A DNA stretch of 64,000 bases from positions 5,788,938 through 5,852,937 of the forward strand of contig KK106982.1 of the NCBI GenBank assembly GCA_000611775.1. The letters are read 5' to 3'. Shown one piece after another: positions 1-64,000 of this stretch (position 1 is its first letter; each line of letters opens with the position of its first letter). The notes under the pieces are model-generated. The model was not told the origin of the DNA and did no database searches. It saw nothing but the letters and a program-made list of their open reading frames with translations. The stretch is from Umbilicaria muhlenbergii (lineage: Eukaryota > Ascomycota > Lecanoromycetes > Umbilicariales > Umbilicariaceae). A program made the position numbers and the translations under genes.

Positions 1-3000
1 CCTCTGTCATACTGAGCGTCTTGACTGCAGCATTATTATGACAAGTGTGTATAATTTCTCTTGCACTGACTTATAGTCCTTGCTTCCTAAATGAAAGGAC
101 TGTCACATTATTTCAGCAGCAGTTGAGGTACTGACAGCCTTCAGCAGTTCATAATCAGGTTGTTTTAACAAATCATCAGCAGAGTTCTTCTTGCTCTCTT
201 AATATGTGATCTTAAAGTTGTACTCAGTGAGCTTTTCAGCTCACTTAAGCTGCCTTCATGTGAGGTTTGAGGTAGTCATAAATCAAACAAGGTTTGCGTG
301 ATCAGTCAATATGATGATCAGGTGCCTAGCGCCTCAACAGTAATGTCATCAATGATGCATGACTTTCATGATGACAAGGAGCTCTTGCTCATCTGTATCA
401 TATTAAGTCTCAGTATTTAGCAGCTTCTTGCTGTAGTAAGTAATTAATAATCAGTGCAATTGACTGTTGACCTTGAAGTGTTGTGTCAAGATTTCATCAA
501 TTGTGAATTCAGAGGCGTTCATTTCAACCCTCATGAGTTTGTTTTCATCAAAATAATGTAGTAATGAAGCACTCATGAAGATCTCCTTCAAAGCATTAAA
601 CACTTTCAATGTGACTCCTGAGAGTGAAAAAAAGGCAGATATGATGTTTTCTTGTCATAATTTTCCTCTGACTTGCAGGTTACGTGCTGAATACTCTGTA
701 TTAAATCTTCACAATGAGGTCAGGTTGTTCTGCTTTCTTTTAATAACAGTCTGTTGAGATTGAAGAGGAGAGAGTGATGTATTCTTAATCTTCTTTTTAT
801 TCTTTCCTGTTTTCAGAAGATTTAACAGCAGTGCTGTAATTCATGAATAATCCCTTATAAACCTTTGAAAGAAGTTAATGAAGCTTAGAAAGACCTGCAA
901 TTCATGAATGTTCTCTGAGAGTAGTCATTCTTCAACGGCGTGAATCCTTTCTGAACTCATATGTATGTCTTCAGTATTGATTTTAAACCTCAGGAAGTTC
1001 ACTTCTGTTGCATTAAAAAAGCATTTGCTGATCTTAAGATGAAGATCATGACATTGTAACACAGTTAATACTTGTCATACATGCTCCTCATGTTTGAATT
1101 CATCTTTGCTGAAGATCAGGATATCATCTAGATAAATCATGCAGATTATATCAAGAAACTCATTAAGAGCCTTATCAATAAATGCCTGAAACATAGCAGG
1201 AGCATTCATGAGACTGAAAAGTATAACAAGATATTTAAACAAGCTGAATCATGTTCAGAACACTGTTTTTCACTCATCTTCACCCTTGATTCATATTCAA
1301 TTATATGCATTCTTGCAGTTCAGCTTAGTGAACTTCTTAGCTCCTTGAAGATGATTCAACATGTCTGATATAAGTGATAGTGAGTAGTGATTTTTAATGA
1401 TAATATCATTCAAGCGCTTATAATCAATGACTAGTCATAAGCTGTCATCTGATTTCAGTACAAACATAACAGGTGAAGTCACAGATGATATTAATTTGCA
1501 GATTATGCCTGCCTTCATAACATCATCTAGATATACCTTCAGTACATTAAGCTCAGTCAAAGACATTAAGTATAACTTTCTGAATGAAGGTTGCTGCTCT
1601 GATTTCAAGTCAATGACATGATCATGTGAATCTCTCTCAGATAGAGACTGCTTCTCAGCTGCTTAAAATATGTCTGTGAAGTCATGATATTCAGGAGGTA
1701 GACTGTCATAAACACTGTTGTACTCTTTGTCATATCACAATGAGTTCATCTGTAGGGTATATTTTTTCATATCAGTCACTAGGTCCGCCGGCTCAATAAA
1801 GCAGTTGATAATGATGAGGTTGTTCATATGTAGAACATTCTTCAACGCCTTCTTTTCATCAGCAGTGAATATACAGTGTGCAGTAGTATGTTTTGGCTTT
1901 CTTCATAGGAATTTACTCATATCATAGTAGTGATTTGAGTTTGCATGAACTAGAAATGATAGCCTGAGGACAAAAGGAGCTGATGTGTTGTCTTGTGTGA
2001 CAAAGAAACAATTGTTATAATGATAAGATTAACTGTCAATGTCATACACTGTAATCATCAGTATGACAGACTCTGATAGCTCAATCACATTACCTCATGC
2101 ATTACCTTGAGCCTCATAGGATTCAGTCAGTAGAGACAACTTATTAACAACATCTCATGTGATTGTATTGCCCTGACTGCTGTTGTTGATAATATATGAA
2201 TATTTTTTCTTCAGGTCATCTCTTATTATATGAGAGTTCACCTCTAACTGCTCTGATATCAGATGTGAAATATCATCAATGATAAATAAGAAGGTGAGCT
2301 GAAGGTTGACTGTGAGTCATTTATTCACATCAACTGTGATAATGACTGCTGTCAATCATCTCATCATACATTCATTTGTTCAATGACTGATGACTTCACA
2401 CTTGATACAGAGGCCTGCTGCTTTTCATGTATTTACTTCATTCTTAAAAACAAAGTCTTCTTATCAGCATGAGGGTCCTGTGAATGTCTGTGTTGTTGTC
2501 ATGATCACTTTCTCTGCAACTGATATGTGGTTTGAATTTCAGCTTTGATCATGACTACTTCCTTGATAGAAGCCTCATGAATTGTTTTCTCTTTCATGAT
2601 TGAATTGTTGAGGGTGAGAGGTTTATTATTCAATGAAAGATTCTTTTCTGTTGTAGTATGACGTCTGTGTCATACTTTTGTTGTTGTTGTCAATTTTGCT
2701 TTAATGATCCTTTTTGATGTCTGAACAGCTTCAGAATGATTCATGATTGATGATGATGTCAAGATGTGCTGAAATTTCCTGCACTGACTGTCTTGCAACC
2801 TGCATCAGATCTCAACGTCATAGTTCAGTCAAGACATGATGAGGAAGCCTTGATCATCAGCAGTCTTAAATGAGCATCTCATCAATTTCCTTATGTGAAG
2901 CTGAAAGGAAGCAGTAGAGTTCTGATAATCTGTCATATCAAGAGGTGATTATATCATGGCTGCAGAGTTCAACTGCATTGAAGATGATGATATTTCATTT

Positions 3001-4018
3001 GTTTATGTCTTCACTGAGAGATAGGTTCTTCTCTAAAACCTTTAAAAAGTTGTTGTAAATGACTTAAGTGTGATCATGCTGCTCCTTTTGCTTTCATCAG
3101 TCACTCATGACTGTTTTCTCAAGGTAGATGCCTGCTCAGATGATGAAATCTCATTCAGTAAGAAATTGCTCTGACATCAGCTTCTGATTTTGATTGATTT
3201 CATTCAAGTATTCTTGAAGTTTTCATCTCATGACTTTGACATCTTCTGCATAGAGATGAGGCTCTCATGACTTTATAAGGTGTTGAAAAGGGGGAGGTGC
3301 AATGTCTGTCATAATTTAACATCATAATTCATGTGATGAACCTGTGTTGTTCTCTGAGTTTATCATAATTGAAGGATCTTCTTGCAGATGTTGATTAAGC
3401 TCTCAGAGCTTCCTTTTATTGTCCTCAAACTTAATTTCTTGTCATATGTGTTGTAGCTGTAGTCACTGACGCTTGATGACCTCCTGATTATGAGCAGTGA
3501 CTGCCTCAAGATCTTTAATGATGTCATCAGGATTACCTGCAGTGATATGTTTGTCATCATCAATGATGTCAGAAGTAAGAATATTGATGACTGATAATGT
3601 AAACCTGCTAATCAAAGGGCCTGCCTCAGCTTGATTATTGACTGTTTCACTGACCTGATGAGATTGAAGCGTTGGTGCCATCATGTCTTATTTGCTTTCA
3701 ACGTGACCGTTCACCCGAAGGTACTGAGTGATCAGTATGTAAGAGGTGAGGAGTATGACAGAGCGTCATAGTGATGTTTGAATGAGATGTCATAGGCAAT
3801 ATAGTCATGATGAGGTCAATGCAATGATTATACATCTTCTATTTGATGACAAAACTGATCACTGAGGAAGCAGGTTTCTGAGCCTCCTTGTGAAGAGTTT
3901 TACTTGATGCCAAGGCGCTAGGCGCTGAGTCATCATGTCTATATAATGTCGTACTATAGTGTCGTACTATAGTGTCGTACTTGTCATACTGTCATACTAT
4001 TATATGGTGGCCCTGACA
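1..4018 (-). mobile_element. Gypsy chromovirus family 1, copy A (cut by window start)
   Basis: A broken Ty3/Gypsy element read on the minus strand. From its 5' LTR (3738-4018) it runs through gag (about 3700 down to 2400) and protease into reverse transcriptase, whose YLDD box lies near 1110-1135, and into RNase H below 600. The rest is outside the window. It aligns along its length with copies B, D and E, which defines the family. Many C-to-T/G-to-A type changes are present and several dozen breaks are expected; no part looks functional. The outer LTR keeps more CpG than the inner copies, so it is less mutated at the edge of the repeat block. Family and orientation are secure; age cannot be read because of RIP. 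Confidence 0.9.
3738..4018 (-). repeat. 5' LTR of Gypsy family 1 copy A
   Basis: 281 bp, TG...CA bounded in element orientation: starts TGTCAGGGCC at 4018 and ends CTTACA at 3738. It matches the LTRs at 35834-36114, 43840-44120, 50079-50367 and 53840-54127. Near its 5' end it carries a short repeat of a ~14-bp unit containing GTCGTACTATA, which differs in the other copies. The flank 4019-4023 (CTGGT) would be one side of the target duplication; the other side is outside the window. Confidence 0.88.
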
Positions 4019-4913
4019 CTGGTTTTATTTCTGGTTCAATTTCAATCTGATTCAGAATTCGTTCAAGATGCCTCACGGCAGAAGATAAAAGGAGAGACTA
4101 GAATAATGTCAGGACTATGCAGATTATGAATCAATGTATGTGTTTTAACAGGCTGGCATTTAGCTACAGAGAAGAATTCTAGTCTAAAGAGTGAAAGGAA
4201 GAAAGAGCATGAAGATCAAAGCCTTTGTGTGCACACTAGGCTCACTCATCTAATCACCGCTAACCTGTTCAGTCATTCAGTTCGGTATCGTTCGGATCGT
4301 TCAGTTCAGTTCAACGTTCAGGCGTAAACCTGACACACAGTCACAAACTCCTCTGTCCGCTCAGCCGCCGCCGTTTGCCTCGGGGCCTTCAGTGGTAAAT
4401 CCGCCCTGGAGGAACCTTCAAGGACAATCAATGTCATCTCCCTCCCCCTCAATCAGACTGAAATACGAGGCATAATGGTGGGTATTCAGCCAAAAAGGGG
4501 GCGGAAGGACTCGAGAATGCCTCCTTACAAATTTAGACTTTTATATTCCTGAATAGGTCTAGCGTCGCGGAGAGCAGTTATTCCGGGCCTATGTAATGTA
4601 ATGGAAAACTGGCGAAATGCCCCAAATAAGGCACAGAGTTTTACTGTGTGCTAGCAAGTCACTTAAAGAGCGCTAGGCCAGATGTGCTACTATATTATGA
4701 CACAAAGTAATCATCAATCATGAATGTTTCAGAGAAAGCCAGAGTGATCTGTGATCCTGCTTTAGATACTTTATACTCCATAGCTGCAATAGAAACTCCT
4801 ACCAACCCAAGCGAAAGAGAACACACCATGTGATCAACCCTGCCAACCATCTCAATCACCTCAACGTTCTCAACCAAGCCACTTATATCCGCCCCTCCTT
4901 TCACCCTCCTTGA
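4019..4913. other. Host intergenic DNA, no gene recognised
   Basis: GC-normal, CpG-containing DNA between the Gypsy LTR and the EBP-like pseudogene. The short frames here have no coding character I recognise. The distal part (about 4845-4913) is pyrimidine-rich and may hold the lost N-terminal coding part or the promoter of the pseudogene. Confidence 0.6.
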
Positions 4914-5690
4914 CCCCTCGTCCCACCACTCCTCCTCAACAATGCCCTCCCCCACCTCCTAATTATCCCAACCCTCCTCTCCCGCATCCTAACTCTCTTC
5001 CTCCTCACCCTCGCCTACACTCTCTCCCTCCGCCTCCTCCCCCCCTGCACCCCGGTCAAACTACACACCCTCTACATCTGGCACCTGTTTGACTTTCTAG
5101 TCCACTTGATTTTCAAAGGGAGTTTCCTCTATAATTGCTTCTTCACTTATACCTCCATTTCCCCGAGCTCCTCTGACTACGCATATACCTCCAACTACCC
5201 GCACCCGGCGTCCCTTGGCGGCGGCGGGCAATCCTCCCCCTTCGGTGTCGGGCATCAGGCCAGAGGTTTTTCTGGGGTATAGGGAAAAGGATATGGTAGC
5301 GCATACGGCACTAGCTTCGCTGCGAAATTGTGGCAGGAATACGCCAAAGCGGATAAGAGGTGGGCAGGAGCGGATCTGACAATTGTGGCTGTGGAGGTGG
5401 TGACGGTGGGGGTGGGAGCGCCGTTGGCGTTTTGGGTGGCGGGATTGATAGGAGGGAGCGGGGGCGGGGAGAAAATGCAGCGTCAGGGAGAAAGGGGGGA
5501 AGGAGAGGAGGAAAAGGGGGAAGAAGCAGAGGGAATGCAAAGCTTTGGTTTTGAGTAAGCGATCTGGCTACGGGGGAGTTATATGAGGGGTGGATGACTT
5601 TTGGGCCAGAGTGATTGAATGGGTGTGGGAATTTCGAGACGGGGGAGGGATTGTTTTTGTGAGTTGATGATCAGACCTTGTTGTTTGCCA
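4914..5690 (+). pseudogene. Decayed EBP/EXPERA-family (sterol isomerase-like) gene
   Basis: One frame from 4914 encodes a hydrophobic segment (TLFLLTLAYTLSLRLLP), then WHLFDFLVHLIFKGSFLY, matching the EBP signature H-x3-E-G, but with Lys where the catalytic Glu sits. After an in-frame TAG at 5280-5282 the same frame gives KLWQEYAKADKRWAGADLTI and a transmembrane segment with the APLAFWV box, close to LWKEYAKGDSRY...GPLSLWV of human EBP. A purine-rich linker with a frame change follows (about 5457-5540). In another frame comes ATGELYEGWMTFGPE, typical of the family's fourth membrane segment, with TGA codons at 5552-5554, 5612-5614 and 5660-5662; at the first two the family has Trp. The breaks are mostly G-to-A type (Trp to stop, Glu to Lys). 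The N-terminus is unresolved. EBP proteins are ER membrane sterol delta8-delta7 isomerases or relatives; this copy should be dead. Confidence 0.7.
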
Positions 5691-5836
5691 CACCTCTTTC
5701 ATTGACTGAGACTGATGTTTATACAAGCTTTAGAAACTGGGCCTGCGCATTTACCCACAGATAGAAACTCTGCTACCTCATCATTAAGTACAATGGAAAA
5801 TGTCCCAAACGCCGGTATGAAAATCTCATCCCCCAT

Positions 5837-7899
5837 TTACGGCGTGCAAAGATATACAACCTGAGGAGTCTCAAATAAGCAGCCACCGTAGGTAGAGTTC
5901 CCGATATATAGTATTGTGATTCTTGAGTCGCACCCCACAAACGCAGTATCTGGACCTCCAGCTGAGCATGAGAGCACATTGCTCGCTGAGATCTGGCATA
6001 CCAACAATAAGTTCCCGTTTCGGCTGACACTATCTGGGCTGACAAAGTAAATTCCGCTAAATCCCGGCGCCCCAGGATCAGCAACGGCCACCAATTGGCC
6101 CTCCAACGGCGTGCCTGCAGAATCCAGTGGGACCGTCAACAGGTTGCCTGCGGCATTGAGAGAAAAGTTGGTGGCTTGGCTGAGTGTCGGACTAGAAAGA
6201 ATAGCAACTGCAGTGGTGCTGTTTATGAAATATGCGTTTGCGAATAATAGGTCAGTTTGGGGACTAACGGCGCTGTAGGCTTGGAAGGCGAAGGTTGAGA
6301 GGGCATTGGCGCAGGAGGTCAAAGTACTCGCAGGAGCAGTTGAGGTGACAGAGGCAGTGAGAACTGATGAGTTGACCAGGACTGAGGAGTTAGCCAGAAC
6401 TGAGGAGGTGGTCTGGATTGAGGAGGTGACCTGAGCTGAGGAGGTGGCCTGGACAGAGGAGGTGGTGAGGACTGAGGAATTGACCAGGACTGTGGAGGTG
6501 CTCAGCACTGAGGAGGTGGCCTGGACAGAGGAGGTGGTGAGGACTGAGGAGTTGACCAGGACTGTGGAGGTGGCCAGCACTGAGGAGGTGGTCGGGACTG
6601 AGGAGTTGGCCAGGATTGAGGAGGTGGCCGGGACCAAAGGTACGCAAACAGGGAAAACAACAGGATACTCATAAAAGCAGTTTTCAGGGGGGATGCTCCC
6701 AAGGTCTAGCCCTGTGAGTGATGTCCCACACCCTATCAGCGCGGTAAATGCACCCCCAGCAGAGCATGACAGCACATTGTTTGCAGAGATCTGGCATACC
6801 GCCACTAAAATCCCGCCCACGTTGAGCATCTCGGGGCTGACAAACCAAAGCTGGCTATAACCCAGGGGCGCAAGACTGGGAATGGCAGCAGCCACCTGTT
6901 GGCCTGACAACAGGTTGCCCGCGGCATTGAGGGAAAAGATGCTGGCGGTGCTGGGCGACAAACCCTCAATCGTAGCGTATGACATGGTCAATAAGGGTAT
7001 CACAACAACGTATGGCGATACGGGGGCATATTCAGGGGTGTAGGCTGCCATGGAGAAGGTTGGGAGGGCATTGGCGCAGGGCGTCCCGGTGCTCGTGGGA
7101 ATAGTGGAGGTGGTCACGACGGGTGGGGTGGTGAGGATCGAGGTGGTAACTGTAACAGTCGGGGAGATTGTAATGCCTACGGTTACGGCGGGAATGGTGA
7201 GAGTGGTAGCTGTAACACCAAGGGCAGAGCAGGCTGACGAGTACTGAATGACACCTGAGCAGGGGGAGGCATAGGCTGGGATGCAGGCTGCGTCGCAGGA
7301 TCGAGTTTTCGGATAGCTGCCGCTAATAGTATAGGTATAGCTAGGTTCGGTTACGCTACTGGTGGTTGTGGTTATCGTATTATAGATGTCTGTGCTTGTC
7401 GTGTAGGTTACTGTGGTTGTGCCAGCTATATATGTGCTTGCGCTGTTGATAACTGTAGTTGATAGACCAAGGGTGGTTGTGATTGTACTGTAGATCGCTG
7501 TTGTTGTGTTGAATATGACTGTGCTTGTCTCATAGGTAATTGTTTGTGTGCTGGTGTCAGTGATACTGGCAGTGGGGGTGCTAGAGGATAAGTCGTGAGC
7601 CAGGGTAGTAACAGACTGAGAATAAACATACACTGGGACTGGCTCTACAGTTGTCTGTAGAAATGTTGAGCAGTCTGATGAAGGATGCTGTGTTGGAACA
7701 GCAGTGCCTATAATAATATTAGACAGTGAGCACAACGCGACCAACTCAAGATTTTCCACAAAGACCTACCAGCAACGGCCAAGTAGCAAATATTTGCAGT
7801 ATAATTTGTTGCTGCTGCAGTGAGCTGAACTCCGCAGAAGACTGCAACAAGAGTAAGGAACATCATGATGATCAAAAAATACTGAAACAAATGAACCAC
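5837..7899 (-). CDS. Secreted mucin-like protein with duplicated Cys-containing domain
   Basis: Two exons on the minus strand: 7899-7770 and 7707-5837. The 62-bp intron 7769-7708 has a GTAGGT donor and a TATAG acceptor and joins in frame to 666 residues. Exon 1 encodes a signal peptide (MVHLFQYFLIIMMFLTLVAV...). Next come a Ser/Thr-rich stretch and a short Cys-containing segment (about residues 165-190). Then a ~145-residue domain beginning CANALPTFSMAAY and holding SLNAAGNLL, QISANNVLSCSAGG and a final C-F-x-E-x-P-x-V pattern; a tandem Ser/Thr/Val linker (TSSVLATSTVLVNSS); and a second copy of the same domain to the C-terminus. The architecture suggests a cell-wall or extracellular O-glycosylated protein, probably of the Pezizomycotina secreted families with a DUF label. 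No catalytic motif or GPI signal is seen. Gene model good, function unknown. Confidence 0.85.
6438..6581. repeat. 72-bp coding minisatellite in the mucin-like linker
   Basis: Two nearly identical 72-bp units (6438-6509, 6510-6581) inside a longer field (about 6350-6640) of 18- and 36-bp variants. They encode Ser/Thr/Val repeats on the minus strand. The units differ at about three bases, so the duplication is recent, and repeat number is likely variable between strains. Confidence 0.85.
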
Positions 7900-7938
7900 C
7901 TGAAAAAGTGCATCGCTTTGAAGGCCAGTCTGAGGGGA

Positions 7939-7945
7939 CTATATA
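7939..7945 (-). promoter_or_regulatory. Candidate TATA box of the secreted-protein gene
   Basis: TATATAG on the minus strand about 40 bp upstream of the ATG at 7899, the only such motif in the immediate upstream region. The spacing is plausible for a short 5' leader. Transcription start not known. Confidence 0.4.
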
Positions 7946-8783
7946 CAGACAGGGCAATATCAGTCATGAATAAGGTGTGGTGAGTTTTCCTCGCTGCCAG
8001 CTCACTCCTATCCCCCCATAACAGCACCTCATTGCCGTGACACCCTGCCTGCCCCTCTCATCACCCGCAGAGGAGGCAAAGGTTCACGGGTGCTGCTGGC
8101 TTGCCTCAGCTCATCCCTGGGCTTGTCTGCAATGATTAGCCACCCTGTCTGTCTCCCCTGTGCCCTATCTTCATCGGGGAGCGCCCTGTTCGTATACCCA
8201 ACACCCTCGATTTCGGGTCGACCCTAGCGCCAAGCGTTATGCCTTTGATGGCAGCGATTTTCAGGGGGTCGACCCGAACTTATGCTGTTGGGGCAAATTC
8301 CCGAACAGTACGGAAAACAAGAAAACGCCACCCCCCTTGCATAATTCTCAGCTGCGGTCACTGGCATGCCAGCCATCCAGCCAAGGCACGTGGCATCCCA
8401 CCGTGAACTCCGGCCAGCCGAGAAGCTGTTGCAGCGTGCTGTCAGATCGAGAGACAGCTCAAAGCTGATTGGGTTATCAGAGCCTTCTCGGAAGGATTGC
8501 AGATATCCATACTCGTACGGCATCAAGATCAATATAACTGCATAGGTACCTCCGTACTCGGCATTGGATTCCTTGTCTTGTTCCCAATCAGGCGTAAGAT
8601 TTTAGGCTGACCTCCAGCTCAGCGGAGTCGAAGTCGTGCCCTGCTAAATAAAGGTATGGCGCAAGAAAACCCCCCCACCCTGTCACGCCTGTATGCAGTA
8701 CCCTTCGGTTAAGGATCCCGGCAGCCTTATCTAAACTTTCATCATCTAAAGCCTATCGTGCTCAAGTTACCTTACCCTTCAAC
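7946..8783. other. Host intergenic DNA, no gene recognised
   Basis: GC-normal DNA upstream of the secreted-protein gene. Overlapping frames of about 100 codons on both strands at 8160-8532 resemble no family I know and have no supporting introns or neighbours. The last bases (8784-8788, CTCAA) are the left target duplication of the next element. Confidence 0.55.
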
Positions 8784-8788
8784 CTCAA

Positions 8789-9133
8789 TGTTATAACTTA
8801 GTCAGAACAGTACTTAGAAGTACACGCTTGCGGTGAACAGCTGGTACCGATTGAAGTGATCAAGGTGAGTGAGGGCTCAAACACCTCAATCACCTCGATC
8901 AGGGTAATCAAGCTGTTCAGAGCGATCAAGGGTTCAATCACTATGATCACCTTGATCACATGAGTCTCCTAGAGTCTATATAACCACAGGTAGATTCATA
9001 GTTAGGAGCTCATGCTCAACTCATGTATCAAAGGCAATTTACTAGTTCTATCTTCTGAGTTCTATTCAATCGTGATATCAATAGTTCACTGAATGACAGT
9101 ACTACTTCAGTCACTATGACATCACCTGTTACA
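8789..9133 (+). repeat. 5' LTR of Gypsy family 3
   Basis: 345 bp, TGTTATAACTTAG...CCTGTTACA. It contains a TATATAA box near 8979-8985 and, 30 bases on, ATGCTCAA (9012-9019), which is complementary to TTGAGCAT (9136-9143) just after the LTR. It is visibly less mutated than the 3' LTR: most differences have C or G here and T or A there. Confidence 0.92.
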
Positions 9134-9157
9134 CTTTGAGCATCAACCTACAGGGTA

Positions 9158-10547
9158 TCATCAGCAATTTAGCAAGTTAGCTCTGAGTTAATTTTCAGCA
9201 CTTTGAGCGCTCTGAGCTTCTGATCTCATGTCTCAGCTAACAGCCGCTCTTAGCACCCTCTGAGCACTTTGAGCTCAACCTTAAATCTTGAGCAGAACAT
9301 CAAAATTTTGTGATAAAAAAACAATTATTAAAACAATTGTTTAAACAAGTACACACACAGTGTTATAATAACAGTAAAACTTATAATAAGTAAACTTTTG
9401 CTAAAATTCACTTTTCTGCAATAAAAAATCATGATTTGTTGAGTCTGAAAGCACTGTATAAGTGTTGAGTTCTGAATATTTAAAGAACTTCAAGATTTTC
9501 ATCACTTAAAAATTTACACACTTTAATAACTTTTGCAACTCAACAGATATGAAGAAACTTTCAATGCATAAATTATAAAAAACAGTATTATCTATTAATG
9601 TTAAATTAAAAGTTTCTTCATAACTGCTGTTGCTGTTAAGTTATATTTAATTCAAGTTTTCAATAGCAAAAAATCTTTCAAAAAAAGTCACATACTTTGA
9701 ATAACTATTGCGCTTTTATACTTATAATATAACTTTCAGGTTATAAGTTGTAGAGAATAAGCTGTTTAAGAGTTTTCTGATACAAAGTTTCTTTTTATGT
9801 GTTGTTGGTGTTGAGTTATTCAAAAAGTCATTAAAAATCTGTTTATTAATGTTGTAATTTTCATCACTGAAAGTTTGAAATCAATATAACTTTTTAACAA
9901 CAACAGTTATAAAAAAACTTCAAGTTATAAAACTGTTTAATAGCTTATTCTCTACAACTTATAAACTAAAAGCTATATCATAAGTATAAAAGCGCAATAG
10001 TTATTCAAAGTATATGACTTTTTTTGAAAGATTTTTCGCTATTGAAAACTTGAATTAAAGATAACTTAACAACAACAGCAGTTATAAAGAAACTTTTAAT
10101 TTAACATTAATAAAAAATACTATTCTTTATAACTTATGCATTGAAAGTTTCTTCATATCTGTTGAGGTGCAAAAGTCATTAAAGTGTGTAAATTTTTAAG
10201 TGACGAAAATCTTGAAGTTCTTTAAATAGTCAGAACTCAACACTTATACAGTGCTTGCAGACTCAACAAATCATGATTTTTTATTGCAGAAAAGTGAAGT
10301 TTAGCAAAAGTTTACTTATTATAAGTTTTACTGTTATTATAACACTGTGTGTGTACTTCTTTAAACAATTGTTTTAATAATTGTTTTTTTATCACAAAAT
10401 TTTGATGTTCCGCTCAAGATTTAAGGTTGAGCTCAAAGCGCTCAAAGGGTGCTAAGAGCGGCTGTTAGCTGAAACATGAGATCAGAAGCTCAGAGCGCTC
10501 AAAGTGCTAAAAACTAACTCAGAGCTAACTTGCTAAATTGCTGATGA
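9158..10547. mobile_element. Foldback inverted-repeat element, copy 1
   Basis: A ~1.39-kb sequence whose two halves are reverse complements. The left arm starts TCATCAGCAATTTAGCAAG and the right arm ends with its complement at 10547. The arms are about 600 bp each and pair with mismatches consistent with mutation; a spacer of roughly 180 bp (about 9765-9945) does not pair. No coding frame is seen. The ends keep CpG-rich motifs such as GAGCGCTC and AAGAGCGGCTG. No clear target duplication is visible at this copy: family 3 LTR-adjacent DNA lies on the left, family 2 gag on the right. Related copies: 12054-12150 (one terminus) and 35043-44453. A non-autonomous foldback or long-TIR DNA transposon is the likeliest class, unproved. 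Confidence 0.8.
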
Positions 10548-11686
10548 AGAGTTCATGTTGCACAGAGAAACTAATTCACTCTCAACTGTGACTTTGATAA
10601 AAGTCATTCATTTTCTGACTCAGAATCAAAGTCATCATAATTAATGCAGATCTCACTGACAAACTCATCATGTTTAAAGAAAGAAGATGATTGTCAGACA
10701 TGTTAAAAACATTCATTAACAAAGTGCTCAAGGCAGTGACAGATATAACAGTTTTCATTCTTCTCATTAATTAAATGTTGTGAATTGATTGAGGTTCTTT
10801 AAATATTTAAACTGTTTAAACTGTTCAAAGGTGTGACAGAACACATCATGAGCTGAGTAATAAATATTTTAAATATAATTTATTTATACATTTTTAATCT
10901 GTTCTTCTTGCTTAATGCTGAGATGATGTCCTTTCAGTCTTTGATCACTCAGGCGGCATGTTGTTCATTATTAAGATGTATGAAGTAATCTTTCATGATG
11001 AAAAAAGATGTTGACTGAATCATCTGAGAAGTTAAGATAAATTGAAGATGAAAAGTTATCTTGTTTTGAAGATCATTCATACACTGAGTTTCATCATAAC
11101 TCAAGAAGGCTGAAAGGTGACAGAACTTAAAAAAGAAGTTAAAAAACTTAAATAATTCCTGAGTTAAATTAATATAAACTCAGCAGTAGTTTTTAAGCTT
11201 ATTTAAATCCTCATAGATGTCTTTTAAGTCTTTCAGAATGTCATTAACTGTTCAGTATAATTCAGCTGAAGGCTCATATAAAGAGCAGGATTCAATATGT
11301 TGAGCAGTTTTTTCATTCAATTAAAACAACACATATCTCATGCAGTCAGTCTTCTCTGAGAAGTGATCATTATTAACTGACAGCTTGATGCAGATCTTGT
11401 TTATTTAATTATCTCAGATGAGTTCAGTATCATTATTTAAAAAAGAAGAATCAGGAAGCTTCTGTAAACACTTATCATCATTTAAATCATTTAAAATGTT
11501 TGAAGAATAAGTGTTTTCTCAGTTCATTCATCAGCATTCCTTCAAAAGCTAATATTTAATGTTGAGGGCAGTGAAGTTGATTTTCAGAGAGATCACATGA
11601 TCTTGCTGTTCAGTGATGACATTCATAAGATCATTCTTTTCAATCAGTAGATTATAAACATTTTCATTAATTATCATGCTCAAGTC
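10548..11686 (-). mobile_element. Gypsy family 2, gag fragment
   Basis: Aligns in the same orientation with 16030-17170. It is the gag region of a minus-strand chromovirus, including a CCHC zinc knuckle near 10700-10745 and the start of gag near 11670. Its right edge stops at exactly the same base of the element as the longer copy does (sequence CTCAAGT), about 10 bases before the gag start. Its left edge is the end of foldback copy 1. Broken by many RIP-type changes. Confidence 0.8.
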
Positions 11687-12053
11687 TCTCTGCTCTTTCT
11701 TCGACAATAGTGTTGAAAGCTTTTGAGACCCAGGCCGTTGTGATCTTGTCCACCGCTTATCCCTTCAAAACCGCATAGAGCTATTGTCGCCGGCCGCCAG
11801 CTACGAAAGAGTATACTTCGTATAAAGAGCGATAACGGAACCTCTGAAGGTGTAAAGGAACCAAAAGAACTTTTGTGATCTTGTGCATACTGGAACTCCA
11901 CAATCTCCTATCAAATAAAATCAAATCGCTCTTCCACAAATGATGCCATAGGGGTCTTATCCGTTAACTATCCTAAAACTCAATCGCGCTCCAATAATTT
12001 CTCGACCACCCACCCCTGAGCCCCCCACGCAAACCCGACCCACCCAGTCTACC
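11687..12053. other. Unmutated 367-bp island inside the RIP block
   Basis: Balanced base composition with many intact CpG dinucleotides, against near-absence of CpG on both sides. It lies between the family 2 gag fragment and a foldback terminus. A 73-codon minus-strand frame (11901-11680) resembles nothing I recognise, and no inverted ends or target duplication were found. It may be a scrap of unique host DNA captured during rearrangement, or a young insertion. Confidence 0.6.
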
Positions 12054-12150
12054 TGCTAAGAGCGGCTGTTAGCTGAGACATGAGATCAGAAGCTCAGAGC
12101 GCTCAAAGTGTTAAAAACTAACTCAGAGCTAACTTGTTAAATTGTTGATG
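12054..12150. repeat. Foldback element terminus (fragment)
   Basis: The last 97 bp of the right arm of the foldback family (TGCTAAGAGCGGCTG ... ATTGTTGATG), very close to 10450-10546 and 44356-44453. It abuts the unmutated island on the left and the chromodomain region of Gypsy family 2 on the right. Confidence 0.85.
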
Positions 12151-15100
12151 TGTATTGAAGCCTGTTGTGATATTATCTTAAGTCAAGAATGTCATCAACT
12201 TCTTAATACTTCTCTTCATCTTTCATTACAATGAGAGCTGATGAGGGTGTATGCTGACTTGAAAGAGGATTCATGACACATGAGTGAAGTAACTTGAGGC
12301 TAAAGACATTATGAATTCACATGATAATGAGTAGCTTCAGTTGATAGGTGACTTTCACTCATTCTTTAACATGAAACAGTCTCAGCTGCTTGTCTTTCAG
12401 ATCATGACTTAATCATGTGATTTTAATATTACAATCTGACAATCATATCATGTCTCTCACCTCATAGCTGACATTCTTTTGATGTTTATTCACTTGTGCT
12501 TTTATAGATTCCCTGCTCTTTTTCAACTGCTGTTTATTGAAATCAAGAATTTCCTGCATGTGAGTTGTTATGTCCTTTACCTTCATTGACTGAAGTTGTT
12601 CATGAGTGAATTCATAGGTAGTAGTGTCAGAGCTGAAACTCATACATGAGTGAAAGCCTTTGTTAAGGTAGAAAGGTGAGAGTGAGGTCACTGAGAAGCA
12701 ATTGTTATTATCACTGAACTCAATTATAAACAGTCACTTCACTCAGTCATCTTGTATGTAGTTGCAGTACATTCATAAACTTCATTTGATGTCTTGATTA
12801 ACCTGTTCAGTTTGGCCGTCTGTCTCTGAGTGATAAGTGATTGATAAGTTAATCTTGATTTTCAGATGTTTACACATACTCTGTCATAAGTTTAAAATAA
12901 ACTGAGGGCCTTGATTTGAAGTAATAAAGTTGAGCAGATCATGAAGATGATAAATGTTTTATAACATAAATTATATTAATTTCTTTGTTGAGGTTCCTTC
13001 ATCTCTTGAATGACAGAAAACATAATGTCTTTCTTTAAATAATCTGTCAATGAGAGTGCAGATGATGTTATAACCCTTTGATATTAATAATTTAATTATA
13101 AAGTTCATGACAATGTTCTGTCAGTGTTGTTGCAGGATAGAAAGTGAAATTAAAAGTTCATTGATGACATCATGAGATGACTTGCTTCACTGACAGTGAT
13201 GACAGTTCTGAATGTATTACTTCATGATGATCACATGTCTTAATCAGTAGTAGTGCTGATGAACAAGTTTCACTGTTCAGTTTATGCTTGAATGTTTAGA
13301 AAATGATTGATCATGTATTTTTTGAAGAAGCTCAGTCTGTAGAGATTCTGAGATTCATAAAAAGTTGTTTTTAAATAAAGTGTCATTCATTATTCAACAT
13401 TCATGAAGATGAGTGTCATGTAGCTTAATGACATTCTTTGTTATGATTGAATGATATTCACTGCATAGCTCATCTGCTTTATTAACTGCATGCACATGTT
13501 TAAAAAGGCCTTCTTTCACTTCTTTGACTCAGATTTTTACACAGTTCAGAGTAAGAATGATCTGATAAGTTATGTTCTTGTCCTCAGAGTTGAATATTCA
13601 GGTAAGAGTGTCAACTTTGTCATTAATCTTGCCTGATCAGAAGATCACCTGAAAGTTGAATTTTAACAAGATGTTTAAATACTTAACTTGTCAACATGTC
13701 AACTTTTTATTCTTCATAAAGATCTTCAGGACCTGATGATTAATGAAAACTTATATGAGCAAGTCTGTGTATTTGAGTTCAAGATGTCAGTGTTTAAAAT
13801 AATGAATAATAATCAGGAGTTCCTTATCATAGATGTAATAATTATATTTCACTGATATCATACTTTTGTTATAAAATATCACCAGGTGAAGAACTTCTTT
13901 ATTATTATATTAAGAGAGAATTTCACCTGTCACAAGATTGAAGGCATTCATCTTCAGTATGACTTAACAGTTGAGATTGAAATGCCTTAATACTGAGACT
14001 TCTGTCATGATCTTTTTAAGGTTCTGAAACGCCTTGAAGCAGTCTTTAGTTCATGTGAATGAAAACTTTTTCTTAATAAATTCAATGAAAGATTTAATGA
14101 TTTTGAAGAAGTCCTGTATGAATTAATAATAAAAGTTAATGAAATCTATGAAGCCTTAAACCTCTTTCAGGTTGATTGATTTAACTTAGTTTATAACTAC
14201 TTTAACCTTTTAAGGATTCATACATAATGTTACAGTTAATTATTTCACTTCATAAGCAGACCTGAAACTGTTGCAAGAGATGAATTATTTAAATGTAGAA
14301 AAGTACAAAGAAGGAAGCAGTCTTGTGAGTGTAATCACATCATAAATGTTAAAGTGTCAAGACACACTAGTCTCAATTTAATTTAACATCAGATAGTTTA
14401 ATATCTGTCAGTGTCAATTGATCATGTCATAACACATAACTCTTTCCCTGATATGATGACTTCTAGGAAGATGATCTCAGAGACATTAAACTTGCACTTC
14501 TTAATGTCAACTTGTAAGTCAGCCTCATGAAGATGATGAAAGATTTACTTAACATGATGATTATGCTCCTTTCAAGTCTTGCTGTAAATGAGAATGTCAT
14601 TCAGATAAGCTTGACAGAAGTCATTAAGAAAATCTCATAAAATGTCATTAATGTACTGCTGAAAGATACTCAGCCTGTTGATTAATCTGAATGATAAAAC
14701 TCAGTATTTGTAGAAGCTCAGAGCAGTGATAAAAGTCATAAGATCCTCATTATTCAGGTGCATACATAGCTTATTAAAAGCAGTGATAATGTCAAGCTTA
14801 ATAAGATATTTGCATTCTAGAATCTTTTCAATCATCTTTTTAATGAGTGATAAAAGATAATGATTCTGCTTTGTGAGAACATTAAACTTTTAATAATTCA
14901 TGTAAAACCTGAGATCTCTGTTCACTTTTAAAGTGAACAACACTGATGAGGAATATGCTACTTTGCTGAGAGTAATAAAATCTTTAAAGAGATTTTCATT
15001 GAGGTATTTCTTGATCTTTTGAAGCTTGTAGAGTGACATGCAGTAAGCTCAGCTTTGAGATGAAGCAGCATCACTCATCAGCTTAATTTTGTGATTATAA

Positions 15101-17170
15101 AGATGATGAAGCAGGAGCTTGCTGATCTGAGAGCAGTTAAAAACATTAAGATACTCATGATATTTTAAAGACAACTTCTGACATACCTTCTTCAAGTGTT
15201 CAGAGGTGTTCACTTTGAGACTTATTTCCTTTAAATGATACTCTCAATTCAACATCAGTTGTCTGTCAATGTTTTTCATCAACATAATGAATATGTGTAC
15301 CTCCTCTTGATGAGTTAGCACTGCATATGAAGCTGCTTTCACACTGTGAACAGAAAACACATCATCATCAGCAGTCAGAGAAGGTCAAGGCAGGATTTTA
15401 AAAATTATTTAAATGATTCAAGAAACTGTTCAAGAAGGTGAAGTGAAAAGCAGAAGTAAAAAAGTAAGATATTTAATAAAAGTTGAACATTCTTCTTCTG
15501 CCTCTGCTTTTTCTGTAGATGAGAAAGGGAAATTTTCTTTAAAGATAATAAAATCATCCTTCAGGTTCAAAAGAAGCTGATTTTAATTTATTTATGATTT
15601 TCTCAAGATGATGTCATGCTGCCTTAGATCTGTTATCAACATGAGAATAATAATCTCCTTATGCTTCTTCAAATGTAGGTCAGAATAAATGACATGATTA
15701 ATTTTCTCTTTGATGAGGTTCTCATCAAACTCATGTATGTTTTTCAGTTTAAACAATGAAATCAGCTCTAGCCTGAGCCTGTCACAGATCATGAGAATCA
15801 ATTGAGTGTGAATAAGAGAACATGCTGTACAATCAGTGTTTATCAATGTCTGAAAAGGTATGAGAAAGCCTTGAGAGTAAAAAGAGCAAATTGTAAGAAA
15901 TGATTGTAAGATAAAGAGCTCAGAGTCATCATTTAAATCAATCAGACTATTCAAGAACTGTTTGAAGTGACTGTTTAAAACATTTAAACTGTTTGAATAG
16001 TGTTTGTTGAGGTTCAGCAAAGGGTTCATACTGCACAGAGAAACTAATTCACCCTTAATCATGACTTTGATAAAGATTATTCATTTTCTGACTCTGAGCC
16101 TGAGTCTTCATAGTTCACATGAAGTTCACTCACAGACTCATCATGTTTGAAGGAAGAAAATGATTGTCAGACATGTTGAAAACATTCATTGACAGAGTGC
16201 TTAAAGTGATGACAGATATAACAGTTCTCATTCTTTTCATTAATTAAGTGTTATGAATTAATTGATGTTCTTTGATTGTTTGAACTGTTCAAACTGTTCA
16301 GAGGTGTGATGAAATGCATTATGAGCTGAGTGACAGGCACTTTAAATGTGACTTATTTATACTCCTTTGAGTAATCTGCTTCAGCACTGATGTTGATACT
16401 GATGTTGATATCTTTTCAGTCCTTCACTGCTCAAGCAGCACATTGTTCATTGTTCAGATGTATAAGATAAGTCTTCATAATTAATAATGAGTCAGACTGA
16501 ATCATTTGAGATGACAGAAAAGCTTGAAAATAAGAAGAGATTTTATCTTTAAAATCATTCATACATTAAATCTCATCATACTCAAGAAAGGTGAAAAGGT
16601 GATGAAACTTAATATAAAAGTCTGAAAATCACTTCAACTTCTGAATAAACTTAATATAAGCTTGATGATAATTCCTCTGCTTATTTAAGTCTTCATAGAT
16701 CTTCCTCAAGTCCTTCAAGATTTCATTCATGTTATGATAAAGATCTGTGACTGTGAGTTCATATGATAAATGAAACTTAATGTGTTGAGCAGCTTTTCTG
16801 CTCAATCAAGACAACATGTACCTCATATGAGTAATCTCAGTCAGGTAATGATTTTCATTGATGCTTAATTTAATCTTTATCTTGCCTACTTAATCCTTTC
16901 ACGTGAGCTCAGAACTGTCATTTAAAAAAGAAGAATTAAGAAGTTTCTTTAAATACTTATCACTGTTTGAACTGTTTGAAATGTTTGAAGAATAAGTGTT
17001 TTTTTAATTCATTCACTGATGTTCCTTCAGAAGTTGATATTTGATGTTGAAAGCAATGAAGTTGATTTTTAAAGAGATCACATGACCTTGCTGTTTAATG
17101 ATGACATTCATAAGATCATTCTTTTTAATCAGTAGATCATGAACATTTTTATTAACTGTCATGCTCAAGT
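12151..17170 (-). mobile_element. Gypsy chromovirus family 2, gag-pol remnant without LTRs
   Basis: Minus-strand Ty3/Gypsy interior. In element order: gag start near 17162, CCHC knuckle near 16180-16225, protease region inside the open stretch 16062-15592 (active-site region near 15820-15850), reverse transcriptase with YxDD near 14581-14620, integrase with its D-G-Q-T-E-x-x-N motif near 12790-12835, and the first residues of a chromodomain, where the foldback fragment at 12150 cuts it off. No LTR of its own is visible on either side. Heavily RIP-mutated with dozens of breaks. It interrupts the interior of family 3 and is therefore younger than that insertion, or was brought in by rearrangement. 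Confidence 0.85.
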
Positions 17171-20100
17171 ACCTATACTATCAAAGAATGTTAAGTATTT
17201 TTAAAAACTGCTTCAGTTTCACTTCTGCTCAACACTGAAGTTGTTTCATGTTGATGATATCATAAAGGGTTTCAGCATCATCTTCATCAGTTCATTCATG
17301 ATGTCATGCAGTTAAAATAAAATACTTTCTTGTCTTTCTGCTCTTCTTGAGTTCTCTGAGAGTTGTATTCAGTTTAAGGTAAATCATCTTCACATTGAGA
17401 AGAGCTTCTTCTGCTTTATCTCTCTGCTCATGTTGATGAAATGAGTTTATCTCAGCAGCCTTTTCTTTCTGAGCTTGACTCAGTGAAATCATGCTCTCTT
17501 TTGTCATATCAATGGCAGTGTGTTGAAGATGTTGATGATTTAATGTGTTATTCAATGTGTTGTCTGAACAGCTCAGTGATTTTTTTAAATTCAAAGTGTC
17601 ATCCTCTTTGAGGTCTTTATGAGGTGAATGATTCAATGATTTCTTTTAATTCAGCTCTTTCACAAGAGCAAGATGAATGCAGGTTATTTAAATTCAACTT
17701 AACTGCTTCATGAGTGTTCAGTGATGATGATGATCACACACTTATTGTAACAGGTTCTTTCAACTCAACTGCTTCATGAGCTTTTAAGTTTTTATATGAT
17801 TTAAGTAGATTGATACACATCTGTATGACTTAAGAGGTGTAGTTGCAAAGGGTTATGTTATTAATGTTTTTCAGAGTCATCAACACACACAACTCAATGC
17901 TTTTCTGAACAGGTTATTTCAGTTCAACTGTTTCATGAACATTAAGAGAATGAGAATTAATTTAATATCAAGATCATGCAGAGCTCATTATGCAGATATG
18001 ATGATCAAGAGATTAATTTTAAAGAGTCATTAAGTGATGAGTAAAACTACATATGTAAGTGTTGCAGAATTAACTAAACGCGCTAAGCTCAATCTTGTTA
18101 TGCTTTTAACATTTAAGGCTAAACACTCTGTCATGCTCTCAGAGATGATTGAATGATCAATCATTATCAACAATTGAGCTTATGAATGAAGTTTAAAGAA
18201 GAGTCACAAGATTCTCATATCATGAAGGGCTGAGAAGAACCGTGAGCATCAGTATAATAATTAACTTTATTATGAACCTCAATCTATGAAAATCAATGTA
18301 GCTACTCAGGTGAATTAGTTTCAGCAGAAGAAAAACTCAGAAAAAAAAGAAAAACCTCACAGAAATAATTATTATAATTATGAAAAATCAGAACATTTCA
18401 CCTGAGATTGTTAAATCCCTGAAAAGATCATTCAATCAAAGAAGACATATGCTGCCACATGAGAAGCAGAAGACAAGAACAGTCACAATGTTATATTTTA
18501 AACAACATGTTACAACAATGACTGTCATACACATTAAAGTGATAAAGACGGCTCTGAATGATTTTCATGTCAACTCAAGAGGATAAGAGAATATGTCATT
18601 ACCTTTCACTTAAATCAAGTCACGGACTTGAAGAAATGATAAGTTTGATGAGATCAATTCAGTCAAGAAGACAACTACATTAACAGTGATAAAATAATAC
18701 TCTCATTCAGTGAGAAGGAAGACTTCATGAAAGTAATAAACTTTAAAGATTCAAAGAAGCTCATTAAGAAGAATGATGACATTTAAACATTCACTTGTGA
18801 AGAACAGTGATTGAAAACTTATAAAGAAGTATTTAAAGTGATGAAAAAATCTCCTGAGAATTATGAAAATCATGTAAGTTTATTGCAGGAATGAATCCTA
18901 TGAATGATTAAAAACATGTTCACTCAAAAAGATGAGACTAAGGACATGAATTATCAAAATATACTCAGAGAAACATCATCAAAAGGTTCAAAATTTATTA
19001 CAAGAGGAGAGTATATTACTTTTAATAAAGCACACATCTCAAGAAAACTATGAATAAAAGTTTGAGAACTTCAGAGTGAATACTTAAAGCTGAACCTGAT
19101 ATGATATTCAGACAAGAGGGTCAACTCAAAGAACTTTAAGTATGTGAAAGAGAATCTGAGATTCCTCTCATTTAATTTAAAAAACTAAAAAGCCCTTCAA
19201 GTCAGAGGCTTTTGAAAACACTTAAGTTAAAGCCTTCAAAAGAGATAATTGCTAAAGAAATCATTATCACAGAAGACATGAGTAATTTCTGTGTTTAAGT
19301 TAAAGTGAAAGGCCACTCAGTCAAGCTGTTAATCAACAATGACTGTACAAGGAATTTCTTGAATTTATAATTCACAAAATTGAACAGGATAGAAATTCAA
19401 AGAAAGCAGAATTCTTATTTACTTTAAGAGTTTAATGAAACCCTCATGAAATACAACAATGATCATGTAAATGAAAAAACAGTTCTGATACCTGTTTAAA
19501 TAAATCAACACTGAGAGAAAATCAGTTTCAACATTATGAAGCAGCCAGGAAGTGACATAGTCTTAAGTATATTTTAACTCTGAATAGTCAATCTCATGAT
19601 TGATTGAGCTGAGAATGAGATATACTTCATGAAAGATAATATCTTTATAAAGTTATATTCAGTCCTGTACTTACCTGAAGGAGTGAAAGTCTTCACTATG
19701 ATAATAAAAGAAATGCATGAGGAATTAAAAAATTCTGATGCAAAAATACTGTGAATTAAGAAAGTCAATGATGATCAAGACTCTATTATCAAGTTATTTA
19801 TCTTTAAAGAATATAAAGACTTCAAAGAGTTATTTACAGCAGTTAAGAAACAGGATGTCTTGCTGAAATATTAAAAATAAGATCATGAAATCAAAATCAT
19901 GAAAGATTATAAATTAATGAAGCAACTCATATACCTGTTGTCACCTCAGAAATTAAATGCATTATGAGAATATTTAAAGAAGAACTTATGAAAAGGATTC
20001 ATTTAAGAATCTTAATCTTCAGTCAGATATTTAATATTGTTTGTCTTAAAATCTGATGAATCATTGAGGTTGTGTGTTGATTATAGAACACTGAACAACA

Positions 20101-23100
20101 TAATAATAAAAAATAATTATTCACTGCCACTCATGTCAGAACTGCAGGACAGATTTCAGAGAATATAATGATTCACAAAGTTTAACATTTCAGGGGCATT
20201 CAATCAGATATGAATAAAAAAAGGTGATGAATGGAAAACAGTGTTTCAAACATGCTCAAGGCTGTATGAGTACTTGATAATGTCATTCAGATTAATCAAC
20301 ACCCCCGTGACTTTTCAAGCCTTTATCAACAATGTTTTATGATAATATTTAAATCAGTTTATAGTCATCTACCTCAACAACATACTGATGTACTCAAAAA
20401 TGAAAGAACAGCATGTCAAACATGTTCAGAAAGTTTTATAAACCTTAAAGAACACTGATCTGTGAGTTAAGCCTGAGAAAAGTCTTTTTCATGTTAAGGA
20501 AGTTCAGTTTCTTGAATTCATCATCATATTAAAAGACTTACAGATGAACCTGAAAAAAATTAAATTCATGATTGAATAATCAGTTTTAATTAATGTTAAG
20601 GAAGTATAATCCTTCCTAAGCTTTGCAAACTTTTATAAGAAGTTTATTGAAAAATATTTCAAGATCACAACACCTTTAATGAAGTTGATAAAAAAAATTA
20701 AAAGTTTATTTAATCTACTGAAGCACAAGAATCCTTTGAAGAGCTGAAGAAGTGCTTCATATCATAATTAATTCTCATGAGTTTCAACCCTGAGAAACTT
20801 ATTATGCTCAAGACAGACATATCAGATGAAGTTATAAAAGCATGCATTAATCAATTAAATAATAAGAGATGTCTGTGATCAGTAGCTTATTACTCATGAA
20901 AACTGTTAAATGCTGAACAGAGTTATAAGATACATGACAAAGAGTTGTTAATTATTGTCAACACATTTAAACAATGACATGTATATCTCAAAGGACTGAA
21001 GTATGAGGTTCAGATATATTCAAATCATAAGAATTTATTATATTTTATGACAATGAAAGTCCTGAATTGAAGACAGGTTCATTGATCAGAAGAATTATCA
21101 CAGTATAATTTCAAGATTCATTATCAAAAAGAATCAAAGGATGTTAAAGTGAATACTTTCAGCTGATGAGCTGACTACCTGCAGGAAAAGTCAGTCATAA
21201 ATTAAGTCATTCTCTAAAAAGATGAACAAGAGAGTATAACATATAACAGAGAAGTCAACTTTTATCATAAAGTTGAAGACAACACTTTTGAAAGTTGAGT
21301 TTAAAAAGTCCTGAAGAATGACAAGTTAGCACAGCAAATCCTTTAAAATATTAATGATCATGAAAGCTTCAAAAAGCAAGAAGGCCTCTTACTTTTTTAA
21401 AACTTAATTTATGTATCAGTCAGTTTATAAGAAGCACTGATAGAAGAATGTCATTTCAGCAAAATAAATAATCATTAAAAAGTTGAAAAAACAGTAAAAC
21501 ATACTACTTCTCATGATTGAGGAAGAAGATTGAAGAAATTATTTAAAAATATAATACCTGCTGAAAAAATAAAGCAGAGCGTCACAGACTGTATGAGTTA
21601 TTAAAATCATCATCAACATCATCACAATCATGATCAAGTATCACATTGAACTTCATGATAAAACTGTCAAAATTAAAAAAACCTCTGATGAAAGTACTGT
21701 ATGATGCAATACTTGTTATAACAGATCAACTTATGAAGTATGAATACTTCTTGTTATATAAAGAATCATTATCAGCAGAAAAACTAACATATATGTTCTT
21801 AAAAGTTATAACAGCTAATCATAAACTATCAGAAGAAATAATTTCAGACAGAGATAAACTCTTCACTTTTAAGTTCTGAAAATCATTAATGAATCAGTTG
21901 AGAATTTATCATAAGCTGTTCACTGCATATCATCCTCAGATGAATGGACAGACTGAATGCTTAAATTAAATGTTAAAACAATACTTGTGCTGTTATATTA
22001 ATTATCAACAAATCAATTGAGTAGAACTCTTACTGATAGCTCAGTTAACTTACAATATGACAACAATGAAATCAACAGGAGTATCATCATTTTATGTTAA
22101 TTATGAGTTCAACTCATCTATAAATGAAGCAAGGGGGCTGGTAGTGATAACATAAAAGATGAAAGTACAAGTGAACTGACTAAAAGACCTTCATCAGGAA
22201 CTTTAATGAAACATAAAATTTACTTTAAAAAGATCAGTAATATATTATAATAAGAAAAGAGATAAAGAATTTACTCTTAAAGAGAAGAATAAAGTATACC
22301 TTTTGCATCACAACATCAAGATGAAGTGATCAAGTAATAAATTAAATCACAAGAAGCTGAGACCTTTTTACATTTCAAAGAAGAAAAAAAGTGTTAATTA
22401 TGAACTTAAACTTTCATCAGTTATATGAATACACCTGATATTTCACATATCTCTACTTGAATCAGCTGACTTGAAAACATCATTACAAGACAATTCACCT
22501 GAGATTAACTCTGAAAGTCAAGATGCTGAATTTGAAGTAAAGGAAATTTTAAATCAACAAGAGATAAATGATAAATCTCATTATCTGATCAAGTGAAAAG
22601 GTTATGACATGACAGGGAACACATGAGAATCAATAAAGAATTTTACTTATTATTCAGTGAAGTTACATCAATTTCATCAGAGGAACCTGCTGTCAGTCAG
22701 TCATTAAAAATGATGAAGAGTTCAAAGAAGTTAAAGAGAGAATTAATAATTTAATTTTAAGTTAACTCCTCCTGCTTCAGTTCTTTAATGTTTTAAAGCT
22801 CAGTATGAATCAAGTTTATTTATCACTTCTTTAAGAGAGTGATCTGTTTGTGAAGTTTTTCTTTCTTCATCTTCAATTCTCACTTTTTAGTAGAAATGTT
22901 TATCTTTTTCTTTTATAAATGAAGAAGTTTCTCTCTGACATGATTCAACTCAGCTGAAGAAATTACAAGGTTATAAGCAACACCTGATTGAACACAAGAA
23001 CTGCAACAGTCAGATTCTGAAAACATAAAACACTCATAATCATCAGAGACACAGTGATGACAAAGTTACATGACAAGATTTCTGTAACTGATGATACAGT

Positions 23101-23208
23101 CAGTCAGGTGAAAATGATGATTTAAGAATTAAATAATCTTTTTGTCACTGAAGTAAAGCATGAGGGGCTTTTGATTTCTGAGGATGAAAACTTTATGAGG
23201 GGGGCTAG
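17171..23208 (+). mobile_element. Gypsy family 3 gag-pol interior (right part)
   Basis: The surviving coding interior of family 3 downstream of the nested insertions. Its N-terminal gag part (17171-18350) is low-complexity and includes three copies of a ~33-bp unit (near 17682, 17752 and 17911). The pol order is protease, reverse transcriptase, RNase H, integrase, chromodomain. The longest open run (21646-21879) is integrase core with the sequence VITDQLMKYEYF, typical of the family. A ~500-bp tail separates pol from the purine tract. Confidence 0.85.
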
Positions 23209-23553
23209 TGTTATGACTTAGTCAGAACAGTACTTAAAAGTACATATTTGCAGTGAACAGCTGATACTGATTGAAGTGATCAAGGTGATTGAGGGCTCAA
23301 ACATCTCAATCATCTCAATCAGAGTGATTGAGCTGTTCAGAGTGATCAAGAGTTCAATCATTATAATCATCTTAATCACATGAGTCTCCTAGAGTTTATA
23401 TAATCACAGGTAGATTCATAGTTAGAAGCTCATGCTCAACTCATGTATTAAAGATAATTTATTAATTCTATCTTCTAAGTTCTATTTGATCATGATATCA
23501 ATAGTTCACTGAATGATAATATTACTTCAGTCATTATGACATCACTTGTTACA
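23209..23553 (+). repeat. 3' LTR of Gypsy family 3
   Basis: 345 bp, TGTTATGACTTAG...CTTGTTACA, same length as the 5' LTR. There are about forty differences between the two, almost all transitions with T/A in this copy; only a few are of other kinds. Confidence 0.92.
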
Positions 23554-24236
23554 CTTAACCTCTGAGGATCACGCCCTGCATTATCATACTCTGAGGGTTT
23601 GAAGAGAACACTTATGAACAGTCAGATTAATCAATGTTAAAATGATTTATATACACTACAGTTAAATAAAAAGTAAAGTGTTGATGAATACTTTCTGTTA
23701 TGACTTGCTTAGTCATATCAATGCTATTGAATCAAGAAGTGAAACAGAGCTGAATAATATTATTTTAAAATGATCATTAAGTTAATCATGCTCACCCTGA
23801 GTGAGCATTGTGAGCAAGGTGAGCATCATGATTGCAGCACTCATCATACTCACTTTAAGTGAACATCATAAACAGAGTAAGCAGAGAGTTTTATAATTAT
23901 TATATAAATTAATTAAAACTTAAAGTAGTTAAATACTTTATGTTTAACTTTTTATAATAATTTTATTAATTATTAATTATTACTCTTAATTCTTTAAACC
24001 TTAACTTTAAATTAATTTGATTTTAAATAGTTTTACATGATTAAAGATTTTATATTAAGTTATTATATATTTAAATTATTTTAAGTATTATAAAGTTCTC
24101 ATAATTTAAGTGTATATAAAAAAGCTTTTATTGTGATTTAATTTTAATAAAGCTTTTTATGTTAAGTTAAATTATAATAAAAATTAAATCATAAAATTAT
24201 AATATTTTTTTACTTTTTTGAAGTTAATAGTCTCAT
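23554..24236. other. AT-rich unassigned DNA
   Basis: Begins with the right target duplication CTTAA and a short less-mutated stretch (to about 23590), then becomes extremely AT-rich (24000-24230). A short run of GAGCA/GTGAGCA units occurs near 23790-23870. No coding, LTR or LINE similarity seen; probably an old repeat eroded by RIP. Confidence 0.5.
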
Positions 24237-24960
24237 TAGTTTTTATTTTTTTATTTCTTCATTAAGTGTATGCAGTTTAAAACTATGACACTATGTATTC
24301 TACATATGTGAGGTATTTATTACTTTAAGTTAACTTGTTTTATCAATTACTTTTGTGACTGTTATTGATGTTAAAATTGCACATTTTTAAATATTTTTTT
24401 TAATATCTTCTCACTCTACTCCTTGATTTCCGTCCTCAACCCCCCTTAAAAGTCACTTTCATGTAGTTATTTTTATGTGTTTTAAAAATACTAAAGTATT
24501 TTTAATCTCTTCCTTTGTATAAAGTAGTGATTATAATGTTAATTGTGTAAATTTTGCTTTTTGCATTTTCTGTTTCAGCTTTTACTGCTTTTGTTTATAC
24601 TGCCTGCAATTTAACAGTAAATGCTTTAATGACTGTTTTACTTTACACTGAAAACATTGATTGTTTTCATATGTAGGTAATCTGTAAAGATATGATTTAA
24701 AATAGTCATGTTTTAGTTTTAATTGTGTAAATGTTGTAAAGGTTAACCTTTTACATTTAAACAATTCTTTTAACTTTATAACTAGGTCAGGTCTTGTAAC
24801 ATATGTCTTGTATTATTGATTTTAATTTGCAGTTTGTCATTTTATTAATCATTCTTCTTTAGCAATTTCCTCAATATCTTTTTTGATATAAGATAAAGAA
24901 ATATACCTTGAGTCTGCATTAATAACTGCATTTCCTGAGTTTAAAGCTTCTTGTTTAAGC
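24237..24960 (-). mobile_element. Tad1-like LINE fragment L1 (3' end)
   Basis: The T-rich start is a poly-A tail on the minus strand, followed by the shared LINE 3' end (TTCATTAAGTGTATGCAG) and 3' untranslated region, then the C-terminal zinc knuckle (C-x2-C...H...C, near 24600-24660) and part of the RNase H region. It is 5'-truncated at about 24960, where plus-strand LINE ORF1 begins. It matches 26242-26970 (L2) and the complement of 33720-34403 (L3). RIP-mutated. Confidence 0.85.
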
Positions 24961-25554
24961 AACAGTTACTATTTTTAAATCATAAAATAACATAATCCTC
25001 ACTGTGATAAAAGAGAGCAATGCAGAAGAGTTATTACAACATAAAAATATTTAAAAGTCAGGATTAAACCTAGATTTAATTCATATGTGAAAAGATCAGA
25101 AATGATATAAGAAAATTTTATATGAAGTATTTACAGAGATTTTCAACAATGCAGAGGGAAATACAATTGCTAAAAGATGAGGTAAAAATCTTCAATAAAG
25201 ATTTAAAATTGATGTGTAAATCAAGCTGAATGTCTACAGCAGAGAGTAAAAAATTTAAAAAGTATTCATCTGCAGTCATTGCCTTTGCAAGCAGTCAAGA
25301 GGCTGAAAAAGCCTTGAGAACTAAGTTAATTATGACTGAAAACTCATTACATACCACAGAATACACAGACTGCAAACTGTATGAGCAATGTATCAAATGT
25401 CAAGGATTTGATCACACACAGCATAAGTGCACGCATAAAGTCAAATGTCAAATATGCACTAAAAATCATTATATCAGGAAGCACACATGCTTTATTTACA
25501 AAAAGAGACAAGAAATATGCAGTCACACAATAATAAAGTGTGTAAATTGTAAAG
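24961..25554 (+). mobile_element. Outer LINE, piece 1: ORF1 with zinc knuckles
   Basis: Plus-strand Tad1-like ORF1 remnant. The open part 25230-25604 holds CIKCQGFDHTQHKC, CQICTKNHYIRKHTC and CVNC, the Cys/His knuckle array of LINE nucleic-acid-binding ORF1 proteins; the complement of 31120-31640 in L2 is homologous. The LINE stops at TAAATTGTAAAG (25543-25554) and resumes after TAAATTGCAAAG (34463-34474), so everything between is an insertion with a ~12-bp target duplication. Confidence 0.85.
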
Positions 25555-25774
25555 ATTTTTTTTATTTTATTTCTTCATCAAGTGTATACAGTTTAAGACT
25601 ATGACACTGACTAGTAATTTAGCAATACATTTATGAGAGAAAACTCTTTAGTCAACTTATTTTGTCAATTTTTTTAGCAGCTGCTATTGATGTCAAAATT
25701 ACACAGTTTTAAATATTTCTTTTAATATCTTTTCAACTCTTTTCCTGATTTTCATCCTCACTCTCTCTCAATGT

Positions 25775-26241
25775 TTGTGAAAGCTAACCATGTGTAATGA
25801 GCTTTCAAAGTCATATTTAAGTTAATGTTTATGAAGGTTAATCATACGTAATGAGCTTCTGAAGTCAATGTTTGAGGTAATGTGTGTGAAGGCTGATCAT
25901 GCATAATGAGCTTCTGAAATCACGTGTTTAAGGTTAATGTGTGTGAAGGCTGATCATGCGTAATGAGCTTCTGAAGTTGATGTTTGAGGTCAATGTGTGT
26001 GAAGGCTGATCATGTGTAATGAGCTTCTGAAATCACATTTGTAGGCTTAATGAGCCTGATTAATGTGTGTGAAGGCTGATCATGCGTAATGAGCTTCTGA
26101 AGTTGACATTTAAGGTTAATGTATGTGAAGATTAATCATGCGTAATGAACTTCTTAAGTCACATATTTGAGGTCAATGTTTATAAAGGCTGATCATGTGT
26201 AATAAGCTTCTAAAATCATGTTTGTAGGCTCAATGAGCCTG
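25775..26241. repeat. ~55-bp tandem repeats in N1 (first block)
   Basis: Eight units of roughly 54-66 bp sharing GTGAAGGCTGATCATG, then TAATGAGCTTCTGAAGTCA; about three more units lie at 32191-32400. Units differ by transitions and by short insertions containing AATGAGCCTGATTA. The same unit, reversed, fills 54340-54730. Confidence 0.9.
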
Positions 26242-29200
26242 TTTTTTTATTTCTTTATTAAGTGTATGCAGTCTAAGACTATGACACTGTGTAGTTTACA
26301 TATGTGAGGTATTTATTACCTCAAGTCAGCTTGTTTTGTCAATTTCTTTTGTGACTGTTATTGGTGTCAGAATTGCACATTTTTAAATATTTCTTTCAAT
26401 ATCTCCTCACTCTACTTCCTGATTTCCGTCCTCAACCCCCCCTAAAAGCCACTTCCATGTAGCTATTTTTGTGTGTTTTAAAAATATTAAAGTATTTTTA
26501 ATCCCTTCCTTTGTATAATGTAGTGACTGTAATGTTAATTGTGTAAATTCTGCTTTTTGCATTTCCTGTTTCAGCTCCTGCTGCTCTTGTTTATACTGCC
26601 TGCAATTTAACAGTAAATGCTCTGATGACTGTTTTATCTTACATTAAAAACATTGATTGTTTTCATATGTAGGTAATCTGCAAAGATATGATTTAAAATA
26701 GTTATGTCTTAGTTTTAATTGTGTAAATGTTGTAAAGGTTAACCTTTCACATTTGTATAATTCTTTTGACTTTATAACTAGGTCAGGTCTTGTAGCACAT
26801 GTCTTGTATTATTGATTTTGATTTGTATTTTGTCATTTTATTAATCATTCCTCTTTGGCAATTTCCTCAATATCTTTTTTAATATAAGATAAAAAACTAT
26901 GCCTTGAGTCTGTATTAATAACTGCATTTCCTGCATTTAAAGCTTCTTGTTTGACTGCTTTGTCTGTTGATTCATTCCCTGGTATTTGACTGTGGCTAGG
27001 AATTCAGTGTATATGAATTAACTTTTGACTTTGTCATAATTCCTGCAGATTTGACTGAATTTGTTGTAAAACTTTTGTATTTGCAGATTTTTGCAATTTT
27101 TATATTGCAGTTTGACTATCTGTAAATATTCAGATGTTTTTCCTCAAAAACTGTCTTTATATTACTTGTTTTGTAGCCTGCATTATAGCATAAAGCTCTG
27201 CATTTAGTACTTCAGTGTATTGACCTAGAAAGTAGCTTTTTGTACTTGTATAATTATTTTTTATACAGTAAATTTCAGCTCTTATGTGATCTTTTGTACT
27301 TTGTGTTGTCTTTACGCTGATTTTTAACTCATCAGTGTAAAAGACTGATGTTTTGCATGCAATCAATTGCTTTACTTGAGCAAAGTGTTTTTTAATTGTG
27401 ATTTCTTTTGTTTCTGCTGAAACTTGAATATCTGCAATCTGTGTATTACTTTGTAGCCATGGTTTCTAAGCTGTAATAGGCTTTTCCACTTGTCTTAATG
27501 ATATTAATGTAGATATACTGTTTAGTATTTTAATTAATTGTGTAGAGTGTTTTTTCCCTGATGTATTTTGATTTCAGTTTAGAAATTTAAACTTTATAAG
27601 TATGTCTTGACTTATTTGTGACTCTGACAGGTATGAAGTGAGTATTCTCTGCTTAATACAATGATTTTCTGATAAGGTTATAACTCTTAATGCATATTTT
27701 CTGCATTTTTTGTCTAATCTGATCTGTATCAGCTGAATATTTGCTTCAATTTTCATTGCAGCTCCTGAAGAAGTTCTAAAAGCTCTTAAAATCTTATGTA
27801 ATGCTGAGTTTTGCAATTTCTCTAATTGCTTCAAGTAGTTTTTCTGGTTTTTTCACCAAATTTCTGACCTGTAGTCACTAATTGATGTAATGCATGCTTG
27901 ATAGAGTTGTTTTGCATTTTTAGCTGAAAGACCTCATTCTGAATTTGTTAATCTGTTAATTAAGTGCATTACTCTGGTTGCTGCGGAGACTTTTTTTTAA
28001 ACATGTGTTTTGAAGTTCAATTTTCTGTCTAGTCAAACTTTTAACCACTTGACTTCTTTGACTGGTTTTACCACCATGTCATTTGGTAGTGTAATACTAT
28101 TTTCCGCAAGTTTTTTTGACTTTTCAAAGTGAATTAATTTAAATTTATTATTATTAAACTGTACTGTGTTTGTTTCTGCTCATAAAAAGGCTGTTTCAGC
28201 TGTTAATTGTAGTTTTAAGCAATTTTCTGCAGCTGATTTTTCAGTAATATATAATGTCACATCATTTATATAGCTGAGTTTTTTCATATCTGTGAATTTG
28301 GCCTTGATTTTTGGGAATAAATGCCTTATATATATCAAAAACAGTATTGAGGATATTAATGATTCTTGTGAAATTCCTGTCTTAATATTTTGCATTTCTT
28401 GTCTTTCATCATCAAAGGCTAATTCTGATTTTCTATTTTCTAAAAATGATTTTATTCATGATTGTATTTGTACTGATAACTTCAATTTCTTCATAATTGA
28501 GAGTAATTGCAGTAATGATACATGATCAAAAGCTCCCTTGACGTTTAGTAACAAACATGATAGAATATGCCTAGGCTGTCATTTGGGTCAGGTCAGGCCA
28601 GGTCCATGGTCAAAGACCTGACCCACAGGTCCATGGTCAAAGACCTGACCCACAGGTCCATGGTCAAAGACCTGACCCACGGGTCCGGCCCCTCCACGGA
28701 CCCGGTATCCAGTGGCCAACCGGGTCGACCCTGAGGTACCCACATAGACACTGAACTAACTCAATCAGGTTAACTCCCGCGCGCTAAACTTTAATTTTTG
28801 AGCCGCGAACTTCAAAAAATAGATAAGGCCGCAAGGTAATGCCCTTATTAATTATAACATTGCGACTTGATTTCTTTGCAACTCTTATGAATTGTAGAGC
28901 TTAATGCGCCCGTCAATTTGATGCAAAAATCATCAAAAACGGATCGCGGCGCATTGCGCTGTGTGGGTTTGAAGTTCAGGGTGGCGAACATCATCAATCA
29001 ATCAACTTGACGAAAGTGTCAACTTTCAAACTCACATAACTTAATGCGCAGCGATCCGTTCTTGATGATTTTTGCATAGAATTGACGGGCGCGTTGAGTT
29101 CTATAATATACCAAATTATGGAAGGGTTTAGCCCCAATTATTGCGGCTCTCAGTGTTCTAATTACCCTCAGTGTCTGCTTTCATTACCCGCCCCGACCTG

Positions 29201-32190
29201 ACACGCCAAGGTGAGTTCAAAATCACTGAGACACTGCCACCTGACCCGGCCCGACCCGGCCCGACTCAGTGTCGCCCCGACCCGCAGTGACAGCCTAAAT
29301 ATGCCTTTGTTTTGAGCTGATTCTATATTATGTGTTAAGGTTAATACTGCATTAATTACTGATCTTTGTTTTCTTTCTTCAGTTTAATATTGATTTAGTA
29401 AGTCTGTGACTTGACTTAAATATAATAATTTGGTTGTTATGATTTTCTCTGCCACTTTGTCTAAACAGTTTAATAATGTAATTATTTTGTAAGCTTTTGA
29501 TTTTGAATAATCTGACTTTTTCAGCTTTTTTAAAATAAAACCTGTGCCTTGATGTCAATATTTCAGGTGAAAGCCTGCTTGAATTAATTATTTATAGATT
29601 GTAAACATTAATTCTGATATTGCCTGATATGCTTTTTGAATAATAGCAAAGGAAATATCATCTGATTCAGGTGCTTTCTTTGCAGAGGATGTAAATATAA
29701 CTTGTTTGACTTCATTTTCTGTTAAGTCTGATCAATTTACATGTATTGTATCTTGATTATTCTTAATTTCAGCTGTAAAAGGTTCTGAATACATTGCTGT
29801 AATGAATGCTTGATATTTGTCTTGAGAATCCTGACATAATCTATTATTTTGATCTTGTATTGATGGTATTTTCTTCATAAGTTGTGGCTTTATGTATTTA
29901 TATGCTTAAAATACATCTTTTTCACTTGCTTCTGTAAGAAATGTTGTTCAGGATTTTTGTTTTGTATTTTTAATATCTTGAAAGTACTTAGATCTGCTTT
30001 TTGTGAATTTAATTCACTGTCTTTCAGATTAATCATGCTTGTTGTAATGTCTTCTTGCTGTTGACATTTCTTTTCTTAGCCTAATAAGGTTTTCTATTCA
30101 TCATACTTTAAATTTATTGCATAATTTCTGTCTAGAAATATTATCTTCTGCAGTTTGTGCAATTAAGTCTCTTAAGTTTTCAGTCATTTATTCTAATGAC
30201 TGATTTAAACTTATTACTTTTGCATTTTGCTGTAATTCCTTTGTAAAGTTCTTTCAATCCGCTTTTTGTATATTGAACGGCGCGTTGAAAGAACTTTTCA
30301 CCAGTGTGAGGTTTTCAGTAATTATGAAAAACTGAATAACCTCATGATCTGAACCAGTATACACTTCTTCATTAACTTGCCAATCAATTATTTCTGATAT
30401 TAATTGATTTGTTGCAAATGTTAAATTTAGAACTGATGAATATTGTTTATTTACAATATGTCTGATGAATGTCATGACGTCTGGTATATTGATTAAATTG
30501 CAGTGATTTGTTTGCAGTCATTGTAGTAAACTTTCTGCATTTTTTGCCTCTGTGATTGTAGAATTTCATCATGCATGGTGTGCATTAAAGTTTTCACAAA
30601 CTAATGTTTTAGTTGTTGCACTTATTTGACTTAATGTTCTTTTCATTGTTCATGTATTTAATTCAGGCTGAAGAGACCTTTTATTATATACATTCAACAG
30701 TAGAAGTTCTTCTAAACTTAATGCAGAAATAAACAAAGCTTGTAAATCTGCATCCTTTGATATATTTGATCTAGGCGTACATTTTATTCCTTAGTTTGCT
30801 TTTGTAATAAATGTTAAAACTCATGGTCTGAGTTCTGACGTTGAGATAATGCTAGTAAATGCTGAGTGTGAAATAGTATTATTATTTGGCTCAATTCATG
30901 ATTCTTGAATTAACATAATATTTATTTTCCCCACTGTAGCTTTTAGACATAATTGCATAGCATTTGTTGATCTATTGCAGTTATGTTGAAAAATCTGTAT
31001 TTTAGATAATTCCTGCAGGTCTGTATTTGAATGTTGTGTGTTTATATTACACATTATTCATTCATGATTAAAGAGTCTTTATCTGCTGAATAAGGTTCAA
31101 CTGCTCTGTAATATTCACAGTCTTTGCTATTCACCTGGTGATTTTCTTTGCAATTTACACACTTTATTATTGTGTGACCGCATATTTCTTATTCCTTTTT
31201 GTAAATAAAGCATGTGTGCTTCCTGGTATAATGATTTTCAGCACATATTTGGCATTTGGCTTCATGCGTGCACTTATGCTGTGTGTGGTCAAATCCTTAA
31301 CATTTAATGCATTGCTCATACGGTTTGCAGTCTGTGTATTCCGTGGTATGTAGTGAATTTTCAGTCATTATTAACTTAGTTCTCAAGGCTTTTTCAGCCT
31401 CTTGGCTGCTTGCAAAGGTAATGACTGCAGATGAATGCCTTTTAAATTTTCTACTCTCTGCTGTAGACATTCAGCTTGGTTTGCACATCAATTTTAAACC
31501 TTTATTGAAGATCTCAATCTCATTTTTTAGCAATTGCATCCCCTCCGCATTGTCAAAAATCTCTGTGAATAATTCATGTAGAATTATCTTGTATCATTTC
31601 TGTTCTTTTTGAACGTGAACTAAGTTCAGGTTTAATTCCAGCTCTCAGATATTTTTATGTTGTAATAACTCTTCTGTGCTGCTTTCTTCTACTGCAGTGA
31701 GGATTATGTTATTTTGTGGTTTAGAAATAGTAGCTGTTGCTACTAGCACCTTTGCAATTTTTGCATTTTTCAATGCAATGTTGATTTTATCTTGAACTTG
31801 CATTGAGTTGAAATTTGCCACTGCAATTGATGTTTTTAATGTTAACAGTAGCTGACATTCCTGTTGTGTGATCTGCCTAATTTCTTTGATTAATGCAGAT
31901 TTTTGCGCCTTTGTAATCACCTCTGTTCATGATTTACTGCTGTTTTGGGCTAACATTTGCGCAAATGTCAATTTTGAGCTTTGGTGTTTTTGAGCGTTTT
32001 CAGCATTTTCAGTCATACTCACTGAAAAGTTACCTGATTGAGTTGAATTTTTCATCATAGATTCAAGCCCTTGTTTTGCACTAGTACTGAAGATTTCAGC
32101 CTTATCTGATGTGATTTGACTGTTTTTCATTTCCGCGTGCTGTTTTTGGCTGTTTTGCGCAAATGCTGCATTTGCAACTTTTTGCATTTT
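26242..32190 (-). mobile_element. Tad1-like LINE L2, nearly complete, carrying a hAT MITE
   Basis: Minus-strand non-LTR retrotransposon, about 5.2 kb without the MITE. In element order: ORF1 from the ATG at 32187 (open pieces 32187-31927 and 31920-31645) with knuckles near 31330-31130; ORF2 with an apurinic endonuclease (FNAHHA near 30590, SDHEVI near 30345); reverse transcriptase (GISQESLISSILF, then YINDVTLYI for Y-x-D-D, 28395-28180); RNase H (VFYTDELKI and NAELYAIMQATKQ, 27366-27157); a C-terminal Cys/His knuckle near 26600; 3' end and poly-A at 26242. Flanked by CTCAATGARCCTG (26229-26241 and 32191-32203), a 13-bp target duplication inside N1. RIP-type stops throughout. The 5' end sits 3 bases before ORF1, so it may be slightly truncated. 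Confidence 0.88.
28572..29297. mobile_element. hAT-type MITE, 726 bp, not RIP-mutated
   Basis: Perfect 10-bp terminal inverted repeats TAGGCTGTCA...TGACAGCCTA and a perfect 8-bp target duplication AATATGCC (28564-28571 and 29298-29305), both diagnostic of hAT transposons. Subterminal GGGTCAGG/CCCGACC motifs repeat, including three copies of a 27-bp unit (AGGTCCATGGTCAAAGACCT..., about 28600-28680). An internal inverted repeat (about 28897-28953 against 29046-29103) pairs as a long hairpin. No transposase frame, so non-autonomous. CpG is intact, in sharp contrast to the LINE around it. Confidence 0.92.
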
Positions 32191-32432
32191 CTCAATGAAC
32201 CTGATTAATGTGTGTGAAGGCTGATCATGCGTAATGAGCTTCTGAAGTCAACATTTGAGGTCAATGTATGTGAAGACTGATTATGCATAATGAGCTTCTG
32301 AAGTCACATGTTTGTTTATGAAGGCTGACTATGCATAATAAGCTTTCAAAGTCACATTTGTAGACTCAATGAGTTTGATTAATGTTTTTTAAACTTATTT
32401 TAACTTCTCTATCAGGTGCACAACATCTGATA

Positions 32433-34403
32433 GTTTAAAATTACAATCTGCAGCTGAAACAACCTTCTTATGAGCAGAAACAAACACAGTACAGTTTAAT
32501 GACAGTAAATCTGAGTTAATTCACTTTGAAAAGTCAAGAAAACCTGCGGAAAACAGTATTACACTACCAAATAGCACGGTGGTAAAATCAGTCAAAGAAG
32601 TCAAGTGGTTAAAAGTTTGACTAAACAGAAAACTGAACTTCAAAACACATGTTCAAAAAAAAGTCTCCGCAGCAATCAGAGTAATGCACTTAATCAATAG
32701 ATTAACAAATTCAGAATGAGGTCTTTCAGCTAAAAATGCAAAACAACTCTATCAAGCATGCATTACATCAATTAGTGACTACGGGTCAGAAATTTGGTGG
32801 AAAATCAGAAAAACTACTTAAAGCAATTAAAAAAATTGCAAAACTCAGCATTACACAAGATCTTAAAAGCTTTTAGAACTTCCTCAGGGGCTGCAATGAA
32901 AATTGAAGTAAATATTCAGCTGATACAAGTCAGATTAAACAAAAAATGCAGGAAATATGCATTAAAAATTATAACCTTATCAGAAAATCATTGTATCAGA
33001 TAAAGAATACTCACTTCATACCTGTCAGAGTCACAAATAAGTCAAGACATATTTATAAACTTTAAATTTCTAAACTGAAATCAAAATACATCAGGGAAAA
33101 AACACCCTACACAATTAATTAAAATACTAAACAGTATATCTACATTAATATCATCAAGACAAGTGAAAAAGCCTATTACAGCTCAAAAACCATGACTACA
33201 AAGTAATACACAGATTGCAGATATTCAAGTTTCAGCAGAAACAAAAGAAATCACAATCAAAAAACACTTTACTCAAGTAAAGCATTTGATTGCATGCAAA
33301 ACATCAGTCTTTTACACTGATGAGTTAAAAATCAGCGTAAAGACAACACAAAGTACAAAAGATCACATAGGAGCTGGAATTTACTGTATAAAAGATAATT
33401 ATACAAGTACAAAAAGCTACTTTCTAGATCAATACACTGAGGTACTAAATGCAGAGCTTTATGCTATAATGCAGGCTACAAAACAAAGACAGTTTTTGAG
33501 GAAAAACATCTGAATATTTACAGATAGTTAAACTGCAATACAAAAATTGCAAAAATCTGCAAATACAGAAGTTTTACAACAAATTCAATCAAACCTGCAG
33601 AAATTATGACAAAGTCAAAAGTTAATTCATATACACTGAATTCCTAGTCACAGTCAAATATCAAGGAATGAATTAACAGATAAAGCAGTCAAACAAGAAG
33701 CTTTAAACTCAGAAAATACAGTTATTAATGCAGACTCAAGGCATAATTCTTTATCTTATATCAAAAAAGATATTGAGGAAATTGCCAAAAAGGAATGATT
33801 AATAAAATGACAAAATGCAAATCAAGGTCAATAATACAAGACATATGCTACAAGACCTAACCTAATTATAAAGTTAAAAGAATTGTATAAATGTGAAAAG
33901 TTAACCTTTACAACATTTACACAATTAAAACTAGAACACGGCTATTTTAAATCATATTTTTGCAGATTACTACATATGAAAACAATCAATATTTTCAGTG
34001 TAAGATAAAACAGTCATCAGAGTATTTACTGTTAAATTGCAGGCAGTATAAACAAGAGCAGCAGGAACTAAAACAGGAAATGCAAAAAGCAGAATTCACA
34101 CAATTAACATTACAGTCATTACTTTGTACAAAGGAAGGAATTAAAAATACTTTAGTATTTTTAAAACACACAAAAATAGCTACATGAAAGTGGCTTTTAA
34201 GGGGGGTTGAGGATGGAAATCAAGAAGTAAAGTGAGAAGATATTAAAAGAAATATTTAAAAATGTGTAATTCTGACATCAATAACAGTCGCAAAAGAAAT
34301 TAATAAAATAAGTTGACTTGAGGTAATAAATACCTCACATATGTAAACTACACAGTGTCATAGTCTTAAACTGCATACACTTAATGAAGAAATAAAAAAA
34401 TAA
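32433..34403 (+). mobile_element. Tad1-like LINE L3, 5'-truncated
   Basis: Plus-strand LINE 3' portion inserted in the N1 leader. Flanking 13-bp duplication ACAAYATCTGATA (32420-32432 and 34404-34416). It starts within reverse transcriptase, continues through the thumb region (open 32794-33003), RNase H (VFYTDELKISVK, NAELYAIMQATKQ, 33286-33513) and the terminal knuckle (33960-34187), and ends with the 3' tail and A-rich run. It is the reverse complement of the L2 3' half. A textbook 5'-truncated target-primed insertion. Confidence 0.9.
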
Positions 34404-34462
34404 ACAATATCTGATAAGTATTGACAGGAGACATCACATGAAGATGTAAGTTCTTTATCTTT

Positions 34463-35042
34463 TAAATTGCAAAGAAAATCATCAGGTGAATAGTAAAGAC
34501 TGTGAATATTATAAAGCAGTTGAATCTTATTCAGCAGACAAAGACCCTTTAATTATAAATGAATAATATGTAATATAAACACACAACATTCAAACACAGA
34601 CCTGCAGGAATTATTTAAAATATAAATTTTTCAACATAACTGCAATAAATCAACAAACATCATGCAATTATGTCTAGAAGCTACAGTGAGGAAAATAAAT
34701 ATTATATTAATTCAAGAATCATGAATTGAGTTAAATAACAATATTATTTCACATCTGGTATTTACTAGCATTATCTCAATATCAGAACTCAGATCATGAG
34801 TTTTAATATTTATTATAAAAGCAAACAAAGGAATAAAATGCACACTTAAATTAAATATATCAAAGGATGCAGATTTACAAGCTTTATTTATTTCTGCATC
34901 AAGATTAAAAGAAATTCTACTGTTAAATGTATATAATGAAAGGTCTCTTCAGCCTGAATTAAATACATGAACAATAAAAAGAACATTAAGTCAAATAAGT
35001 GCAATAATTAAAACATTAGTTTGTGAAGACTTTAATGCATAC
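34463..35042 (+). mobile_element. Outer LINE, piece 2: end of ORF1 and start of ORF2
   Basis: Resumes the LINE of 24961-25554 at the duplicated TAAATTGCAAAG. It carries the last ORF1 knuckle and the start of ORF2 up to the endonuclease C-E-(D/N)-F-N-A-H region near 35025, where the second foldback element begins. Confidence 0.8.
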
Positions 35043-35833
35043 ATCTGCAACTTGGCAGCCCGCTCAAAAATAAGGTTTTAGTTAATAGTACTTTATGCAC
35101 TCAGAGCACTCTCTGAGCAGTAAATGAACTCATACAAATATTACACTTTAAATAAATATTATACCTTAATAAATAATAAAAAACTTTTTATTGAAAAGTT
35201 TTAGATCTCTTTATTCTGTACACTTTACAAACTAAAGATTTCTTCATAAGTTTTAATTTGCAATAGTTATGAATTAAAAAACTTTTAACTAATTATAAAT
35301 ATATTAGCATATTGAATAACTATTGCGCTTTTATACTTATAATATAACTTTCAGTTTATAAGTTGTAGAGAAGAAGCTATTAAACAGTTCTATAACTTAA
35401 AGTTTTTTTATAACTGTTATTGTTAAAAAGTTACATTGATTTCAAACTTCCAGTGATGAAAATCACAACATTAATAAACAGACTTTTAATGACTTTTTGA
35501 ATAACTCAACAACAACAACACATAAAAAGAAAGTTTGTATAAGAAAACTCTTAAACAGCTTATTCTCTACAACTTATAAACTGAAAGCTATATCATCAGT
35601 ATAAAAGCGCAATAGTTATTCAAAGTATGTGACTTTTTTTGAAAGATTTTTCACTATTGAAAACTTGAATTAAATATAACTTAACAACAACAGCAGTTAT
35701 GAAGAAACTTTTAATTTAACATTAATAAAGAATACTGTTTTTTATAACTTATGAATTGAAAGTTTCTTCATATCTGTTGAGGTGCAAAAGTTATTAAAGT
35801 GTGTAAATTTTTAAGTGATGAAAATCTTGAAGT

Positions 35834-36114
35834 TATCAGGGCCATCATATAATAGTATGACAGTACAACATTAGTACAACATTATAATACAACATTATAA
35901 TATGACATTATATAAATATGATGACTCAGCGCTTAGCGCCTTGACATCAAGTGAAAACTCTTCACAAGGAGGTTTAAAAACCTGCTTCCTCAGTGATCAG
36001 TTTTGTCATAAAATAAAAGATGTATAATCACTGCATTGACTCTATCATGACTTTTGCCTACAACACCCCGTTCAAACATCATTATGATGATCATCATACA
36101 CTCAGCCTTTTACA
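35834..36114 (+). repeat. 5' LTR of Gypsy copy B
   Basis: 281 bp. TATA box TATATAAATA near 35909-35918. AGTGATCAGT at 35992-36001 is complementary to ACTGATCACT starting two bases after the LTR end (36116-36125), a candidate self-priming pair. Confidence 0.92.
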
Positions 36115-39100
36115 TACTGATCACTCAGTACCTTCAGGTGAACGGTCATGTCAAAAGCATAAAACATGATGACATCAACACTTTGATCTCATCAGGTCAG
36201 TGAAACAGTTAATAATTAAGCTGAGACAGACCCTTCAATTAACAGGTTTACATTATCAGTCATTGATACCTCTACTTCTGACATCATTGATGATGATGAA
36301 CATATTGCTGCAGGCAACTCTGATGACATCATTAAAGATCTTGAGGCAGTCACTGCTCATAATCAGGAGGTCATCAAGCATCAATGATTACAGTTATGAT
36401 GTGTATGACAAGAAATTGAGTTTAAGGACAATAAAAGGAAGCTTCAGAAACTTAATCAACATCTGTAAAAAGATCCTTCAACTATGATTACAATAAACTC
36501 AGGGAACAACACAGGTTCATCACATGAATTATGATGTTGAGTTATGACAGACATCACACCTCCCCCTTTTCAACACCTCATAAAGTCATGAGAGCCTCAC
36601 CTTTATGCAGGAGGCATCAAAGTCATGAGATGAAAACTTCAAGAATACTTGAATGAAATTAATCAAAATCAGGAGCTGATGTCAGAGCAATTCTTTACTG
36701 AATGAGATTTCATCATCTGAGCAGGCACCTACCTTGAGAAAACAGTCATGAGTGACTGATGAAAGCAAAAGAAGCAGCATGATCACACTTGAATCATTTA
36801 TGACAACTTTTTAAAGATTCTAGAGAAGAATCTATCCCCTGATGAAGACACAAATGAATGAAATATCATCACTTTCAATGCAGTTGAACTCTGCAATCAT
36901 GATATAATCACCTCTTGATACAACAGATTATCAGAACTCTACTGCTTCCTTTCAACTTCACACAAGAAAATCAGTGAGACACTCATTTAAGATCACTGAT
37001 GATCAAGATTTCCTCATCATATCTTGACTGAACTATGACATTGAGATCTGACGCAGGTTGCAAGACAGTCAGTGCAAGAAATTTCAGCACATCTTGACAT
37101 CATCATTAATCATGAACTGTTCTGAAGCTGCTCAGACACCAAAAAGGATCATTAAAGCAAAACTGACAACAATGACAAAAGTATGACACAGATGTTGTAC
37201 TATGACAGAAAAGAATCTTTCACTGAACAATAAACCTCTCACCCTCAACAATTCAATCATGAAAGAGGAAACAATTCATGAGGCTTTTATTAAAGAAGTA
37301 GTCATGATCAAAGCTGAAATTTAAATCACATATCAGTTGCGGAGAAAGTGATCATGACAACAACACAGACATTCACAGGACCCTCATGCTGACAAGAAGA
37401 CTTTATTCTTAAGAATGAAGTGAATGCATGAAAAGCAGCAGACCTCTGTATCAAGTGTGAAGTCATCAGTCATTGAACAAATGAATGTACAACAGAATGA
37501 TCAACAGCAGTCATTACTGTGATTGATGTGAATAAATGACTCACAGTCAACCTTCAGCTCACCTTTTTACTTATCATTGATGATATTTCACATCTGATAT
37601 CAGGGCAGCTAAAGGTGAACTTTCATATGACAAGAGATGATCTGAAGAAAAAATACTCATATATTATTAACAATGACAGTCAAGGCAATATTATCACATG
37701 ATATGTTGTCAATGAACTGTCTTTACAAACTGAACCTTATGAAGCTCAAGTCAACACATGAGGCAATATGATTGACTTGTCAGAATTCATCATATTGACT
37801 ATTACAACATACAACATCAACAGTCAACCTTATCACTATAACAGCTGCTTTCTTGTCACATGAGACAACACATCAGCTTCTTTCATCCTCAGGTTATCAT
37901 TTCTAGTCAATGCAAACTTGAATCATGAATATGACACAGGGAAATTCCTATGAAAAAAGGTGAAACATATCACAGCACACTGAGTATTCATCATCAGTGA
38001 AAAGAAGACGCTGAAGAACATTTTACATATGAACAATCTTTTCATTATGAAACACTTCATAAGACTGTCAGACCTAGTGGCTGATATGAAAAAATATACT
38101 TTACAGATAAACTCATTGTGATATGATAAAAAGTATGACAATGTTTATGACAGTCTACCTCTTGAATATCATGACTTCACAGACATATTTTAAGCAGCTG
38201 AGAAGCAATCTCTACTTGAGAGAGGTTCACATGATCATGTCATTGACTTGAAATCAGAGCAGCAACCTTCATTCAGAAAGTTATACTCAATATTTTCAGC
38301 TGAGCTCAATGTACTGAAGGTATATCTAGATGACATTATGAAGATAAACATAATCTGCAAATTAATATCACCTGCAGCTTCACCTGTTATGTTTGTACTG
38401 AAATCAGACGGCAGCTTATGACTAGTCATTGATTATAAATGCTTAAATGATATTATCATTAAAAATCACTACTCATTATCATTTATATCAGACATGCTGA
38501 ATCATCTTCAAGGAGTTAAGAAGTTCACTAAGCTGAACTGCAAGAATGCATATAATAAAATATGAATCAAGGGTGAAGATGAGTGAAAAACAGCATTCTG
38601 AACATGATTCAGCCTGTTTAAATATCTTGTCATGTCTTTCAGTCTCATGAATGCTCCTGCTATGTTTCAGGCATTCATTGATAAGGCTCTTGATGAGTTT
38701 CTTGATATAATTTGCATGATTTATCTAGATGATATCCTGATCTTCAGCAAAGATGAATTCAAACATGAGGAGCATGTATGACAAGTATTAACTGTGTTAC
38801 AACATCATGATCTTCATCTTAAGATCAGTAAATGCTTCTTTAATGCAATGAAAGTGAACTTCCTGAGGTTTAAGATCAATATCAAAGGCATATATATGAG
38901 TTCAGAAAGGATTCACGCTGTTGAAGAATGATTACCCTCAGAGAACATTCATGAATTGCAGGTCTTTCTAAGCTTCATTAACTTTTTTTGAAGGTTTATA
39001 AGAGATTATTCATGAATTACAGCACTGCTGTTAAATCTCCTGAAAACAGGAAAGAATAAAAAGAAGATTAAGAATACATCATTCTCTCCTCTTCAGTCTT

Positions 39101-42100
39101 AATGAACTGTTATTAAAAGAAAGCAGAACAGCCTGACTTCATTGTGAAGATTTAATACAAAGTATTCAGCATGTAACCTGCAAGTTGAAGGAAAATTATG
39201 ATAAGAAAACATCATACCTGCCTCTTTTTCACTCTCAGGAGTCACATTGAAAGTGTTTAATGCTTTAAAGAAGACCTTCACAAGTGCTTCATTATTATGC
39301 TATTTTGATGAAAACAAACTCATGAGGGTTGAAACAGATGCCTCTGAATTCATAATTAACAGAATCTTGACATAACACTTCAAGGTTAATGATTAATTGC
39401 ATTGATTATCAATTACTTACTACAGCAAGAAGCTGCTAAATACTGAGACTTGATATGATACAGGTGAGCAAGAGCTCCTTGTCATCATGAAAGTCATGCA
39501 TCATTGACAGCACTACTGTCAGGGTGCTAAACATCAAATTGTCATACTGATTAATCATGTAAACCTTGTTTGATTCATGACTACCTCAAACCTCACATGA
39601 AGGCAGCTCAAGTGGGCTGAAAAGCTCATGAAGTACAACTTTAAGATCACATATCAAGAGGGCAAGAAGAACTCTGCTGACAGTTTATCAAGATGACCTG
39701 ATTATGAACTGCTGAAGACTGTCAGTACCTCAACTGCTGCTGAAATAATGTGACAGTCCTTCCATTTAGGAAGCAAGGATTATAAGTCAGTGCAGAAGAA
39801 ATTATACATGCTTGCTGCAATGATGCTGTGATCAAGACGCTCAATATGATAAAGATTACAACAAGAGAACATCATACCTGTCACAATGAATACTACTGAT
39901 ATGATGAACACTGAAGATGGCAGTCTCATTAAAACATCAGTGATGTGAAACTTATCTGCTCAAGAAGAAGCAAGCCGTGATGAATATGTCAATATGATGA
40001 ATACTGAAGTCAGTGGCATGACTGAAACATCAGCAGTTCATGGCCTACATACTTGAGAAGCAAGTCATGATGAATATATCAATATGATGAATACTGAAGT
40101 CAGCAGTATGATTGAAACATCAGCAGTTCATGACCTACATGCTCAAGAAGCAAGTCATGATTGAATAAAAGAACTTAAGTATGCAGAGCTTCAACAGCAC
40201 TCAATCAAGGATAACTCAGCAAACACTGCAGTTATGAACAATGATGCAAGTCATGTTTTTATTAATCTTTAAATTGAGGATAACACTTCTGCTGACACTG
40301 TTGAAGCACTTCAACTCATGTCTACTCACTCATCAATAGGTGAGGAGATAACAGCTTATATAAAAATGTTTATCAAACAACTTGAATGTGTGATTCATAC
40401 TGAGCAGTCAAAAGACAGTTTGATATGATGAGTACAACAGGAATTAACTACCCCTTTTGAGGATAAAAACAACTTGACTGAGTCTGAGATGATAAATATG
40501 AATATAAACATGAACCCTGAGATGATCATGACATCAGAAATGCAGTCAAATATGACATTTATACTGTCAAATATATGAAAATGTTGACAAGAAATAAATG
40601 ATGTTGTACACTACAATGATAAGATTTACATTCCGCAGAACCCTGCCCTTCACAATGCAGTGATCAATCAATTTCATGATGATGTTTTTGCAGGTCATTT
40701 CAGGAAGTCAAGAATTACAGAATTAATGCAGTGATCTTATGATTGACTTGATGCTGTCAGAGACATATGATGTTACTGTCATGATTATGTTAAATGTCAA
40801 AAGGTGAAGTCAGCTCATCACAAATCATACAAGTTATTGAACTCATTATCAGTCTCAAAAGTGTCATGACATACAGTGACAATGAACTTCATTACAGACC
40901 TGTCACTGAGCAGCACATATGAAAGTACAACATGAGATTCAATCCTCATCATAATTGATAAGTTGATCAAAATAGCTCATTATATTTCAGTACAGAAGAC
41001 AATGTCAGTTGCTGACTTCATTGAAGTGTTTATTCAGGACATTATTAAGCATCATGATGTATCAAAAGTCTTAATCACAGACAGAGACAAGCTTTTTACA
41101 TTAAAGTAATGAATCAACTTCTGCTTTCACATGTGATGCTGTCATAACATGTCAACAGCTTTTCACCTGCAAACTGACAGTTAAACAGAGAGGCAGAATC
41201 AGTCCTTGAAGATGTATTTATATATATTTGTTGATGAGCAGCAAGAGGACTGAGTCAAGCTTTTACCCTGTGTGAAGTTCTCATACAACAACTTCATACA
41301 TGCTGCTACAGGAAAGAGCCTCTTTCAGCTTAACTTAAAGTGAGATCCTCAGATGAGCTTAAGTAAATCATTTATATGACACTCACATGAACAAATAAGA
41401 TTCTATGCAGACACACAGCAGCTTCAAGATCAAATTACAACAGCTCAGAAGCAGTTATGACAGGTTAATAAAATATATGCAAATTATTATAATCAGCGCT
41501 GAACAGAGATAACATTTAAAGAAGGTGATTTAGTACTGATTAATGAAAAGAATGTGTCAGTGAACAAACAGATGAAGAAACTGCATTGAAAAAAGCTCAG
41601 CTCATTCATGATATGATGTGTAATAAGTCAGTCATCATATGAACTTGATCTCTCAGAGGATCAAAACATCTATAATGTATTCAACATCACTTTATTGAAG
41701 TCATTTTGAAGCACATGTCATGTGTCTTCTGCATTGACAGGAAAAGACCTGCTACTCAATTAAGATGATGAGTGAGAAGTTGAAGCAATTGTGAATAACT
41801 GTGTTCATGACAGCAGGCTTCAATACCTCATTAAATGAAAACTGACAGATCAGGTGTGAGATGACACATGAAAGTTAACACACTTCATTCACAATGTAAA
41901 GGCAAAAATGCAGAAATTTCATGCTGACAACTCTGACAAATCAAAATTCAGGCAAGCTGTATGATGTGACCCTTCAAGGTCAATTGAGAAGCTGTTGCAA
42001 AAGTCATGAGCCTTAAGAAAGCTGTTGCAAAAGTCATGAGTCTTAAGAAAGCTGTCACAAAAGTCATGAGCCTTAAGAAAGCTGTCACAAAAGTCATGAG

Positions 42101-42378
42101 TCTTAAGAACTGAAAACTTTGTCAGCTTTGTTAACCTGATCTTCTATGACAGAGCCTGTGCCTTACAACAAGTATGACAGAGGTTATGATGCTACAATGT
42201 TATGACAGGATCTTTAATAGGATTACAGCATAAACTACATTATCACAGACATGTCACATTGCAGAGAACACTCAAGTGTAAAAGCATTTCATTTCAGGTC
42301 TGAAGATTAAAGTGAACTTAAAATCAACATCTTGCACTCAACCCTTCATTAATGCTGCATCAAGTCACTCTCATTTAT

Positions 42379-43349
42379 TTACTTGTCTTTCATCATCTTA
42401 AATTCTTCTTCATTGTCTGATGAAGCCTCTGATCTCATCTCCTCAACACAACACTGCTCACAGAGTTCAATGTACTCTTGATGATGATGAGATTAATGAG
42501 TGTTGAGAATGCAGAGAGCGTGAGCAGTGCTCTTCAATAAGACAGCAAGAGCTTGAATGAGCTCCTCAGGACTATTGAATTAACATTAATCACCTCATTA
42601 TGAATGTCATGAGACTCATGTTGAGGAGCAGCTGTGAGGAGCGTGAAGAATGCTGATAATGATTAATAAAAAGCAGCAGCATGAGGATCTGATGATCAGT
42701 CATTAAACATTATGACTAATTAACAATGCAAAAGTATGACATAAAGTACAACAAAAGTATGACATAAAATATAACACTTTATCATACTAAACAAAACAAA
42801 AGGGGATTGAGGAAGGCAGACTTATGATGTGTCATCACTCCTCTGATCATCATAAACACGTGTCAGGACAACAACATCAGAGCTTTTAAAATCAAGAGCA
42901 GTGATGATCAGAGGCTCTGCTGTGCATTACTCATGAGAATTGTGAAGAGATATACAACATGTGCAGGCTCCCTTGTCTGACACAAAGCAGTGATCAACTT
43001 CAGCCCTTATACAAGGGTCACAGTGAGCAGTACTCAACAACATGTGATTGAGGTTCTCTCAAATCACACGCTCATGATGATGAGCCTGCTGCACATGAGC
43101 CGGCAGTGAGGTATCATCATGACATCACACAGAGCAGGAACTGCTGCTGAAGATGTCATTCAGAGATAAACACCTGACCCTCTTTAAGTGCTGAACAGTC
43201 AGTTTTATCACTCTGTTTCCTCATCTCTTTCTGAAGATGTCAATCATCACAGTTTCACTTGCTGACTCTGACTCAGAGCCCTTCTCATCACATTGAGCCT
43301 GAAGATCAACAGGCTTCCCTGATGAAGGTGAGTCTTCACTGTTGTTCAT
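42379..43349 (-). other. Antisense Cys-rich accessory reading frame of Gypsy family 1 (copy B)
   Basis: On the strand opposite to gag-pol, between pol and the 3' LTR. A decayed frame starts at an ATG near 43349 with an acidic Ser/Glu/Asp-rich N-terminus (MNNSEDSPSSGKPVDLQAQ...). It contains a Cys cluster C-x2-C-x7-C-x7-C-x2-C near 43020-42945 and ends in an acidic tail (EASSDNEEEF...) with a terminator at 42379-42381. The same arrangement is found in copy E (53333-52349), with the start, Cys spacing and acidic tail retained although both are RIP-mutated. The Cys pattern resembles zinc-binding clusters of fungal TE-associated proteins. Function unknown. Both copies are broken fossils. Confidence 0.65.
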
Positions 43350-43839
43350 GATCATGAGTTCAAGAGTTTAAGTATTGATTGCTTATATATCATGTTAGCA
43401 TTCATATGAAGTATGACAGAAAGTATGACACTGCAAATGAAGTATAAACTGCAAGCTTCATGATGCTTCCTTCATGAGGTGAACACCTCTGCAATGAGGG
43501 ATGACATCATGAAGTCATCAGGTCACTCAATGAGCTGCAGAAAAATCATGAGAAGTATGACAACATGTTGTAAGAGAGATGATGAAGAAGAAACACAAGG
43601 AAAGAGTGTTTTAAATTTATGATAAACATTTTAATTTCAATGTTTATGTTAAGAGGAACTTACTGCCAGGCGTGATATCATAACAATTAAGTGAAGCATG
43701 TGATCAGTCTTATCTTAGCACAGTTTCACATCCTCACTCTACATGATCAACCACTTATCAGGTCATCATGATGATGTTTATAATGATGAATTCAGAGTCA
43801 ATTAACATCAGAGATGACGTCATGAGAAGGAGAATGCTG

Positions 43840-44120
43840 TGTCAGAGCCATCATATAATAATATAATAATACAACATTAATATGACATTATAATACAACA
43901 CTATAATATGACATTATATAAATATGATGACTCAGCGCCTAGCGCCTTGACATTAAGTGAAAACTCTTCACAAGAAGGTTCAGAAACCTGCTTCCTCAGT
44001 GATCAGTTTTGTCATGAAATAAAAGATGTATAATCACTGCATTGACCTTATCATGACTTTTGCCTACAACACTCCGTTCAAACACCATTATGATGACTGT
44101 TGTACACTCAGCCCCTTACA
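43840..44120 (+). repeat. 3' LTR of Gypsy copy B
   Basis: 281 bp, TGTCAGAGCC...CCCCTTACA. Same length as the 5' LTR, mostly transition differences, followed directly by the target duplication GAAGT. Confidence 0.92.
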
Positions 44121-46020
44121 GAAGTTCTTTAAATATTCAGAACTCAACACTTATACAGTGCTTTCAAACTCAACAAATCATGATTTTTTATTGCAGAAAA
44201 GTGAATTTTAGCAAAAGTTTACTTATTATAAGTTTTACTGTTATTATAACACTGTGTGTGTACTTGTTTAAACAATTGTTTTAATAACTGTTTTTTTATC
44301 ACAAAATTTTGATGTTCCGCTCAAGATTTAAGGTTGAGCTCAAAGCGCTCAAAGGATGCTAAGAGAGGCTGTTAGCTGAGACATGAGATCAGAAGCTCAG
44401 AGCGCTCAAAGTGTTAAAAACTAACTCAAAGCTAACTTGCTAAATTGCTGATGCAAGAGACACATGACATGTGTCTTGAAATGACTTCAATAAAGTGACA
44501 TTGAATATGTTATAGATGTTTCAATCCTCTGAGAGGTCAAGTTTGTATGATGACTGACTTATCACATGTCATATCATGAATGAGTTGAACTTTTTTCAAT
44601 GCAGTTTCTTCATCTGCTTGTTCACTGACACATTCTTTTCATTAATCAGTATTAAATCACCTTCTTTGAATGTTATCTCTGTTCAGCGCTGATTATAATA
44701 ATTTGCATACATTTCATTAACTTGTCATAATTACTCTTAAGTTGTTGCAATTTGATCTTGAAGCTGCTGTGTGTCTGCATAAGATCTTATTTATTCATGT
44801 GAGTGCTGTATAAATGATCTACTTAAGCTCATCTGAGGGTCTCATTTTAAGTTAAGCTGAAAGGGGCTTTTTCTCATAGCAGCATGTATGAAGTTGTTGT
44901 ATGAGAACTTCATGCAGAGTAAAAGCTTCACTCAGTCCTCTTACTGCTCATTAATGAATATGTGTAAATACATCTTCAGAGACTGATTCTGCCTCTCTGT
45001 TTGACTGTCAGTTTGCGGGTGAAAAGCTGTTGACATGTTATGATGACATCACATGTGAAAGCAGAAGCTGATTCACTGCTCTGATGTAAACAGCTTATTT
45101 CTGTCTGTGACTAAGACTTTTGACACATCATAATGCTTAATTATGTTCTGAATAAACACTTCAATGAAGTCAGCAACTGACATTGTCTTCTGTACTGAAA
45201 TATAATGAGTCATTTTGATCAACTTATCAATTATGATGAGGATTAAATCTCATGTCATACTTTCATATGTGCTGCTCAGTGGCAGGTTCATAATGAAGTT
45301 CATTGTCATCATATGTCATGACACTTCTGAGACTGATAATGAGTTCAATAACTCATATGATTTATGATGAGCTGGCTTCACCTTTTGGCATTCAACACAG
45401 TCATGACAGTAACATCATACATCTCTGACAGTGTTAAATCAGTCATAAAATTACTGCATTAATTCTGCAGTTCTTGACTTCCTGAAATGACCTGCAAAAA
45501 CATCATCATGAAATTGACTGATCACTGCATTGCAGAGGGCAGGGTTTTGCAGAATGTAAACTTTATCATCATAATGTATGACATCATTTATTTCTTATCA
45601 ACATTTTCATATATCTGACAGTATAAATATCATATTTGACTGCATTTCTGATGTCATGATCATCTCAGGGTTCATGTCTATATTCATATTTATCATCTCA
45701 GACTCAGTCAAGTTGTTTTTATTCTTAAAAGAGGTAGTTAATTCCTGTTGTACTTATCATATCAAACTGTCTTTCAACTGCTCAGTATGAATTGCATGTT
45801 CAAGTTGTTTGATAAACATTCTTATATAAGCTGTTATCTCCTCACCTATTGATGAGTGAGTAGATATGAGTTGAAGCACTTTAACAGTGTCAGCAGAAGC
45901 ATTATCCTCAATTTAAAGATTAATAGAAACATGATTTGCATCATTATTCATAATTGCAGTGTTTGTTAAGTTATTTTTAATTAAGTGCTGCTGAGGCCTT
46001 GCATATTTAAATTCTCTTAT

Positions 46021-46290
46021 TCAGTCACGGCTTGCTTCTTGAGCATGTAGGTCATGAACTGCTGATGTTTCAATCATATCATCAGCTTCAGTATTCATCA
46101 TATTAATATATTCATCACGGCTTGCTTCTTGAGCATGTAGGTCATGAACTGCTGATATTTCAGTCATGTCATCAGCTTCAATATTCATCATATTAATATA
46201 TTCATCATGACTTGCTTCTTTTTGAGCAGATAAGTTCTGCATCATTGATGTTTTAATGAGATCATCATCTTCAGTGTTCATCATACTGAT
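46021..46290 (-). repeat. 90-bp repeats encoding a 30-residue peptide (copy D)
   Basis: Three units encoding variants of EASRDEYINMMNTEADDM followed by IETSAVHDLHAQ, between RNase H and integrase. Copy B has about two and a half units at 39900-40160. Unit number differs between copies and the frame is still open here in spite of RIP elsewhere. Confidence 0.85.
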
Positions 46291-49200
46291 AATATTTATT
46301 GTGACAGATATAATGTTCTCTTGTTGTAGCTCCTGTCATACTGAGTGTTTTAACTGCAGCATCATTGTGACAAGCATGTATAATTTCTTCTGCACTGACT
46401 TATAGTCCTTGCTTCTTAAATGAAAGGACTGTCACATTATTTCAGCAGCAGTTGAGGTACTGACAGCCTTCAGCAATTCATAATCAGGTCATTTTAATAA
46501 ACTGTCAGCAGGATTCTTCTTGCCCTCTTAATATGTAATCTTAAAGTCATACTCAGTGAGCTTTTCAGCCCACTTGAGCTGCCTTCATGTGAGGTTTGAG
46601 GTAGTCATGAATCAAACAAGGTTTACATGATCAGTCAGTATGATAATTTAATGTCTAGCACCCTGACAATAGTGCTGTCAATGATGCATGACTTTCATGA
46701 TGACAAGAAGTTCTTGCTCATTTGTATCATATTAAGTCTCAGTATCTAGCAGCTTCTTGCTGTAGTAAGTAATTAATAATCAGTGCAATTGACTGTTGAC
46801 CTCAAAGTGTTGTGTCAAGATTTCATCAATTGTGAATTTGAAGGCGTTCATTTCAACCCTCATGAGTTTATTTTCATTGAAGTAGTGTAGTAATGAAGCA
46901 CTCATGAAGGTCTTCTTCAGAGCATTAAATGCTTTCAATGCAGCTCCTGAAAATGAAAAAGAGACAGGTATGACATTTTCTTGTTATAGCTTTCTCTTAA
47001 CTTATGAGCTGCATGCTGAATAACTTGTGTTAAATCTCTGCAATGAGATTGAGCTGCTCTGCTTTCCTTCAATGTCTTGATGAGGAGCAGTTCAGTGAGT
47101 TGAAAGAGAACTTAATATAATATTAATCTTCTTTTTATTCCTTCCTGTTTTCAGAAGGTTTAACAGTGATGCTGCAATTCATGAATAATCTCTTATAACC
47201 CTTCAGAAGAAGTTAATGAAGCTTAAAAAAATCTGCAATTCATGAATGTTCTCTGAGAGCAGTCATTCTTTGACAGTTTAAATTTTTTTCAGATTCATGT
47301 ATATGCCTTCTGTGTTGATCTTGAATCCTAGGAAGTTCACTTTCATTGCATTGAATGAGCACTTACTGATCTTAAGATGAAGATCATGACATTGTAATGC
47401 ATTTAGTACTTGTCATACATGCTCTTCATGCTTAGACTCATCTTTGCTAAAGATCAAGATATCATTCAAGTAGATCACACATGTGATGTTTAAAAACTCA
47501 TCAAGCACTTTATCAATGAAGGCTTAAAACATAACAGGAGCATTCATGAGACTGAAAGACATGACAAGATATTCAAACAGCCTGAATCATGTTCAGAATG
47601 CTGTTTTTCACTCATCTCTGCCCTTAATTCATATTTGATTATATGCATTCTTGCAGTTCAGCTTAGTGAACTTCTTAACTTCTTAAAGATGATTCAACAT
47701 GTCTGATATAAGTGATAATGAGTAATGATTCTTAATAATAATATCATTTAAGTGCTTATAATTAATGACTAATCATAGGCTGCCGTCTGATTTCAGTACA
47801 AACATAACAGGTGAAGTCACAGGTGATATTAATTTACAGATTATGTCTGCCTTCATGACATCATCTAAATATACCTTCAGTACATCAAGTTCAGCTGAGA
47901 ACATCAAGTATAATTTTCTGAATGAAGATTGCTGCTCTGATTTCAAGTTAATGACATGATCTTGTGAACCTCTCTCAGGTAAAGACTGCTTCTCAGTCAC
48001 TTAAAATATGTCTGTGAAGTCATGATATTCAAGAGGTAATGTATTGTACACATCATTACCTCTGTCATACTGTAATGAGTTCATCTGAAGGGTATATTCT
48101 TTCATATTAATCATTAAGTCTGACAGTCTTATGAAGTGTTTCATAATGAAAAGATTATTCATATGTAAAATGTTCTTCAGCACCTTCTTCTCATTGATGA
48201 TGAATACTCAGTGTGCTGTGATATGCTTCACCTTTTTCCATAGGAATTTCCCCGTGTCATATTCATGATTCAGATTTGCATTGATTAGAAATGATAACCT
48301 GAGGATGAAAGAAGCTGATGTGTTGTCTTGTGTGATAAGAAAGCAGCTGTTATAATGATAAGGTTGATCATTGATGTCATACACTGTAATAATCAATATA
48401 ACAGATTCTGACAAGTCAATCATATTACCTCATGCATTAACTTGAGCTTCATAAGGTTCAGTTTGTAAAGACAGTTCATTGACAACATATCATGTGATAA
48501 TATTGCCTTGACTGCTGTTGTCAATAATATATGAGTATTTTTTCTTCAGATCATTTCTTGTCATATGAAAGTTCACCTTTAACTGCCCTGATATCAGATG
48601 TGAGATATCATCAATGATAAGTAAGAAGATGAGCTGAAGGTTGACTGTGAATCATTTATTCACATCAACTGTGATAATGACTGCTGTTGATCATCTCATC
48701 ATACATTCATTTGTTTAATGACTGATGACTTCACACTTGATACAGAGGCCTGCTGCTTTTCATGCATTCACTTCATTTTTAAAAATAAAATCTTCTTATT
48801 AACATGAGGGTCCTGTGAACATCTGTGTTGTTGTCATGATCACTTTCTCCACAATTGATATGTGATTTAAATTTCAGCTTTGATCATGACTACTTCCTTG
48901 ATAGAAGCCTCATGAATTGTTTTCTTTTTCATGATTAAATTGTTGAGGGTGAGAGGTTTATTATTTGATGAAAGATTCTTTTCTGTCATAATATGACGTC
49001 TGTGTCATACTTTTGTCATTATTATCAGTTTTGCTTTGATGATCCTTTTTGATGTCTGAGCAGCTTCAGAATGATTTATGATTAATGATGATGTCAAGAT
49101 GTGTTGAAATTTTCTGCACTGACTGTCTTGCAACCTGTGTTGAATCTCAACATCATAGTTCAGTCAAGATGTGATGAGGAAGTCTTGATCATCAGCAGTT

Positions 49201-50078
49201 TTAAATGAGCATCTCACTGATTTTCTTGTGTGAAATTAAAAGGAAGCAGTAGAGTTCTGATAATTTATCATATCAAGAAGTGATTGTATCATGACTGTGA
49301 GGTTCAGCTGCATTGAAGGTGATGATATTTTATTCATTCATGTCTTCATCAGAGGATAGGTTCTTCTTTAAAATCTTTAAAAAATTATTATAAATGACTC
49401 AAGTGTGATCATGCTGCTTCTTTTGCTTTCATCAGTCACTCATGACTGTTTTCTCAAGGTAGGTGCCTGCTCAGATGATGAAATCTCATTTAATAAAAAA
49501 TTACTCTGACATCAGCTCTCAGTTCTGATTGATTTCATTCAGGTATTCTTGAAGTTTTCATCTCATGACTTTAATGCCTCCTGCATAGAGGTGAGGCTCT
49601 CATGACTTTACAAGATGTTGAAAAGAGGGAGGTGTGATGTCTGTCATAACTCAACATCATAATTCATGTGATGAACCTGCATCATTCTCTGAGTTTGCTG
49701 TAATCATAATTGAAGGATCTTCTTACAGGTGTTGATTAAGCTTCTGAAGCTTTTTTTTATTGTTCTCAAACTCAATTTCTTGTCATACACATCATAATTG
49801 TAATCACTGACGCTTGATGACCTCCTGATTATGAGCAGTGACTGCCTCAAGATCTTTAATGATGTCATCAAGATTACCTGCAGTGATATGTTCATCATCA
49901 TTAATGATGTCAGAAGTAGAGGTATTAATAACTGATAATGTAAACCTGTTAATTGAAGGGTCTGTCTCAGCTTGATTATTGACTGTTTCACTGACCTGAT
50001 GAGATCAAAGTGTTGATGTCATCATGTCTTATTTGCTTTCAACATGACTGTTCGCTTGAAGGTACTGAGTGATCAGTA

Positions 50079-50367
50079 TGTAAGGTATGAGGTGTATGAC
50101 AGAGCATCATAATGATGTTTGAACAGAGTGTTGTAAGCAATATGATCATGATAAGTCAATGCAATGATTATATGTCTTTTATTCAGTGACAAAACTGATC
50201 ACTGAGAAAGCAGGTTTCTGCACCTCCTTGTGAAGAGTTTTCACTTAATGTCAAGGCGCTAGGTGCTGAGTCATCATATTTAAGTTATAGTGTCATATCA
50301 TAGTGTTGTATTATAATGTCATATCATAGTGTTGTATTGTCATATTATATATATGGTGGCCCTGACA
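50079..50367 (-). repeat. 5' LTR of Gypsy copy D
   Basis: 289 bp; element start TGTCAGGGCC at 50367. The adjacent GCTGT (50368-50372) would be half of a target duplication; its partner is lost. The self-priming motif pair is also present here. Confidence 0.88.
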
Positions 50368-52348
50368 GCTGTTACTCAGTTAAAGAGTTTAAATATGCAG
50401 AGCCTCAGCAGCACTCAATTAAAGATAACTTAATAAACATTGCAGTTATGAACAGTGACACAAGTCATGTTTTTATTAATTCTTAAATTGAGGATAATGC
50501 TTCTGCTGACACTGTTGAAGCACTTCAACTCATGTTTACTCACTCACCCCTAGGTGAGGAGATAACAGCTTATATAAGAATGTTTATTAAACAACTTGAA
50601 CATATGATTCATACTGAACAGTCAAAAGATGATTTAATATGATGAGTATAACAAAGATTAACTACCCCTCTTGAGGATAAAAACAACTTGACTGAGTCAG
50701 AAATAATAAATATGATAACAATACTCCCTGATGTAATGAAATGTTGAGAGGAAATTGAGGATGTTATATATTATAATGATAAGATCTACATTTTGCAGAA
50801 CTCTGCCCTTCACAATGCAGTAATCAGTTGATTTCATGATGATGTTTTTGCAAGTCATTTCAAGAAGTCAAGAATTATAAAATTAATGTGATGATCTTAT
50901 AATTGACTTGACATCATCAGAGATGTATGATGTTATTGTCATGACTGTGTTGAATATCAAAAGGTGAAGCCATCTCATCATAAGTCATACAAGTTATTAA
51001 ACTCATTGTCAGTTTCAACTGAGTCATGACATATAATGACAATGAACTTCATTACAGACCTGTCACTGAGCAGCATGTATGAAAGTATGACATGAGATTT
51101 AATTCTTGTCATAATTGATAAGTTGATCAAAATGACTCATTATATTTCAGTACAGAAGACAATGTCAGTTGCTGACTTCATTAAAGTGTTTATTCAAGAC
51201 ATAATTAAGCATCATGATGTATCAGAAGTTTTAATCACAGACAAAGATAAATTATTTACATCAGAGCAATGAATCAACTTCTGCTTTCACATGCAGTGTC
51301 ATTATAACATGTCAACAGCTTTTCACCTGCAAACTGACAGTTAAACTGAGAGACAGAATCAGTTCCTGAAGGTGTATTTACACATATTCATTAATGAGCA
51401 GTAAGAGGACTGAGTCAAGCTCTTACTCTGCACAGAGTTCTCATACAACAACTTCATACATGCTGTTACAGAAAAGAACCTCTTTCAACTTAACTTAAAA
51501 TGAGATCCTCAGATGAGCTTAAGTAAACTGTTTATACAGCACTCACATGAACAAATAAGACTTTATGCAGATGCACAGTGACTTCAAGATTAAATTGCAA
51601 CAGCTTAAAAGCAGTTATGACAGATCAACAAAATGTATGCAAATTATTATAATCAATGCTGAACAGAGATAACATTCAAAGAAGATGATTTATACTGATT
51701 AATGATAAAAATGTGTCAGTGAACAAGCAGATAAAGAAACTGCATTGAAAAAAACTCAACTCATTTATGATACAACATGTGATAAGTTAATCATCATATG
51801 AACTTGACCTCTCAGAGGATTGAAACATTTATAATGTATTCAACATCACTTTATTGAAGTCATTTTAACACACACATCATGTGTTTTCTGCATTGACAGG
51901 AAAAGACCTACTACTTAATTAAGATGATGAGTGAGAAGTCAAGGCAATTGTGAATAACTGTGTTTATGACAGCAGGCTTCAATACCTCATTAAATAAAAG
52001 TTAACAGATCAGGTGTGAGATGACACATAAAAATTAACACACTTCATTCACAATGTAAAGATAAAAATGTGAAAATTTTATGCTGACAATCCTGACAAAC
52101 TGAAATTCAGGTGAGTTGTATGATGTGACTCTTTAAAATTGATTGAGAAGCTGTCACAAAAGTCATGAGTTTTAAAAACTGAAAACTTTATCAGTTTTAT
52201 TAACTTAATCTTCTATGACAGAGCCTGTGCCTTATAATAAGAATATAACAGAGGTTACAATAATTATGTTACTTTTTATGAGAGACATTACAAGTCATAT
52301 GTGCATAATACATATATTAAAATGAGAAAATAATTTCATTATTAATTA

Positions 52349-53333
52349 TTACTCTGTCATCTCATCTTCTTCTTCACTGTTTGATGAAGTCTTCAATCTC
52401 ATTTTTTTAATGTGATGTTGTTCACAGAGTTCAATGTACTCCTGATGATGATGAGATTAATGAGTGTTGAGGATACAGAGAGCATAAGCAGTGCTTTTCA
52501 ACAAGATAATAAGAGTTTAAATGAACTTCTTAAGATTACTGAATTAACACATTTCAATCTCAAGAGAGTTAAAAAACTCATATTGAGAAGCAGCTGCAAG
52601 AGGTGCAGAGAATGTTAATAATGATTAATAAAAAGCAGCAGTATAAGGAATTAATTAATCATCAGATGTTATAAACAATTAATATATTAATAATATGATA
52701 ATATGACAGATAGTATGACAAAATGTTGTATATATAACAGATAATATGACATCATCATATTAAATAAAATAAAATGAAAAAGAGTTAAAAAAGATAAATT
52801 TACAGTGTGCTGTCACCCCTCCTGTCATCATAAGCATGTGTGCATGAAACAACAACATCAGATCTCTCAGAGGTCAAAGCAGTGATGATTAAAAACTTTA
52901 TCATGCATTAATTATGAGGATTGCAAAGTGATGTGCAACAAGTGCAAGTTGAATTAACCTGTGACATAAAGCACTGATCAATCTCAGCTTTTTTGCAAGA
53001 GTCACAGTGAGCAGTACTTGACAGCATGTGATTGAGATTTTTTAAATCACACACTCATAATGATGACCCTGCTGCACATGCACTGACAGTGAGGTATCAT
53101 CATGACATCACACAGAGTAAAAACTGCTGTTGAAGACATCATTTAACAATAAATATTTAACTCTTCAGATGTTGAACAGTCAATTTTATGACTCTGTTTC
53201 CTCATCTTTTTCTGAAGATGTTAATCATCATGAGCTCACTTATTAACAACAACACCTCAGAGCTTTCCTCATCACACTGAGCATGAAGGCTGACAGGCTT
53301 ACTCAGTGAAGGCAGGTTTTCATCATTATTCAT
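52349..53333 (-). other. Antisense Cys-rich accessory reading frame (copy E)
   Basis: Homologue of 42379-43349 in copy B: same ATG context (MNNDENLPSLSKPVSLHAQ), Cys cluster C-x2-C-x7-C-x8-C-x2-C near 52990-52915, and an acidic C-terminus (SSNSEEEDEM) with a terminator at 52349-52351. Decayed by many changes. Confidence 0.6.
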
Positions 53334-53839
53334 GACTGTGTTTTCAAATGTTCAAATATTGATGAGTTATACACATCATATCAGCATTCATATATGTATG
53401 ACAGGAGATATAACATCACAAGAATGTTGAACTGTGAGTTATAAACTTCATGATGCTTTCTTCATGAGGTGAACACCTCTGCAATGAGGATGATGTCATG
53501 AAGTCATCAGATCACTCAATGAGCTGTGAAAAAAGCTGTGAAATATATGACAATATGTCATAAGATAGATGATAAAGAATAGACACAAAGGGGAAGCATT
53601 TTAAACTTACAGTAAACATGATGATTTTGTTGTTTATGTTATAAAGAAAGCTTACTGCCAGCGTGATATCATCACAATTAAGTGAAGGCATGTGATCAGC
53701 TTTACTTTAATGCAGTCTCATGTGATTATTCTACAATCTCAACACGCTCACCCTACAACCTCAACTGTTACAACATCATAATGAAGCTTATAAGCATTCA
53801 GTTGACCCTGAGGACAGCATCATGAGAAGAGGAATACTG

Positions 53840-54127
53840 TGTCAGAATCACTGTATAATAGTATGACAATACAACATTATAATATGACATTATAATATGA
53901 TACTATGATACAACATTATAATTTAAATATGATGACTCAGCGCCTAGTACCTTGACATCAAGTGAAAACTCTTCACAAGAAGATGCAGAAGCCTGCTTCC
54001 TCAATGATTAATTTTATCATTGAATAAAAAATGTATAATCACTGCATTGATCTTATCATGACTATATTGCCTATGACACTCTGTTCACACTAAATATGAT
54101 AATTCATCATACACTCACCTTCTTACA
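53840..54127 (+). repeat. 3' LTR of Gypsy copy E
   Basis: 288 bp, TGTCAGAATC...TCTTACA. More AT-rich than the LTRs of copy A. Followed by ATACT and LINE ORF2 sequence. Confidence 0.88.
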
Positions 54128-54229
54128 ATACTGATTCAGATCATGAAATTATTCAGTTTTTCATAATTATTGAAAACCTTATATTTATGAAAAGTTTATT
54201 CAACACGCTGTTCAATATACAAAAAGTAG
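54128..54229 (+). mobile_element. LINE ORF2 scrap (probably outer LINE, piece 3)
   Basis: About 100 bp matching the complement of L2 30254-30360, the endonuclease SDHEVIQFF region. The orientation fits the outer LINE pieces at 24961 and 34463, but about 240 bp of LINE between them is missing. Confidence 0.7.
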
Positions 54230-54960
54230 AAGATAAAAAACTTACATCTTCACATGATATTTTCTGTTAATATTTATCAGATGTTGTGCACCTGATAAGA
54301 AAATTAAAATGAGTTTAAAAAACATTAATCAGACTCATTGAGTCTATAAACATGACTTCAGAAGCTCATTATGCATGATCAACCTTCATAAACATTAATC
54401 TTAAACATGTGACTTCAGAAGCTCATTATGCATGATTAATCTTCACATACATTAATAAAAAAAACATGACTTCAGAAGCTCATTATGTATGATCAGCCTT
54501 CATAAACATTAACCTTATACATGTGACTTCAAAAGCTCATTACGCATGGTTAATCTTCATATATGTTGATCAAAAAATGTCAACTTTAGAAGCTCATTAC
54601 ACATGATCAGCCTTCATAAACATTACCTCAAACATGACTTCAGAAGCTCATTACATATGATTAATCTTCATAAATATTAATTTAAAAACACTGACTTCAG
54701 AAGCTCATTACACATGATCAACTTTCATAAACATTATTATAAGAGAGAGATTAAGGATGGAAATCAGGAAGAAGGTTGAGGAGATATTAAAAAAAATATT
54801 TAAAACTGTGCAATTCTGACATCAATAGCAGCCGCAGAAGAAATTGATAAAATAAATTAATCAGAGAGTTTTCTCTCACAAATGTATTACTAAATTATTA
54901 ACTAGTGTCATAGTCTTAGACTGCATACACTTAATGAAGAAATAAAAAAAAAAAAAAAAA
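54230..54960 (+). mobile_element. Non-autonomous retroelement N2
   Basis: Starts AAGATAAAAAACTTACATC like N1, then TTATCAGATGTTGTGCACC and about seven ~55-bp units (54340-54730; core GACTTCAGAAGCTCATTA). The LINE-like tail follows (GACATCAATAGCAGCCGC ... TGCATACACTTAATGAAG), with a pure A run of 17 at 54944-54960. The long A run and fairly regular repeats suggest it is younger than N1. It marks the right border of the repeat block. Confidence 0.8.
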
Positions 54961-55260
54961 TTTTCACGTGTAAAGTACAGAGGTACACTGTAAGGACCAA
55001 AATATACTCAGCTAAGGATGCTTATAAAGAGCACCCTATAACTAGGTAGCTAAGTACCACAACGCGTCTCTATTTTAGACATGGTCTGTGCCGTGGGTCG
55101 TACATGCCCGCCCCGGCCGACTTTGCGCCGTAGCTAGGAACTTGACAGCTTGCTAGCTTCGAAGCCCAAGCATCCGACGGGGCCACCATCTAAAAGCAAC
55201 CTCCGCTGTGCTGTGTACAAGAACATTATTGCAACAGCAGAACGCGCAACACGTTGCCAG
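54961..55260. other. Upstream region of RGD1
   Basis: Composition returns to host-like within a few tens of bases of the A run. No gene; this should hold the RGD1 promoter and 5' leader, so the promoter is under 300 bp from RIP-mutated DNA. Confidence 0.5.
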
Positions 55261-57720
55261 ATGGATAACAGGGATTCCATCGATCGCTCGTCTTCCGAGC
55301 TGGGTACCAACACGGTAACCAATGGCGCCTCGACAGTTGGTGCTGGACTGGGGGATAGTGGAGATGGCTACGCCGTGCCGCCGACAGCAGCGACGAATGA
55401 GTCTCCTTCAGTGGTGGAAAACGTGCTACAATCAGATGTGAGACGCAGGCTAAATGTATCATGATGAAGACAAGCGCTATACTGACTTCGGGTGCAGATC
55501 GGTGTGAACACTTTGCTCACTCGATTGAAGCAAAGCATCGCATCGGCGCGTGTTAGTACTTGGAGGATCCGGCCGATGCTGTCATGGGCTGACCAAAGAT
55601 AGGATTTTGCTGCGTTCCTCAAGAAGAGGTCTACACTGGAGGAGGAACATGCGCAAGGCTTGAAGAAGCTGTGTCGAACTACCCACGAGTCGACTCGACG
55701 GCCGGACAACCGGCAGGGCTCCTATGCGCAGAATTATGACGAGATTACCCGGATACACGAGCGCATGGCGGACAACGGCATACAGTTTGCACTGTCGCTC
55801 CACCAGATGCACGAAGACTTGCATGAACTTGCCAATAACACGGAGCGTGGGCGGAAGCATTGGAAGCAGACCGGCGTGAATGCGGAAAAGAGGGTGCAAG
55901 ACTCGGAGTCGATGATGGAGAAAGCAAAGGCCAAGTATGACTCGCTTGCGGAGGATTATGATCGAGCTCGTACCGGCGACAAGCAATCCGGAAGGGTATT
56001 CGGAATAAAGGGCCCCAAGTCAGCGGCTCAGCATGAGGAGGACTTACACCGTAAGGTACTGGTTGCTGATTCTGACTATGCATCTAAAGTCCAGACTTCG
56101 CAAACCCATCGGCAGGAGCTTATAAGTACCCTCCGTCCACAAGCAGTGAGAGCATTGCAAGAACTCATTACCGAATGTGATTCTGGTTTGACTCTGCAGC
56201 TGCAAAAATTTGGTAGGCTTCCAAAATGCCCCATATACTATGGCAATTATACTCATGAGGTTACAGCATCCTTCAATGAGAAGCTCCTCCTCAGCAATGG
56301 GCTCTGCGTGAGCCCTCTGAAGAGCCAGAACAGTGGTCAAGGATCGGCTACTCGGAGTCTGCGGGACGTTGTCTACCAGATCGATAATGAGAGAGACTTC
56401 AACCAATTCATTGCAAGTCATGCTTCGAAGGTTGGGCCTAAGCGCCCGGACATCAAATATGAGCGTCACCCTGTAAGGTCTTCCAGAAGAAACTTACTCT
56501 GGTTACAGCCGCTTACGGCATGATAGACCCTGATACCCGCTCAACAAACACCGCCTTCTGCAACCCGCCAAACCCAAGCCATCTACACCCAGCAAGCTCC
56601 GCCTTCATATGGGATGCAGGGCCCCCCGGCCCAGAACAGCCCTTCATACGGTGGTACTAGCTTCTCCCAAGGAGGGCCCACCCAGAGCTTCCCAGCTGCA
56701 GTTCAGCCAGTGACGACCGAGAGAACCTACCGCGGCTCACCCCAACAGCAACACTTTCCGTCCTCAGGTGCCACTGGTCCCCCGCAACTTCCTCCACCAC
56801 CGTTCGCGTCAGCGGGCCATTCGCAGTCAGCGGCCCCAGTGGCGGCAGCCCACAACAACACTTACGCGGCCGAACTACCTCCATTGAAACCGGTCTTCGG
56901 TCTTTCCTTGGATGAACTGTTCAAGCGAGATGGCTCAGCGGTGCCCATAGTGGTATACCAGTGTCTCCAAGCCGTCGATCTGTTCGGGCTGGAGGTCGAA
57001 GGCATCTATCGACTTTCCGGTACCGCTTCACACGGCACCAAGTTGCGGGCAATTTTTGACAATGGTGAGACCCGTGTCGAAGAACAAGCGGTGCGCCGAT
57101 GTAGAATACTAAAGCAACCCAGACTCCTCTCAGGTGGATTTCAGGAATCCCGAAAACTTCTTCCACGATGTGAATAGCGTTGCCGGCTTGTTGAAGCAGT
57201 TCTTCCGCGATTTACCCGATCCTCTATTGACCACAGAACACTACCAAGGATTCATTGAAGCTGCCCGTAAGTGGTGCTGAGCGCGTTGCGGTGTTCGCCT
57301 AGCTGAACGGATGGTGCAGGTATCGATGACGATGCTACTCGCCGCGATTCATTGCATGCTACTATCAACAGTCTGCCCGACCCAAACTATGCAACGTTAC
57401 GAGCGTTGACCCTTGTGAGTACCCGATGCCCTATATTGTTCCATCTTGGGAACTCTAATGCGTTGGCAATGTGAACAGCATCTGAATCGCGTCCAAGAGC
57501 ATTCGAACATGAATAGAATGAATGCAGGCAATCTGGCCATATGCTTTGGGTACGCTTCTGTAGTCTTGTTCAGCAACCAAAGGTATGCTTATACTGACCA
57601 TGCTGCAGGCCAACACTCATGGGCTCAAGTACGGGGCCAGACATTGCCGATGCTGGCTGGCAAGTCCGAGTGATTGATACTATTCTGCAAAACACGTACC
57701 AGATATTTGATGAGGACTGA
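55261..57720 (+). CDS. RGD1: Rgd1-type F-BAR/RhoGAP protein
   Basis: Nine exons: 55261-55437, 55498-55551, 55603-56212, 56267-56472, 56527-57064, 57123-57266, 57320-57414, 57479-57549, 57609-57720. All eight introns (51-64 bp) are GT-AG and the sum is in frame, 668 residues. An F-BAR domain ([40 protein letters not shown]) fills about residues 58-330, then a Pro/Gln-rich linker, then RhoGAP from about residue 469 with the arginine finger in GIYRLSG (Arg about 511), [30 protein letters not shown] and [13 protein letters not shown]. Family role: GTPase activation of Rho3/Rho4-type GTPases at curved membrane for actin organisation and polarised growth. The ATG at 55261 is chosen because it opens the conserved short N-terminus; a farther ATG at 55150 is in frame. 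Convergent with MED12. Looks intact. Confidence 0.95.
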
Positions 57721-58485
57721 TCCTCTAATTCGGTGGATTTGATGGCATGTTGCCGCGATCTGTGCTGTCCCGCCACTTGTTAGTTTCCGAAAGAGGGCGG
57801 CAGGAGGCTGTTTCAGTGCGGCTTGAGATGACCTGCATATGTACGACTAGCTGTTGGTAGTGCTTGGAAGGATCAATTTCGCAGAATTTGTGTGGGGTTG
57901 AATTTGATCGATTGTTGCTGCTGCTGCTACCGTCGGAGAATCTTCTTATGAACTTTGTATCACTCCACATCGGCCATCATCACGTCGGCCAATGCGTCAC
58001 CGCCACACTCGTTAAAATTTCACGAGACTAGACGGACAAGAGTGCTATCTATCCCCTCCCCGCTTTCCTTCCGCAGCTACGATGGTGACAGATGCGCAAT
58101 GTAGAGTAATGCTAGCATAAAGATATCGCGGTAATGCTAGCATGGAGATATCAAGATTTCGGAGCAATACTAGCATAAGGATATTGGAAAATCGCTCGCA
58201 TAAGATATTGACGAATGCAGTGAATCGCATCAAATCCCGAGTGAAATCCACGAGCCAAGCATCCATCTCGATCCCCGACGTTGCTCTAATGCCCCCGAAG
58301 CCCCCATGCCGTGGCAAGTGCCAGGCTTGCCCAGCGCCCTTCGCCCAAGACGCCTCCCAAATGCAAACCAATACCAAACTTCAAGCACGCCGACTCGGAG
58401 TTCCCGCTGAAAACGCACCAAAGGTATCATATAGCAGAAGATGAATTCATGTACTAACAGTCCATCCCGGGTTTCTTGCCGGGTT
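57721..58485. other. Convergent intergenic region RGD1/MED12
   Basis: The 3' ends of two converging genes. Near 58106-58205 there are three imperfect ~35-bp repeats containing AATGCTAGCATAAAGATAT. The frames seen here overlap on both strands without family similarity; no gene called. Confidence 0.5.
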
Positions 58486-61400
58486 TCAGAGTTGCAAAAC
58501 CGCCTTCCTGGCCCCGAAAAGACCCAAACTAAGGCTCGTGTCATTCTCTCCCACAATGGGCGTCGCTTCCTGCATCATCTCCCACCTTCTCAGGGGAAAT
58601 GGCTGCTGCACGGTCGTCTTCACGCCTCCTCTCTTCAGCTCAGATGTTGTCGTCGTCGGCGTCGTCGTCGTCGTCGTCGTTGTTGTTGTTGCGGTTGGTG
58701 ATAATGATAACGTAGACGTGGAAATTAGTTGCAAGCCCTCGCCATCGATACCGTCTGGATACCCAAAGAGGAAGCGGAGGCGTGGATCTCGAGTTTTGTA
58801 TTGCTCAGTGAGGATGCGAATACAGGTGGCGCGTGTATCATCGGCTAAAGAATCCATTAAGAGGGCGAGGACATCGAAGATGTGGGTGGAGAGTGTAGCA
58901 TTGCGAGTCAGCCGACCATGAACCAGAAGAGAGCTTAGGCTCAGCAGCAGGCGTGCCACATTCGATTGCGATGCTTTCAGGTGTGCAAAAGTGCAGTGAT
59001 GAATGATGAGAAGGCGAAGAACAACGTCAATACTGGGGCTGTCAATATCATTTCGGGAATTAAGATAGCGCGGGACTGACTTGAGGTATATAATCTCCAG
59101 CTTCTGCTGCTTGACCACTGGAGCACACTCCTCGATCTCAGAGGGTTGAGTTTCGGAGGCTGCATTTGAGAAGGCTGAAAGCACACAGTCCAATATCTCT
59201 ACTATATGAGCAAGCAGTTGAGAAGCACCCGTGTCGGGAATGCTGTCATCATCAGTGACATCGATAATCGAGAGCAGGCCCTCAAGCGCGGTGGTCTTTT
59301 GCTTAAAAGAAGGCGATATCGCACTCGCGCTTGGTGTCAGATAGGAAAGTAGCTCGGTCTCTGCCATTTCCCGGAGCTGTCTTATATTAGTCTTCCATGA
59401 GGGTCTAATCAAGGGTTGGCAGCAACCCACCTGCGTGGTGTGCGTCTTGTCAAGGACCGGAATAAGCTGAGCCCACACTGTTGATCCGCGGTCGATGGAC
59501 GATTTGATCGCTTCCATCAACGTAGGCACCACAGAGTCTTGGCTTGAGTCAAGCCTGATAGCATCAGGGCCGCTGACGGTCGACTTGAGCTTCAATTGGC
59601 AAAAGGGCAGGTTAAGGTCATTTGCTATCTGCATGATCGCGGTTATTTGGCTATCAACATCTTCGTGCAGAACATCTAACACAAGTTAGATGAGTTAGGG
59701 TATACTAAGGTATGTTGCTTACCCTGCTCTGAACCAGGGATCAATAGTTGATTGATAGCTAGCTTGACTTGGTCTACTAATGGTTCTGCAGTGAAAGCTT
59801 GGAGAAGCTCCGGTAGCGATTTCGGATGGCATACCATGATGTCTTTCAAAAGGCTAGCACCATCAGGGCTTGAGATTAGAGCCCGAGCATTCGACTGCGT
59901 CAAAGGTGGGCCTTCTGTACAAGCTCTGATGGTAGCACGAATAATTAAAACAAGCTGGGAGGGGTGAGTGCGGATTATGCACTCCTGTTCCTTACGAAAC
60001 CGATATACCCTCTGTGACGATTGCGAAACACCGTGGTAATGCATTGAGAATTGATCGAGTGGAGTATGTGAGCAAAGCAGCTCTAACGTGTCCGTTGCCA
60101 GCTTCCCTTGTTGAGGCATCTTCCCAAGCTCTTCAAGTAGAAAGCTTGCTTGTTCCACCACTGCCCGCAGAGTCGTACATCCGCTAGAAATTAAGGCGGG
60201 TAGTATATCCAGGAGGCGTGGTCGAATCGTAGATTGTAAGAGTCTATCCAGCCAGCCGTGCATGAGCTGGTCAAACGCCTTGGTATCGAACGACCGCAAG
60301 CGGGTCAACAGCTCGGAAAGATTGACCGAAGACGGAGATCCATCTCCTGGTAGCCCTATTCGGCTCATTACGGTCTCAAACAATCGCGATAGGATCTGCC
60401 TGTCCATACTTGAACCGCTGGCTAATACTTGTTCTAGCTCGTCCGCAAAATTCGATTCGGTAGACTGAAGTGCTTCGGCCATATGATCCGAGACTGGAGA
60501 ACATGCAGCGATTGCGCACTTCCGCTCATACGAAAAGACCACTTTTCTTAGCTGCCGGACCAGCGATACCTGGTTTGGAAGATTCTCTCCTAAATCGATA
60601 AGAGATATAACTAGCGACTTCATGATAGGTATCTGAGCATGTACCTCCTCGCGCCGCTGGCAAAAAGTTTCGAACAGATCATCCACAGCGCCAATAGCCG
60701 CGAAAACGTCGACATAACGATTGATCGTATCAACAGCAAAATTCAAGACTCGTGCATCTTCGCAATCGGAGACGATATTGAACACATCGGCCAGAATGGT
60801 AAAGTCTTCGAGATATTCGAGAAAATTCAGTATCGTCGCGAGTTCATTCACGGTTATGGTTGCTTCCCTTGAGTCTGCAACAGGTGTCGCTTTCGTGTCT
60901 GGTTCAGGGCTGTCACCGTATGACTGGAACCGCAAAGCGATCCCTTGTCGAATCCATCGGCCAAGGTCCCACTTGGCGGTGCCGCTGAGCGGTATCAGAT
61001 CAAGACTAGGCAGCACAGCCTGAGTTGAAGGCTCAACGGCCGGAAGAAGGCCCGGGACTTGCTCCGCTATACTAGCTTTGGCGGCTTCTCTCGCCTTGTT
61101 CTCCTCATCCGTCGAGAAACCCACTGAAGTCAAGAGAATGCGCCGTAGATTGAGTACATGCTCTGGTAAACCGTGCAAAGGAATTTCGCAGAGAAGACGC
61201 GCATCACACGAATCGCCCTGCGTAATTGTCAGATCGATGCTTCGACGGGGGTCAATGATAAGTTCAGGACTTACGGGGCTGAGAGAATGCCGGCCGCTCA
61301 AGGAACCTCGAGCCAGCAGCCACTGAAGATACTTCCCTACCGAGAAATGTTTTGAGCGAACAAGCTCAGCTATGATTCGGTAGATGCTACTTTTCTGTAA

Positions 61401-63426
61401 TCCCACCATCGCCGGGCTCGCGGCCAAAAATGCAAGGATGGAGCCACCGATGTCGATATCAAGTCTTGCCCACCTCCGTAGTAGACGTACGGCTACGTAT
61501 ATCCTTGCTTGCCCTCTGCGATATAAGGTCGAGGCCCACTCAAGCACCGTAATAATCAGCAACTCTCTACATCCGTCGACTTGGAGGCATGCATCCGACG
61601 TTCTGTGTAGATTGAAAGCGGCTGGGATATTGTCCAGCAGGGCGATAAGCTCCGGTCGAGCGTCTTTGGCTGCATAGGGGGAACGCTTGTCCCGAGATCT
61701 GATGAGGTGTAGGTTGCGAACCGAGAGATGCTCGAAAGTAGATGTCAAGGTTGTGTTTTGATCCGAAAGGCAAGACCTCAGCAACGCCTCATACTTGAGC
61801 CAAGAGCTCGGAATAATGAAGCAGGCTGGGTTCGCTATCATGAAGGACTTCAATAGCCGTACTAGCTGCTCTTGGATGGGGAGGAGAATCTCATCGCCGT
61901 CATGATCACAAGCCTTCGTTGTCGAGGTCAGCGGCCGTTCAACCGGGACGGCCGCCAAAGCACATACCCTCCGAAGTTGCTCTAATAGTGCCTCTGCAAG
62001 GCGTCGACCTCGGCGGCGATATTGCAGGATCTCCTTCCAGTGTATCTGCGTCACTAGTAGCCAAATAGGTACACTATTCAAGTCGCTATTATAAAGGGAC
62101 GTGATCATCCAATCAACGTAGTGATCCTGATCTATCAAATTTTCTGAAAACAAGTGCGAAGACAATCGTAACCTTTGAAAATCGTCAGCAGATTTCTCGG
62201 GGGTTGTTAGATTCGGCAAGCATTTACGCATAATTAATCAGGTCTTTCCAGTTCGCAGTGCCGCAGCTATCAATGGTTGATTCGACAAACTGCTCGACGT
62301 GTGATGTCCATTCCCTGATCCATTTCGCTTCACCACCCACCGCAAAAGCACCGCTGGTACCCTTTCTTTTGAAGGCACGGATCTCGTTGGCACCAACGCA
62401 TTTGGCCAGCCAGACCGCTCTCCCTGTCGGAATCTCTTTGTGAAGGCAATGGTCGAGGAGAACCTTGCCCCGAATTCCGTGGGGAATGGTTCGGCTCAGC
62501 CGGCGTAGTGGAATTGTGGGGTCGGCGAGATCCCTCAACCACGCTTCTCGCTTTGTATCGGTCAAGGTTACTCGCGGCGGAGGTTTAAATGTGGAGTTCG
62601 CTGTGACCGTGCCATGCGCCTGCCGTTGGTCGAGCGCGGAGACAAACAAGGATGACAGGATCTGCAGGCCGGACTTGTGTTTGAGGCTGGACCAAATGGA
62701 TGGCCTTGCAGTATTCGTCTCGTTCTGGGCCACTTGGGTCTTCTCGGAGAATCCATGCTTGGTCGTTTGCTCCGTCAGGATATCCTCCGGGTGATTCCCC
62801 GTCCAGGGGAAGAAATCAGCCGGTCCTGACAGTACCGTGACACAAACATCAGCATTCGCATCCCTTATAACTCGATGGGCGGTGATTGAATACTCACTGT
62901 CTGGCGAGTACTGTGGAGCAGACGTAGGGATGCTTAAAACGTAGGGCTTGACTTGGACATCGCCTCTTGTCGCGATTTTGTTGAAAGGCAGTCTTTTCGG
63001 TGGTCTCGGGGCATACTTGCCCGGTCGGATGGGAAACGGGAGAGACGAGCGGGATCTGTCCTCGACCCATCTGGGATCCTGAGCCCTCGGTGAGTTCAAA
63101 GTCGCGGTGTTGATGTTCAAAGACGCCGGGCTCCCGACGATCGACCTTTGCGAAGGCTGATGCATCGGCTCTCCATCACCCAGCAGCGGAGACCTGAGGC
63201 CAGCGCTACTGGTGCCATCATCAAGCTTCTGCCTCTTATATGTCGGGCCCGATAGATCTCGTGAAGACGTCGGCGCATCGGTGAGATCGATCACCACTTG
63301 CTGCGAGGCCAGTCGGGGCACCTGTGGGGAAGAGTGAGAGGTCGCGCGACTGGGGGGCCGCGGGAAGCTCGAGCTGGGCAACGGTAGAGGTGGGCGACGG
63401 ATACCCACTGAGGGATGACTGGTCAT
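58486..63426 (-). CDS. srb8: Mediator subunit 12 (Srb8)
   Basis: Four exons on the minus strand: 63426-62228, 62172-59723, 59675-59431, 59376-58486. Introns of 55, 47 and 54 bp are GT-AG with CTAAC/CTAAT branch points; the joined frame is 1,594 residues, the usual size of Aspergillus-type Srb8. The N-terminus has IDLTDAPTSSRDLSGPTYKR, then the Med12 core (DFFPWTGNHPEDILTEQ about residue 210; SSLKHKSGLQILSSLF; PPPRVTLTDTKREAWLRDL; SRTIPHGIRGKVLLDHCL; WLAKCVGANEIRAFKRKG). The long helical body begins SSHLFSENLIDQDHYVDW, and the C-terminus has RRWEMMQEATPIVGENDTSL, the family's usual end. Med12 activates cyclin C-Cdk8 in the Mediator kinase module in the nucleus. A poly-Thr run near the C-terminus is encoded by a trinucleotide repeat. 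Looks intact. Confidence 0.96.
58645..58692. repeat. GTC/GTT trinucleotide repeat in MED12
   Basis: About sixteen GTY/GGC-type triplets (GTTGTCGTCGTCGGCGTCG...) reading as a run of Thr codons on the minus strand, about 45 codons before the end. Such runs change length readily; here the family position is a variable linker. Confidence 0.9.
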
Positions 63427-64000
63427 CGTTCAGTCATGTTGGCCGTGGGATGCTGTTGTCGAGACGCAGGACTGCAACGATCGGGCACAGAATCTCGATG
63501 ACGCCGTCGAGGGCCGGCGGCGGGCGGCGACAGAGGAGACGGGCAATAGGAAGAGAAAGGAACGAACGGCAAGGGCGTGTGCAAGACAGTAATGATGATT
63601 TGGCGAAGCTCGCACCGTGAGACGAATACATGAAGCAGCCGGCGACTGAGTGAGGTTGTACCGATTACCCTACGGCCATGCCCACAGGCCAAGGCCAAGC
63701 CGATTCTGGGCGCTGGGCCCCGGGGGAGGGTTGCCTGGGTCCAGGGAAGAAGTGTCCGGTAGCCGCTGTCACTGCTAATGGGCGGATTGCGCTCGGGCTT
63801 TTCGGAAGATCTGCTGGTAGGTCCCACCTTGCACGTCGCAGGAGCCCTCGGCCGCACAACGAGCAGTGAGCACAGTACTCCCTTGCCGGAGTGAGCACAG
63901 TGCGCACGCCCGCCGTGACACTGCGCACAGCAACCCTGCCGAGGCCGTCGAGCCCGCTTCCCAGTGGTCGCCCGTTTTAAACATCTGTACAATTATTTGG
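63427..64000. other. Upstream region of MED12
   Basis: Promoter/leader DNA of MED12. Overlapping frames on both strands (such as 63992-63423) show biased composition but no family similarity or consistent structure. Short direct repeats GTGAGCACAGT occur near 63866-63901. Confidence 0.45.

What the first reader, a model, noticed from the sequence alone, without database searches (positions are those of the whole stretch)
42379..43349. Conserved antisense accessory frame with a Cys cluster in a chromovirus
Seen: opposite to gag-pol, between the chromodomain and the 3' LTR, copies B and E share a decayed frame with the same start context, the same C-x2-C-x7-C-x7/8-C-x2-C spacing and an acidic C-terminal tail. 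Known: LTR elements usually carry only gag and pol; antisense accessory frames are described in some plant elements and rarely in fungi. Inference: family 1 once carried an extra gene, perhaps a zinc-binding nuclear protein. The fossil is broken in both copies.
Basis: partly seen in the sequence, partly recalled or inferred. Interest (0 to 1): 0.82.

Follow-up and report, generated by a model that had tools for sequence, protein, structure and literature searches.

The report
Antisense gene relic in fungal retrotransposon
A decayed jumping gene found in many copies in this genome seems to have carried a small extra gene on its opposite strand, a kind of accessory gene already known from a few plant and fungal elements; here it shows a six-cysteine motif and signs of an intron.

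Summary
Copy B is an LTR element (35834-44120; 281-bp LTRs, GAAGT target-site duplication) with RT, RNase H, integrase and (partly tested) chromodomain pieces on the + strand. In 99 aligned copies these segments have fewer lineage-level transversions than the stretch between them, the 4 shared indels in the segments are 3 nt long (outside, 6 of 17 are multiples of 3), and third positions carry a weak excess (19 of 39 columns, p=0.033; pol 22 of 28 differences). Two other codon tests found no antisense coding signal. Corrections: the shared ATG is probably a CpG-decay product; there is no single frame (three fixed stops; the tail lies in another frame); the motif has six cysteines. A GTAAGT/AG pair that would join cysteine frame and tail in frame suggests an intron. 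Zinc binding is unsupported by Pfam, PDB or host zinc-cluster profiles. [quoted passage not shown] Most likely a new member of that kind.

The parts
35834..36114 (+). 5' LTR of copy B (281 bp), preceded by GAAGT at 35829-35833
   Evidence: direct repeat of the 3' LTR, 91% over 279 nt; ends and target-site duplication read
38608..38778 (+). reverse transcriptase piece of pol
   Evidence: RVT_1 E=3.1e-9
39205..39372 (+). RNase H piece of pol
   Evidence: RT_RNaseH_2 E=3.9e-7
40588..40731 (+). integrase zinc-binding piece
   Evidence: Integrase_H2C2 E=0.00084, below the curated cut-off
41776..41835 (+). 20-residue piece of a decayed chromodomain
   Evidence: Chromo E=0.0063, below the curated cut-off
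43382..43389 (-). TATA-like TATATAAG shortly upstream of the antisense frame; possible antisense promoter (inference)
   Evidence: sequence; core TATAA in 51 of 72 aligned copies, TATAG in 21
43131..43349 (-). N-terminal antisense segment (Ser- and acid-rich); no stop fixed in >=90% of copies between 43385 and 43127, but variable stops, the commonest at 43223 (63 of 77); 43349 is probably not an original start
   Evidence: 16 of 219 columns with inner-branch transversions
43059..43127 (-). stretch bounded by two fixed stops in this frame (43127, 43061); conserved, role unexplained (intron?)
   Evidence: 78 of 78 and 79 of 79 copies; 43130-43059: 2 of 72 columns with inner-branch transversions
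42826..43055 (-). cysteine segment, six Cys: C-x2-C-x7-C-x7/8-C-x2-C-x9-C
   Evidence: per-codon table over 99 copies; 150 genomic places, cap; stop-free in 52 of 97 fetched copies
42575..42825 (-). probable intron: donor GTAAGT at 42825, acceptor AG at 42576-42575; would join the two segments in frame
   Evidence: GT 73 of 99, AT 25 of 99, GTAAGT exactly 49 of 99; AG 81 of 96; 39 of 251 columns with inner-branch transversions; 39 of 57 private indels counted over 43600-42384 lie here
42382..42574 (-). acidic C-terminal segment in another frame; in B followed by TAA at 42381
   Evidence: 150 genomic places, cap; stop at 42381 in 31 of the 31 copies aligned there; 9 of 193 columns with inner-branch transversions
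43840..44120 (+). 3' LTR of copy B, followed by GAAGT at 44121-44125
52806..53039 (-). cysteine segment in copy E
   Evidence: tblastn with fetched copies, E=3.4e-43
52357..52543 (-). acidic tail segment in copy E
   Evidence: 79% to the tail segment of B

Best explanation
The interval is the relic of an accessory gene of a chromodomain LTR retrotransposon, transcribed opposite to gag-pol from a promoter near the 3' LTR and probably spliced. Shown: position and strand, recurrence at 150 or more places, constraint on two separate segments, 3-nt indels in them. Inferred: an intron (42825-42575) joins the cysteine segment to the acidic tail, giving a small protein with a six-cysteine, metal-binding-like module and an acidic end; such a protein would most plausibly act in the nucleus on the element's own expression or on its nucleoprotein complex. 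The copies examined have lost most CpGs and carry stops or frame breaks in one segment or another; I did not find an intact one.
For: Recurrence of both segments at 150 places each, the cap. Segment-specific conservation with sharp loss between them. The 4 shared indels inside the segments are 3 nt long, against 6 of 17 multiples of 3 outside, p=0.035, sites not fully independent. Third-position excess of inner-branch transversion columns, 19 of 39, p=0.033, same direction in the three segments; pol pieces among window copies 22 of 28 differences. The sense frame that shares these third positions in the cysteine segment has fixed stops. Donor GTAAGT where conservation and the open frame end, acceptor where conservation resumes, frame kept across the join. 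A less decayed relative (L107) keeps the tail open over 65 codons and ends at about the same place.
Against: Synonymous-transversion test not significant for the three antisense segments in their frames. Codon-substitution test: z=1.2 (N), 1.5 (cysteine), 1.6 (tail) for the antisense frames, and its highest value, 3.7, for the sense frame over the tail. With 43220-43161 kept in, transversion steps over the N and cysteine segments are 25/24/37 by codon position, not significant; 13/11/31 without it, a choice made after seeing the data (sums). Two stops (43127, 43061) are fixed inside a conserved stretch and no convincing splice sites explain them; 43223 is a stop in 63 of 77 copies. No original start codon found. 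Of 7 private indels in the N and cysteine segments, 2 are multiples of 3. Terminal-branch transversions are also lower in the segments, so part of the contrast may be alignability. No transcript data.
Confidence: 0.6

Rival explanations
1. The stretch is conserved as non-coding sequence of the element (antisense regulatory RNA, promoter, RNA-packaging or other cis signals); the cysteine frame is incidental.
For: The piece between the two fixed stops is as conserved as the putative exons (2 of 72 columns); two codon tests without antisense signal; Cys codons not kept better than other TGY triplets in the same segment.
Against: The 4 shared indels in the segments are 3 nt; third-position excess in each segment; cysteine frame stop-free over 76-78 codons in 52 of 97 fetched copies.
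Confidence: 0.22
2. A sense-strand extra frame (env-like position) is the coding one, at least over the tail segment.
For: Highest codon-substitution z (3.7) is for the sense frame over 42579-42384; copy E has a 76-aa sense open frame at 52388-52618.
Against: The third-position excess in the cysteine segment fits the antisense frame; the sense frame with the same third positions has fixed stops there. Over the tail the sense frame is bounded by fixed stops at 42423 and 42624, so it could not continue from pol without a further break.
Confidence: 0.08
3. The antisense gene is a captured host zinc-cluster transcription factor fragment.
For: Six cysteines with C-x2-C pairs recall the fungal Zn2Cys6 layout (recalled); the genome has 63 of 72 listed Zn_clus matches over the cut-off.
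Against: None of the 72 Zn_clus matches lies within 2 kb of any of the 150 cysteine-peptide places; no Zn_clus match in 32 pieces; profile comparison 2.1%; x7 in the first loop against x6 in the ten host domains read.
Confidence: 0.06

Closest known systems
brtn of Boty-like elements, Botrytis cinerea (Zhao et al. 2011, not seen; known from PMC8365987 and PMC4227169, passages, and PMC7264820, parts 1 and 2 of 3)
   Same: Antisense gene between pol and 3' LTR of a fungal element whose gag-pol includes a chromodomain (PMC4227169, passage)
   Different: BRTN sequence is not in the tools, so homology, cysteine motif and introns could not be compared; here I found no intact copy
Plant antisense aORFs (Grande gene23, RIRE2, Retand ORF4, PvRetro13), review PMC7264820 (parts 1 and 2 of 3 read)
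   Same: Position and orientation; own promoter and nuclear protein reported for Grande gene23
   Different: Plant hosts; no six-cysteine module mentioned in the parts read; protein similarity not testable here
Fungal Zn2Cys6 domain (Pfam PF00172)
   Same: Six cysteines, two C-x2-C pairs, basic residues in the first loop of many copies
   Different: x7 instead of x6 in the first loop, x9 before the last Cys, no clear profile similarity

Membership tests
LTR retrotransposon, chromodomain-bearing Ty3/gypsy (chromovirus) | paired LTRs with target-site duplication | tested here: met
   281-bp LTRs, GAAGT on both sides
LTR retrotransposon, chromodomain-bearing Ty3/gypsy (chromovirus) | RT - RNase H - integrase order | tested here: met
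   RVT_1, RT_RNaseH_2, Integrase_H2C2 in that order; the last below its cut-off
LTR retrotransposon, chromodomain-bearing Ty3/gypsy (chromovirus) | chromodomain at the end of integrase | tested here: inconclusive
   a 20-aa piece matches Chromo at E=0.0063, below the cut-off; stops split the domain; the element's own chromodomain is not among the 150 of 508 candidates scored
antisense accessory gene between pol and 3' LTR (aORF-3R) | opposite strand, between pol and 3' LTR | tested here: met
   (copy B)
antisense accessory gene between pol and 3' LTR (aORF-3R) | present in most copies of the family | tested here: inconclusive
   150 places, cap; copies were found by this very stretch, so copies without it would not have been seen
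antisense accessory gene between pol and 3' LTR (aORF-3R) | protein-level conservation comparable to pol | tested here: inconclusive
   third positions 19 of 39 columns against 22 of 28 differences in pol; other tests without signal
antisense accessory gene between pol and 3' LTR (aORF-3R) | antisense transcript | not testable with these tools
   no RNA data
Boty brtn | sequence similarity to BRTN | not testable with these tools
   paper not held, protein not available
Zn2Cys6 (PF00172) | Pfam profile match | tested here: not met
   0 of 32 pieces; profile comparison with ten host domains 2.1%
Zn2Cys6 (PF00172) | x6 between Cys 2 and Cys 3 | tested here: not met
   x7 here; x6 in the ten host domains read

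The most novel reading that the evidence does not exclude
The element encoded, antisense and spliced, its own small transcription regulator: a six-cysteine DNA- or RNA-binding module of a new type plus an acidic activation tail, made from an internal antisense promoter and acting on the element's LTRs, in function comparable to antisense-encoded regulators of retroviruses.
Probability: 0.15. Interest if true: 0.72.

Novelty: new member of a known kind. Interest (0 to 1): 0.42.

Why it matters
The review read here (PMC7264820) gives no known function for antisense accessory genes of LTR retrotransposons. A fungal family with 150 or more places, several subfamilies, a recognisable cysteine module and likely splice signals gives a handle for finding undecayed relatives in other fungi and testing whether such genes regulate the element.

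Tried and rejected
Single continuous antisense gene starting at 43349: rejected (fixed stops, decayed start). Other frames for the cysteine segment: no support from transversion phase and fixed stops. An intron to remove the two fixed stops at 43127 and 43061: no consistent donor and acceptor seen; left open. A first exon ending at the donor-like GTAAG at 43663, present in 70 of 70 aligned copies: the ATG before it is missing in some copies in the manner of CpG decay; left open. Host zinc-cluster capture: rejected. Relatives in viral contigs: 31 stretches matched a pattern, none confirmed. A long chromodomain-bearing frame in the fetched copies: none printed. Papers: Zhao 2011 not held; PMC8365987, PMC4227169, PMC5987419 and PMC3248453 seen as passages only; PMC7264820 parts 1 and 2 of 3. 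Searches for a fungal antisense accessory gene, some with zinc terms, were seen as listings (20 of 57, 4 of 4, 20 of 21, 12 of 148, 12 of 52, 10 of 27); the only fungal case I noticed is Boty brtn. Searches looked for CpG decay in related fungi and gave nothing used.

Full report
What the element is. Copy B lies at 35834-44120. Its two 281-bp LTRs are 91% identical over 279 nt and are flanked by GAAGT. Stop-free pieces of the + strand match RVT_1, RT_RNaseH_2 and, below cut-off, Integrase_H2C2 and Chromo (20 residues, E=0.0063). The genome has 34.8 Mb in 7 contigs. CpG observed/expected is 0.08 in 36-44 kb and 0.94 in 56-64 kb: the repeats have lost most of their CpGs.

Copies. DNA of the interval finds 41 matches with 40 of 205 candidates scored; 40 of the 41, the window included, cover most of it. 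The interval of copy E also finds 41 (40 of 192 candidates scored), several of them partial. The cysteine peptide of E finds 150 places (150 of 163 candidates scored), the tail of B 150 (of 154). 99 of 100 entered the final alignment. A tree of the first 80 shows a B clade, a second clade and several deep lineages that include E. Because copies were found by this stretch, copies of the family that lack it would not have been seen.

What is conserved. Because most variation is C-to-T or G-to-A, I counted transversions. Columns with a transversion on an inner branch: upstream 37 of 251, N segment 16 of 219, stretch between the fixed stops 2 of 72, cysteine segment 14 of 233, stretch 42825-42575 39 of 251, tail 9 of 193. 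Indels shared by at least 5 copies: the 4 inside the three segments are 3 nt long; 6 of 17 outside are multiples of 3 (some of the 17 share a site). Third codon positions hold 19 of 39 inner-branch columns over the three segments (7 of 16, 8 of 14, 4 of 9; p=0.033); stop-free pol pieces compared among window copies give 5/1/22 transversions by position. So the approach has power in pol and shows only a weaker signal here.

Results against. The synonymous-transversion test is not significant for the three segments in their antisense frames. The codon-substitution test gives z=1.2, 1.5 and 1.6 for them, no antisense frame anywhere above 2.3, and its largest value, 3.7, for the sense frame over the tail. 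By steps instead of columns, the N and cysteine segments together are 25/24/37 by position, not significant; leaving out the poorly aligned 43220-43161 gives 13/11/31, a choice made after seeing the data (sums). Terminal branches also show fewer transversions in the segments. Of 7 private indels in the N and cysteine segments 2 are multiples of 3. Stops that vary among copies include 43223 (63 of 77), 43301 (30 of 77), 42929 (34 of 80) and, in the tail, 42495 (38 of 77) and 42555 (25 of 78).

Corrections to the reading. At 43349 copies read ATG, GTG or GCA in contexts that suggest a decayed CpG codon; the 'same start context' of B and E is then decay. In that frame stops are fixed at 43127 (78 of 78), 43061 (79 of 79) and 42824 (79 of 80). 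The acidic tail is in another frame, without a fixed stop from 42579 to the stop at 42381, which is present in the 31 copies aligned there. Six cysteines are kept: 99, 89, 94, 95, 75 and 99 of 99 copies, spaced x2, x7, x7/8, x2, x9; two further Cys codons of B at 42959 and 42944 vary like decayed CpG codons and do not belong. Cys codons are kept better than other TGY triplets region-wide (p=0.034), not within the segment (p=0.27).

Splice signals. At the end of the cysteine frame stands a donor: GT in 73 of 99 copies, AT in 25, GTAAGT exactly in 49; the stop at 42824 overlaps it. The acceptor AG at 42576-42575 is kept in 81 of 96 and conservation resumes there. Cysteine segment and tail are then in one frame. 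Donor-like hexamers in at least a quarter of copies occur at 4 antisense places in 2.5 kb (43663, 43620, 42825, 42619), so the coincidence is notable but not unique. The two fixed stops at 43127 and 43061 and the true start remain unexplained; a TATATAAG at 43389-43382, core TATAA in 51 of 72 copies, could mark an antisense promoter (inference).

Protein family. Of 32 pieces scanned, none matches a zinc-cluster model; the best Pfam match is COX17 at 0.078, two members. No PDB match below E=1. A profile comparison with ten Zn2Cys6 domains of the same genome (ten of 72 matches) gives 2.1% probability, E=0.023 over 9 columns; one of 30 column shuffles scored higher. No Zn_clus match lies within 2 kb of the 150 cysteine places. 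Metal binding is therefore inferred from the cysteines alone.

Known kind. [quoted passage not shown] it reports a nuclear product and own promoter for Grande gene23 and says the functions are unknown. PMC4227169 (passages) states that a Boty-like gag-pol holds a CHROMO domain, with brtn in the element; PMC8365987 (passages) cites Zhao et al. 2011 for brtn, an antisense gene by that paper's title. One Monilinia transcript resembles BRTN (PMC5987419, passage). This relic fits that kind; whether it is a BRTN homologue could not be tested.

Mechanism. Shown: opposite strand, position, recurrence, constraint. Inferred: antisense transcription from an internal promoter, splicing, a small protein with a cysteine module and acidic tail acting in the nucleus. 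Confidence in a coding relic 0.6, in the intron about 0.5, in a nuclear regulator about 0.3.

Noticed in passing
window 36000-44000 against 56000-64000: Repeat-specific loss of CpG (observed/expected 0.08 against 0.94) without TpA excess (0.58); at 108 dimorphic sites the TG fraction is spread evenly from 0 to 1, which suggests that decay was inherited through active lineages.
   Followed up: partly
window 43660-43740, - strand: Conserved block before the 3' LTR with GTAAG at 43663 in 70 of 70 aligned copies and a site that reads CACATG or CATGTG among copies, as a decayed CACGTG would.
   Followed up: partly
window 41988-42110: About four tandem copies of a 30-nt unit between chromodomain and antisense tail in copy B; fewer in E.
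   Followed up: no
L107:1013-1207 (C1:4612-4806): Less decayed tail segment (CpG observed/expected 0.27 in the locus), 65 codons open, with segments in a different order than in B; its peptide is identical at C5:2477850-2478044; the first lies within 5 kb of the end of C1.
   Followed up: partly
window 22531-22683: Chromodomain of another element in the window (23.8 bits, below cut-off, 2 TGA).
   Followed up: no
whole genome: The chromodomain profile gives 508 candidates, of which 150 were scored.
   Followed up: no
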